Source: Papiliotrema nemorosa (Eukaryota; Basidiomycota; Tremellomycetes; Tremellales; Rhynchogastremaceae). Taken from it: a DNA stretch of 64,000 nt. The translations under genes and the position numbers were made by a program. The notes beneath the pieces were generated by a model. The model saw only the letters and a program-made list of their open reading frames with translations. It had not been told where the DNA came from and searched no databases. The stretch spans positions 414,858 to 478,857 of the forward strand of contig JASKOT010000011.1 in NCBI GenBank assembly GCA_032158125.1. Direction: 5' to 3'. Position 1 is the stretch's first letter. Each line of letters opens with the position of its first letter. Shown piece after piece: positions 1 to 64,000 of this stretch.

Positions 1-1173
1 CTGATTTTGTCTATTCTCGCTCGATTTAGCGACTTGTTGCTCGATTGATGCGACCTGGTCATTTGAGGATCGCAATGTACCTTCGGCATGGTTGTGGGGA
101 GCGATCACCAATGGTGAACTTGCTCCGAGTCGACTCGTCGTGGTGTTCGGGGCTTGGATGCGGATGGGGTCAGCCAAAAGTATACGACCCTCATTGTCTT
201 GCTCGACCATCTTCACCACGTATTCTTGCTTCTCTTGCACATCATTTTTTGGGGCCCATTCAGGGGCGGAAGAGCCTACGTGAGGAGAGGTCGTTTTTGC
301 CGCAAAGCTGTGGTCAGGTATCTCTGATGGTACTGTCGAACCCGGGTCTTCCGTTACCTCCCCCAACCCCTCTTCCACTTCGGGTGCATCGCGCTGGATC
401 GCAGCCACTAGAGTGGCAGGTTGTTCCTTCGCAAGGACCTCCGGGACTGTGGCGTCCGAATTCGCGCCGGACTGTCGATGGGCGTCCTGAAGCTCATCAA
501 GATCGCAGACAGCTTCTGCTCGGTGCTCAGGATTCGTATCCGAGGGCTGATTTTGCGTCTTGACATCGTCATCGATACCTTTGCGCCCTTCCTTCGGCTC
601 CTCTTGTAGATCATGCTGAGCAGTCGTGGTATGGTCGCCTTGCGGTGGTAGACTGGTTTCGTCCGCACCTTTTCCTGCCTCGTCGCTTGTGGGAACTGAG
701 CAATCCAGCGGAATATCAGGAGAGGTCAGCCTGGAAGGTGGTGGAGTCAATTCACCATCCCAGGCAGGAATCTCCACTACGATCTTGACTTGAGCTTTCT
801 CTCTCTTCTTAGCCTTCGAATCGTCTTTGGCAACACGAGCTTTCTTCTTGGCGGGCTGCTTGTCATCCGCTGGCTTGAAATCAAACTTTCTCTTGAGTTC
901 AGATACCTTTTCCGCCTCTCGTTGTGTCGCTGACGATCGGCCACGGCCTTGATACGTCTTGTCGGTCGGGTCATCTTCTTCGCTACTACTGCTCGAGTTG
1001 ATTTCTTCTCGTGAAGCCTTGACAGGATTCTCTTGAAGCTGAAGTCTCGTACTGAACCGTTCTCCCGGGATATATTGCGTGGTCGACTTGCTCGACTGTC
1101 GTTTCTGGGTAGGGTGGCGTCTTGCGGCTGCTGCTTTTGGAGCTTGGATGGAGCGAGACCGTGTCATGACCAT
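1..1173 (-). CDS. Hypothetical disordered, charged protein, N-terminal part (runs off left edge)
   Basis: On the minus strand one frame stays open from an ATG at 1173 to the window edge, about 391 codons without a stop. A second in-frame ATG lies at 1167. The protein starts basic and Ser-rich (MVMTRSRSIQAPKAAAARR), has an acidic Ser/Glu patch near residue 55, then a Lys-rich stretch near residues 85-120 (KRKFDFKP, AKKKARVAK) that looks like a nuclear localisation signal. The rest is low-complexity and rich in Glu, Pro, Asp and Ser. I recognise no catalytic domain, and the C-terminus lies outside the window. Plus-strand open frames here look like its shadows. A nuclear, possibly chromatin-associated role is inferred only from composition. 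The gene is divergent from the next one. Confidence 0.65.
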   Translation of the reverse strand, partial: MVMTRSRSIQAPKAAAARRHPTQKRQSSKSTTQYIPGERFSTRLQLQENPVKASREEINSSSSSEEDDPTDKTYQGRGRSSATQREAEKVSELKRKFDFKPADDKQPAKKKARVAKDDSKAKKREKAQVKIVVEIPAWDGELTPPPSRLTSPDIPLDCSVPTSDEAGKGADETSLPPQGDHTTTAQHDLQEEPKEGRKGIDDDVKTQNQPSDTNPEHRAEAVCDLDELQDAHRQSGANSDATVPEVLAKEQPATLVAAIQRDAPEVEEGLGEVTEDPGSTVPSEIPDHSFAAKTTSPHVGSSAPEWAPKNDVQEKQEYVVKMVEQDNEGRILLADPIRIQAPNTTTSRLGASSPLVIAPHNHAEGTLRSSNDQVASIEQQVAKSSENRQNQ

Positions 1174-1689
1174 ACTGTGCAGGGTGTTGACGAGGTTCGA
1201 TCGAGAGTAGCAAGAATACGCAAGATGATCAAGAAGCAAAGGGGAATTGGAGTGGAACAGAGGGAAGAAGGACAAGTTGCCGGCGAGGACGAAGGTGGAA
1301 AACAGATCATTAACTCAGATATTTACTACACGTTTAGCGCTCGGACCTCTCTCAGGGTGTCACCTGAAGTGGTTCTCAGTGTCATCGACGCCCTCGTCAG
1401 TATCAATCAGGAATTCATACGCTCGGTTCCATGTCTTAAAGCGTGGGATCGAACTCCATGCCTAGCGCCACGTCCACTCGCTCGCCACTTTGGATTGGGA
1501 AACCTCAAACTGGAAAGCCATTGAAGGGGCCATCATGATCCTTTGACCTGCTGTGCCTTCCTTCGACTCTGTACGATAAATATTTGATGCCGAAGTACCA
1601 CCTCACATGATGAACAGGACGTCCTGCAGGCTTAGTTCACTGTTTAGCCCCTTGCGTCATCACGTACGAGTCCACATAGCTCGCCAATC
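1174..1689. promoter_or_regulatory. Divergent intergenic region
   Basis: About 516 bases separate the start of the left-edge minus-strand gene from the first member of the tandem family on the plus strand, so promoters of both should lie here. I see no clear operator or repeat. The minus-strand frame of the left gene stays open for some distance upstream of its ATG, so a slightly longer N-terminus is possible. Confidence 0.4.
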
Positions 1690-2862
1690 ATGGAGGATGT
1701 GCACGAGGAAGCTCTCAGTGTAGGGTCGCCCAAACGTTTCATGCGTCGTCTATCTGATCCAGGCTCGTTATTGCATAAGAGTGCAGCTTCCATCGGAGGC
1801 TCGACAGGCTCAACACTGGGAGGTGGTGGCACTATGTGGGGCGAGCAGGGTGACGAGGAGAATACCGAAAGCTCGTCAACAGATAGCAAGCTCGACGAGA
1901 CTCTGACGGGACATTTGCCATTGCTGACGGCGGCTGAATCTACCGAGAGCCAAGCCCAACCCACTGGGGTCGGACCCATCGAGCACACCGGTGATCAGCC
2001 AAGATCGGTCTTGAGCTCCTCCCTGTCCAAGACAAGGAGAACCAAACAGAAGGTTTCATTTGCCCCCCGGAATTTCCATCTCATGCAGTCCATCCGAGAT
2101 CAGTTTTCGACAGAAGTGATATCAGACTTTCCAAAATTGACACCACGAAAGAAAAGTCTTCAAGAGACTCTTACATCCGTCAGGAGCCTGTCAAGTGATG
2201 ACGTCTATATGAAAGAGCATATCAGGATTGATTTGGAAGCGTGGAGCAAATTCGGACAGGCGGTGCTGCTTCAAGCAGTACCGGAGGACAGTGTCAATAC
2301 GGTAGTAATGGAATTACAACATGCTATGAGCGCCTTCGAACAAGCAGCAAGTCTGTCGACTGTCGTGTCCGGTACTAGTCGGCGGCCTGATACTTGTGAG
2401 CCTCGATCTGCTTATGATGCCCCTGTTCCACACTCATATTCAGCCCGACAGCTGTCCGACCAGGAGGTAAAAAGTCTTCTAGACAAGGCAGTCGAGCTCA
2501 CTGAGAAGAGCGATGTTGCGGATCGAGTCAAAGAAAGTTTGGGGGCGTTGTTGGAGACCATCGCAAACTCAGATTCCGAGACCCTGCCCTCATTATATCG
2601 CACTCTCGATTCGAAGACTAAGACCGCCTACGACCCCATTGGGCCGCGACGAAAGTCCGAGCCTAAGCGCACAGCCAAGGACGAGTCGGGACTCGAATAT
2701 CGTTCAGCGACAGAGGGCCGTCTGGTTGCATCAGAAGAGGAGGAACACCGGACTGAAACCGGGAGGCTGGAGGATGAGCCACCGATGCTTATGTCGAATA
2801 TGTATGGATCGAAAGACTTTGGAGGTGGCAGTTTCGGTTCTTCTGGGTATCGCGACCTTTGA
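1690..2862 (+). CDS. Tandem-family protein, copy 1 (unknown function)
   Basis: A single exon of 390 codons. The N-terminal 110 residues are Ser/Gly/Thr-rich and probably disordered. A conserved block follows: KVSFAPRNFHLMQSIRD near 120-140, then an alpha-helical core near 180-235 containing HIRIDLEAWSKFGQAVLL and a second helical segment near 258-310 (LSDQEVKSLLDKAVELTEK). The C-terminus is charged and ends with a Gly/Ser tail. The same blocks recur in the two genes directly downstream, which shows a local tandem family. No signal peptide, membrane span or known domain is visible. The ATG at 1690 is the first of the frame. The function is unknown to me; a helical protein-interaction module is the most I would infer. 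Confidence 0.75.
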   Translation: MEDVHEEALSVGSPKRFMRRLSDPGSLLHKSAASIGGSTGSTLGGGGTMWGEQGDEENTESSSTDSKLDETLTGHLPLLTAAESTESQAQPTGVGPIEHTGDQPRSVLSSSLSKTRRTKQKVSFAPRNFHLMQSIRDQFSTEVISDFPKLTPRKKSLQETLTSVRSLSSDDVYMKEHIRIDLEAWSKFGQAVLLQAVPEDSVNTVVMELQHAMSAFEQAASLSTVVSGTSRRPDTCEPRSAYDAPVPHSYSARQLSDQEVKSLLDKAVELTEKSDVADRVKESLGALLETIANSDSETLPSLYRTLDSKTKTAYDPIGPRRKSEPKRTAKDESGLEYRSATEGRLVASEEEEHRTETGRLEDEPPMLMSNMYGSKDFGGGSFGSSGYRDL

Positions 2863-3193
2863 CACCGAGTGTGGTCACTATAATGCTACCACGGTATGGT
2901 TAATGCCTTCGATCATTGACATCAATAGCATTGTGCATTGGAGAAGCATTTTCAGCTAACCAATCCGGCAAAAGTATGAAGACAGTCATTCCCTGCCTGA
3001 TCGCTGCACGTCCTACAGCTTGAGTGTGGCAATCCTACAATATGTAGATGAGTCATCACCTTTGATATTCTCCCCATGGGGTCCGATCTCCTACCTTTGA
3101 CAAGGCAGAGCAGGTGTATCATTGCCCGCTGAGATATATCTATCTTTCCCTCTACATCATTTGACATTGCGACTGACTCACAAGCTAAGCAAG
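2863..3193. other. Intergenic spacer between tandem copies 1 and 2
   Basis: 331 bases between the stop of copy 1 and the ATG of copy 2. It holds the 3' end of one gene and the promoter of the next. I see no open frame of interest and no repeat. Confidence 0.5.
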
Positions 3194-4358
3194 ATGCAGT
3201 CCGAAATGGGGAATGATGGCCGACCTCGACCGAGACGTCTGTCCTACTCCAGTACGTCAAGACACTTTGATCTTGATTCCACCAAGAGTGCTCCCAGTAC
3301 TGCTTCGTCGAGCGAGGCCGTCTGGGGCAACGTATCGTGGCCGAGAAGAACGGCCATCGAAGTAATTTCGATGGAGCCGTCCACATCGAGCGACATTTTC
3401 AACGAATTGCGTAAAAGTAGGGAAAGGGCCGAATGGAAGTCTCCCTCAATCCCCGATGTGGGAGAAGATAACGGTGACACCGAGGACAATCATACAACTG
3501 CCGAAGGGCAAGAGGATGAAAGTGTCGAAGATGCCGCAGACGAGACTGGAATGGCATCGTTCCCACCCATCAGATACGATGGCAAAAAACCACAATCTAT
3601 CATCCGCTCTGATGGATTCTCAGGAGGTCCAAAGTGGGAAGCTGGATGCCGAGTTGTCTCCTTCGAGTCTCTGGCTGCTTCCGACATCCAGGCTGTCAGA
3701 GACACTTTGCCGTCTGAGATCCAGCTGGATTTACCTGAGCAGAACGTAGAAATGGAACAGAAACTGAAGACTTTATTTAATAGACAACGCCGCTGCACTT
3801 GTGGAGGAAGATCTTACTGTCGATAAGCAGACTCGGACGGACCTACAATTGTGGATACGCTTCGGAAATGAGATTCTGAAAAGCCCAATTCCATCAGATA
3901 CTTTACAACTGACACTTACCGGGCTTGCATTGAGCATGAGAGCCTTGCGGAAAATGAACCTGCCTGAGGGAAAAATAGACCTGCTCACCACGGAGCAAAT
4001 TGATGACTTGCTCAAACGAACTCGGTGGATGCTCGGTAGCAAGGATTGTGATGACAGAATGAGAAGACATTTGAAGAGATCCATGGAGCGGGTCCAAGAT
4101 CCTGCGCGGAGGGCAGACGATCCACTTCTCCCGTCTTTGCAGCTCTTGTGGAAACGGACGATGCGTGACGCTGAGCTCACGGTAAGGGACATGGAGCGGG
4201 AGCGAGGTAGGTAACTTCAACACTCTGTGCTACGTACTGACAATTCAGACGCAAGAAGGGAGAAAGAGCAACGGCTGAGCGAGGCTCGAAGCTCCAGAGC
4301 GGTCTGGCGACGAGATCCCTTCGAGTACTCGTCGTCGGCACGACGGTATGGCCGATGA
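3194..4358 (+). CDS. Tandem-family protein, copy 2 (unknown function)
   Basis: Second copy of the family. Exon 1 begins at ATG 3194 (MQSEMGNDGRPRPRRLSY) and carries the block RVVSFESLAASDIQAVRD, which aligns with copy 1. The frame then changes. A 61-nt intron at 3746-3806 (GTAGAA...GAG) restores it and leads into KQTRTDLQLWIRFGNEIL, the counterpart of copy 1's core helix. That acceptor is weak, so a frameshift is the alternative reading. A second intron at 4207-4248 (GTAGGT...GACAATTCAG) leads to a basic, charged end finishing at TGA 4356-4358. The second helical segment is LLTTEQIDDLLKRTRWMLG. About 353 residues in this model. Function unknown. Confidence 0.65.
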
Positions 4359-4807
4359 GTTGTGCATGAGACACACACACAACGCACAACATGCATACAC
4401 GAGGAGAAGACATGGATAGTCCTTTCGATACGAAGGCGAGACCGCTATGGGCGAGATTCCATGTATCCTCTCCGTTGCTGCGTCTCAGGATCATTTCCGC
4501 CACGGTGACTGTTGTAACATTGGTCATGGGCTTCGGAAGGCGGGTAGCAGTTTCACATAATCTAAAATGTTCGCAATGTCATGTCCTGAGGCGACGCAAG
4601 GCGCTCTTGGCCGTCATTGGGTTTCCGAACGGTGACGACCTTTCAACTCCAACCCCTTGATGTCGGAGGTCGAATTTCCGTCAAAGACTTCTTTCTCAAG
4701 TACGTTGTCGCTTCTTTTTGTCTAGTATGACCCATACGTATTGGCACCGCCAGATCCTTCTCTTCTTTGCAGCATCTCACTCGTTCGCATACCCACTGTG
4801 TCCCAGA
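4359..4807. other. Intergenic spacer between tandem copies 2 and 3
   Basis: 449 bases. The last 100 bases are rich in C and T, as expected for a 5' leader. An in-frame ATG at 4726 would lengthen copy 3 by 27 residues, but the sequence there looks like leader rather than protein. Nothing else is supported. Confidence 0.45.
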
Positions 4808-5875
4808 ATGAGTTCTGATCATTCTCGCAAACCGCCTTTGGCAATTCGATCGCCAAGCGCGCTTCCCCCTGTTTTGACTCTAGCAGATGGCCAGAGCAAA
4901 AGGTTGAATCATGAGGCTGTCTCTTTCGTCTCTATGGCGGAAGTTGATAAAGAGCCTGTCGAGAAGTCAGAACAAGTTCAGGTCACTGAGGAGAGCACGA
5001 TCGAGGATGTCGAGGAAGGATTGAGCGAGGACGCTTCGAGCGTGAGAAAGGGTAAACGACCCATGCAGTTTACAGGCGATACCGGCGATTTGGACACATT
5101 ACCGGTCACTGATCCGCATACCTTGTCAAGGGTCGAGGCTGGCTCATCAAGTCGAAGAGAGGAAGGTCATAGGGATCTCCTTTTCTACGCGATCGAGGAA
5201 GCGACCAATCTTCTGACAGCCACGGAGAAGCAGCTTGCCCCACAGGAGAGAACTGCCTTGCAAACCTACATCTCAGCCGGAAATTCCGTTTTTTTGAACA
5301 AGGAGGTCAAAGAGTACTCGTTGCGATACAAGGATCTCGAGAACGCCATGGCACAATATCGAAGAAGTCTGCATACAGCTCAGGGAGGGTCAGAGAGTGA
5401 GACTATCTTCACCTAGATCGACGGTGCCGAACGGACGCTGATGGACGCAGACATGTTCTATCTGTCAGATTTGATCACTCAAGGCAAGAATTACCGAGAT
5501 AACGGTAATTGGGATCTAACCAAAACGGAACATGAAGATCTTAGAAACGACCTCGTTTTGGCCATAGAGTTTGCGCACGATGTACGAACGGGAAAAGACG
5601 TGGAACAAGAGACCATCACCTTATTCGAGGGTTCCCTGAGAAAGGCGATCGAGGCAGTCATCAAGGCTGGGATTACTGATGCACCAGTACCGGCGATGCC
5701 CTCAGAAGAGGGAGCCACCTCTGGGCTTCATACGGGCGTTGATACGGGTTATACTTCTGCCTACCCCTCCCGATCTCATTGGAAAGATGTGGAAACCAAG
5801 CAAGAGCGGAGATTATGGAAGCTCATGCGCTATCACTCAGCGGATTTGGGAGGTGATGCTTTTGACCTTCTTTAA
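4808..5875 (+). CDS. Tandem-family protein, copy 3 (unknown function)
   Basis: Third and most diverged copy. The ATG at 4808 opens MSSDHSRKPPLAIRSPSA. Exon 1 ends at 5396. The intron at 5397-5450 (54 nt, GTGAGA donor, GCTGAT branch, GCAG acceptor) removes an in-frame TAG. Exon 2 runs to the stop at 5873-5875, giving about 337 residues. The core helix ERTALQTYISAGNSVF and the following helix ending ENAMAQYRRSL match the Asp-Leu...Trp/Tyr...Phe/Ala-Gly pattern of copies 1 and 2. The second segment is longer here (NMFYLSDLITQGKNYRD and onward). No catalytic motif or membrane span is visible. The gene order suggests two successive tandem duplications followed by strong divergence. Confidence 0.72.
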
Positions 5876-6364
5876 AGAGACGTATTCGAACACTGTGAAT
5901 AGCTCTGAGATTGCGATATATACTGTACATAGGAGGATGGGGCGACGATTACAGTGTGCTCGAGATGTCGATGATATAGATGTCGAGGGCTTTGACCTGA
6001 TCCTGCACTCGGTGGTGAGGGGTAATCGACATCTGCGACAACACCGTCACCTGGCAACCATCCACTCGACCTCCTCTCTGTCTCTCGGTGCCGCTTCGTC
6101 TTGACCACAACGCATCAGTCTCCAGTCTCCAGTCTCCAGTCTCCAGTCATGCATCTCCTAGATCCCAAAATACGCTCAAGTACGACTGCATATTTAATCA
6201 TGCTTTTCACTCGGGATTCAATTCTCGTAGACGTCAGGCGAGTCGATTTGGTTCTGAGAACCCCGTCTTACAGCTCTCTGGAGAGCTCTTATAGCTCATA
6301 TCGGTCACGCTGGCGTGAACAAGCCATCTCAAAACCGTCACCTTAGATCGAAAAGTGTAGCGGT
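5876..6364. other. Intergenic region upstream of the tetraspanin gene
   Basis: 489 bases between tandem copy 3 and the tetraspanin ATG. It contains the heptamer repeat listed separately and no convincing gene. Confidence 0.45.
6116..6148. repeat. Heptanucleotide tandem repeat, about 4.7 copies
   Basis: The unit CAGTCTC is repeated without error for 33 bases. It lies about 220 bases upstream of the tetraspanin ATG and is a candidate length-variable site. Confidence 0.85.
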
Positions 6365-7320
6365 ATGCGGAAACTTTACCTCGTTTGGGGCTTTCTGGAC
6401 CTCTGTCTCCTCGCGGCCGGTGTTCTCTGCGTCACCGTGAGTGTTCTGTACATGTCCTCGAAGGACCGTCTTATCCTCGATCTCATACTCCAACGAATCG
6501 ACTTCAAATGTACGTCCGATTACCAATCATCAGCCGTGACCTAGCGGCCACCACGCCGTGTAGTGCCAGCTGACTTCAAGTGGGAGTTTTACTGGGCAGC
6601 ACATACATTCTCGCAACACTGCTTTCCGTCCCTTCGATATTGCAGCCCAAAGATCGACCCGTTCTTCTCAAGGTGCTGAATATATTGCTTATCTGTCTCT
6701 CAATATTCACCCTCGCTGTAAGTGTGGATTTCTCTTACACCGACGGGCTGACCAAATAGGTTGGAACGGTATTCTGGCTGTTCTCTTTACGTCAACTCGA
6801 TACCTTCAGCCAAATTTGGAAAGCGCAATCTGCCGATATGCAAGCTGCAATCCAAGACAAGGCGAGTCTACATCCTCAACCATCTGTGGAAAGTCATGTT
6901 TCAGTGGGCATCGTGCTGAGAGGCAGTTTTCATGTTGCGGTTATTGGAATGGGACCACAGCGGGTCTGTATGGTGCTGTCCAAGGGTTTTGCGCCGATAT
7001 GAGGTCCGCCGCCATCGCCCCTGGATGCCAATCTGCTAGTGCGTACATATGACAAATGAGTGTCAGTGACATACCGTGGGGCTGAGCGAAAGTCACCAGT
7101 GCCAAATCGCCCGGAAGTGACTTCACACTCGAGAATGTGTTCAGCTCAATATACGGGTTCGAAGCCATCATCATCATGTTCTTTCTAGCTACAGTGTGCG
7201 TCATCAAAGAGGTCCGTTTGTCGTCATTTCGAATTTTCGAGTCTAATTGACGATCAGAGAGAGGTGGAAGTCCGTTTCGCTCGTATCGACGAAAAACGTG
7301 GTGGAGGGGGATTTGTGTGA
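6365..7320 (+). CDS. Tetraspanin family membrane protein
   Basis: Six exons: 6365-6509, 6581-6717, 6760-6861, 6927-7038, 7093-7211, 7258-7320, giving 225 residues, a normal tetraspanin length. Four hydrophobic spans are visible: residues about 3-30 (LYLVWGFLDLCLLAAGVLC), LGVLLGSTYILATLLSVP, LKVLNILLICLSIFTLAVG, and near the end YGFEAIIIMFFLATVCVI. The large extracellular loop carries the diagnostic CCG motif (KFSCCGYWNGTT) plus later cysteines (FCADM, APGCQ). Intron 3 at 6862-6926 starts GCGAGT, not GT; this reading is required to place the CCG motif in frame. The protein should organise membrane microdomains at the plasma membrane. The family is certain; the orthologous group is not. Confidence 0.88.
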
Positions 7321-7492
7321 GGCAGGCAGATGGACCGGTCCAAGAGATATCAGAATGCATTTACTACCTGCACTAGACGGTCATAAGAGAGACAGGGACA
7401 GAAAACAGTACGTTACAACACCGATCAGCTTTCGAAAATCAAACCTCGTCAGGCCAAAAGCAGACTACAAGGGGAAACCAAAAAACACCGAC

Positions 7493-10400
7493 CTAGTCCC
7501 AGGACCCATCCAGACCCAGTTCTCCGCCACCCATCTGGTTCACAAACGTTGTCAGGTCAAATTCCTCCTCCATATCACCAAAAAGACCCATCATCTGACC
7601 TGTCGAAGGGCGAGGAGCCTCTGCCAGAGGCTGGACCTGCAGCTGATAAGTTGGTGCAGGCATGTCCACATCCATTGTCAATGGATTGTACGACTGCAAA
7701 GGTGAATTCTCGCTACCAAAGGAGCCCGGCGAGAAAGCGAATCGGGTAGCGTTCATGACCCAAGGGACTGGGTACCCATCGTTCTGTTGCAGCGGCGCGG
7801 AGAAGGACATTGGTGCCTTCTGAGCGAAGTCGATCAGCGTCGACCAATCCGCTGAAGGTGTGAGGGGTGGTAAGGCTGCCGGAGGAGCCTGTACTGCGCC
7901 GGCGCTGCCATTCATGTTTGCCATTGGAATCAGACTTCCAGTCGAGTCATAATGAATGGGCTCAGCCAAAGTCGCCGATGTCGCAATGGAGCCGGGCGAT
8001 TGTGGAGAAGAATTATTGATGGGCTCGCGTGACGGCGAGTTGTTCCCAACAGGACTCGTTTTTGTCGAATGAGGACTGCTGGTGACGCGGCGAAGCTTGG
8101 ACGGAGAATTTAGGTGACTCAGGTCATCGTCGTTGTCCGGTTCATATTTGAGCGACAGACTTGGCGATCCGTTTCCCGCATCGACAAGTGCCTCATTGGC
8201 TCGTCGCCGAAGTCGAAGTAGAATAGGCAAACCTTTCTTCGCGCGGCATCCAGCTCTGGCGACAGCAGCAATGTCGCAAACAATAGTCATTCCATGTAAA
8301 GCTGGGGAAGCGAAGGCGCATGCAGGCGAGCGTATGGTGATCGCAGCGCTGTTGTTTAAGCTCGGCCACTTATCGAGTGACTTACAGGCAGACAGACGCT
8401 GTGAATGCATGAAACCAGAAAAACCACCATCGAGCAATAAGGGAAGGATGATAGATTACGAGTTGTTGAACCAGCTGAACGATCTCCTGCGCGCTCTCGT
8501 ACAGCGCTATGAAGTTGTCACCGAATTTTCCAGTCGAGGGGTCTTCAGGCTTATCGCCGAGTGCTCGAGCGAAGAATGGGCGATTGAGAAGAAGTCGGCA
8601 TTGCGCCACAAGCAGGCGGATACCCAGGCGATGAATGATCTGGCGTCAGGCAAACTCGGGACACAAATCCATGCATACCAGGTGCGGATGGATGTTTGCA
8701 TCGAGAGGGAGCGACTGGATTGGGACTCTGGGCATCAGTGTGTCTGGGACCGATCTCTTGACTGCTAGGTCAGCGGGAAGCCTGCGATAGAAACAGCGCC
8801 GTACATTCCCTGAACTCTCTGTCCAGACTTTGTACTTGTTGTACCGATACAGACGCAGTCTGGGTTTGCTAATTGTCAGCCTTATGTCACGCTTCAGGAT
8901 TTCCTGGTACGTAGAACGTACCACATCGATGACTCTCTCCATCATCGAAATCAAGCGATACTTTGCTCGATGGTCTGTGAGATCAGATTGATAGTCAGCG
9001 GCGCTCAACTCACATCCGTCAGTATCCGCAGAGAAACCAGACGAAGGATCTGGATACTGTGTATCGGCAGCTTTGTTGCTTGTGGCACAAGGTCTGAGGG
9101 TCAGTGCTATCGTTGCAAAACACACAGACTCACCTGCCGAAACATAATGCTTGAAGACGGTCATATGTCTTCATAAGCTTAGTTGATGCAGGGAACTCAC
9201 GATAATCTCCCACCAGACCTGCCGTCGCTCTGCAATCTCGTAAGGCGACAGTCCGAACGCCGAGCCATCCCTATGCAAGCCGAGCTGGATTGAGCGTTGA
9301 GTAGAGCCCGAACTCACACTTTGCGCGACCTTGACGGCGATCCCCAAAATAGGCCAGAACGTCTCTCCGCCGTCACCACTCTTGTCGTTGAGAGCATATG
9401 TCCCACAAAGATGCAGAGCCTGGACAGTAGCCGGACTAGCATGCTCCAGTCCCACTGCATTCATACAGGCTCGTCCTAGGGCAAACAGCTCTTCGCCTCG
9501 CGGAGCGACTTGGTTCAGCAATATCTCGATTACTAACTCACAAGGCGGTCTGCCGAGGTCGAAAATCACTCCAATCGCCATGATGAAGTATACACAGGCG
9601 ATCTTGTGTGCGTTTATAGGTGCTTCCGGGTCATATGCGGCGAGGAGATGATCTGTATCGAACATAGGTCGAGGTAGGATTTGATACCTTGCATCAGCAG
9701 AGTCCGGCCGTTGTTTACTCTGTTTCACTCACATCCAGTTGACATTTTCCCAATAAGTCTCAACAAGCATCCGACCCTCATCTTCCCAGCGGGGTAGATG
9801 GTTTCGCAGCTGGTCTGAGCCCATTTTTGGGCCGCCCAAGCCTAGAGCATCCAGCATTCCTGGCGGTTGTCGCGCATTAAATGTGGCCACGATGGCTGAA
9901 GTGGGAGGAGTCACAAGGCCTGTGTTCCCAAGAGGCGCTTCCGGGCCAGGCCCATTGTCCTCTGCCCGCAGATACTCGCTACCGGCAAAGCTGCCCACGA
10001 AGCGCGCCTCTCCCTCTCCTGTGATTGTCAATGTACCCAGACCGCCATCGAAAGACTCGTCCTCTTCGAGCAGGGTCTCAACTTTAGGTGCGACTGAACC
10101 TTTCCGACGTTCTCGATCCTGCGAGGAGAAGAGGTATGGTGATGCAAGGAGTGGATGAGGGTCATCGCTTGATTGAGCATGAGCTTTGGCCAGTGCGACC
10201 TCTAGCTGAGAGATGCGTTGGTGCAACTAGTGATGAGTGTGATCCCGAAGTCGTGCTCACTTCTTCTGTATCGGCCAAGATGAGTCTGCCTTCGTCAGTA
10301 TGTCACCGCAGAAGCCTCGCGACCGGCTCACCTCTTGCCTTTACCGGTGGTCATCTGTCCAGTTGGGCAGATCTGCGCGCAACCCCTCTTCTCGCCTGAG

Positions 10401-10637
10401 GATGAGCTTCGTCCACTTGGATAGTGAAAAGAGATCCAGCTTACATGATTGACACGGCCATGTTCGCGAGCACTTGAGCTTGAGACTGCCAGATTAGCCT
10501 TCGATCCCCCCTCTATCTCACCGTTTGCACTCCGCACAGCTAAAGCTCTGCCTTCCGACTTTGCCCTTTGTACTGTCGGGCGTGGAAAGGGCAGGAGTAT
10601 TTTCTGTTAGGTTGAGGGGGATCGGGGGTGGTCGCAT
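7493..10637 (-). CDS. Zn2Cys6 transcription factor with fungal-specific regulatory domain (minus-strand member of a divergent pair)
   Basis: Minus strand, at least twelve exons. ATG at 10637 opens MRPPPIPLNLTENTPALS. The zinc cluster is assembled over three exons: CAECKRLKLKC, then SRTWPCQSC, then EKRGCAQIC, split by introns at 10486-10521 and 10396-10444. A dimerisation helix follows (ELHQRISQLEVALAKA). The middle-homology region is clear, with a 33-nt intron (9285-9317) between VKVAQS and LGLHRDGSAFGLSPYEI, then RRQVWWEI, YDRLQALCFGRP and NRPFFARAL. The C-terminus (7493-8200) is disordered and ends with an acidic, hydrophobic segment, EEEFDLTTFVNQM, that may be an activation domain. It should act in the nucleus as a DNA-binding regulator; its targets are unknown. 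Confidence 0.85.
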
Positions 10638-11794
10638 GGATGAGCTTCGGGTCATGAGAATGGAAGGGTGGATACGTTGATACGACGGTGAGTGAATGTG
10701 TAAGACAGGGTAGGAGAAAAGGTGGCAAGAGGGAGAGATTGTCAGTCCCTCTCCCTTTAAATCTCCGTCTCTGTCAGGGTGATATCAACGAGGGGGAGCA
10801 GATGTCAGTCACCCTCGAATCTCGAATGGTGTATCAAGAGTGAACCTTGGTGGATATGCAGAGACGGGTCAAGAAGGGTTGAGTGACTGTTATGACCAAT
10901 GAGTTCCGGTTCGGAGTCGTTTGAGGGGGTTTGGTTGTTGTCTTTTTGTCTTGCTAGTTGTGTGGATTTGATGGGACCTGGGGTGGATGGTGAGGGAGCA
11001 GGAGTATTGAGGATGGGTGACAAAGAGGGCATCGCTTTTTGATCAGTGTTACATGTACTCTCCTCTGTCCATAATGCGTCTTCGGCGCATTTTTCGTCTC
11101 ATCATGATAGTGGTCCATCTTGACACGAATGTTGGTGAGATGACCTCGGGGATTTGGTTGAAAGGATGATCGGTAGAGAGGTGGGGGAGCCAAGGACATT
11201 GTCGCCAGGTTTGACATGATTGAGCATGGTCCGGCCGCGTCTTGCTCTTAAGAAGACTGCCTTTGAGCTGAGCTCTATCCGTCGCACGTTCAGGCTCAGC
11301 ACTCGTAGACACAGTCTCATGACGGGGATCGCGGAAAGAGATGGGATCTCTTTGGAGGAATGGTGTGATGAGATGGAGGATGATGCCAGCAGTTGTTTTA
11401 TAGGCGATCTAATCCCGCACCGGTAAATAACACCACTCTGGGCAGATCCCCCCCTCCTTTTCGCACACCAGGATGAACAGTCCTGCATAGACCGCACGTA
11501 TGCTGGCACGGTGTTTGTCATGTATGTATGCTCGAGAGATGTGCTTGTCGACTTGACTCACATGAGTCTACGGGACACCTGAATGGTGGCATTATTGTGG
11601 CTTGAGTACGGCACAGATCGAGGGAGAGACGGGGGGACACGAGGGGCCACTGCCGCCAACGAACAAATGCATTCATCCCCTCGCACCATTCCTTCCTCAT
11701 TCACTTTTACCGGCAGCATCATCACCGCATATATCTCTTTGCTCACCATCACACAACTCTAAGATCGACAAAAGCGACCGCGGTTTGATCCCTC
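10638..11794. promoter_or_regulatory. Shared upstream region of two divergent Zn2Cys6 factors
   Basis: 1157 bases lie between the minus-strand factor (ATG 10637) and the plus-strand factor (ATG 11795). The whole stretch is pyrimidine/purine-skewed and the overlapping open frames look random. Both promoters must be here. I see no perfect CGG-N-CCG pair that I would defend by eye. Confidence 0.5.
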
Positions 11795-14700
11795 ATGCAG
11801 GGTAACCCTCCGAACGGGAGTGCTCCTGGGGGAGGGGGAGGAGGCGGCAGTGTGGGAGATGATCGACGCTACCCAACCCATCCACCTTCCCGGTCTTCTT
11901 TCATCGGCCACCATCTTCCACCACCCATCCCATCTGCTTCTTCACCTCATACTTATCCATCTCCTGGTGGGGGTCATACAGATCCTGCTGGCTGGGCTTC
12001 GGAAAGGGATAGAATCGGCTCTTCTCGTGGGAGATACTCTCCGGCCATGTCTCATTTCGACCGACCACCATCCTCCTCATCCCGACTCCCTCCATTGGAA
12101 TCGTATCACCGGAATTCTGTGGGTGGATGGGAAGCACCTCAGTCTACTGGATTTCCCACATGGAACACCCGTCCTTCCATCCCATCCGCCTTTCCACACT
12201 CTCCAACCAAACCCCCGACACCGGGTGACATCAGGCAACACCTTCCATCAATGAGGAATGGCTCCGGTTATCAGCTCAACGCGACACCCAGTCATCCGTC
12301 AGCCGTTGTCCACCGTTCACCAACGCAGTCCGGCGCAGCTGCCTTGACCAGCAACAAACACGGGTCAAACGAGGAGTCTGGCTCTGTCAAGAAGAAGAAG
12401 CGAAGAGTCGCGCTCTCTTGTGCAGAGTGCGCAAAACGAAAACAGCGATGCAACAGGGAAACACCCTGTCAGCATTGTGTCGCTCGAAGGGTCCCGGAGC
12501 TCTGCATCCCATACTCGAGAGCTCCCACTCCTCCACCACGAACCAAACATGAAGGTGGAAAGGGTGTAAAGGAGGAGACCGAAAAGGCAGAGGCCCAACC
12601 ACCCCGAGCACCAAGCGCACTGCCAACTTTGAGCGTCAGAGTGGCCAGGATCGAGGCATTGCTAAATGTGGTCGTCAACAGAGTTGATGGACTGGACGGC
12701 AAGGCACTCTCAGACTGGCGGATCAGTGGGTTGAATGGAGACAAACTCTCGCTCATATTTAGACCATGCACCAGCCACCTCTCCTCCACCCATACATGGA
12801 AGTCGATCCGTCTCTCGTCGGGAGTCTCCACGTGGTGGCAGCCCAACCGCCTCTCCTTCTCCTCCACCCTCGATGAATGAAGAGCAAGAATCGGCCGATG
12901 TGGAAGGGGAGAGCCGAGCTGGAGATGTAGTGGAGGTGCTGGACATTGACACGTCAATGCGAAATCCCCTGCCCCAATCGGTGTGTGCATGTCGCGGCCA
13001 AGTCTTCGCATTGTTGACCTGCAGATGCTGAGCACCAAAGAAGGTGCCGTAAAGCTGGGCTTGGACTACCATGGCACTCCTGCGGAGCAATTACAGAAAT
13101 TGTTCCAGGACTGGGGAGTCAGCGCGGAGAAGGTGAAATACAGTGCTGCAAAGCATTCTGACATTGCAGGTACACGACCTGATACGGGAACTGCCCAGCG
13201 AGGAGCACGCAAACAGATTGCTTGACTGGTTCTTCAAAAAATTCAACTATGTCCGATACCCCATTGATGAGCACATGTTCAGAAAAGGTTCGCGCATATG
13301 ACAGCATCGAAGCTGACGTCTAGCGTACGAAGCATTGTATGCGTCGCCTTCGGTCAATCCCAGCGCCATCCTCTTCCTCCCGCTTGCATACATTGTCTTT
13401 TCAATCTCTACTCGGATTGCGCCCGACGAGTGGGAACTTTCGGAAGAAGAGAAGAAGACACAGAGTCTCCGGCTGTATTGGAATTGCAAACACGCTGTCA
13501 TCATCGCCCAAGCTGTTAAAGCCGAGAATATTCAGCTCGTCGAAACGAAAATTCTGACCGGGCTGTATCTGGTTCTGATGCACGATCGACGGCTTGCAGA
13601 AGGTTGGTCGGAGTTCAGAACGGCCATCAGTATCGCTCAAGCCCTGGGACTCCACCGAGACGGCACTAGATTGCGATTGGATCAGTATACTACAGAATAC
13701 AGGAGGAGGCTCTGGTCGTATCTTGTTCATGCGGACGCAACGTATTCGTGCCTATTGGGTCGACCTACCTCCCTGGATCCCAATTTCAGTGACACCAGGT
13801 GAGTGGTGATAAAATATGACTGAGCAGATCTGATCGAAGAATGCCGCTCAATCTTGACCTATCCGACCTACTGAACGGCAAGAAGCCGGAACCCAAATCG
13901 GAAGATGAACCAACCTTTGCGACGTATCTCATCTTGAGGCGACGCTTGGGCGAAATTGTGGCCAAAGTCACCGAGCACTTCCAACTGCTGGGCGAGGCGG
14001 TCCAATATCGAGACGTGGAATCCATCGATGCGGACTTCAAGGACTTCATCCAGGATTTGCCGAGAGCCTTCCGAATGGATGATCCTGACAAATCGTGGGA
14101 TGACAGTAAGTCCATCTGAACGATGCCTCGCTTCAGTGCTCAACTGACGATACAGAATTGTGGTTCCTGCCCGTGCATCGCTACTATATCCAAACTGAGG
14201 TTCTGCATTTCATCATCATCCTACACGTAAGTCTCCCAGCTGAATTCGAGCTGATCACGAGCGGCCTTGGCTCTTGCGTAAGCTGAGAAGCTCGCGTTAT
14301 GCATTGTCGCGACATGCTTGTCTCGAGGCCGCAGCCACCGATTTCAGGATTGTGAGTTGTATTCGTGATCCAAAGCTCATTTCAGCGACAAGCTTTCAAG
14401 AAGGACGTGCCAGACTTTTTCGAGACACTTTTGGCAAGCTCTTTCCGAGAATTCGTAAGTTGCGAAGTATGATTTGAACTGATCGGCAAGAATGTCGCTA
14501 TGATCGCTGGAATTAGCATGATCATCGATCCGGTATGTTCCCCATTGGCAGGCAGCGACTCCCGCTAATACACAGACCTCACACCGGTCGGCCGATATGC
14601 GCGCTATCATGACAAGCTTCTTGGAGCATTATCCTCACGATCCTGCTATGGACGACTTTTCCCAAAAGGAATCTGCCATCGTTAGTTGTCTCGCGCATGC

Positions 14701-15477
14701 CATAATTCCCCGTGCTCACCTCAGATCTATACTCTGCATAATCGAGCCAAAGAAATCGAAGACAAACGATTTGCTGAGAGCATCAGCCGACCCCGATCTA
14801 GCTCGATTCGCCTCACTCAAGACAACATTTCTGATGTGCGACACGAAAGTATGCCTTATCCTCGAAACGGTTCTGGCGAATTTGTTGCGCCCGGAATGCA
14901 ATTTCCTGGCAAATCGCCGGTCAGCGGTTTCCTGGCCAAGCAAAGCCCGATGCTCGGTTCTGGCTCTGGTAGTCCTGATGACGATCAACCCCAGCAGTTG
15001 TGAGTGTGATCACGCGAGCGTGTTGCGGTCTGACAAGATCAGGTTGGATCACTGGCTCATGTCGAACACCTCGTTTGCACCTCCATTGTCTTCGCTTGAT
15101 CCCGCTCAGACACTATACGCTACCAATGGAGATTTTCAGTCGATTCCTGTTGACCCATACCCACAACCTGGAGCCATGTGGCTGGACCCGAATCTTCCGC
15201 CTGGCTCCATACCGAATCCTGGTCTTGGTATGACTTTGCTTCCAACGCAGCCAATGGAGTACATGCCTCCTGGCGGGCCTGAATTCATCCAAGCGCCAAA
15301 CGGCATGGTGGCGCCTGGAGTGGGAGGGCAATGGGGGGATGGAAACTCGATGCAGTATTGGAATACATTAGTCGATCGTGAGTGACCTGTGACGAGGAGC
15401 AGAACCGTCTAGCTAACCCATCAGATATATCAGCCAATGTGCAGACAAAGTATGATATGGGAGTCCCGTCCGCTTGA
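11795..15477 (+). CDS. Zn2Cys6 transcription factor with fungal-specific regulatory domain (plus-strand member of a divergent pair)
   Basis: About fourteen exons. ATG at 11795 starts a Pro/Ser/Gly-rich N-terminus of about 195 residues. The zinc cluster follows a basic run: CAECAKRKQRC, NRETPCQHC, then VARRVPELC. A long Pro/Ser linker precedes the regulatory domain, recognisable from KLGLDYHGTPAEQLQKLF, WFFKKFNYVRYPIDEHMF, ALGLHRDGTRLRLDQYT, YRRRLWSYLVHADATYS and LLGRPTSLDPN. A 41-nt intron at 13799-13839 gives a TRMPLNLDL junction. The C-terminal 150 residues are Pro/Gly/Gln-rich with repeated PPG and MP motifs. Stop TGA is at 15475-15477. Its cysteine spacing and N-terminal extension differ from its divergent neighbour, so the two are not recent duplicates. 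Nuclear regulator; targets unknown. Confidence 0.84.
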
Positions 15478-17471
15478 AGTGGGCAGGTGACCATGCGAGG
15501 ATGGGGAATACTGTGTACAATGTCATTCTCGGGTAAGGTATATCAGATATCCATGTCAAATATCAGCGCAGTGTCGGTTTAGGGGATTGCCATCGGAGGG
15601 GCAGCATGTGCATAGGTACAATCATGTCGATTATCATGTATACATGTCCAAGTGGGAGATGCTGGTGACCCGATGATCCCTTATCACCTCTGAGAATGTG
15701 CCACAATCGTTGCAATCACCGTATCGCCGACAATCAGCCAAGAAAAGCAGGTTCGAAAAATCCCTCGGCATCGACTTCGGCGAATAGGGACACGGCGGCT
15801 TTCCCGGCCAAGCGAACAAGGTCCAGATCAAATCAGCCAGAGCGAAAGCGAGGAGACGATATCACATCGTTTCGCAGTTGGGCGATGTATTTATCTTGTC
15901 AGTCAACAGGTGCACTGAACGCGTCTAAGCAAGAATAAGATCGAGTCTGTCGACTACATACAGCCATGCAACGCGCCTCGCCTTTTGGGGAGGACCAGAT
16001 CCCTCTGATAAACATGTCCGACGGAAACGGTATTACGTTGGATCGAGATTGAGTGAGATGCCGGCATGATGACGCGTCGATGCGCCGGATCATCATGGAG
16101 ATCAGGGCCCTATCGCCTATCGGCAACCTCCGCACTAATCTGAGCACCGTGTCCGCGTGGGCACACATGATGGCGGTGTTTAGTCTCGAGGGAGAGTAGC
16201 ATACACTCAGGTCGCTTGGCTGCATCTGTAATAAGGAGCTGCATGGATAGGCTGGATGGACCCCGGAGAGGAGTCAACTCTGACACGTCACAATCCAGAC
16301 GGAGGGTTTTGATCAGGTAACCGGCTGTAACCCCGTCTCGATTTTGGAACGTGTCATCTGACCCGGTTGCCGCGTCGATGCTGCCACCGAGCTATACATT
16401 TGAGCCGAGGTCCTGATCGCGAGCATCTACGCCGTGCATCTTGTGGATCGGGTCGAGGTTGGGTGTATGATGGAGGCGAAAAAAAAAAAAAAGTGCCACA
16501 GGTGAATGTCGGTTCAGAGATTTGATATGAGATTAGCCAGTTTTTCAGGTGATCCCCCCCACCCATATGACCCTGAGACAAGAGGCAATCTCTCCCCTCT
16601 TGTCAGAATAATAACCAACAACGCATCTCCTTCAGCCCACATGATTCGCATCCTCCTCTTTTGAACACTTTCTCTCCATCAGTCTCATCCTTGTCATCGA
16701 TAGATTCACCATTCATCACGGCTAGACAGCCACGTCGATTTTCTCGAGATCACAACTGATAGCGATCCGTCTGTACCTGCCGCCGCCATTCCGATCCGTC
16801 TCTTTTGGGTCCCTTTTTTTAGTGTGATTTCTAATCAGGCGCGGGTCGGTTGTGTGTGAGCAATTCTCTTTTTCCATCAACCTTTCTTCCCCCTTTGGGC
16901 AGGTCGAGTCCCCCCCCCATTCCCCCTTCCGTAGACCAATCCTTCATCCCCTTCCCATCTACATCTTATCTCCTCTACTCGTGCATACACCTCATCCATA
17001 ACACTGATCCTCTTCAGCTTGGTCAGACTACACTTGACATCGCCCTTGGGACATCTCTCTCGGACCAGCACCAGGCCTGAGTCATCGCCTCTGAACCGCT
17101 CGAACCCATCGGTCCACCCCGTCTGACAACCCCCTTACCCCCCTTCTCCCGCCCGGTCTTATCGGGCCATCTGTCCATACCCGATCAGTAAGTCAGATCA
17201 TCCTTTCGATGATGGTCCACTCTCCACAATCTGTCCATCCTATTTCTGCCCATTCGTCCTTTCCTATCAACCGGCCTCTTTCCATCTCGAATGTCTTGCG
17301 AATTGCGTACGAGTAGTCATCACGGTCATCCTCGTGTCGATATCTACCGCAGCTCTTTGTCCTCCCTTTGCCACCAGACTACCTCATCACCGCATCACCA
17401 TCACACGGGTCCATCCCATCTCGTTGTCGTTCGTGACGCAGCAAGTCATCGCTTGATGCTGACCCACAGCC
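15478..17471. other. Long gene-free region and leader of the GATA factor
   Basis: About 2 kb with no gene I can support. It contains an A14 run (16479-16492) and, from about 16600 to 17470, strongly C/T-rich DNA typical of a long fungal 5' leader. Several short ATG-started frames occur in it and could act as upstream frames. A length like this often marks a heavily regulated gene, here the GATA factor downstream. Confidence 0.45.
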
Positions 17472-20400
17472 ATGCCGCCAAGGTCATCGTTGAACACACC
17501 CGCACAGTCACCCAGCGACAGGTTGTCACCCCTGACGAGCACATCCACACGCGTCTCGCCCAATCCCAGTCCCAACAACTCTTTCTCTTATCGTCGATTC
17601 TCAGCTACCAACTCGCGCGTGTCCGACGAGAGGGGGTCCAAGGACAAGGACGACATGACACCGCCCGAAGAGGCGGTCGAGGATGAGCTGGGAGATGAGA
17701 AACCAAGCACCCCAATCCCATCCAAAGAGACTCTCAGTCCGGCCCTACCGACTTCCAGTTCCCTCAGAGATCAGGATAGGAACGGACCTTTGGGTCTTTT
17801 CAGCGCGAGATGGGGTGGCGGATACAACAACCGGTGGAGACTTGGCTACGGACCTTCAAACGAGAGAGGTGGTGTAGAGGAAGACACCGAATCATCCAGT
17901 TCGAGGGCGCCCACGCCCGTCACGGCGAAAAAGGAAGAGCCAGAAGAAGCAGTGGACCGCAAACCTGAGGATGGCGTGGAGGGTGCCCTGGAAAGAGGTC
18001 TAAGAGCCATTCAGCGAGAAGCAACTCCACCATCATCCGCTCGGAAGAAGAAAAGTGCGTGATGAAGTACAACTTTTCAGTATGCAAATTGACGCCACAG
18101 CCATCGCACCTGCCGGAACACTACCTTCACCCCCACCTTCGTCGGTTTCGCAGCCACCCCATCCCCCACCCGGTACCTGTCCCGGAGATGGTCGATGCAA
18201 CGGAGCAGGTGGGAAGGCGGGCTGCGAAGGATGTCCGACCTACAACAATACTCTGGCGACTTCTGCAAAGGGAGGCCCATCCGAAGGCGTCGAAAAGCCT
18301 TCGCGAGGGATGTACGACCGACCACCGTGGGCTCTGGGTCCGTTCCATTCTGGAATAATGATGGGTGCTCGATCGCTTTCCTCCTCGAGCGACGTCAGAA
18401 ATCCTCACAACTCTGCGACTCCTTCTCGACCTGGTCCTGGCTCAATCTCAGAGGATGCTGGCTCGGTGCGATCAGCCTACTCTCCAGAATCCGAGAGTGG
18501 TACGCCTGGGACTGGTGGCGGACTTGCTGCCACTCCTGTGGGAATGAGCTGCAGGAATTGTGGAACAAGCACGACTCCGTTGTGGAGGAGGGATGAAGAG
18601 GGCAGGCCCCAGTGTAATGCTTGTGGTAAGTTAGATCTATCTGTAGCTTACGACGAAGTCACACTGACTTTCAGGTCTCTATCACAAGCTGCACGGTGTA
18701 CCTCGTCCTGTGGCTATGAAGAAGACCGTCATCAAGCGCAGGAAGCGTGTGCCGGCGGTCGGGACTCAACCCACGACCAACACCACTCCCAGCAAATCAA
18801 ACCCCGTCACTGCAGAAAACTCCCCAGCAAATCCTCCTGCGACGATGCCGCCCACTCCGGCTACAGCGACTGCGAATCCACCGCCACATACCCTGCCACT
18901 CGATCGTGCACCTTTCAGCAACAACAGTGCGCGACTCGGCAATGGCCTGTTGTCAAACGCTTCTGTGACCCCGCCAGTGACTGCTAAGCCGGCTGTTCCT
19001 TTATCGCTCGCTCCCCACCTTGATCGCAAGAAACCCTGGTGGGTTCACGATGATCGACATGATGCTGCTCTTAAGACGAGGGAAGAGCTCGAAAAGGAAG
19101 CGAAAGATCGTCGTGCTCAACAGGAAAGCCGAGAACGAGACGGTGTGAGTATGCCTTCCCACCCTTCTTCACCACATTCCCGTACATCCAAAATGCCTTC
19201 CCTTGTTCGTGCTATTCGAGGCGGTGCGATGAGCCATCATTGCACTTACCTTTCTCCCACAATCTCCGCGGTCCCCCCTTTCCTCCTTTACTTGTCATCA
19301 CTCCTTTCATCACGTTCAAGGGTGCTCTTACCTTTGTTCGGGAGGCATTCTTCCAAGCCTTATCGGCTCACCTGATCCAAATCGGTCGATTGTAGATCGT
19401 GTCCCCCTCTTTGATTTCGCCTGAAATACACCTTCTGTTCATGATCATGGCAGAAAGCATACCTATACCTCCCCGTTTCAACCCTGCCATCCATCCAAAC
19501 CGACAAGCTTCCCTGCCACCGCAACGGAAAGAGCTGACGCGACATCTTTCTCCTGCTCGATCACTTCCATCTCCTATCCCCCGCGCTGCTTCACCTTTCT
19601 CTCCTACAAACCGGAATCCTTCATCCGACTCTGCCGCTCTACGACGCATCACTTCACCGGATATCGAACATCTCCCCTCAACCAACATCTCCTTAAATTC
19701 TGCCGAACGTCGATCTTCCGCGCCCCCACAGATCGCCCAGGCGCACCAACTTGCCGCCGAGACTTTACTCACGATGGCACCAGGAGGTTCGGCTTCTCCC
19801 GAGAATAAGACTTCATCCATGGGATCAGTACCAACGCCAGCCGCGACTGGAAGGGCCACACCGCAATCCCACTCATCCGCCGTGTCTGCTGCGGAAGAGG
19901 CTCGTGGCATCAAGCGGAAGAACGAAGAGGAAGATGCAGTTCGACCTCGTCCAGGCGGCGCTTTGGGTATCATACATGGTCCGGAGAACAAGGAAAAGCC
20001 AAAAGAGCCGCCAGTGGGCTCTTTTGGCCGGTCACCTCTGACCCAAGCTGACAAACCAATGACCGCTCAACAAAGACTTGGCGCACCCTCTGTACTGGGT
20101 GGAGGCGCTACTTCGAGCTTACTGGGAGGCGGAACTGGTTCAGCCGCATCGAGGTACTCCATCTATGGTCCTACTGCTCGAGAAACGCTCGCCTCTTCGC
20201 CTTGGGCAGCTTTGAGCCAGCGATACAACTCGCTTGGTCTCCGACGAGATTTATCGCCGTCTGTGTCAACCACCGCTCAAGCCCAAAAGACAAACCCCCT
20301 CTCACCCCCTCGCAGAGCATCACCAGATCCGGTCCGAGATGCCTCCTCGCGACTTTATCCCGGAGCTGGACCGGCCGCCGCAGCCAGTGGATCATCGATG

Positions 20401-21132
20401 TCGGGATACGGACATTACGCTATGGGTCGACGAGAACTGCAAGAGCATCGAGAACAGTTGCGAGACGGCAAGAAATGGCTCGAGAATATGCTGGCCAAGA
20501 CCGACAAGATGCTCAACATGGTGGAAAATAAGATCGCTCTTGCACCTAGCGAGGCCACAAAGCATTCCGATGACTGGGAATTCGAAGAGCGAGAAAGAGC
20601 CAGAGCGAAGGAGATTGAGCGGCTAGAAGCTGAAAGAGAACGAGATCGTGCTGAACGGGAGAAGAGGGAGAGAGACCGACTTGCCGAAAGGGAACGACAC
20701 GATCGAGAGCGAGTCGAGAGGGAACGAATGGAGCGAGAACGTGATCACCTCGGCGGTGGAATCGGGACGTTTTTTTCTGGCCGAGATCGTTCGCTGGCGG
20801 CTTTGCAGCGGGAACGATCGGAGGCTGAACGCAATCGAGATCTACTTCTTGCAAGTCGACGAGTCACGGCTGTCAGTCCGAATGGAAGAGAGAGGTCCAC
20901 ACCCGGCGCAGCCACCGGCGCAGCCACCGGCGCGGCCCCTGGTACCACTGCCAACGGAAGCAATGGAGCGTCTGTCCAAGCAGGGCAAGCGAGTACCGGA
21001 GGTGCTGCGGGCGCTGCTCCGGAGAGGAAGAGTGGACCTGGAGGGTGGGATGGAGAGCCAGTCATGGCTGGAGTGGCGATGCCTAGGCGAGACCAAGCTC
21101 TCAGACTTGGTCGAGGGCTCTGGAATTTCTAA
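17472..21132 (+). CDS. GATA-type zinc-finger transcription factor, AreB/Asd-4-like
   Basis: Four exons: 17472-18054, 18101-18625, 18675-19144 and 19396-21132, giving 1104 residues. It has a single type-IV zinc finger, with [15 protein letters not shown] and CNACG reading into [17 protein letters not shown], followed by KRRKR. A second cysteine motif lies N-terminal to it ([16 protein letters not shown]), which I associate with the Asd-4/AreB group. Exon 4 holds a long Ser/Pro region, then a coiled coil beginning [17 protein letters not shown], then an Arg/Glu-rich single-helix stretch and a Gly/Ala/Thr tail. AreB-type factors generally repress nitrogen-catabolic genes by competing for GATA sites; that role here is inference. 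Intron 3 is 251 nt, long for this window. Confidence 0.88.
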
Positions 21133-21557
21133 GAACCACCTGAGCTCGTGGTCGAGAAAAGCTGAAGTGATCGGGGAAATTTTGCTGTTTGAACGACATA
21201 TATACGCATTATGATGTAGTCCCCCCGACTCTCTTACCTGATTATGCTTTTCACCCTATGGATGTATCAGTTCTAATTTTTGGAAAGGCGCCTTTGCAGC
21301 ATGCTGAGCCGACCCTCATGTGACCGATGGAGACGAGGATCCGGCAGATTGACCCTCCTTTGACAGAGGAACAAGGGTCGAAGGACAGTGCTCGCCCCAG
21401 GCCATTCAAACACACCTCGACCTCACGAAAGTTTATGCCGTAGCTCAGATTTCAGAAATGTTTATCCTGCTCTCTACATCTCACTCGCCCTTCAGCGGTC
21501 TTCTCAGCACCTACAGACACTGAGGTCAACTCAACAACCGTTGTTCAACGTCAGGAG
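21133..21557. other. Intergenic region
   Basis: 425 bases between the GATA factor stop and the seven-span gene. It should contain the promoter of the latter. I see nothing else in it. Confidence 0.4.
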
Positions 21558-23008
21558 ATGAGTGAAGGGCTGAACCAAATCGTCTGGACCGCCATTGAAT
21601 CGACGCCCTCCAAGTTGCTGGTGCGCACGAAACTGGGTATGATGGGATGTCTGTCTGACGCAGAACAGTGGTATGCGTCTTTGGGCGTCATGCTCGAAGG
21701 GGTCGTCACCGGTGCCAATATCGTCCATGCAAGTCAGGGGTAGGAGGAGCTGCTGATCTGGGCAGATAGGGAGGTATCTCGAGTGTTTCTACCATTCCGA
21801 TCCGAGGTACACCGTCTCGCTCGTCTTCATCGCTGGTCTGTGTTGTCTGTACGTCTGATATCTTCTTCTCGCGGGTTACCGTCTGAACACCAGTGTGCAG
21901 CTTGGTCTGAACGCATGGCAGGTGGGTGACTCGAGAACCGCAGTCTCTCATTCTCGGTGTTCATTGCAGTGTTACAGGTTGATCGAGCATGTCGACGATG
22001 ACATGCCTGCGTTTCTACGAATCGACATGCGAGCCAACATGTTTGTGGTACTTCTAGTCGGAGTAGCCAATATATCCGCGATAACCTTCTACTCTCGTCG
22101 GGCTTGGCTGGTGAGAGACCTTCTCCGTCGTATAATCTCTTGAAGAGGCCGCCGGTCCGGGCTGATGTGGTCAGCTTGCAGGGAGAAAACGACGTTATCT
22201 TCCCCTATATGGGATCTCCGTTGTCGCTGTCGCTGGCCTATCCCTTGCGTGAAGTAAGCCGTAAAGGAGAGGCTGACGTGCAGAGTGATAGTGCAGGGGT
22301 ACCTTATGCCCAACATCACGCTGGATAATCTGGCCCGACTCGACAAGTGGTTGAAGGGCATCGATCATACAGTCACAGCTTGGGCTGTAGTTTCGGTTGT
22401 GATGGATGTCGGAGTATGCGCGACGAGCACGTCGGTTTCCGTTTCGCCTTTGTTGAGCTGACTTGACAGTGATGGCTATGCTGTGGAAATCTCGTCCATC
22501 GTTCCATTTGGCAGAGGGGCGATTGCTCCGTAAGCTGCTCACCCTCACTTTCGAGACCATGTGAGTAATGAATATCCGTTCAAAGTGGTGTCTGGCTGAT
22601 CAGCAGGACCCCGCCCATGTTGTTGGTCTTGGTACAGCTCTGTATCGTCTTGACCCAAGGATCTTCTCTGGGTGAGTATGTAAAGCAAATCCGCTGAACT
22701 GGCATCAACTCTTAGGAAACTTCTCTCGAGTCGTCTTGTGGACGATCGGACCCCTGTACCTTCATTCGATCCTTTACTCACTGGTCAGCCGAGAAGACCT
22801 CAAAAACATCCTGGCCAATCCCGACAGGGGCAGAAGAAGAAATGCAGATGGTCAAGCGGAAGATCCACAACCGCTCCCCATCCAGCTTGTGTCGATGGAG
22901 GAGCAGAACATCAAAGTGAGAGAAGCGCATGGTGGAGATGGGGAAGTGGGTGGAGGGAGCAGCACTGGTGACGCGTTTCAGGTCAGATTGGGTCCGAGAA
23001 TTGTATAG
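21558..23008 (+). CDS. Seven-span membrane protein, DUF6534-like, paralogue A
   Basis: Starts MSEGLNQIVWTAIESTPSKL. Exon 1 is 21558-21620 and exon 2 is 21669-21728. Hydrophobic segments follow in order: YASLGVMLEGVVTGANIV, YTVSLVFIAGLCCL, FVVLLVGVANISAITFYS (then RRAW), LYGISVVAVAGLSLA, VTAWAVVSVVMDVGVC, PPMLLVLVQLCIVL and VVLWTIGPLYLHSILYSL (then VSRED). The tail is hydrophilic. Two introns look like GC-AG: 21729-21765 (GCAAGT) and 22427-22469 (GCACGT); paralogue C has the same exon joints in frame. The architecture matches basidiomycete DUF6534 proteins, whose function is unknown. Two paralogues lie at 39.9 and 42.2 kb. Stop TAG is at 23006-23008. Confidence 0.75.
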
Positions 23009-23142
23009 TGTCTAGGCTAGCCAGCATGGGTGTTAAGCTGCTCGTACTCGCCGCATGACATGCATTTATCTGAGAACAGGGTCCTCGGCGTAAGGCATGG
23101 ACATGTGCTGCTGGAATCGACCTGAGTGGACCAAGTGACGAT

Positions 23143-23158
23143 CCCCCCCCCCCCCCCC
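23143..23158. repeat. Homopolymer C16
   Basis: Sixteen consecutive cytosines. An equal C16 run lies upstream of CDC48 at 55627-55642. Such runs are prone to length change and sequencing error. Confidence 0.9.
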
Positions 23159-23405
23159 GCCCAGTCTCAAACGTCATTTTCGCGAGAAATATTCCCTCTT
23201 TGCCGCACCCAGTCTAGTCACATTACGCTTCTTTCCCTACTTTGTTCGCTTGGTGGTCGACTGTGCCCTTTGCCGTCTGCTATGAATAGCCTTGAATCGA
23301 CACCACGAGAGCGTTATGCAGCATAAAGACCGAGTATGCCCCCCCTTCGAGGGCCGACTGGAATGACGTCAACAAGACGAGCAGAATCAGAAACTTTTAG
23401 CCATC

Positions 23406-23576
23406 ATGTCTACGTCTCAACCCTCTCAAGCCTCAAACGAAGTTCTGTCTCTTTATGCGGCCACTGCGGAGGTCTATGAAGGGTCTAAACCTGAGATCAG
23501 ACATGTCTATGACCAGGATTCACGGCATGCACACGAGTCACAGGATCGGCCGCCGTGTAGTCTAGATAAATACTGA
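23406..23576 (+). CDS. Small open frame in the leader of the MFS gene (possible uORF or gene remnant)
   Basis: ATG at 23406 to TGA at 23574-23576, 56 codons, beginning MSTSQPSQASNEVLSLYA and ending SLDKY. The composition looks protein-like rather than random. It ends 97 bases before the transporter ATG. It could be an upstream frame on the same transcript, the first exon of an alternative transcript, or a relic. I recognise no family. Confidence 0.3.
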   Translation: MSTSQPSQASNEVLSLYAATAEVYEGSKPEIRHVYDQDSRHAHESQDRPPCSLDKY

Positions 23577-23673
23577 CGATGTCTACTCTCGACAGCCCCG
23601 TCGATCTTTGTCCACTCTCCCTTGCCAACCTCTTGCTCCTCAATCTGAAAATCAATAGCTAATCTCTGCCACG

Positions 23674-25495
23674 ATGGCTAGTCAGCGTGACAGTGAAGAG
23701 ACGATAAATGTCCGCCAGATATCACCAAAGAACGAGCAATACCCCTTCTCAAACGGCATATCCAGTCCGAAAAAGGGTTTCCAACATGACACCGAAGTCG
23801 AACATCGGGATCCCCACCGCCAAGACGATACACCTCGATCCAGTCGGATCAATCGTAAAAGCGATCGGCCAGACGGCAAGATTGAACTCAAAGACCGAGA
23901 CGCCAGACACGTTTTGGGATTCGCCTATCCCACGTCGAAGAAATGGAGGATACTCAGTGTCATCTTTATCGTTCAGTGTTCGATGAACTTCAACGCGTCT
24001 ATCTACGCCAATGGAGTGCCTTTGTTGACGGAGAAGTTTGATATTTCGGAGCAGGCGGCCAGGGTGGGCCAGATGATCTTTTTGATCAGTTATGCGTTTG
24101 GATGTGAGCTCTGGGCCCCTTGGTCGGAAGAACTGGGAAGATGGCCCACCTTGCAGCTCAGTTTGCTCTTTGTAAACAGTGAGCTCACCATTTGAAATTT
24201 TTGTACAAGGGGCATTGGCTGAAAGTCCAGTCTGGCAAATCCCCGCAGCACTAGCACCAAACTTTGCGACAGTCATCGTCGCCCGATTCTTGGGTGGTAT
24301 CTCTTCAGCAGGAGGATCAGTCACACTCGGAATGGGTGAGCAGTATCCTTAGCACCTTGTCACTCCGCTGACAGTGTAGTCGCCGATATGTGGGATGCCA
24401 AGACTCAGCAATTTGCTGTAGCATTTGTCGTCTTTTCATCTGTTTTCGGCAGTGTCATTGGGCCTCTTGTTGGACCGTTTATCCAAGCTCACCTCTCTTG
24501 GCAGTGGATTTGCTGGACTCAGCTCATCTTTGGCGGTTTTGTCCAAATCCTCCACTTCTTCCTCGTTCCCGAAACTAGATCGGCTATCCTCCTCGACAGA
24601 GAAGCCAAGCGACGACGGAACAATGGCGAGACCAACATCTACGGTCCTTCTGAACTCAAAGAGAACCGTTTCTCAAAGCACGAAATCTTGAAAACCTGGT
24701 ACCGACCTTTCCAAATGTTTTTGACGGAACCAATCGTCCTCTTCTGCTCCTTGCTGAGTGGATTCTCCGACGCGCTCATCTTCACCTTTCTGGAAGCTTT
24801 CACACCAGTGTACAAACAGTGGAATTTCACTACCGAACAAATGGCTTTAACTTTTATCCCCCTGGCAATCGGATATTTCATCGCTTGGATATCGTACCTG
24901 CCCCCTTTAGCCAAACAGCGTGCGATTCTCAAGAAGAACCCCAATGCCGCTCCAGAACTTCGACTTTGGTGGCTGCTGTATCGTAAGTTCCGACTCGCTT
25001 TGACCCGGCCTTGCATGCTGATCGTCAGTTGCACCGCTCGAAACTATCGGTCTGTTTGGTTTCGCTTGGACTTCACTCGGTCCACCCAAAACACACTGGA
25101 TCGCGCCGATGATCTTCTCTGGCTTGGTCGGTATTGCCAACTACGCCATTTACATGTCCACCATCGACTATATGATCGCGGCTTACGGACCGTACTCTGC
25201 CAGTGCTACCGGAGGTAATGGACTCGCTCGAGATTTCTTGGCTGGTATCGCTGCGCTCTACTCGGCACCATTCTACGAAAATGTCGGAGGGCCAGATTAC
25301 AAATATCATCTCGAATGGCCCACGACCATCTTGGCGATCATCGCACTCTTCGTTACTATCCCGGTGTATGTCTTCTATTTCAAAGGAGAATGGTTCAGAG
25401 AACGAAGCAAATTTGCTCAGACACTCAAGGGTGAACGAGATGAAAAAGAGAGTCTCGCAGACGAGGAAGATCTATCGACACGATGTGTTCAGTGA
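23674..25495 (+). CDS. Major facilitator superfamily transporter (DHA1-type drug:H+ antiporter-like)
   Basis: Four exons: 23674-24178, 24231-24335, 24380-24982 and 25029-25495, giving 559 residues. A charged cytosolic N-terminus of about 90 residues precedes the first span (ILSVIFIVQCSMNFNASIY). Typical motifs are LGRWPTLQLSLL (loop 2-3, corresponding to the GxxxDRxGRR motif but degenerate), VIVARFLGGISSAGGS, VFGSVIGPLVGPFI (antiporter motif C region), then a central loop rich in Lys/Arg and a second six-span half including LAPLETIGLFGFAWTS and WPTTILAIIALFVTIPVY. It ends with an acidic tail. The substrate cannot be read from sequence; polyamines or xenobiotics are usual for this group. Confidence 0.87.
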
Positions 25496-25735
25496 TGATT
25501 GAATGGGCCACTGACAGACGGGGTGTTATAATGTTGACAGTATATATGTATAATGTGCCTTGTGGCTACTCATCATCCCCAGGAGGTCCACCCAGTTGAG
25601 CTGCACTTCATGTGATGGATGATGGGGAGTTGACTTTGGTGGTTCACTTGCGCGACAAAGATTAGGATACATGATGTAGACTAGGGAGCTCGTTACTCAA
25701 ACTGGCCTGACAATCACAAGGGCGCCGGAGACTAA

Positions 25736-27099
25736 TCAAAAAGAGACAATGATCCCCTCCACCGTGATCGCCTCATCTTGACCGGGCACACGAACGACGA
25801 TTTGCGCTCCCTCTTGTCGCAAAAAGGTTGGGATGGTTCGACGGCGTCTCGCCTCTGCCTTGATGCGTTCGCGTTGTTTTCGGATCTCTTCACTCGCATG
25901 CGCCGCACGCTTCGCCACTTCCATGCTGATCTCAAACTCGTTTTGCTTTCCCCATCTGTTCAAGGCTTCCAGTGCATATGGATCTGGGATATTCATACCT
26001 GTAGCCCATGGTTCTATTGTAGGCGTGGTGTCTGCACATGTTTGACGACCTTGTGTAGCTTGTTTCTTGCTCAAATGAGACCCAATTCGTGTCAGCGAAG
26101 TAGGCGAACTTATCTCCTCATTTGGACGACATTGGCGACCTTGATAATACTCTTGAAGCAATACTATATCGTCGAGCCAGCTTTTGAAGCTTTCCCACGT
26201 TTCATTTCGTCGTTTTCCCTGACCTGGTGTTGTAGGATAGCCTGACACAACCCTCCGCCATGCCTCCCATAAGATTCCGTCCCCAGCCGGGTTCGCTATC
26301 CATCGCCTGAAAGCTTGCTCGTCGGATATACCGGCTTGCCAGGTCTGAAGGTTGAGGCCGAGCCAGTTGCAGAGCTCCTCCATCGAAGATGTGAGGATCA
26401 CTCGGATACATTTTGAGTTTGGGTAAGGCGAATGACATACACTCAGAAAGGTCGTCTGAAGGGTCAAAGAGGGTGATAAGGCTCTCAATCCAGCGAACAG
26501 GAGCGTTATCAGTGATCCGCCTGATGCCAAGAAATGGGCAAATTGGAGTGACTCGGGAGGGACAAGGAGCAGGTCGACTTGATAAAAGGGCTGGCAATAA
26601 GCGTGGTACATACTCGGACTTCGCGACCTACTTTGGCGCCATCATCCTCTTCTTCTACGATTCCCTCCTTATCATAACCGTCGGTGTTGTGTGTATCTTT
26701 CTCGAGCAGCTCACATAGCACCTTGAGGGATAAGACCGGCGTTTCGTAGTTGAATCGGGTCCAGTGAACTGCGCCGACCTTGTAAGCTACCGCTCCACAC
26801 CATCCGTCAAATTCCCTCAAGGGCGACTCGCAGCTCACATGATCCCATTCCCACGTGATGTCACGGACAGACACGTCAACAGACCCTCGTCCGCCATGAC
26901 TTGTGAAATGACCGAGCTTGATACCAGGCCAGGCGCAAATCAGGTCCAGGTCGCCATGGATCTCCTTCTTGGTGTAATGTCTTAACGGCATGATACCGAC
27001 AAAGATGTCTTGAAGAGCGGTCACGCAGTGATGTTTGAGAAGTTGGAGTTGCTGAGTCGTCATACGTTTCGCTTGCCGTCCAAAGGCTTTCCCTCCCAT
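25736..27099 (-). CDS. Nucleotidyltransferase-fold protein, paralogue 1
   Basis: Minus strand, 440 residues: exon 1 27099-26632, intron 26591-26631 (41 nt), exon 2 26590-25736. It begins MGGKAFGRQAKRMTTQQLQ and carries EIHGDLDLICAW, the Asp-x-Asp carboxylate pair expected of a polymerase-beta-type nucleotidyltransferase. The third carboxylate sits in FYQVDLLLVPPES just after the intron. A later conserved block is TSSMEELCNWLGLNLQTW, and the C-terminus has an Arg-rich helix. The N-terminal MGG, the HGD motif and QVD are shared with the two paralogues nearby. I remember this as an uncharacterised fungal family. Catalytic activity is inferred from the three acidic residues. It is head to head with paralogue 2. 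Confidence 0.72.
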
Positions 27100-27791
27100 G
27101 GTGACAAGTGAAAGAAGCTGGCTACTTGACAAAATGCGGAAAGTCTGACAGGGGGATTCTCAAGGTCAGAGGGCTGCGTTCTCCAAGTTGCGAGTGCTCA
27201 AGGATTCTCTTCAAGCATCATCAGGAGTAGAAATGCGACGACGGTCGACGTAGGGCACCAATGTCAGACATTGAAGGGCGCTGAATTAGGAGCGTCAAAG
27301 CGTATTCTCTTTCAATGCGGTCGTCTCGCCTCGGGGGCGCCATGCAAAGGGGATCTCGATAGGAACCAAGATACAAGCTCGCGGACTTCCAGATGTCAGA
27401 GACCTTGAGGGTTTCGAGTTTCTCATGCATGCAGTGATCGAGTCTGAAGGAGGGTCAATCGGAATGATGGTTGAAAAGCTCGACTCGTTTGTTTGTCTCA
27501 TGACACCGATAATCCTCATTCCCTCAGTACACACTTCACACACAGACCATGTACCACTATCGCGCAGTCACTCTCTATGACATCCTGCGCCCCGTATCCT
27601 CTCTCCACCACCGCACGGACGCCTCGTGGGCGCCTGGTCAACGGTGGACACGAGGTATCTCCTGCGGCCGCTATACTCGTGTCGCCCAATCTTTACTCTC
27701 TTTACTCTCTTGTAAATCGGCGACAAATCATCGTGGATAGATCTTGGAGGCAGCTTGAATCTTTGACATACTATCGCGAGCATCAAACAAC
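27100..27791. promoter_or_regulatory. Divergent region between two nucleotidyltransferase-fold paralogues
   Basis: 692 bases between the ATG at 27099 (minus) and the ATG at 27792 (plus). The head-to-head arrangement of homologous genes suggests an inverted duplication. I see no coding exon here that I can defend. Confidence 0.45.
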
Positions 27792-29349
27792 ATGGGAGGA
27801 GCGGCGCTCGGCAGACAGGCGCAGCGATTGACCACACCTCAGTTTCACCGATTGGTGGAGTATTGCATCCAACGTCTGTCTCCTTCTTTTTTCCCAAGAG
27901 TCGTCGCCCTCAAACCTTTCACCGACAAGGACTCGCATGGTGACATTGATCTTTTGTGCTCGTGGGACGAGCAGATCGACGCGAAGAAGGTGAAGGGCGA
28001 AGATTGGGGCGTAATCGTCGAAGGGGAGGACAAGGGGGTGGGGGCTCATCACCCCATTCAAACCCTCTCCCTGGCGAAGAGAATCGAGGAGAAGGAGCAG
28101 AAAGATGGAGCGGAGAACAGGGAGTTCCGGAAGTGGGTGATTGCTCTCGCGGGAGCCATCGAAGGTACAGAGTGGAAGCGGTCGGGGGCCAGCGGGGCGG
28201 TCATCAGCATAGGGGTCCCATGCAGAGTTCTCGAATCAGTAGAAGGCCATCCGAAAGACCGAAAAGACGATGTCCGTTCAGGAAAACCAGACTATGAGGT
28301 ATTTCGACGATTATGCCCTTTGAAGGAAATCACTGACGTTTCAGCCTTTCTACCAGGTCGACCTCCAGCTTGTACCCGCTCGATACATCGAGTTCACGGC
28401 CTTCACCCGATCCTTCTCAAACGTTATCTTGTCACATGCGATTAGCTATCTTTCTCACTGTACCAAGCTCCACGGTACGCATCTAGGAATCCGATATCTT
28501 CCTTACGTCGGGATTGAGCCCATCAAGGTGGAATTGACCTCCTCTCCGGTGGAGTTATGCGAGTGGCTGGGTCTCGATGTAGAGAGGATGGAGCGAGGAT
28601 TCGACAATGAGAAGCAGCTGTGGCAGTGGGCCACGAAGGTAGCCCCGGGAGGCAAGATCGACAAGGCTTGGAGGATTATCACCAATCCAAAGCGAAAATC
28701 CCGAGAAGGAAAGGGCAAGACCCGTAAAGCTGGAGCGTGGAGCATATTCGTAGTATGGTTAAGAACGGGAGAAGACAGCCCTTACGAATATCGCCGACAC
28801 AAGATTTCCGAAAGCGATACCTCCGGATCGAACGTGGTCAAGGCCCAAAAGGGTGTGTCAGCGATCGATACTCCAGAGACACGCTTGGGCATCAAGACGA
28901 CTTCGGATCTTCCAGATTTGACAGACACGCATGTCGTATCGGTAGTAGCTGTCCCCGCGACGGCCCAAACGCTCAACACCGAGGTCAAGACAGGTGAACC
29001 GCTTTCCGGAAGCACTGCGCGTGCTCTCACTCCAGCGCAGAGAGATGCACAGAGAAGCTTGGTCGATCCCGACTTCCCCAAGCTACTGGACAAGACGGCA
29101 AGGGAGACCATCGACCGATTCGGCAAAATGAGGGAAATAGAGGCTCTATTACATGAACGCAGGCAGCAGGCGATTTTGCTCGCTGAGAAACAGAAGAAGA
29201 AGTCTGAACAGGACATAACTTCTGAAGGACAAGTAGCCGCAAACTCGGACACGACCGCTCCGTCCACGCAAACCAGCCAAGATATAGTATCCCTTGCATT
29301 GCAGGTCGAAGAGCTCGCTGTGGCTGTGGCAGAGGAGAAGACGCTTTGA
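27792..29349 (+). CDS. Nucleotidyltransferase-fold protein, paralogue 2
   Basis: Two exons, 27792-28298 and 28345-29349, giving 503 residues. It opens MGGAALGRQAQRLTTPQFH. The metal-binding pair is in DSHGDIDLLCSW and the third carboxylate in FYQVDLQLVPARY immediately after the intron, the same joint as in its paralogues. Later blocks: GIRYLPYVGIEPIKVELT, SPVELCEWLGLD and WSIFVVWLRTGEDSPYEY. The C-terminus is extended by about 100 residues, ending with a Lys/Gln-rich helix (ERRQQAILLAEKQKKK) and an acidic tail absent from paralogue 1. Substrate unknown: RNA tailing, tRNA or small-molecule transfer are all possible for this fold. Confidence 0.73.
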
Positions 29350-30914
29350 GGTGATTGCGAGGTCCGTCATGTAAGCATCATCATTATAGGATCCTGAGTC
29401 TGTGTATGTAGTCAACTGTATATTGAAGTATCATAAACTTGTCTGTAGTGAAACCCGTGAACGTCGTCTGCGTGCGAGCCGAAATGGTGTAAAAAGAGAT
29501 CTGCACCGTGACAAACCTCCACCTGGATTTGGACTGATAAAGAAAAAAAAAAAAGAAACCCCACCCCCCCTCCCTTGCCCCCCCCCCCCTCTTTTTTTGA
29601 CGCCACCCGCTCCCAGAGGGGGTCAGCCAAGCCTCTTTTGGCGGCGATCACCGCATCCCAACCCCCCCCCTCCCTCGACGACAATCAGCGCAACTCGTCC
29701 CCCTCTTGACCCCCTCGTAACCCCACCCCATTGCTTGTCATACATCCTATCGCCAACACAACATCTGCAAGACCATTGCGCATCTTGGACACGCTTGATA
29801 CTCGCCGCAAGCGGTATACAAGAAAACGAATCACATCCACACTTGCATCCGCATTCGCGCTTTCCACAAGAGCTGCCTGCAGCCAGTCTGCCGACCATCT
29901 GATCTGTGAGTAAGTGCTCCTTCATCTCTTACCATGGGTTCCCCCTTTCCTGCACGTTTGGAAGTGTTCCCTGTCAGGAGCAGGTGCCATTAGCGAATCA
30001 TTGTCTGCATGACTCAAGAAATCATTCTGCAAAACGTTCCCCCCGGATTTGGAGTCATCTCGGTCTTCACTGTGCTTGCCTCACGGTCGGTCCTCGCTTA
30101 CCATCAGGAAGAGATTAGACAAGAGGTACTCTGCTGTTGCATTTCCCATTACTCGTGAGTCTCATTGTTTCGCTACACGGCTTTTCTTTCCCCTTGTCTG
30201 CGTTTGATCGACCTCCACCTCGCCCCTATACGCGACCGTTTCCTGCTGGGAAATGTGCATCCTATCACCCTGCATGCTTTGTGATCATCGAGTTCCATCT
30301 TATCGGTGTGCACTCTGCTATGCGATGGTGTGGGGGAAAGAGTTCTCGCCTGACTGGGTGGACGACCAGTCGGCGATGTGGTTTACCCGAAACCCAACAG
30401 CTTGAAATCGGGGATTTTCATCCCTCCTTTGACGCTCTGGGCAATGACACAACCAATTCTCACAGCCCGGTCTCCCCTCCATTCATCTCCGTTCTTACAC
30501 TTCTTATACATCGTCTGCTCTATCCGCAGGCTCGATATCTTGAGCCTCGGCCTCGATGCTTCCGCTGTTGGGTGAGAATCACCCTCCTGGCGGGCGGGTT
30601 GGACGGTTTTAGAATTGATAGGTCGGTGTGGGGTCTCCAAGCCTTTGGACCCTGAAATCCATTCACCCTCTTCCTCCGACGCGTTACGTAATCATATTTC
30701 AAGATTCCTTTTCCCCTCCTGGCGGCTTCAGCATTCACCCATCCATCCTTCTTCTACCATATCCTATCCATATTTTGTTACTTCTTTCTCTTCTTTTCGT
30801 GATCGACCGAGGGCGATTCCTATCATGCAGGCCTCGAGCTGATATCTAGCATCTATACCTGCCGTTCCTAGCCCTTTGCGCCCTTTTTGACCCTTCGAGT
30901 GATACCTAGCGACA
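29350..30914. other. Gene-free region and long leader of the Sds3-like gene
   Basis: About 1.56 kb. It contains A12 (29543-29554), a C12 run (29578-29589) followed by T-rich DNA, and a long C/T-rich stretch to 30900. A 172-codon ATG frame at 30137 has a hydrophobic start but no family resemblance. I read the region as a promoter and long 5' leader. Confidence 0.4.
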
Positions 30915-32940
30915 ATGTCTTCGGCAATTCTGTCGCCGCATACTCCGGCACTATCACTGAATGATATATCGCCTCACGCCGCCTCCCGCCCTCAGCGCAA
31001 TAGAAAACCAGTCGCTAGACCGTGGTCCCCGGCTGGAACTTCGTCATCTACTGCGACACCTGCCAGGGTGACAAGAAGTCGCGCGTCCAGGTCACCCGAC
31101 AAGCTCTCAGCTGAACAGAAGAGGGCCGAGGAGACTTTCGAGGCTTCGCCTGATGTGCCTGAGACTGAGCACGTGACTGCTGCAGACTCGCCATTTGGCA
31201 TGAGGATTGTAGTGGAGCGATTTGCGCACATCGACGGCGGCAAATTGAAAAGTAGAGAGCAATTCGCGGAACGAACGGCGGAAAGCATAAACGAGCGGAC
31301 AACTACCGACGAAAAGGTCCAAGAGGCCTCGGAGTCACGAACTGGTCCAAAGATCAGAATCCGTTTTGGCCCTCAAGTCGAAAACTCACAACCGGACGAT
31401 GACAACAGGTCAGAGCTTACCGAGCCTGACCCGCTTCCGCCATCTTCCCGGACTTCACCTACAATAGGAGAGAAGCGAGCTTTGCGGGTGGCGGACAGCG
31501 ACGGCTACGGCACAGCAGATGCAAGGGGGTTGGAACAGGCGATTGCCGAAGTTGAGAAGGAACCCCTTAAGAGAGCTCCAAGGAAGAAGAGAAAGTGGTT
31601 GAAGAGGGGAGAGGGTGAGTCGTGGTGTGACTCTGAGCTGATGATAGTTGATATGGACGATCCGGCGGCCGTGGCAAAGCAGCAAGCTAGGCATCGTTTG
31701 ATTGACAGGTGAGATGGATAGGTTGCCCGGCTGACTCAAGTGCGATACTCGACATCGACAAACAACTCGAGGCAATCCGGAACGAGACGCACCCTTCATT
31801 GGTCTGGATTCTTGAGGAATTGAGGCACCGAAAGGGTCTTCAACTCGCCCGATTGGAGGCCAGGCAGACGTACGCATGATCCCCGGCACTGACACTGGTA
31901 TGCTGATCGGTAGCGAGACAATGCTTGAACTCGCGCGAATGAGAGATCAAGCCGTACAACAACACAAGGCGGATTTCATCGATGCAAGGGAACGCCTCAC
32001 CGATGCCATGCTCTCTGAGACTCGCAACCAAATGGGCAAGTGCAAGCAGCAGAGCACCGTGCACAAGGTCATTATCGACACCTATCCTGCTCCACGAGAT
32101 GGCCGAGGCGGAGGTGGATGGCAGTTTTTCCCCAGCGATTACCTATCCAAGCATCGCGAATCACTCATTCCGGCTGGACGGTATTCGGAAGGCGTCCGAC
32201 GCAACACCTCTGTCGAAGTGAGAGGAATCGATCTGGACGACGCGAAAGACGATTTGAACATGATGGGTCCACGATCAGCGCATCGCAAGAGGGAGTCGGT
32301 ACCAAGACGACGCAGACTAGCTCCCGAAGAAACTTCTTCTGCATCACCTGTCCCCCCTCCTGTGTATCGCGCCACGCCCCGAATCCCGCCGTACGCGGCT
32401 GAAGCTCCCAGCGAAAATATCAACAACCTCAATCCGAGGACCAGCTATGCAGCTGCTCCCGCATCCGCATCATACGCTGTCAACCCTACACCCGTGCCTC
32501 CGAGGCCCTCGCGAGACCCGGAAGGATACGTGCCGCCATTCCCATTGTATCACAGCGCGCCCATGGGACGACCGGAATACATCTCGTGGGAAGACTACCG
32601 TGTATATGCCAACTGTGATGCCTGGGGCTGTCCACTGCCGCATGACCGAACAAGAAAAGACCTCGTGTTGCGCGAGAGTTGGGAGAAGCACAAGGGGTTG
32701 ATCAGGAAAGAGGCGGTTTATGGAGTGCCGAGACAAAGCAAGTCGCAGCGCGCTACCGGTCAATCTCGAACCTCGAGCAGTCAACGACCCAAACCAGCCT
32801 CTCAGGAGCTAGCACCGTCACATCACGATCGACATCTGCCACCGCCATCTTCAATGCTACAACTTGGGTCAGTCCAAGCCCTGGGTCGTCAATCGGATTG
32901 GGGCGCACGACCTACCTCGGCAGTCAACGGGGGCAGGTGA
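30915..32940 (+). CDS. Sds3/Dep1-like subunit of an Rpd3L-type histone deacetylase complex
   Basis: Three exons, 30915-31708, 31741-31869 and 31914-32940, giving 649 residues. The N-terminal 230 residues are disordered with a basic motif (RAPRKKRKWLKRG). The Sds3-like helical region spans exons 2-3: AILDIDKQLEAIRNETHPSL, ELRHRKGLQLARLEARQT, then ETMLELARMRDQAVQQHKAD and FIDARERLTDAMLSETRNQM. The NETHPSL stretch corresponds to the family's xGTHPE core. A Pro/Ala-rich region and a C-terminal Ser/Arg/Gln stretch follow. Sds3-like proteins bridge Sin3 and Rpd3 and support transcriptional repression. The first intron is only 32 nt. Whether it is the Sds3 or the Dep1 orthologue is open. Confidence 0.7.
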
Positions 32941-33289
32941 CTGTCTCTTTGTTCCTAAATAATCCCCGCGCTCCACCAGCCTATGAGACTGCACGATGAC
33001 CAGTACGCGCCCACCTTATCTTGGCCCCTTTAGCATGAAGCCAACACTTTCGTCCCATGTCTTTCATCTTTGTTCATGACGATCCCCACCGAATGATAGT
33101 TTACCGTAACGAAATAGAACATAAACAATCCTTGTACATGCATGTTATTGGCTCTGCATTCACTGTTTGCAGTCACTCTCACTGTCACCGGATCGTGAGG
33201 TTGGCGTGCAAGTCTCGGCAGCGGGATTACCGACTTGCGGTCAGAACAGCGCCGGACAGTTATTGATTGATTGATTGATTGACCTTATC
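32941..33289. other. Intergenic region upstream of VPS25
   Basis: 349 bases with no gene. A perfect ATTG tetranucleotide repeat, listed separately, ends 8 bases before the VPS25 ATG. Confidence 0.45.
33262..33282. repeat. ATTG tetranucleotide repeat, five copies, abutting the VPS25 start
   Basis: Five perfect ATTG units plus one base. The position just before the start codon puts it in the leader, or at the transcription start, of VPS25. Confidence 0.85.
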
Positions 33290-34275
33290 ATGTCTTTCGT
33301 ACCCTCACCCTTGGTCACAGCGAGTCAGAAGCCATCGATTAGCTTTTCGGCAGCACCAGGTTCATCTGGCAATCCTTCTACGCCGCTCAGATCGATCAAG
33401 GGCAAGCGTGGATTCACATACCCTGCAATATGGTCATTTCCTCCTTTCTTCACGTGAGTCCTTGGATGGATTACTCTGTTACGCGAACATGCTCACGTAT
33501 CAGACTACAACCGAATCCTGCTACACTGGCGCATCAGATTGAGCTGTGGACAAAACTGATACTGGACTGGGCGAGGCATGGAAAGGTGTTCATGGTGAAT
33601 GTAGAGGGCGTTGCTGGCGATGGCTTGGGAGAGGTATTCGAGAACGCGACCATACGGCGTAAGTCGGTCCCTACCAAATGCGATTCGACTTTACTATCCA
33701 CTCTCCCCGTCTTATATGTCTGGAACGCTATGAAGAGCCCGCCTCAGCAATCGAGTATCTGTGGCTCACATTCAGGTCGATTGCTATCACCGAGTATACG
33801 GACGATCCTCACTTCAATGGTTAAAGAAGGTAGGTCCAAGGCTTGGTTCTCGCTGTCTCCCACTTGGTCCTACAAGAACTCGGACTCATATGGCAGGGAG
33901 AGCGATAGCCGATCCCCCGAAGCAAACCGACACGTATCTGTTGTTGTGGAAGAAGCCCGAAGAATGGGGTACAGAGATATACGACTGGGTGAGCGGATTT
34001 TCCCCGGGATCTCAGCTGCCATGCTGATATCCAGGTCATGGACAATGGTCTAGGTGGTAGCATCATGACTTTTTGGGAGATTACAGAAGGCGATCTGACT
34101 GATGAGAAGGGTGGGGTCGATATGTTTGATATCAAGGTGTGGGGCTGACCACACAGACTTTCACACGATGCCTGCGCCTCTATTACGAAGGGCGATAGAC
34201 ACGCTGGTGAGGAGGAGCAAAGCGCAGATTATCAAGGGTGACGGGGAGGCTGGAGAGGGTGTACGATTCTTCTAG
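33290..34275 (+). CDS. VPS25: ESCRT-II subunit Vps25
   Basis: Six exons (33290-33453, 33504-33658, 33776-33829, 33897-33988, 34035-34110, 34157-34275), 219 residues, a normal length for Vps25. The hallmark PPF-containing start is present (FTYPAIWSFPPFFTLQPNP), followed by HQIELWTKLILDWARHGK, FENATIRR, SIRTILTSMVKEGRAI, TYLLLWKKPEEWGTEIYDW and IMTFWEITEGDL, matching the two winged-helix domains in order. It should act at endosomes with Vps22 and Vps36 to sort ubiquitinated cargo. The last intron (34111-34156) has a weak GTGGGG donor. Intron 2 is 117 nt, the others 46-67 nt. Confidence 0.9.
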
Positions 34276-34560
34276 GGCCACACATCTGTATGTACAATCA
34301 TCACGGTTGTATCGAGACTTCTGCCAGCTACTCTTACTTCAACGGCCATTCGGCCAGCATGATCAGGGCGCACTCCTTCTGCAGGTGTCGCGGCTGACAC
34401 ACAACCAGTTCACACAACTTGCGTGCAATAGCTTACCCTGATCCTCTGTCTACCTCATGTATGCCTCGTGCGCACATCACAGTGCAAGTGTTCTGAATGG
34501 AACTTCCTTCGCACTTTCAGTATACCCCGCCGTGAAAACATACCTGGCGAGTTGCTGAAC

Positions 34561-35797
34561 ATGGGAGGTGGATCATTCGAACACCGAGCTGAACGTCTCA
34601 CAACGGCGCAGCTCGTCGCGCTGGAGGCTCACTGTGTCAAAAGTCTACAACCCTTCTCCACAGGAATCAAGGCCTTGAGAAACCTCGACACCAAGGCTTC
34701 TCATGGTGATCTTGACTTGATGGTGGCTTCCGAGCAGATGACCAGAGGGATCCGATGGACTGGATACGATGGGGGTGTTATCGTCTCATCGGACCCAAGC
34801 GGTATGGTGTACGATGTGACGGAACATGCGAAGGGAGTTAGGAAGATGGGTACTGATGATGTGGATTATCAGCCGTGGAGCCAGTGGTTCCAGAGCATCG
34901 CCAGAGCTGTTGACGCGGTCCAGTGGAACCGATCGGGTGGAACGAGCGTCAAGATTGCCGTCGCGATTCCCTGCAAGCTCGTCGGAGCACACCTTGAGGC
35001 CAAAAACGGGGTCGAGGTGAGTGTTCAGATTAATCCTTGCTGACGACTCTCAGCCTATCTTTCAAGTTGACATTTGTTTGCTCCCTCCAGACGAATATAT
35101 CTTCAGCTGGTTCATAAAGTCGTACGGCATCGTCCGAATCACCCTTGCCTCGGCTGTCAAGTTTCTCACCAAGGACCTAGCATTGACCATCAATAACCTC
35201 AGAACATCCTACACGCCATATCACGGCCTTCCCGCGGTCGAAATTGCGCTGTCGGCTTCGCCGTCCGAAGTGTGTGTTTGGCTCGGTCTCGATTATGTCC
35301 GATGGGAAGAAGGATTCATGAATGTGGAAGAGTTGTACCTGTGGCTGACAAACGTCCCCGCAGACAGCGTTCTCGGAATGGCGCATCGAAAGATGGGCAA
35401 AGAGAAGATCGACTCGAAACATTCCGGGTCGAAAAAGGAGGCCAAGTTGCCAGAATGGAAGTCCTTCATTAATTGGTTGCGAGAGAACGATGATTCACCT
35501 TGGAAGGCCCCCGACAATCTACTCGCGGTGACCGTAGCTCCTCCGATCGAGATGAACCACAAGATTGACCCGAAGAATCCGAACGTCCTGGATGACATCG
35601 CCAAGGAGGCCATCGTGCTTTGGGGCAAATGGGAAATGTTCGACAAGGAGGTCCAGGAGCGGAAGGCATTGGCTGTGATCAGAGCGCAGCAGCAACAGCG
35701 ACGATCCAAAGCGGATTCCTCGAATGTCTCAACTATCACCCGAAAGATCAGCTCCTTGTCGCTGTCGTCTCGACCACATACGCCAGTTATGCAGTGA
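34561..35797 (+). CDS. Nucleotidyltransferase-fold protein, paralogue 3
   Basis: Two exons, 34561-35016 and 35054-35797, giving 399 residues. It begins MGGGSFEHRAERLTTAQLV. The acidic pair is in ASHGDLDLMVASEQ; the third carboxylate is in PIFQVDICLLPPDEY right after the 37-nt intron at the family's conserved joint. Further shared blocks are VEIALSASPSEVCVWLGLD and a late LWGK element followed by an Arg/Gln-rich helix (IRAQQQQRRSKADS). It lies 5.2 kb from paralogue 2, with the Sds3-like gene and VPS25 between. The three copies are well diverged, so duplication is not recent. Enzyme activity is inferred, not shown. Confidence 0.73.
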
Positions 35798-35989
35798 TCA
35801 GCGAGTTGTGAGAATCGAGTTGTAAGATAGGATGAATATGCAGGCAATGTCACGATCTGCTGTCGATGGGTAGTCAATGCATGGCGTGGGGGATAAACGA
35901 GACTCATGGGTCTCGATTTTGTCTTACAGACCGCTCGTCGGCGGTGACCTCTTCTCTCTTCTCCGATAACGAACACTAGGGATGTCCAC

Positions 35990-36828
35990 CTATTGTGGCG
36001 GTCTTGGGGGGAATCTGTTAGGTTGGCAGGCGTTCGTGACCAATAAGCGTGGAGCTCACCCGGGAGGCATGCCGGTAGGAGGGAAACCTGGAGGAGCACC
36101 TCCTGGGAAACCGACAGGCGGCGGTCTGAATCCTGGGGGCATACTGAGATCAGCAATGAAAATCGACCATAGCATACCCAGCTGGAGGAGGCATTCCTGG
36201 AGGCAGTCCCCCGGGGAACCCTGGCGGCATACCGGCTGGCAGACCTGGCATCCCTGGTGGAAATCCTGGAGGAGGCCGAGCATATGCCATGGGTCGTGCT
36301 GCCATCGCAGCTCCTGGACCACCCATCCCAGGGATCCCCGGCATTCCCATCCCACGTCCAGCAGGTACACCAGCTCCCGGTCCAGCCGTCAATCCCTTTC
36401 CTTCGCCTGTCACCGGAGGCGGGCCTTCTACCTGCACGCTGACAATTGTCTCTCCTCTCAGGATGACAAGACCTAATGTTCGTTTTTGTTGCACAGTCGG
36501 CGCTGATTCTGATTCGTTCGCTCCTTTGGTCTTCTTTCCCTACAATGTCAGATGAACCAAAGGCGTATGCGCACCTTCACCGTCCTAAACTCTTCACATT
36601 CTGCCAATACGAAGTTCATGTGCTTGTCATACGCCAACATTTGCCCAACCAGAGCTCGTCCATCGTTTCTGGCTGATTAGCTTAGAGCACCAGTTCCGGA
36701 TAGCGCGACTTGCAATGTAACTTTGAGACGATAGTTGACCAGGGTGATCATTTTGGAATGTTTGGCTTTTGGAGCTGTATAATCAGCGGGAAATAATAGC
36801 GTTGATAGGCAGACTCACGAGGCTGCAT
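35990..36828 (-). CDS. SMB1: Core spliceosomal protein SmB
   Basis: Minus strand, six exons: 36828-36819, 36774-36714, 36668-36575, 36539-36178, 36143-36060 and 36014-35990; 211 residues. Exon 1 codes only MQP. The Sm1 motif reads KMITLVNYRLKVTLNDGRAL, then MLAYDKHMNFVLAECEEF, and the Sm2 motif KRTLGLVILRGETIVSVQV is followed by EGPPP. The C-terminus is the typical Pro/Gly/Met-rich tail (GMPGIPGMGGPG, GFPPGMPG) ending PPRPPQ. Intron 2 (36669-36713) begins GCAAGT: only a GC-AG reading gives the family's TLNDGR junction. Part of the heptameric Sm ring of U1, U2, U4 and U5 snRNPs, assembled in cytoplasm and acting in the nucleus. Confidence 0.93.
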
Positions 36829-36898
36829 ATGATACGTGTCGAATGTGGTCGATGAAGGAAGGAAGACGAGTCAGCTGTCATGCTCCTGCCTTGAGGAT

Positions 36899-37224
36899 TC
36901 AGAAACTGAGACCCCTCCTCCAATGCTTTTGAACACCAGAACCAATCATTCCAGGCATCTCAGACCGCACTCTGTCACAAGCCTCTTTGCGAGCGCGGGG
37001 GATACCAACTCGGCAAGGTACGCCTTTGACACCCTCTCAATCCATCAAGGGGCGAAAGACAGCGGAATCGCGTTCAACTCACCATGCTGAACTATTCCTT
37101 TTTCCGCTGCGTCGAACCAGAAGTATCGTGAGTCCGTAGGGTGTGCGTTATGGAGATAAGATGTAGCCAAAACAGACAACTGCAAGAAGAGTAACTCAAG
37201 GCTGGGCGGCGATATGGTCGGCAT
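36899..37224 (-). CDS. Small hypothetical protein, 88 residues
   Basis: Minus strand, two exons joined by an intron at 37024-37082 (GTGAGT...TCAAAG). It starts MPTISPPSLELLFLQLSV and continues through YLHNAHPTDSRYFWFDAAEK to a basic end, RKEACDRVRSEMPGMIG, then HWRRGLSF. The gene fits tightly between DCR2 (ends 37305) and SmB (starts 36828), all on one strand. The open frame, the good splice sites and the even composition support a real gene. I do not recognise a family; a small mitochondrial or complex-associated protein is only a guess. Confidence 0.42.
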
Positions 37225-37304
37225 TACCCGTAAGTGGCAAATCACTCTTCTCTCTTTCCTCATACAGTGTGAATTACAACGGCATGATATCTACAATCGA
37301 TAGG

Positions 37305-39491
37305 CTACACTGCCAAATGGTCTCCGTACAGAGGAGCTGCCTCCCCTACGAGTGTCTGGCGGTCAACAATGTCGCCATTCGTGAGGTGCTTGTACGTCTC
37401 TACTATCTCTCCATAGTCGGACAATTGGTAAATCCTCACGCGACGATCAAACCCTAGTTGGCCGTATCCCGAGAATGAAGATCCTCCATCAAAGCACATC
37501 CTAACTGTCAAAGAGGGTAATTGATATGATTGGCTCACCAGACTCCGTCTACACGTCGACATCTGTCGGTATTGTGGCAATGGCCATTACTGATGATTTT
37601 CACCTCAACGATTTTGGTCTCGTCGTCCGTCTGCAAAGCCTGCTTGATACCGCTTACAAAGAAGCCAGAATTGTGTTTGCTCGCCCCTGAACCATCCAGC
37701 TGGTCACCCACGTCGAGGACCTCGCCGTCGGCCATATCCGCATCATTGTAAGCCTCAGGCAGGGGGATGTGAAACCACATCATGGCATTGGGTTTCGCTA
37801 GGTGTCGTTCTTCTTGACGGGCGAAGCGCGATCGACCCCAGATATGACCCAAGTCAGCGCCTCCGTCTGGTCGGAACGGACGCTCGATAGGCTTGACCGA
37901 AGCAGAGACGTTTTTGAACCAGTCAATTTGAGAGGGCTTGATGTAATCGTACTCTGGTTTCGACCATGGAAGCTTTCGCTTTTGATAGTCGTGAGAGTCG
38001 AGGAAGTAGAGTGTGAAAATGTGCATCCGGCTCGGATCACTCGAGCGTAGTTTGATCATATCTGAGGGTCAGCCAAAATCTGATAACGGCTCACAGTTGC
38101 CAAAGCCGTCGACCCCTTTAGGTCCTACACGGGCGAGCGAGTATGGCATGTTCTGCAAGGTTCTCATCTGCGTCTCCCGATCTTCAGCGATCTCGCTATC
38201 GTGATTACCTTCGAATGAGCGAGACACGCTTAGTCACTCACCAAAAACTGCACACCATGGTATCTTGCGGTCTATAACGGGTCGAGCGAATTTTGCCAGG
38301 ACAGAGCGAGAGTCGTATGACGTTTCTTGTCCGTTGAGCTGGTCGCCTGAAAAGACTACAAGATCCGGTTGCTCTGCTTCGAGAACTTGCGCGAGCCATT
38401 CTGCAGTATCGGCATCGCCTATACACGGTGTTTTGTCAGTGTCCCGGCACTTGCCGTGGCCTACCGAGTAGTGAAGGTCAGCGACTGGTGTCAGTGCTCG
38501 CTACCACACGACATACTCTGCATGATCTTCAGAGTACCATCGGCATGGAATTTGGGCGGTCGAACCCGTTCCGTGACTGTAATGAGCGCCGAGGGTTGGG
38601 GTATACTCACTTGGATTGCCGCGACGATACGCAATGTCCACACTCTCCCATTTACCCTCCTTTGCTTCGAGCACTTTTCCGCCTTGAATCCGCTGAAAGC
38701 CGTAAAACGGCTCATCGTCTCCATATACCACATCAAGCTCGGTAATCACTTCGTCTACCTGTGACGAGAAACTCTGAAGTGCGCGCATGGAGTTGCCATC
38801 TTGTAGCTTGTACCAGATTCGTGCAGGATCCTGTGAGGGCCACACACCAGAATGTAGATCTCCGGAAGCTTTGACCCAGCCATCGAGATTGAGGGTGTCT
38901 GGCGCGGGATCCGGGACGACCCGAATGTCTGTAATGAGAGGGGTGTCTAGACGCCGTGTCCGGCGGTAATAGATGTTGAGGTACCAGAGTCCGGAGCGGA
39001 TATTCAGGTCCCTGTCCACGATGATCCACCTGCCTTTTGCCTTGTCATCATCCGCGGATGAGGCTGGAGCACAGTAATTGGGGAACAGGTAAGGAGGGAA
39101 GTAGCATGACTTGACGATCACCTCTGTAACTGAAGATTAGTGCGGGAAGATACGTGGACCTACGGCCTGTGGTATGTACTGCCAAAGGATCCTTTTGATC
39201 AGTCCACCACAGAACAGATTGACTTACCCAGACATCAATGGGTATACTTGGGTTAAAGTCCGTCCCATTTATAGCAGAATTTGTGTTCTCGTGAGGCTGA
39301 ACGACTTCTACAACATCCCAAGACTGCCATCCGATGCGTTGTTTGGCTGCGGGCGAGCGGAAGTGGGACAGAAGGGAGTACGATGCGAGGAGGATGGAGA
39401 AGAGGAATAGCAAAACCACAACCGGCAAGAAGGACTTGAGATATAGCCACCGCGAGCGAGTGCGACCAGGGTAGCCTGGTAGCTTTGGCAT
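37305..39491 (-). CDS. DCR2: Membrane-anchored calcineurin-like phosphoesterase, DCR2-like
   Basis: Minus strand, about ten exons. ATG 39491 gives a short basic N-terminus, then one hydrophobic span (FLPVVVLLFLFSILLASYSL): a type II membrane protein. The lumenal part has the metallophosphatase signatures in order: VADLHYSVGHGKC (DxH), QPDLVVFSGDQLNG (GDxx), then NHDSEIAEDRETQ (GNHD region), followed near the end by IISNGHCHNTDRC (GHxH-like), MCFDGGSSFSGYG and RRVRIYQLSDYGEIVETYK. The order and the tail match the fungal Dcr2/Sia1 group. In yeast Dcr2 is a phosphoesterase that affects cell-cycle start and the unfolded protein response. Whether that role holds here is inference. It is divergent from seven-span paralogue B. 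Confidence 0.83.
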
Positions 39492-39913
39492 GGTATCGCA
39501 CTTTGAAGCACGAGTGATATAGGCGACGGGGACAGACGGCGAGGGGAAGGTAGAAAGGTAGAATGGCGAGGTGGAGGAAGGGGGCCGATCCACACTGCCG
39601 CTCCCTTGCTTTGTCGTCTACACACACGACATCACTCATTCTTCCACACGAGTTGTCTCTCAGGCTCGCGCTTCTTCAGATGGGGGGGAGGGGGGCAGAT
39701 TGTGCCGATGCAATCCTTGATCATCACTGAACTTTGACTATCCGCTCAGGATCCAGGACGAGATCGACCGTCCTTTCATTGCTCCACCTTGATGGATTTA
39801 TCTGCCTGTTGGCTGACCTATCGATCAGTCGTGACTCCTTCGCAAAGGCATATGACGCTCAAGAATAGATATATCAAGTGGCTTCCGCAAAAATAACTCG
39901 GCTTTATACGATC
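39492..39913. promoter_or_regulatory. Divergent region between DCR2 and seven-span paralogue B
   Basis: 422 bases with no gene. It should hold both promoters. A short G-rich run (around 39682) is the only notable feature. Confidence 0.4.
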
Positions 39914-41370
39914 ATGTCGCACCCGACCTTGGAACAAATCGTTTGGCAAGGCCTGGGTTCATCGCCCGAAAGCATCATGGTGAGATGTTCTGTCACTTCG
40001 AAGAGGCCTGTCTAACAAAAGTGGGTAGCTACTCTCGGCGTCTCCGCGCAATCTCTTATGGTGGGCGTCATCCTGAGTATGACTGCAACGTATTTTGGCG
40101 ATTTTGGCAGGGACCCTTTGGTGGTGCGAATCGGGGTCGGACTCGGATCATTGCTTGCGACGTAAGTCTCGCTCGTCGTCCGAGCTAAAGGCAGCACATT
40201 GCTGGTCCTCTCACTGGTGCAGGCATTCAAATTGGCACACTATCACGCCGATAACATTGACGGAATCGTCCGTTTTGATCAATTCGCCATCTTGGCTCAG
40301 ATGGTGATTGGTGCGATTTTCTCGTGGTTCACCACGATTTTCTACTCTTGGAGGGCTTGGAAGGTGATGATCTGCCCAATTGAGCTAATCACAGCTATCC
40401 TGACGGAAGTGGTGGATTATAGCGCCGTTGTCAATGGGGATCGCTGCAACTGTGGCAATGGTCTTTCCGTGAGTTGGCCCTCTCAATCAGCTGAGTCTCA
40501 GGGTTGTCGCACATGGATTCAAGATGCCACACGTTTCGATCGAACGTCTGGAGGCATTCGGCAAATGGACCGAAGACCAAGGTCATATCTCGGTGGCTTG
40601 GGGTTCGGTCAACCTGTCCGTTGACAGCTTGATCTGTCTGACTTGTGCGTAAGCGTCCAGCAGGTGCTGATAGCAGCGATCTTCTTCCTACTATACAGTC
40701 GCACCAGCCGGTTTCATTCGGAAAGGAGAATATTTCAGAGGATTGCTCTTATCATCTTTGAGTCGATGTGAGCGCCAGTCAAGTATCACCACTCATGTCA
40801 GGGCTCCAGCCGTTATAGCACTCTTGATCTTGGTCTCTTCCCTTGGCCGAGCCGGCTCACCATTAGTTGACTACCGTAGGGTGGTCATCTCGATTGTAGT
40901 CATGGTCTACTACTACTCTTTGCTGTATTCACTCGTCTCGCGTGGACAGATCCGGGATATCGTAGACGCTCGATTTGAAGACAGCACAGGGGCCAAGGTC
41001 GAACGAGTGGTACTATCACCGAGGACCGATACCCCAGCGATTGAATCAGGACACAAGATAGCCGCGCAGGGATCGAGCAGTGAACGAGACGTGGAACAAG
41101 GCAAGGATTTTGAGCTGAAGCGGGTAGGTATCTTCCGGAGTGCGGCGAGACTCTGACCGACAGGTGGACTCGGTAGCACCTCTCGTGGCTCCCTTGCACG
41201 GGGAGGAAGGGCGTCAAGGAAGTGGCTTCAGACGTCATGATGAAGGACTCCCGTCTCTTGAGGAGATGCTGACAATGACAGTGGGTATACCCTGCGCTGG
41301 TGAGTGCGCTGATCCTCAGCCCGGCCTGCAGAAGCAACGGAACACTCATTCCCATCCGTTTGTGCATTAA
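39914..41370 (+). CDS. Seven-span membrane protein, DUF6534-like, paralogue B
   Basis: ATG 39914 opens MSHPTLEQIVWQGLGSSPES. Exons 1 and 2 (39914-39979, 40022-40161) join as IMWVATLGVSAQSLMVGVIL, the same joint as in paralogue A. Further spans include VVRIGVGLGSLLAT, LLVLSLVQAFKLAHY, FAILAQMVIGAIFSWFTTI (then FYSWRAWK), WWIIAPLSMGIAATVAMVF, a region ending near VISIVVMVYYYSLLYSLVSR, and a long hydrophilic tail with Ser/Glu-rich segments. The stop at 41368-41370 is used whether or not the last 39-nt in-frame intron is spliced. Membrane protein of unknown function; no ligand-binding motif is visible. Confidence 0.7.
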
Positions 41371-42162
41371 TGCATGTAGTCATTGCCTGAACGCTTCATA
41401 TATGTATCATGGCGAAGTTTTCGTCCTTATCGTATTTGTAAGAGACCACTCTCGCTGCAGCGTAGACTAAGAGGTGACAACACTTGCCACGTAGCAGCCT
41501 CGATCGAAGATGGGCTTGTCCCCTCTCTCCACACGGGACTATATACCATATCTGTACACGGCGAGTCTTCCAACGGTAATGCGGAGCGGGCAAGCGGGAA
41601 TACTGCTCGATGGGACCACGTCGAGACCACTCATCAATCACGCCACACGGTAGCCCTACCGGATCCACCTCGGGGTCTCGAGATCCAGCCAGCTATATTG
41701 GAGAGCTGAAACGGCGCATCGGAAAGAGCAATCCTTATGAAAGGCATATTTTCACGTATTTTTCTTTTTCCCCTTTGGCCTAACTTCGTGTCCTTCGTAG
41801 GTTCGACGCCGCGTCCTTCCCAGATGTCGTGGCGTCCTGCAATATGACGATCTGCAAGACGCCGCCGAAGTCTGTTGGTGGTTTCCTTTCTATCCATTGC
41901 TGGACGCGAATGGCCGTGAATGATCGTACCAAAGGATGTTGTATATGTTCTCACTGATCGAGCGAGACGCTCGATTGGCGAGACGTCGTTCGATATCGAC
42001 AAAAGGCATCCCCTCGCGTCGGTATGCCTTTGTCCTGATCTGCATCCTTTCAAGCACGATTGATGAACGGGGCAAATTTGACCGACATCGATAGCGAACA
42101 GATACCTACTTAATGGCCCATTCATAGATCAGCAGCCATCTTTTCCCTTTCATGCCGAAGAT
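41371..42162. other. Intergenic region between seven-span paralogues B and C
   Basis: 792 bases. A plus-strand 109-codon frame (41383-41709) and a minus-strand 163-codon frame (41634-42125) are open, but neither resembles a family or has splice-site support. It may contain a decayed copy of the family's tail, which I cannot show. Confidence 0.35.
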
Positions 42163-43755
42163 ATGTCTTTGCTGCTAGACTCTGCTGATACCCTCCTGCC
42201 CGGATCCACCCCATCTGCAGCGCCACCACTCATCGATAAGTTCATCTGGAATGCCGTTCACTCCAGCCCTAGTGTCATGACCGTGAGTCAGACCGTCTGG
42301 TCTGCCATTACTCACCGCAGACCTACGCCAGTATGGCCCTTATGGTGAAGGGACTGCTTGTCGGGGTCATCCTGGTCAATGTCTGGCGATACTACGCATG
42401 CTTCCACCATGTCGACCCTAAGCTGGCTCTCTTTGGTATTGCGCTGGGAACATCGTCCTCTATGTGGGTCAACTTGCCGGACATAACTGATCTGGTGCTC
42501 AATTAGGACTCAACTGCCACCAGGTTCGACAGTTGATCATTCACGCATCCGTCAACTATGCGAGCATCGCTCGGAATGACGCCTGGGAGACTCTGAGTGT
42601 GACGTTTATGACTGCGCACTTTAATGCAGCCGCCACGGCGTTTTATTCTTGGCGAGCATGGAAGGTACGCCTTTGATTCCATCAGCCATTCTAAGGATAG
42701 CTTTCCGGGCGCAAAAGGATCATGATAGCACCGCTTATCCTCGGCATTCTGGTCAGCTATGTGCTTGTCTTTCCCGTACTGGTGGGAGAAGCCAGAATGC
42801 CAAGTATCGATATCGCAAATGCAGGGAAACTCCAAGATTGGTTGATGACTCAAGCCAAATTGATCAAGGCGTGGGGTTGCACTTCAGTTGGCGTGGACAT
42901 TTGCGTTTGCACCTTGCGTAAGTGAGCATCAGAAGTGCACTGATATCAGTCGTTTATCTTTTCTTGAAGTCCAAAGAGAGCATGTTCCACGCTGAAGGTG
43001 CATTGCTAAATCGGCTTCTCATCTTGGTGTTTGCAACCATGTGAGTAAAGTATCTGCGTCACCAATGCTGAAGAAAAGGATTCCGCCCACCGTCGTCATG
43101 CTGATCCTGGTGTGTTGGACCAGTACCACCGGCAATACCATGAGTGAGTCTCAAGCGAATGTCGCTCACAATCAGCCGACTTTTGGCGGATCCTCGTTTG
43201 GACCCTTCCCGATCTATATTTTTTGTCCATTTTACACTCACTCATCTCCCGCCGGACTATCAAAACCATGCTCGACTCTAGGAACATCTCTGACGGGATC
43301 AAGCTCGTCAATGGCCAGCCTCGATCGATGACCGCTTCCACGTACCGAACGCGAGTCACTGAGGAGGGCAAGGGGACCTTCGACGTCCTTTCCGATGCGG
43401 GGAGCGTCAAAATCCACGTGCATACTTTGATCACTGAGGTGAGCATCGAGTTGGGCAGGTCTCACCCTAGTCTGTATCCCCATTGCCTGTACATTATCCT
43501 CCACGTCCTGCTCCGGCGCCACCTTTGTTCGGGGAGATCCCAACGAGGTCATCTGATGAAGCTGTAAGCATGATAGGGTAGGCTTGAGGCTCATGACAGC
43601 CGTTCTCCGGCTGGCCGAAAGTTGTTGAATCTCCCGCTGCATCGCCCGGATCAATCATATCCACGAGCTCTGCCCACGGTGAGAATCGTCGGTCCAAGCG
43701 AAAGCCGGCTCCCACCTTCGATTCAGGTTATTGGCCTTCAGATGATCCGCTATAG
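42163..43755 (+). CDS. Seven-span membrane protein, DUF6534-like, paralogue C
   Basis: ATG 42163 gives a longer N-terminus than in A and B (MSLLLDSADTLLPGSTPS). The first joint reads VMTTYASMALMVKGLLVG. Spans follow: VILVNVWRYYACFHH, FGIALGTSSS, ETLSVTFMTAHFNAAATA (then FYSWRAWK), MIAPLILGILVSYVLVFPVL, VGVDICVCTLLVYLFLKS, LNRLLILVFATMIPPTVV and FYTHSLISRRTIK. A hydrophilic tail continues over two more short introns (43441-43472, and 36 nt near 43567) with a Pro-rich stretch and ends PSDDPL at TAG 43753-43755. It is convergent with MTR3, 32 bases away. The three paralogues share intron positions and phases. Confidence 0.72.
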
Positions 43756-43787
43756 ATCTTCAGATTGTTTGATGCATGCATGTTGCT

Positions 43788-44662
43788 CTAAACTTCTGAT
43801 CGCTCTCTGGCTCCATCGATCAGGGCCTGGGCCGACGCCCCATGAGTTAACTTTGCGCTGGTCACACCTTGTGCAATCATCTATGATTAGCTTGGACTTC
43901 AGCACGACTCACATCGCAAGCAGAGTCTACGTCCACTTCTCCTGACAGCCATATTCCACTGAGCTTGCCGATGGCAGGTAAAACACCTAACGCAACTGCT
44001 GACTCTCCTCCCCCGGTTTGCCAAGACTCAGTCGTCCCTACACCCAGTGCATACATGGGAATCCCTGCATCCGCGATGGCAGCCGAAGCTACAGTCAGGC
44101 CGGTCGCCAATACATTGGTGGGGAGGTCTGACTCCAAAACAAGGAGATGGACATCGATAACGGATTTCGGGAAGAGATGAAGTTGAAGTGCGGGTAAAAG
44201 GTGTGCTGTCAACAGCGCTGATAACGGGGCGGGTTCAGTGTCCTGAGGTCAGCTCGGACGTGGCTGTTGGCTCACCCGCATCGGTGCCCGTCGGGGGTCA
44301 GACGCAAAAGGTGCGAATTTGACCTCCAGGTTCAACGAGCCTAGAGGGGAATAAGGAGGTTGTCTAGGTCGCGGACCATACCTTTTGTCAGCGGGACACT
44401 AGGGCATCATCTCACACAGAGCAAGCAATTTTGACTCGTCCAGATTCTATGTACCCGCTTCCATTGGCTTGGCTGATGAGACCGGTCTTAAGAACTAGGA
44501 AAGGTCAGAACTGCATCGGTATCTGGCCTTACAAATCGATCGCGCTTCATCCTCAATTCTGCTTCTGCGAGAAGGTCCGGCTTCTGCCTGGCTGGACTCG
44601 AAGGCCGGTGTGTAGGACGACTCGGGAGCTTGTATACGTCGTCTGTCAAAGACAGCGGTCAT
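43788..44662 (-). CDS. MTR3: Exosome RNase PH-like subunit Mtr3
   Basis: Minus strand, five exons. ATG 44662 gives MTAVFDRRRIQAPESSYTPA. Then IFLKTGLISQANGSGYIES, GRVKIACSVYGPRPRQPPYS, GSLNLEVKFAPFASDPRRAP, ALQLHLFPKSVIDVHLLVLE and TGLTVASAAIADAGIPMYAL appear in the order expected of the RNase PH fold. The FLKTGLISQANGS and YGPR signatures point to the Mtr3 ring subunit rather than Rrp41. Catalytic RNase PH residues are not expected in Mtr3. It ends QALIDGARERSEV at TAG 43788-43790. Role: structural subunit of the nuclear and cytoplasmic RNA exosome ring. Confidence 0.88.
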
Positions 44663-45230
44663 GATGAAGACGGAAGGAAGAGGTAAAGTTGAAAACGGAA
44701 AGCGACGACTTAGTCCACCATGATGAGAGTATCAAATCATGCCCTGCACAGCCGACAACCAAACATGTCACCGAATGCAGCCCATCCATACGCTTTTGTT
44801 CGAGAGAGACAATGAGGCCTGAGTATCATAATGCCAAAATGCGATGCATACGCTTGTACAAGAATAAGGAATATGGGCTGGACCCAGGCCGTCTCACACT
44901 ACTGAATCCAATGCGTCGGCTAGACATAGTCCTGTCCTCAGATATACCAATGTCTCTTGGCCATCTAGTAGAGCTATCATGGGTGAGTAGATTCCAAAAA
45001 GACAGCTACAATATGTGACCGTGTTTTTACAATTTATGGAAGAAGAGAACAGAGTAGACAAAAACTCATTGCCCCCCTACCCCTCCCCGCCAGCGCTGGT
45101 TGATAAGCTCCCGTCTCCGATTGGGGTGAAAAAGATGACGTGTCTCAGGCGACCGGTCGTCTCCACCCACCTCCACCCCTCATCTTATCCATGCTATAAC
45201 GCTAGATAGAGTACTCAAGGGCATCCCACC
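44663..45230. promoter_or_regulatory. Divergent region between MTR3 and MCP2
   Basis: 568 bases. A 110-codon plus-strand frame (44689-45018) is open but has no homology I recognise and ordinary composition; I treat it as chance. Promoters of both genes should lie here. Confidence 0.4.
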
Positions 45231-47268
45231 ATGGCAAGACTGCCAGCGCTGCTCTACTCAAGGGGAATCCTTCGTGCTCTGGAGTCGAGCTACATACGCC
45301 CAGTTCTCATCCGAAAACCCCATTTGCGCAGCCTACCTCGTGCTTCTCTCAACTCACCACGCCCTTTGGTCATTCACCGGCAACTACACACCTCTTTCAA
45401 GTCCGAAGTCGGTCGCATACCACCTCATCGCGCAACACGGAGTCCTCGCCGGCTTAAGCGATTACGCAACCTGCTTTTACTTTTGGTACTTCTCACGTTA
45501 TGCTACTATTCTGTACCTCCCTTCCGACATACTATCATCGCCGGGGTGCGATGCGCACGACTCATGCGAGCGGTCATTCTCGACGTATGGGACTATAAGC
45601 AGACATTCAAACGAGAAGAGCTCCTGACAGATTCTGCGGAGGACATATCACTCAAACGGCAGGCGAGGAAAGATTGTCACTTGAGAAGTGCAACTCGAAT
45701 GCTAGAAGCGCTGAAAAAGAACTCAGGGATATACGTCAAATTGGGTCAACATGTCGCCGCGGTACAAATGCTCCCAATCGAATGGACGAGCACCATGACT
45801 CCATTGCAGGACCAGTGTTTCCCTACGCCGATTGACGAGATCGACGAGATGCTTCGGCGAGACCTTGGCCAGGGATTGGACGACCTATTTACCAATTTCG
45901 AACCTCACCCTATCGGGGTGGCTTCTCTGGCTCAAGTGCATCGAGCTACCGACAGGAGGTCGGGTCGTCCCGTCGCAGTCAAAGTTCAGCATGCGGATCT
46001 GCAGGATTTTGCAAAGATCGACATGGCTACCACCAACTTTGCCATACATCTCGTCAAATACGTGTTTCCAGATTTCGAATTCTCCTGGCTGGGGGAAGAG
46101 ATGAACGAAATGCTGCCCTTGGAGATGGATTTCCGCCATGAGGCCGAAAACTCTGCTCGATGCAAGAATGACTTCAGCTCGCTTCGAGGGAAGACGAGCC
46201 TATACCTGCCGGAGGTGTTATGGGCGGAGCAGCGATGCATGGTCATGGAATTTATCGAAGGTGCTCGCGTGGACGATTTGGCATATCTAATGCGACACAA
46301 CATTGATCGCAATCAAGTGTCGCAAGAATTATCCCGTATTTTCTCCCAGATGGTCTATCTGAACGGCTACTTCCACGCTGATCCGCATCATGGAAACCTC
46401 TTGATACGACCCCGAGCATCCGGATCCTCCAGTCCGTTCAATTTCGATATCTGTCTTCTTGATCACGGACAATATTTTGACATCCCCGACGATCTCAGAG
46501 TGAATTACGCCCATTTCTGGCTGAGTTTAATAAAGCGTGCATCACCGTCCACCAGTATGGAGCGGCGCAAGTACGCCAAGTTGGTGGGGAACATTGACGA
46601 TGATATGGTGGGTAGGGAACATTGCATCACTGACGGCAGTATCCAATCCTTGAGTCGGCCATTACCGGCAGAATCAACATCGATGACGCCGCCCTCGAGT
46701 CAAATTCCGGTCGCCCTTCCTCCCTACTCGACTCTGCTAAAATGGATGACAAGGGACTATCCAAGCTTCGACATGCTGTCATGGAACGGGAGGGTCTTGT
46801 AGCGTCGATATTCGAGCTGCTGCGGAGGGTTCCTCGCAGATTGCTCATGATTCTCAAGCTGGCCGATCTTCAACGGTGTGTTCACCCCTTTTCAAAACTG
46901 ACAGCAGGTCCTTAGATTACAGTTTGGCTACCACCCATGGGCAGAGCCGTATATTCTTGATAGTGGCACAGTACTGCGCTAAAGCTGGTGAGCACTGAGG
47001 ATACTGCCTACCCGACTGACCGCTAGTCTGGCTCGACGATTTGAGTAGTCTCACTGCATCATTCCGACGAGATGGTGTAACTCTGCACAACCTGGGTCTC
47101 GTCCTTTCCTCATTCGCCTCGTACGCGTACTGGAATCTCGGCCTTGGCCTGGTGGAGCGCGGCATGGATGTTCGGGCGCGTCTGGTCAAGGTGAATCTCT
47201 GGCTCCACGGCTTGGCTAGGGGTGGCTTCAGGAGGGCCGAAGCACAGATGGCCGGTCTTGCAGATTGA
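45231..47268 (+). CDS. MCP2: Mitochondrial ABC1/ADCK-family atypical kinase, MCP2-like
   Basis: Four exons: 45231-46607, 46640-46875, 46923-46987 and 47027-47268; 639 residues. The N-terminus is Arg-rich and lacks acidic residues, as in mitochondrial presequences, and is followed by one span (NLLLLLVLLTLCYYSVPPF). The UbiB-family KxGQ motif is present (GIYVKLGQHVAAVQMLP), then PLQDQCFPTP, HPIGVASLAQVHRA (Ala-rich nucleotide loop), PVAVKVQHADL (Lys of strand 3), EMDFRHEAENSARC, CMVMEFIEGARVDD, GYFHADPHHGNLLI (catalytic-loop region) and ICLLDHGQYFD (DFG-equivalent DHG). Yeast Mcp2 is an inner-membrane protein linked to mitochondrial lipid homeostasis. The first intron is 32 nt. Confidence 0.87.
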
Positions 47269-47474
47269 TTAATGTAGGGCCGGGGTCTGATGTATCCCGT
47301 TAATCTTGTTTTCAGCTGAGTTTTACCCGTCCACAGGCTTATTCACGCCTTGATGCAGACCTTGGGTCGAATCACCGCATACATGGGCGCCAGGACGCGG
47401 CTGGCGACGACGAAAGGGATACTGCTCGCTGTCTCGTACAAGACTGCCTCTACCGGGGTACATAAAGGAGAATT

Positions 47475-49732
47475 TCATGGAGGAGCTGAACCGCCCCGCT
47501 GGACCCGTCGCAAAGGCTGTCCGCTCAGTACTGGAAGCTTTTTCTTCCCAGTCACCATATCTAGGTCCAGAACGTTCACTCGAATTGGCCTGGGCGGCAT
47601 AGGAATCGGTTCCAGGATGCGGCTCGCTCTAAGGCGCCGGATAGGAGGTTCTGGCGGAGAAGTGCAGGCCGGTCGACCCGAAGAGCCTCTCGAGGATTCT
47701 CTTCTCGTCAGTCCGGCACGACCGCCACTCACAGCTTTGTTTCTTCGTCAGCCGACCCGTCGAGGATGGGTATAAGACTTCCAGAGATAGGACGCCAAAA
47801 GTAGCCACTCCATCTTCCAAATCGCGTGCACAATATTGTAAAAAGCATCCCCTTGAGTTAGCGCCATTTGGCTATTGCACCAACAACCTCGATCAGGATT
47901 CTGGCGATGTTTGTGAACAAGCCATATGCGAACTCAGCTATCGATAGAATAGTTTGAAGATTTTTCAGCCCGACGACCGAGCATAAGGATACTACTCTCA
48001 GCTTGCCATCCTCGAGTGACTCACTGATGGTCGCCGCCACTTGCTCGAAGAGCCAACTGCGAGCCCCTGATCTCCGTTCAAGTTCCTCTTTGATGATAGT
48101 AGCTTGCGACATAGTCTGACGTATCGACAGGGTGAGGTTGTTCAAGCCTTCATACGTGATTTGCATGGCGTCGGTAGTATTTCTTGCGAGCGTCTGCGCA
48201 TCGCTTATGTCCTACGATCAGCGGAGAGCTCCCCGCCATTGTGGTTACTATAGCAATGTCTCGCACGAATTTCGATAGATCCACGAGGTCACCAGAAAGT
48301 CGCGCCTGCATGTTAACATATTTTCGAGGACAATGCTTACGACTTGGTAACGAGCAGTTTGGCCCAAGTCATCTGTCTCCTTCTTGGTGAAAGCCAGTAT
48401 TTCGCCAAGAGATCGTTGCATTATACCTTGTTGAGCCTCGACCTCGTCCGCATGCTTGAAGTTAGCTTTGTGGTGCAATGATTGTGGTGCAATGATTGTG
48501 GTGCAATGACCCTACCCATCGCACGATCTGCCTTAGCTCATCGGACAGCTGTGTATCAGCTCCGAGCCTCGCGGTATGCTGACCTCCGTTGCCATTGCTT
48601 GTTGCAAGGCTCCCATCTTTTGTTCGACCGTCCGAAGTACTACAAGAGAACGAACGCGCGCCTCATCATCCACCTCTCTGACAAGCGTGTCCCGGAACGA
48701 CTGTAAGCCGCTAAGAACTGCTTGCAGGCTCGATGTTGCGGAATCCTGACGGCCTGTCAAGCCAGCCAAGTTGTGGAGGATGTCCTTGAACTCATTGCCA
48801 GCTTCCTGCATCATCTGACATCAGACGAGCATGGCATCAAGACTCACCTGGAATTGATGTGACATCTTACTTCGCAGCAATTGCTCTTGGTGCCCCCTGC
48901 GCTCTTCATGCTGTCTCAGGAGTTCCAACAGCTGTATCTTCTCTGCTGTGGCGTACTTATACGTCTTTCTCGCGATGTCTAACAAGTCAGCGGAGCCTCT
49001 TCCTTCAGTCACCTGCTTGAAGCCTGCCGTCCAATGCGAGACACAGCTGAGCTTTCGAGTTAGTCATCACTGCGGCCTTCTGTGACTCACTCGCGTCTCT
49101 GAGGAAGCCCTGATAGGTGCCCCAATCCTGCGGACTACGATGCAGGATCCTGTCTCATCAATCGACTTCTGGCTTTAAGACCCTTACGATAGGCATGCAC
49201 CAGCATCGAAGGAAGATGACTCGCTCAAATCATGTCGAGAGGGGGACCAAGGGGAACACTGGTCCGGGATAGCCTGAGAAGCCGATAACAACGAGCAAAT
49301 GGTGAAAGAGATGGAGACTAACGTCAGATATCAGTATGATCAGTATGCAGTGTGCCCCTTACTGGCGATCCTGTCGGCTTCAGACATGCCCTTTGATCCA
49401 TCTATCGCGCACTGGGCCTTCACTAGGCTGGCAATACCACTATGACAATCCTCACTGCCCTTTTTAGAGAAGTCTATGGTCAGTCGGTTCAGACTTGAAT
49501 GTGCATAACCTACCCAATTGCTGCATCGCCTCAGAAAAGGCATTCATCGGAGAAAGAGCCTGCTCATCTTTGCATCAGAAGTAGGTACAGATGCTGATGA
49601 GAGTGTTTCACCTTCTACAGCGCGTCTCGTGGCAGGATCATTGCCAAAAACCGGAGGAAAGCTGAAGGAATATGTGCAGGTAAGGAAGAAGGGAATTGAG
49701 ATGAGGATGGATCGGTGAAGTGCCGGGAACAT
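47475..49732 (-). CDS. KAR5: Nuclear fusion protein KAR5/Tht1-like
   Basis: Minus strand, roughly ten exons. ATG 49732 gives a signal peptide (MFPALHRSILISIPFFLTC). The Cys-rich lumenal domain follows: FSKKGSEDCHSGIASLVKAQ, CAIDGSKGMSEADRIA, SFTICSLLSASQAIPDQC, a short Ser-rich stretch, then WGTYQGFLRDA and QLCLALDGRL. A long coiled coil occupies the middle (EKIQLLELLRQHEERRGHQE, VRSLVVLRTVEQKMGALQQA). Near the C-terminus there are hydrophobic stretches (ILSIAEFAYGLFTNIARILI) and EWLLLASYLWKS. Kar5/Tht1 proteins act in nuclear-envelope fusion during karyogamy. A 29-nt intron (47852-47880) is needed near the end. The last exon is uncertain: the frame can stop at 47748, or a 36-nt intron can extend it to 47475. 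Confidence 0.75.
48468..48509. repeat. Perfect 14-bp repeat, three copies, inside a KAR5 intron
   Basis: The unit TTGTGGTGCAATGA occurs three times in tandem with no mismatch. On the gene's strand it fills nearly all of a 50-nt intron that runs from a GTAGGG donor to a CAAAG acceptor. Confidence 0.9.
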
Positions 49733-50092
49733 TTCTTCGATCGCTCGGCGTGACAATGCGTGATCGGTGGATAATGACCTCCTCCACAGAGCTGGGGCAG
49801 GAATGCTCCGTGCAGTGTGAGAGAGATGAGACTTGGGTTGGGTCGCTGGTCGGTGATGGATCAAGGAAAGAAGACAGTCACGAGCAACAACCGTTCAGAG
49901 GTGGTCGTCCAAAGTGGAGGTCAAAGCGGAGACTTTTTCCCTCGCAATGATCCTTCTTATACTCAATCGAGCCACAACAGCCCTCCTTCTCCTTTGTCTA
50001 CAGTCAGACGCATTGGCTTCTGTCTAGTCAAAGGCACATTGGATCTGCTTATATGCGTGCGATCACTATTAGTCGCATCCTTGCTACCTTTC
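49733..50092. other. Spacer between the DHHC gene end and the KAR5 start
   Basis: 360 bases holding the KAR5 promoter and the 3' end of the DHHC gene. The KAR5 frame stays open upstream of ATG 49732, but the signal peptide supports the shorter start. Confidence 0.4.
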
Positions 50093-51603
50093 TTAGACTC
50101 GAGCAGCCAAAGGCCAATCCTTTTTCTGCAGCCATTCCCCCCTTTCTCCAAAGCAAGGATTCTGCCGGAAGTGGATTCCATCACCTAGCGGCCGCCCCAA
50201 TGGCACTGTTGGTGGTCAGTGATACACGGTGTGAACGACTCACATATCCAACCTAGGCCTTGCTCCCCCATCTCTTGCCTCCAGAGTTGACCAGCGCTGC
50301 CCCATCTCCATCTCGCGTCTACAGCCACGCCTCCCCATTCCTCTTTCCACTGTTTTCTGACTCTCCTTTTGGATTGGTTGTTCCAAAGGACGCCAAATTC
50401 TGCTTGTAGAACCCGATCTTCCTGCTCAATCTGATCACGACCCTTGAACGATTCAACGGTACTCCGACCCGTCACAATGAGGTGAACATGGGTCGTCCAC
50501 ATGGTAAATGTAAATAGACCAAATATTGCGGCACTGAGCATTAGACCATGTCTCTCTTCGCTCGCTCACACTGCTATCATCCCTATAATTTGACCATCGA
50601 CGGAGGGATCCTTGGCGGCCGTAATGACGAGGAAAATGAACATGTAGAAGCAATAGATCATGCTCCATTGATTGAAAATAATGAAGAACTAGGATCAGCC
50701 CGGTTCACAGCTGTGATGTCACCTTATGATTCGCCCATCCTACGCACTGTCCCACCCAAATGCAGTGGTCAATCATCAGTGCTCTTCATGCGGGAACCTA
50801 CGATCAAATTGCATCACACAAGTCCCACAATGCCTACAATGGTGTGTGCGGTCCGGTTTATTGATTTCACAGAAGCGGCACCACCTTGGGCCAGATTCCA
50901 CAACCGGCACGGGTCGCTGTATGTCCCGCTCATCGCGCCTTGATTTGGCTTTGGAATCAGACTCCCGCTTGGCATGGTAATGGATGCTCGAGGTGGGGAA
51001 CGGTAAAGGCTGACGAGCGGGAGGAGGTGCCTCGGTCACAGGATTGGATACAGAAGCCAAGGTATTGGGATCGAGATCGGGACTGGGTCCGGCATCCCCG
51101 ATCCGGGAGGAAGGATCGCTAGTTGGTGAAACGGGAGGTTCAGACTTTGCGACGTGCTATTTATCAGTTCCTGATGGCGGGAAGTCTGAAACCTTGCATT
51201 CTTGGCAAAACCCGGTCCGACGGTCAGTATCTGTAGCTCAGTAGGGGATAGCTCATGCCTTCTTACCTTGTAATAGGACCACATTGTCACAGAGAACAGG
51301 ACAACTTCACCGACCAACACTCCAACTGTGGTCAGAAGTATACCTTGTATCGGCTCACTCCCGGTTGATTCCCCTAGCCCCGATGTGTGCGTCCCACGAA
51401 TCATCGGAATACATGCTCGGCCAATCACAACATAGGCAGACCATAAAGCGAGAGCGGTGCCGACTCTGGTAAAATGAGCTTGAAGTGTGCAGGCGCCGGT
51501 TCTGACCGTACCCAACAGTGAACTTTCGCAGTACCCAAGGATCCGGACTTCCTAGCGAGGCTGGTCGGTTCTGGCAGCCAAACCCGCTAATCTCTGTTGG
51601 CAT
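50093..51603 (-). CDS. DHHC-type protein S-palmitoyltransferase
   Basis: Minus strand, about seven exons. ATG 51603 opens MPTEISGFGCQNRPAS. Two N-terminal spans are visible (TALALWSAYVVIGRACIPMI; ILLTTVGVLVGEVVLFSVTM). The DHHC cysteine-rich domain reads RWCRFCEINKPDRTHHCRHC, GTCVMQFD, then HHCIWVGQCVGWANHK. Two more spans follow (WSMIYCFYMFIFLVITAA; AAIFGLFTFTMWTTHVHLIV with TG). The C-terminus LGRPLGDGIHFRQNP and KKDWPL is typical of the Pfa family. The first His of DHHC is split by an intron (50770-50801) that starts GTAGGT but ends TG. The enzyme should attach palmitate to cysteines of membrane-associated proteins at ER, Golgi or plasma membrane. Confidence 0.85.
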
Positions 51604-51812
51604 GGAGGTGTATACAACTTCTAGATTGGTCTTCTTCACCTTCACCTTGATCATCACGAAACGCGTTACGTCATCAAAACAAAAGAAGGGAGTGGCAAAA
51701 CTAGTTGGGATAAAATGGCGGGAGAATAATCGATCAAGAAATATGTCAACCCCTCCCCCCGTCGAATACCACCTTCACTTCCTTTGCATCTCGTCACTCG
51801 ACTATACCCAAC
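51604..51812. promoter_or_regulatory. Compact divergent promoter region
   Basis: Only 209 bases separate the DHHC gene (minus) and the SR-protein gene (plus), so their promoters overlap or are shared. Confidence 0.5.
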
Positions 51813-53152
51813 ATGTCTGGTCGAAGAGTTTACGTCGGAAGATTGGCTCCAGGAGTCCAGCGAAATGACCTCGAAGATTTGTTCAAGAAATTTGCGCCCC
51901 TTGCGGATGTACGACCCATGGGTGCATTCGCATTCGTAGAGTTTGAATCATCTAGAGTACGGAGACAGCAATAGACGTCGGAATCGTACTGAGCTGCAGG
52001 ATGCGGAAGACGCCATTGCCGAGTTTGATGGCAAGCCTTTCATGGGCGACAAGTAGGTCATTGGGAAGCGATTGTACTAAGAGTCAGCTTGATCGTGCAA
52101 TTCTCCAAGGAACCGAGACGAAGAGAGTTCAACGATGATCCGTAAGCCTTAATTGTCCATCAGATGATTGATTACACAGCTACTCTCGACCTCCTGCTCC
52201 ACGAGGTGCCACTCGTTCAGGCATCCGGGTTAATGTTCGAGGCGTTCCCGGATCGACCAGCTGGCAGGTGCGATAGAGTCCCCTTTTTCCTCATCTGGTC
52301 CCCCCGAGTGTCTTCCCGTCATTATGATGAAGACAAAGATATCACTTCTGGCGCGGTGGCGGCCTCCCCTCTTGGCGTTTCGCGGTCGTTCCAAGCACCT
52401 GGTTTACTTTCTCCCTTGGAACCTCGTCCTGACGCATGACCCTTTTTGGTGTATCTCTACAGGATTTGAAAGATTATGGTCGAATGGGAAACAGCAACAT
52501 TCTTTGGGCTGATGTCGATCGAGGCAACCCAGACTCGGGGTAAGTGTTTGTACGTTCCCGACAACAACGCTGAACTCAGTGTCATCGCATTCCCCTCGAT
52601 TGCGGATGCGGAAGAAGCCATCGATCGATTGAAGGGTGTCGACATCAACGGTCAGCCAGTCACGCTTGAACTTGCGGCCGTGTGTATCATCATTCTCTCT
52701 TATTCCTGCTCACGACTGACTCGCAGGATGCCGGACCCGAGACTTTCGAAAGTCGACCCCCTCCTCCTCGAGACTACGGTGGTCCCCGATACGATGATCG
52801 ACGATATGATGACCGTCGACCTCGATACGACGATCGACCCCGATACCAAGACCGACCTCGTTACGATGACCGACCTCGATACGACGATCGACGAGACGAT
52901 CGTGGAGGCTACAGCCGAGGTTATGATCGACGGGATGATCGTCGAGATGGAGGATACGACCGAGGTTATGACAGACGAGACGAACGTCGAGATGACCGAA
53001 GGGATGATAGAAGAGATGATCGTCGAGATGATAGAAGGGACGAACGACGGGATGATCGACGAGAGGGTGTGCGAGAGCGAGAGCACAGTCCTATTCGTCG
53101 ACGAGAAGACGACGCTCCTCCTGCTGCGACAGATGCCACTGGAGGATGGTAA
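51813..53152 (+). CDS. SR-type splicing factor with two RRMs
   Basis: ATG 51813 begins MSGRRVYVGRLAPGVQRNDL. RRM1: RVYVGRLAP (RNP2) and GAFAFVEFES (RNP1), then AEDAIAEFDGKPFMGDN and LIVQFSKEPRRREF. RRM2: IRVNVRGVPGSTSWQDLKDY and GVIAFPSIADAEEAIDRLKG. The C-terminal 120 residues are repeats of Arg, Asp and Tyr (units such as PRYDDR, YDRRDD and RDDR) ending DATGGW. The layout resembles SRSF1/Srp2-like proteins, though the tail is RD/RY rather than classical RS. Intron 3 (52268-52462, 195 nt) is several times longer than the gene's other introns. Nuclear role in splice-site selection and mRNA export is likely. Confidence 0.85.
52780..53090 (+). repeat. Degenerate coding repeat (Arg/Asp/Tyr tail)
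   Basis: Imperfect tandem units of roughly 12-18 bases, such as CGATACGACGATCG and GAGATGATCG, encode the RYDDR/RDDRR tail of the SR protein. Similar frames on both strands (Asp/Met-rich plus, Ser/Ile-rich minus) are by-products of the repeat. Confidence 0.8.
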
Positions 53153-53353
53153 ACTTTGTAGGGTCGTGCAAAGACAGAACATTCTGGAAGGGATGAACAT
53201 GATGCAAAAGGTCAATCCATGGTTCCCTTGAAGAGAACACAGCATACGGGTTTGACCGAAATTTGGCACGACGCGTCGACCTGATGGATTGAGCGCGATG
53301 GTGACCTTTTCAACAGTCCTCGACTTTTGTTTCGAGGGATTTGGAGGGGCATC

Positions 53354-55065
53354 ATGCCTGCTCTAGACCCCTTGGCAGCTTCTGCAAGGCCCATGCTCCC
53401 TTTCAACTCCCTTCCTTCCGAGCCCCTACCCTTTGGCGCCACCCTTCGACCCGTCGACCAAAATACACTGTCCAGGTTGCCTAAGCCACGGAAATATAAA
53501 GACAATCTACCTGCAGCTCCCCCATTGCAGTACGCCCATTCTCGACACTCAAGCTTTGACGTTTGCGGCTTGGGCCATGCTCTGAATGACAGAAAAGACA
53601 GCCCTGTTGGAACCGATGAATGGATGGAGAGGAGGGTAGGAGAATGCGTCAATTCCGCCAAGGGCATCCTCGATATCTCGTGGGGCATCTGATAGACCTC
53701 AGCTGACAATGCAGCAACAGTGGACTGACCACACTCTCCACAAAGATCTCCGAGATGCAACACCTCGTAACCCTTCCTACCTCGTTCTCTCCCCGAGCTG
53801 TCACGTATCATTCTCGCCCCGTGTCCCCGTCAGCTTCCGGGGATCTACCAACACTTTCACCGAATACCGGGCCTCTGGCTGCGAATTCTCCAGGATTCTC
53901 CCGGGTTGTCTCAGCACCTGCGTCGGCTGTTTTCTTCAAACGACATGATGGCGAAAGAGGTACATCTACCTCCATCAATGAGAACGGTAATCATCTGCTT
54001 TCCAGTCCTACCCTTGTCGTTCCAGCCGCGCTTGAAACCGGTGTGCGATCGTCTTTCTCGCGGAGCAGGACAAATGCCCCTGTGGAAAAACCACAGATTC
54101 GGCCAACCCGCTCGGCTGTTGAACTTCTCGCCTCGAACAATTCGCTCACATCGTGAGTGGAAGCGCCCCTCCTCAACTGAGTGGCAGAATCCCATCTGCT
54201 CTGTTCGAGCTCTCTAACCTCACCGTTCTGATCCTGCGCAAGTTCAACCACATGAGTGCTATGCTATGTACTGACTCCAGGTGCCAATCGATTAACTGAG
54301 CTCCCAGCCGCCATCGGGTCCTTGACAAATCTTGTCGAGCTGAGCATCAGCAATAATCAGATCGTAAGCCAGTGGATCATCTTCCACTGAAAGCAGAGCG
54401 AACTACCATCTACGATTTTGAATCTCAATCTATCGCAATTTCATGTACAGCCCAATCCCTTCCGCCGCCCATCCGAACTCGTCCCCGGCAGCAAACTCGA
54501 CCCTCTGGAGCGGTTAGTATATCAGAACGTTCCCCGACTCTACGACATTTGTCTGAATCTCTTGCTGTCCCCGCGTCCCGAGCTGCCACCGCTTCTCGAC
54601 AACTATGAGTGGACGCCAGTCAACGGACAGCCTCACCCGCTTCTCCACTTGGATGTCTTGCACGAGATGATACCCTGCATCGGCAGGGACGATCTTGCGC
54701 GGGTGCTACAGGTGCTTCACAGTGCTGGCTCTGCATTCGGCAGACATCGCGACAAGCGCAGCGAAGTTTCCCATCTTGGCTATAGGGCAGCGCAATCCGC
54801 GCGAGTGAATCCTTTCCCTCACTCTACGCGAACTCGTCCTGTCGATGATGCAGCTCGAAATCCATATTTCTATCCCTGCCCCTCGCCATACCACTCTTCT
54901 GGCAAGCGCTTTTTCCTGAACGCCGCCGAGTCTCGACTGGAATGGCGAGATGTTTTTGGGCATAAGGATCTACCTGTCCGATGGAACGGATGCTCTCCGG
55001 GCTGTCTAAGCTTTCTAGAAGAGGAGGAAGACGATTGGAGTATCGATGGTGACGGGGAAGAATGA
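53354..55065 (+). CDS. Leucine-rich-repeat protein with conserved Cys-containing C-terminal domain
   Basis: ATG 53354 opens MPALDPLAASARPMLPFNSL. Introns are at 53680-53714, near 54153, at 54238-54280 and near 54364. The first repeat (ILDISNSGLTTLSTKISEM) is interrupted by a Ser/Pro-rich insert of about 110 residues. Canonical repeats follow: LTSIPSALFELSNL, LTVLILRANRLTELPAAIG and LVELSISNNQISELPSTI. The C-terminal domain includes VPRLYDICLNLLLSP, YEWTPVNGQPHPLLHLDV, FLNAAESRLEWRDVFGHKDL and WNGCSPGCLSFLEEEEDDW. The intron at 54238 begins GCAAGT; only this GC-AG reading gives the perfect LxxLxLxxNxLxxLP spacing. I do not know its partner; LRR proteins usually scaffold other proteins. Confidence 0.78.
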
Positions 55066-55807
55066 CGTTGGAGTAATACTGTTGGATGATGGCGCTCATA
55101 AAACCATACTCATGCGCCTCTAGTCCCTAGTGTTAATCAAAGACATGACCACGTGTTTAAGATCGCTGGCAGTTGACATGGGAGAACAACACTGTATGCA
55201 GACGCCTGAGGGAGTGTCATTGTCACAACTGCTCAATGGTCCGCGAGCCTCAAAGATTCATCGTCCACCGGTGCGAACTCGATCCGTCAGACGCTACTGT
55301 TGACTTGGATAAATCCCTATGATCTGTGCCGCGTGTGTGAAGATGGATAGAGGACAACATAGTGGCAAGCGACACCTCAGTCCTCCTCACCGTGTTCCAG
55401 GCCGTGATGACTGCGTGCAAGACTTTCTATTGGACCACTCCACCAAGAGGTCTACCACCACGCCTATGCTAGAGACTTCTTCCATCCGCATCTACACGCA
55501 TGTTACCATGCACGTGAACAACGACTTTGGCGGTGATGTTGCCCTTTCCCAGTGGCAAAGAAAGTCGATAGACTACTCCGTGAGCGCCACGTGGCCGACG
55601 ATGATGATGGTGACGCTTGCGCAATTCCCCCCCCCCCCCCCCTCGCTCGACGATTCCATTCCCTCCTTCTCATTGTTCATACATTTCTCCCTTCAACTCT
55701 TCTTCTCTTCTACAAGACACCCAACTAATAGGTGCTGCTCTTGTCTACACGCTCTACAAAGACTCTCACAGCTTTTCTCCATACCCGTCTTCGTTGAGCT
55801 GCCCGAC
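55066..55807. other. Intergenic region upstream of CDC48
   Basis: 742 bases containing a C16 run at 55627-55642 and a C/T-rich leader. The open frames here (for example 55319-55927) run into the first CDC48 exon in another frame and look random. Confidence 0.45.
55627..55642. repeat. Homopolymer C16
   Basis: Sixteen consecutive cytosines about 165 bases upstream of the CDC48 ATG. The length equals that of the run upstream of the MFS gene. Confidence 0.88.
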
Positions 55808-58851
<3,044 letters not shown>

Positions 58852-58894
58852 AGCAGTCCTCAAGTGTGATAGGTCACCCATTAAGAGATCATGG

Positions 58895-59753
58895 TCAGAA
58901 TGCATGAGATATCCCTTGCCCCGACCAATTGATGCTCCATCCTGCCAGATACTCCTTCTGGCCTGTTGCAATGATACTCCGCCAGCTGTCCTGGGGATCA
59001 TCATCTCGCAGCCATCGATATTCGATGTAAGCTTGTAAAGTGACGTGCGAATCTTGACGAGTCACCTCCAGCAGACCAGGCAGATACAATCGGGCTTCAG
59101 GCCACTGACGTTTCAGCACACGGGCATTGCTGCGCTCGGACTTGCCATTTGACCGAAGGGAATGCCTTCACAAATCTGGAACCAGCGAGGAGACATCTCC
59201 TCAGTTCTGAGCGTCAACTTCTTGACCATCCGCTGGAACTGTTTACTCGGCTGATGCTGCGTCCGATATCAAAAGAGTATAAACTTGTATGGCGATGCAA
59301 ATGCAGTCCGCCTCTATACAAGGCCTGGCAATGACGATTGTACCACGATGCCGAAGCTCGGTGATCTGACAGACGATTCCACTTTCTTCCTGAGGCGTCA
59401 GAACGAGAATGGCTGTGATCGTGGGGAACGTACTTCCAGCTCGCGCTGGGCACAGCGTATCATGTCTTCACCTGGTTCCGGCTTTCCGCCAAACCCGTTG
59501 TAGCTGTCAGGATGAGCATAAGCAAGTATACTGGCATGAGAGATTGAATTCACAGGCCTTGGCCGAATCCTCGCTTCTTCAAGCCTAGAAGTACCTGCGT
59601 ACCATAAGCGTGATTGCGAAGACGCGATCATACCCTCGGTGACTTTGCGTCGACAATGAAAATGAGAGAGACATCGGGCACCTGGTTCGAGCTCGAGTGC
59701 GTACGATAATCCCATCGACCATCGCTTGGCAAGGATGTAGAGGGAAGGAGCAT
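58895..59753 (-). CDS. MTH1-like Nudix hydrolase (oxidised purine nucleotide phosphatase)
   Basis: Minus strand, about seven exons. ATG 59753 gives MLLPSTSLPSDGRWDYR, then VSLIFIVDAKSPRVLLGLKK, RGFGQGLYNGFGGKPEPGED, MIRCAQRELEEESGI (the Nudix box GX5EX7REUXEEXGU is split by an intron after RELE), TEEMSPRWFQICEGIPFGQM and WPEARLYLPGLLEV. The pattern GFGxGxxNGFGGKxxxGE and MxPxWF...IPFxxMWP is that of NUDT1/MTH1, which hydrolyses 8-oxo-dGTP and 2-OH-dATP to keep them out of DNA. The intron at 59105-59145 starts GCAAGT and joins GQM to WPEA exactly as in the family. It is convergent with CDC48 and divergent from the Derlin gene. Confidence 0.82.
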
Positions 59754-59860
59754 CGAATGGGACTTGAGCGACGAAGCGCTGTCAGTGAAGAAATGAAGTA
59801 GGATGGCATGGACCACCTCCACTTTGGTTGATCATTTCTCATTTACAACAATCACCTACC
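59754..59860. promoter_or_regulatory. Very short divergent promoter
   Basis: 107 bases between the Nudix gene (minus) and the Derlin gene (plus); a shared bidirectional promoter is likely. Confidence 0.5.
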
Positions 59861-60970
59861 ATGGACGTGTCCTCAGCACTGTCCACCATTCCGCCGGTCA
59901 CCCGAGTCATTCTGACTGCGACTGCGCTGGTCACTGGGTATGTTGGCTTCATCTCATCTCACCGACTCGAGTGACTGACCAAGTTGACAGGCCATGCCTG
60001 CTGCAATTCCTTTCGCCATTCCACGTAAGCAGCAATTGCCACGCCTAGGGGTCCTCGCACCTTCCAAGATGTTCAGTGCTCACTATTCAGGTGGCTCTGA
60101 GCTGGCATCGTGTCAGAAATCATTATGAGGTGTGTCCATGACGCCAATAAACAGAGCTGATCAAAGATCTGGAGACCGCTTTCTTCCTTCTTTTTTGGAG
60201 GTGGGTTATCGCCTCTAGCGATGTTGACTGAGCTCAGGTGGTGGCTTTCCGCTGCTTTACGACGTCTTTTTGATATACCGTAACTCGTCGACCTTGGAAA
60301 AAGATACATAGTACGTTCCCAAACACAAAGCATGTTGACAGTAGCCGAGGGGACACAGCCGAATATGCCTGGGTCCTCATCGTAATTGGAACGGCGATCA
60401 TGGTGAACATGATCCACTTGGGGGGACGCTGATCTGCTAGTGCATGAACTTGATCGCAGGCCATCCTTTCCTCTTTCGACCGCTGCTACACGCCCAAACA
60501 TATCTGTGGTGCCGCTCTCATCCTGACATGAAGGTCTCGATATTCGGGCTCATCACGATCCCCACGAGCTGTAAGCAACGTTGTCTGGCGTGCTGATCTC
60601 GAGTATACCCTCCGGCCCTCATATGCCTCGACTTGCTGACCGGGGGCCCTCAGAAGGCCATTGGAGGCATCATGGGCCTCATTGCTGGCCACTTTTGGTG
60701 GGGGATTCCTCGTGGAAGAAGACTCATGTAAGGTGGTTCTGCTCGACGTACCTACCACTGCACGCTCCCCCTGTTTTGCAGCGGCCGAATCCGTTGAAGG
60801 TCCCCATCCGGTTCAGGGCATGGTTTCCACGACCGATCCGCACGTATGGTTCGGCCGGTCTCAGCGGTCCTTCGTTAGGATCTACGACCGCGCGGGCGAC
60901 AAATGACGTTGTCGACGCAGTTCGCCATCGCTGGGGGGGAGGACAGCGACTCGGCGGAGACACTCTATGA
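59861..60970 (+). CDS. DER1: Derlin family ER membrane protein
   Basis: About eight exons. ATG 59861 gives MDVSSALSTIPPVTRVILTA, the conserved PPVTR start. Then TGPCLLQFLSPFHVALSWHR, the WR motif (IWRPLSSFFFGGGGFPLLYD), VFLIYRNSSTLEKDTY, TAEYAWVLIVIGTAIMVNMI, YLWCRSHPDMKVSIFGLITI, ALICLDLLTGGPQKAIGGIM (GxxxG region) and GLIAGHFWWGIPRG. The C-terminal tail is basic and ends WGGGQRLGGDTL, the typical Derlin SHP-like end, after an 89-nt intron chosen to restore the frame. Derlins form the membrane channel for ER-associated degradation and hand substrates to Cdc48, whose gene is 1 kb upstream. DER1 versus DFM1 orthology is not settled. Confidence 0.86.
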
Positions 60971-61529
60971 TGTGCAGCCTTGTGGCAACATCCTGCGCCG
61001 CCTCAATGTCCGAGATTGATCAATGAGCGATGATCTCGCCCGTCAGCTTCGCTTCTGCTCTCGGTCTCTCGAACAATTTCAGACCTGTGACTTTGACAGC
61101 AGCGCGCTTTCGAGGGGGATCAGATGAACCGAAAAGCCGTAATAAATGCATGTGATCATTTCTCTTTCTTGTAGATCCCGGAAGAGAAACAGGCAGGGCT
61201 CTGAGAGAATAGTAGCCCTTGAAGTCACTAGAAATGCGAAGCACTAAAGACCGCAAGAGCCGCTTATTCATCAAAGGGTCAGAAACCATGGTTACGGCGT
61301 GATTGTAGTCTGGGTCTGTCTGTCACCTTAATCATATCTTGCTCTCCATGCATATCACTCTCTGGGATAGCCTTGACGATACAATATGTAGGAGTTTTGC
61401 TTTAGAGGTCAAAAGGCATGGTGATGTTATGAGTAGAGACCTAAAATGAAGGCTAGCTCGCGACACAACTTACATTTGCTACCCACCTACCTGTCATGTT
61501 GCTCCACTACTAGTTACCAGCCCAACGCG
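60971..61529. other. Spacer between the Derlin gene and the retroelement
   Basis: 559 bases without a gene. It is somewhat richer in A and T than the coding DNA to its left and flanks the inserted element. I see nothing else. Confidence 0.45.
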
Positions 61530-61721
61530 TGACTAGTCTATCTAGTCTAGAAAGAGAAGGTACTCAACAATATATGTGAACTTAGCCACCAGTAGCTAAG
61601 TTGCCTAAATTGCTGAGGGTTGAATGATGATTGCCAAGAGTGTGTGAGATTTAGGCTCGAATGTGTATATATGAGAGGATAAAAAAGAAGTACAAAGTAT
61701 GAGAAGTGATGGGAAACCCAT
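61530..61721 (-). repeat. Candidate 3' LTR of the copia element
   Basis: Read on the element's strand this stretch begins TGGGTTTCCC and ends GACTAGTCA, giving TG...CA ends over 192 bases, with a TATA-like run near 61667. It directly follows a purine-rich AAAGCGGTGG that could be the polypurine tract. The matching 5' LTR lies outside the window, so the borders and the target-site duplication (AACGC on this side, if real) cannot be checked. Confidence 0.35.
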
Positions 61722-61741
61722 GCCACCGCTTTGGGTGGCAA
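61722..61741. repeat. 7-bp perfect hairpin at the element's 3' border
   Basis: TGCCACC and GGTGGCA form a perfect 7-bp stem around a 6-base loop. It overlaps the proposed polypurine tract, 20 bases from the end of the pol frame. Confidence 0.75.
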
Positions 61742-61761
61742 ATTAGAGCGGAGGTCGCCGT

Positions 61762-64000
61762 CTAGGAGTCCTTTTCTGACACTCCCACTCGCTCTGATGT
61801 CCTTGCCATGCCCATTGACTCACAGAGCTTCTTGAATCTGTCCCTGGCTAAGCCCTTGGTCAACAAGTCTGCCACATTCTTCTCTGTTGAAATGTGACGC
61901 AAGTCAATTGTCTTGTCTTCCACCTTCTCCCTGATGAAGTGATGGCGCATGCCAATGTGTTTTGACCGTTCATGGTGTACCGGATTGTTGGCAAGTGCAA
62001 CACACCCATTATTGTCATTGTAGAGTGGTAGAGCCTGATCATATTCTATACCCAAGTCCTTGATGAGCCTGAGTAGCCATGTTGCCTCTTTAGCCGCGTC
62101 AGTTGTTGCCATGTATTCTGCTTCTGTTGTTGACAAAGCGACAGTTGTTTGGCGTTTTGACTTCCAGGCAATTGGACCACCAAATGACTTGAACACATAA
62201 CCGGTTGTTGACCTCCTCGTCTCTGGATCACCTCCCCAGTCTGCGTCGGCATATCCAATGAGTGTTGGTGATGTTGGAGTATGCCGGAAGGTCGAGTAGA
62301 GGTCAAGTGTGCCTTTGACATAGCGCAAAAGGTGTTTGACCGCGTTCCAGTGTTCCATTGACCATTTTGACATGGATCGGCATAGGACACTTGCCGCATG
62401 TGCCAAGTCAGGTCGAGTGATGGTTGCTGCGTAAAGGATAGCTCCCACTGCTCTGGGGTATGGGAGGTCCTTTGCCAAGGCAAACTCTTCATCGGTTGCC
62501 ATGGTGCCTTTGAATCCAGGAGGTAGAGGTGTTTGATTTGGGTTGCAGTCGGTCAACCCAAACTTCTCTAGAAGCGAGACCAGGTAGTGGCGCTGTGACA
62601 AGGCAGTCGTCCTGGTTGACCTGTCACGGATGATGTTGAACCCAAGAAAGTAGTCGGCTGGTCCAGAATCTGAGCACTCAAAGGCTGAGTTGAGCTCTGA
62701 CTTGAACTGATCAAGTAGTTGGCGAGATGTCGACGCAATAAGTTGATCATCCACATGGATACACAGCATGATGAAGTTGCCGTCATCAAGGTGTTTGATG
62801 TAGAGACAAGGGTCGGCATTGGTTGGAGTGAAATTGTTTGTTCTCAACCAGGTGTCAAGTTGCTTGTTGAAACACCTTGGTGACTGTTTGAGACCGTAGA
62901 GTGCTTTGTTGAGTTTGACCAGTTTGTCCCTTGGTATATCTGATCCCTCTGGTGGGTCCACATAGATCTCCTCGTCCAAGTCACCATTGAGGAAGGCTGC
63001 CATGATGTCCACTTGATCAAACTCCAAGTCAAGTGCGTTGCAAAGGGCAACAAAGAACCGGATGGTTGTTTTGTGCGCAACTGAGGCAAAGGTCTGGTCA
63101 AAGTCCAGACCAGGGACTTGACTGAACCCTCTGGCTACCCATCTGGCCTTGAACTTGCTAGGTTGACCGGTGGTACCATCAATCTTCCTGGTGAACACCC
63201 AGCGGGCAGAGATGGTGCGCTGATTTGACCGTGGGATCACTTCCCAGACATTGTACTTGTCCATTTTGGCAAGTTCGTCCTTGATGGCCAACTCCCACTG
63301 TTGACCATGCTCAGATGTGACCGCTTGACCATAGGAAGTGGGTAGATCGTCCAGTTTGACCTTGTCATGGTCAAATTCCTCCTTGAGAGTGTTCTTAACC
63401 ATTTTGACCGCTGTTTGACCTGTTTCTGCTAGTAACATGGATGGTTGATCTCCCACTAGCTGTAGAGGGTCGTCTGACTCTGCTTCTGACACTTCGTCAT
63501 CATGATCAGAGTCAGGTTGTTGAGCAGGAGGCTGTTCTGATCGCACTCTAATCCGGTTTGACCTCCTGGGCAATTGAACAGGTTGATTGAGGTCAAGTTG
63601 AGCATTTTGACGGTTGTTGAGGTCAATTTGACCATTGTCGAGGTCAAACTGACTGTTTTGACCGTCCTGGAGGTCAAGTTGACCTTGGTTGACCTTGTCC
63701 TGATCATTGGTGACCAAGATATCATCCTCAGGTTCAATTGGAGGCGTGATAGCATTGTCTGGAGTGATCGGCAGTTTGCTGCTGAAAACCACATCTCTTG
63801 AGATAATGATCTTATTGAGATCATGACTCCAGATCCGGTAGTTGTGGGTGCCTTCCACATAGCCTACTAGGATGCCTTCCAAGTACCGGTTGAGCAGCTT
63901 ACTCTGCTGTTGATGCTGGCGGTAATAGCAGGTGATACCAAATGGCTGAAGGTGATCCATCCTGCGTTTGGTGCCATACCAGTGGTCATCTGGTACTTGA
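61762..64000 (-). mobile_element. Ty1/copia retrotransposon pol polyprotein, 3' part (cut by right edge)
   Basis: One uninterrupted minus-strand frame from the window edge to the stop at 61762, about 745 codons. Upstream of the internal ATG 63960 the frame continues as DDHWYGTKRRMDHLQPFG, so the start lies outside. Order: integrase C-terminal core (YLEGILVGYVEGTHNYRIW, IIISRDVVF), a spacer with QIDL-type repeats, reverse transcriptase (WVFTRKIDGTTGQPSKFKAR, QVDIMAAFLNGDLDEEIYVD, KALYGLKQSPRCFNKQLD, and the active-site box FIMLCIHVDDQLIAS), then RNase H (GYADADWGGDPETRRSTTGY, ALSTTEAEYMATTDAAKEAT, and RSKHIGMRHHFIREKVED). The order integrase, RT, RNase H defines the copia superfamily. No stop or frameshift in this part, so it may be recently active. 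Confidence 0.93.
63577..63695 (-). repeat. Imperfect ~30-bp repeats in the integrase-RT spacer
   Basis: Four imperfect units containing GAGGTCAA and TTGACC occur in tandem and encode QxxLDL/QIDLN-type repeats. The motif TTGACC or its complement is also dense across the whole element. Confidence 0.7.

Follow-up and report, generated by a model that had tools for sequence, protein, structure and literature searches.

A tandem trio of diverged helical-protein genes in Papiliotrema nemorosa: two certain paralogs and a probable third member

Fungi commonly carry tandem genes that are restricted to one lineage, and fungal recognition genes of the HeLo/NLR type combine helical domains with fast change. 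In tremellomycetes, one survey looked for NLR-related genes and reportedly found none (PMC4986451). Here we describe three neighbouring genes of the tremellomycete Papiliotrema nemorosa, numbered 1 to 3, which resemble HeLo/NLR-type genes in their predicted helical domains and in the strength of their divergence, but differ from them in that they carry no such Pfam family and have no NACHT or NB-ARC partner. With regard to shape, the closest described systems are three-helix bundles. The spectrin-type bundle SR_plectin_7 (PF21097) has three-helix units, as these genes are predicted to have, and weakly matches gene 1 at 12.3 and 14.6 bits, in and past a helix of gene 1 that we call the core helix, against a curated cut-off of 27; spectrin-type domains differ from the present case in that the genes here are fungal and an actin- or plectin-type context was not seen around them. 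The nearest solved shapes are three-helix bundles from many proteins, among them the Hsp70 lid, NagH (2ozn_B) and EndoS.

The window, that is the whole stretch of 64,000 nucleotides that was analysed, forms the right end of its contig (JASKOT010000011.1) in a genome of 19.2 Mb and 68 contigs. Gene models and N-termini were derived from the sequence, and the coordinates of the features are collected in Table 1. In-frame codon scores confirmed coding frames at all three loci, as expected from the original prediction of three consecutive genes on the same strand: 0.029 for gene 1, 0.054 and -0.002 for the two halves of gene 2, and 0.05 for each of the two exons of gene 3. These frames resemble the ten training ORFs (-0.014 to 0.112, a range favoured by the fact that the training ORFs were scored on themselves) and are unlike seven off-frame or reverse readings, which scored from -0.115 to -0.207.

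Table 1. Positions in the window of the three genes and their features
Feature	Positions	Strand	Description
Gene 1	1690-2862	+	one open frame, 390 aa/codons; no intron
Gene 1, layout	1690-2862	+	N-terminal third of disordered appearance; then the VSF block, a pair of three-helix units and a tail of low complexity
Gene 1, RRLS	1744-1755	+	followed by DP; motif position by sequence
Gene 1, VSF...RD...D-F-P block	2053-2133	+	common to gene 2; 0/2000 shuffles
Gene 1, unit 1	2143-2364	+	helices predicted over 4-22, 28-46 (the core helix) and 51-77 in model numbering
Gene 1, unit 2	2458-2625	+	helices predicted over 109-124, 130-144 and 151-164 in model numbering
Gene 2	3194-4358	+	frame from 3194 to ~3766; other frame ~3768-4206; intron; last exon 4249-4358
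Gene 2, RRLS	3233-3244	+	near N-terminus; motif position by sequence
Gene 2, VSF...IQ..RD...D-L-P block	3656-3736	+	aligned with the gene 1 block
Gene 2, frame-break zone	3746-3783	+	gene 1 alignment continues through; coding signal changes frame here
Gene 2, unit 1	3768-3959	+	contains core helix; by sequence alignment
Gene 2, unit 2	3978-4184	+	by sequence alignment
Gene 2, intron	4207-4248	+	42 nt, GTAGGT...CTGAC...CAG; inferred from sequence
Gene 3	4808-5875	+	two exons; 337 aa once inferred intron removed
Gene 3, unit 1	5156-5371	+	unit-1 profile 8.7 bits; three helices in poor model
Gene 3, intron	5397-5450	+	54 nt, GTGAGA...CTGAT...GCAG; inferred from sequence
Gene 3, unit 2	5453-5686	+	resembles unit 1 of genes 1/2; 4.4 bits, p 0.009

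Genes 1 and 2 are, on the comparison of their sequences, certain paralogs. Their SW score of 131 stands against 42.2 +/- 6.8 for shuffled sequences and was reached by none of 1000 shuffles, and again by none of 1000 when local composition was kept in the shuffles; the extrapolated p is ~1e-8. Taken apart, the VSF block and unit 1 were each equalled by 0 of 2000 shuffles and unit 2 by 4 of 2000. For the N-termini, 18 of 2000 shuffles equal the alignment score, and the match lies immediately upstream of the VSF block. Identity is ~25% over 146 columns, meaning that about three in four residues differ. In a search of the 19.2-Mb genome at E up to 10, genes 1 and 2 matched only themselves and each other, the matches between them having E values of 0.245, 0.0297 and 0.077 with two candidates scored each time. 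Alignment, profile and relative searches thus uphold an old duplication followed by strong divergence. A VSF...IQ..RD block had been claimed for all three genes; it is common to genes 1 and 2 and is not found in gene 3, where VSF is present without IQ..RD and the block profile scores 0.5 bits (p 0.084).

Gene 3 is probably the third member of the family, as judged mainly by profile comparison. Pairwise, it gave no signal with gene 1 (679/1000 and 798/1000 shuffles reach the score) and a weak one with gene 2, which stands out from shuffles over the core (31/1000 and 32/1000) and not over the whole length (134/1000 and 186/1000). These values, together with the absence of block 1 and a poor structural model, are what one would expect if genes 1 and 2 were a paralog pair and gene 3 an unrelated helical gene, placed beside them by chance; moreover, helical proteins match one another by chance and the borders of the units were set after alignment. 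We nevertheless consider such a chance neighbour rather unlikely. The core profile built from genes 1 and 2 scores 9.0 bits on the core of gene 3 and the best of 2000 shuffles only 6.6. Over 274 kb of the contig, where the core of gene 3 keeps its 9.0 bits, the same profile gives 7.2 bits for the spliced gene and 5.4 for the unspliced ORF, which still lies narrowly above the best of 2294 ORFs outside the cluster's plus strand (5.0 bits). The unit-1 profile of genes 1 and 2 scores 8.7 bits on unit 1 of gene 3, a value reached by 0 of 3000 shuffles, and 4.4 bits on its unit 2 (p 0.009), with unit borders that were drawn after the alignments had been inspected. Among 15 pairs of units tried, unit 1 of gene 3 matches that of gene 2 at p 0.004 and that of gene 1 at p 0.026. 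In addition, gene 3 adjoins genes 1 and 2 on the same strand, and its predicted helices keep the 3+3 order, though the alignment behind the model included genes 1 and 2. Other comparisons gave less. In the reverse query, with gene 3, two unrelated ORFs score above gene 2, which comes third once self matches are set aside; hhalign assigns gene 3 a probability of 1.7%, aligns its unit 2 and is outscored by 1 of 300 shuffles; the N-terminal parts give scores equalled by 104/2000 shuffles for genes 1 and 3 and by 409/2000 for genes 2 and 3; and when the three genes and their upstream stretches were compared as nucleotides, nothing matched at E up to 0.1.

The original prediction had described the shared part as a core helix followed by a second helical segment. 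We recast it as two predicted three-helix units, the core helix being the middle helix of unit 1. For the gene 1 core, AlphaFold2 returned a fair model from a three-row alignment (pLDDT 71, pTM 0.60) with 3+3 helices, and two three-helix units are supported by this model. The gene 3 model also has 3+3 helices and is poor (pLDDT 53, pTM 0.39); genes 1 and 2 were in its alignment and the intron was read through. An internal repeat is not supported at the level of sequence in genes 1 and 2, whose unit 2 shows no detectable likeness to unit 1 (unit-1 profile p 0.28 and 0.94). Pairwise, p is 0.47 for the two units of gene 1, 0.99 for those of gene 2 and 0.067 for those of gene 3, and a profile-profile comparison of unit 1 with unit 2 scored 13.5 over 10 columns only; in 300 shuffles of the columns, 7 scored as high. 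Because the units of genes 1 and 2 are dissimilar in sequence, the suggestion of an internal repeat comes from gene 3 and from the predicted helices. Of the 103 matches that Foldseek listed at E up to 10, not one was at 0.001 or better, and the VIA-align matches are assorted helical bundles, mostly covering unit 1. Searched against PDB sequences, the profile found SYF1 as its best match (E 0.11) and gene 1 alone reached E 2.7 at best. For the predicted model, these structure matches do not exceed what helical bundles commonly give.

Exon numbers of one, probably three, and two had been predicted for genes 1, 2 and 3. The single exon of gene 1 stands, and so do the two exons of gene 3 on the inferred intron, within which an in-frame TAG (5414-5416) falls; this intron was the best among eight candidates and was picked for its CTGAT branch-like site. 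Gene 2 has one good intron (4207-4248); three exons are unlikely for it, its first "intron" being more likely a frame break. According to the codon scores, the coding signal of gene 2 switches frame near 3740-3770. Upstream of the switch, SEIQLDLP aligns with TEVISDFP of gene 1; downstream, the sequence runs into the core helix common to gene 1. We examined nine GT/GC-AG candidates for an intron at this place. Eight of them delete a block aligning with gene 1 or gene 3, which is either sequence past the break or the part of block 1 that ends in D-L-P. The remaining candidate, a GC-AG intron of 31 nt, is improbably short. Since no normal intron retains both aligned sides, a frame break at 3746-3783, by mutation or assembly error, is more likely than an intron on the sequence, and the coding signal on both sides of it suggests a recent event or a fault of the assembly. 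The gene may be broken. A switch of frame within sequence that matches gene 1 to its left and right, where no normal intron fits, could also mean that genes 1-3 are relics, namely old duplicates drifting under relaxed constraint, of which gene 2 has already lost its frame. To us such a decay of the trio seems rather unlikely, as the frames of gene 2 are otherwise open over long stretches and carry a coding signal to either side of the break, and the inferred models leave genes 1 and 3 intact.

The claim that the genes contain no named domain was borne out, no Pfam or NCBIfam family reaching its cut-off for them. Apart from the spectrin-type match, DUF7607 (PF24580) and Arfaptin (PF06456) appear at 13.3 and 14.6 bits in gene 3 and at 12.6 bits at the end of gene 2, with cut-offs of 27 and 32; as the family differs from gene to gene, the matches probably reflect generic helix similarity. 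Genes 1 and 3 match only themselves in a protein collection in which a neighbouring gene for a PX-PH-RhoGAP (L007:7121-8686, 1.3 kb to the left of where the window begins) obtains 352 matches at E up to 1e-10, self included, among 7991 scored candidates. Among the matches listed for the RhoGAP, the best non-self ones are metagenome proteins at 70% and 65% identity and the nearest named ones come from two members of the Trichosporonales (Tremellomycetes), Cryptotrichosporon argae at 57% and Vanrija albida at 56%. With six gene pieces and the block-1 piece of gene 2 as queries, no further copies were found in the genome at E up to 10, each search scoring just one or two candidates. In a literature search, no listed paper dealt with a family of this sort. 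On the searches with genes 1 and 3, the family appears to be lineage-restricted or fast-changing.

Two features would accord with rapidly changing genes for self-recognition or host interaction, in which differences among the copies tell partners apart: the strong divergence within one array, where genes 1 and 2 share ~25% identity, and the failure to find relatives of genes 1 and 3. That analogy, which the original prediction had drawn, found no positive evidence, and we regard it as very improbable. The Pfam scans, whose HMMER filters drop most weak matches, list no HeLo-type, NACHT or NB-ARC family at E up to 10, nor any other known fungal recognition family. No signal peptide is apparent by eye in the first 25 residues, counted from inferred N-termini, and the highest 19-residue mean hydropathy is 0.91, giving no membrane-like segment. 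The survey cited above (PMC4986451) also speaks against this possibility, and divergence by itself equally fits old age. Finally, a second local triplet of the window is about equally diverged. This triplet lies at 25.7-35.8 kb and belongs to another unnamed family, its copies being 26-37% identical piecewise; as the window holds two diverged triplets, this genome does not treat us to a rarity in such local arrays. Even less probable, and hardly more than a speculation, is a tremellomycete-specific intracellular family of a repeated three-helix unit that would have been tandem-duplicated and diversified for changing partners, perhaps in an NLR-like role.

The reading that we tentatively prefer, while regarding it as possible rather than established, is that genes 1-3 are tandem paralogs of a lineage-restricted family and encode soluble intracellular docking or scaffold proteins. 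We infer the intracellular location of the three proteins from their sequences, and docking proteins are the simplest reading because old tandem duplicates here keep their helix pattern and look soluble and intracellular. An old tandem duplication would have yielded three copies, in which the helix pattern was kept while most residues were replaced. Each product would consist of a disordered, Ser-/acid-rich N-terminal part followed by two short three-helix units, and these units may bind partner proteins. The RRLS of gene 1 presumably fits a PKA-type site and, with the proline that follows, a predicted 14-3-3 mode-1-like site; gene 1 has a further RRKSEP, and gene 3 is without such motifs. Phosphorylation of the tail at RRLS in genes 1 and 2 might switch or tether the proteins. 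As it stands, the trio adds a family with a shared helical unit that can be traced where ordinary searches find nothing. Should relatives turn up in other, related fungi, the trio would make a neat and compact example for studying how far proteins can diverge with the helix pattern kept.

A second triplet of diverged genes was found in the window: three copies of an unnamed two-part gene (table), which share 26-37% identity when compared piece by piece. The family carries an HGD(I/L)DL motif that, judged by eye, recalls nucleotidyltransferases. The pieces scanned against Pfam gave no match, and a PDB search with one piece returned chance-level matches only.

Other genes in and beside the window
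Feature	Position	Strand	Basis or location
Unnamed two-part gene, copy	25736-27159	-	piecewise comparison
Unnamed two-part gene, copy	27759-29349	+	piecewise comparison
Unnamed two-part gene, copy	34432-35797	+	piecewise comparison
Next gene 3' of genes 1-3	6361-7320		by-eye reading
PX-PH-RhoGAP gene	L007:5267-8689		left of window

Gene 1 (1690-2862) contains two RRxSxP motifs, RRLSDP at residue 19 and RRKSEP at residue 320, both of which resemble the 14-3-3 consensus and are putative sites. On visual inspection, the product of the next gene downstream of the trio resembles a small tetraspanin-type membrane protein with four helices; two of its exon pieces matched nothing in Pfam at E up to 0.1.

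The right edge of the window (63400-64000) is the end of the contig; its minus strand looks, on visual inspection, like a copia-type retroelement rather than a telomere, and a Pfam scan of the ORF at 63459-63863 matched no family. On the left, in the adjoining DNA (L007), relatives of the PX-PH-RhoGAP gene place the fungus near Trichosporonales.
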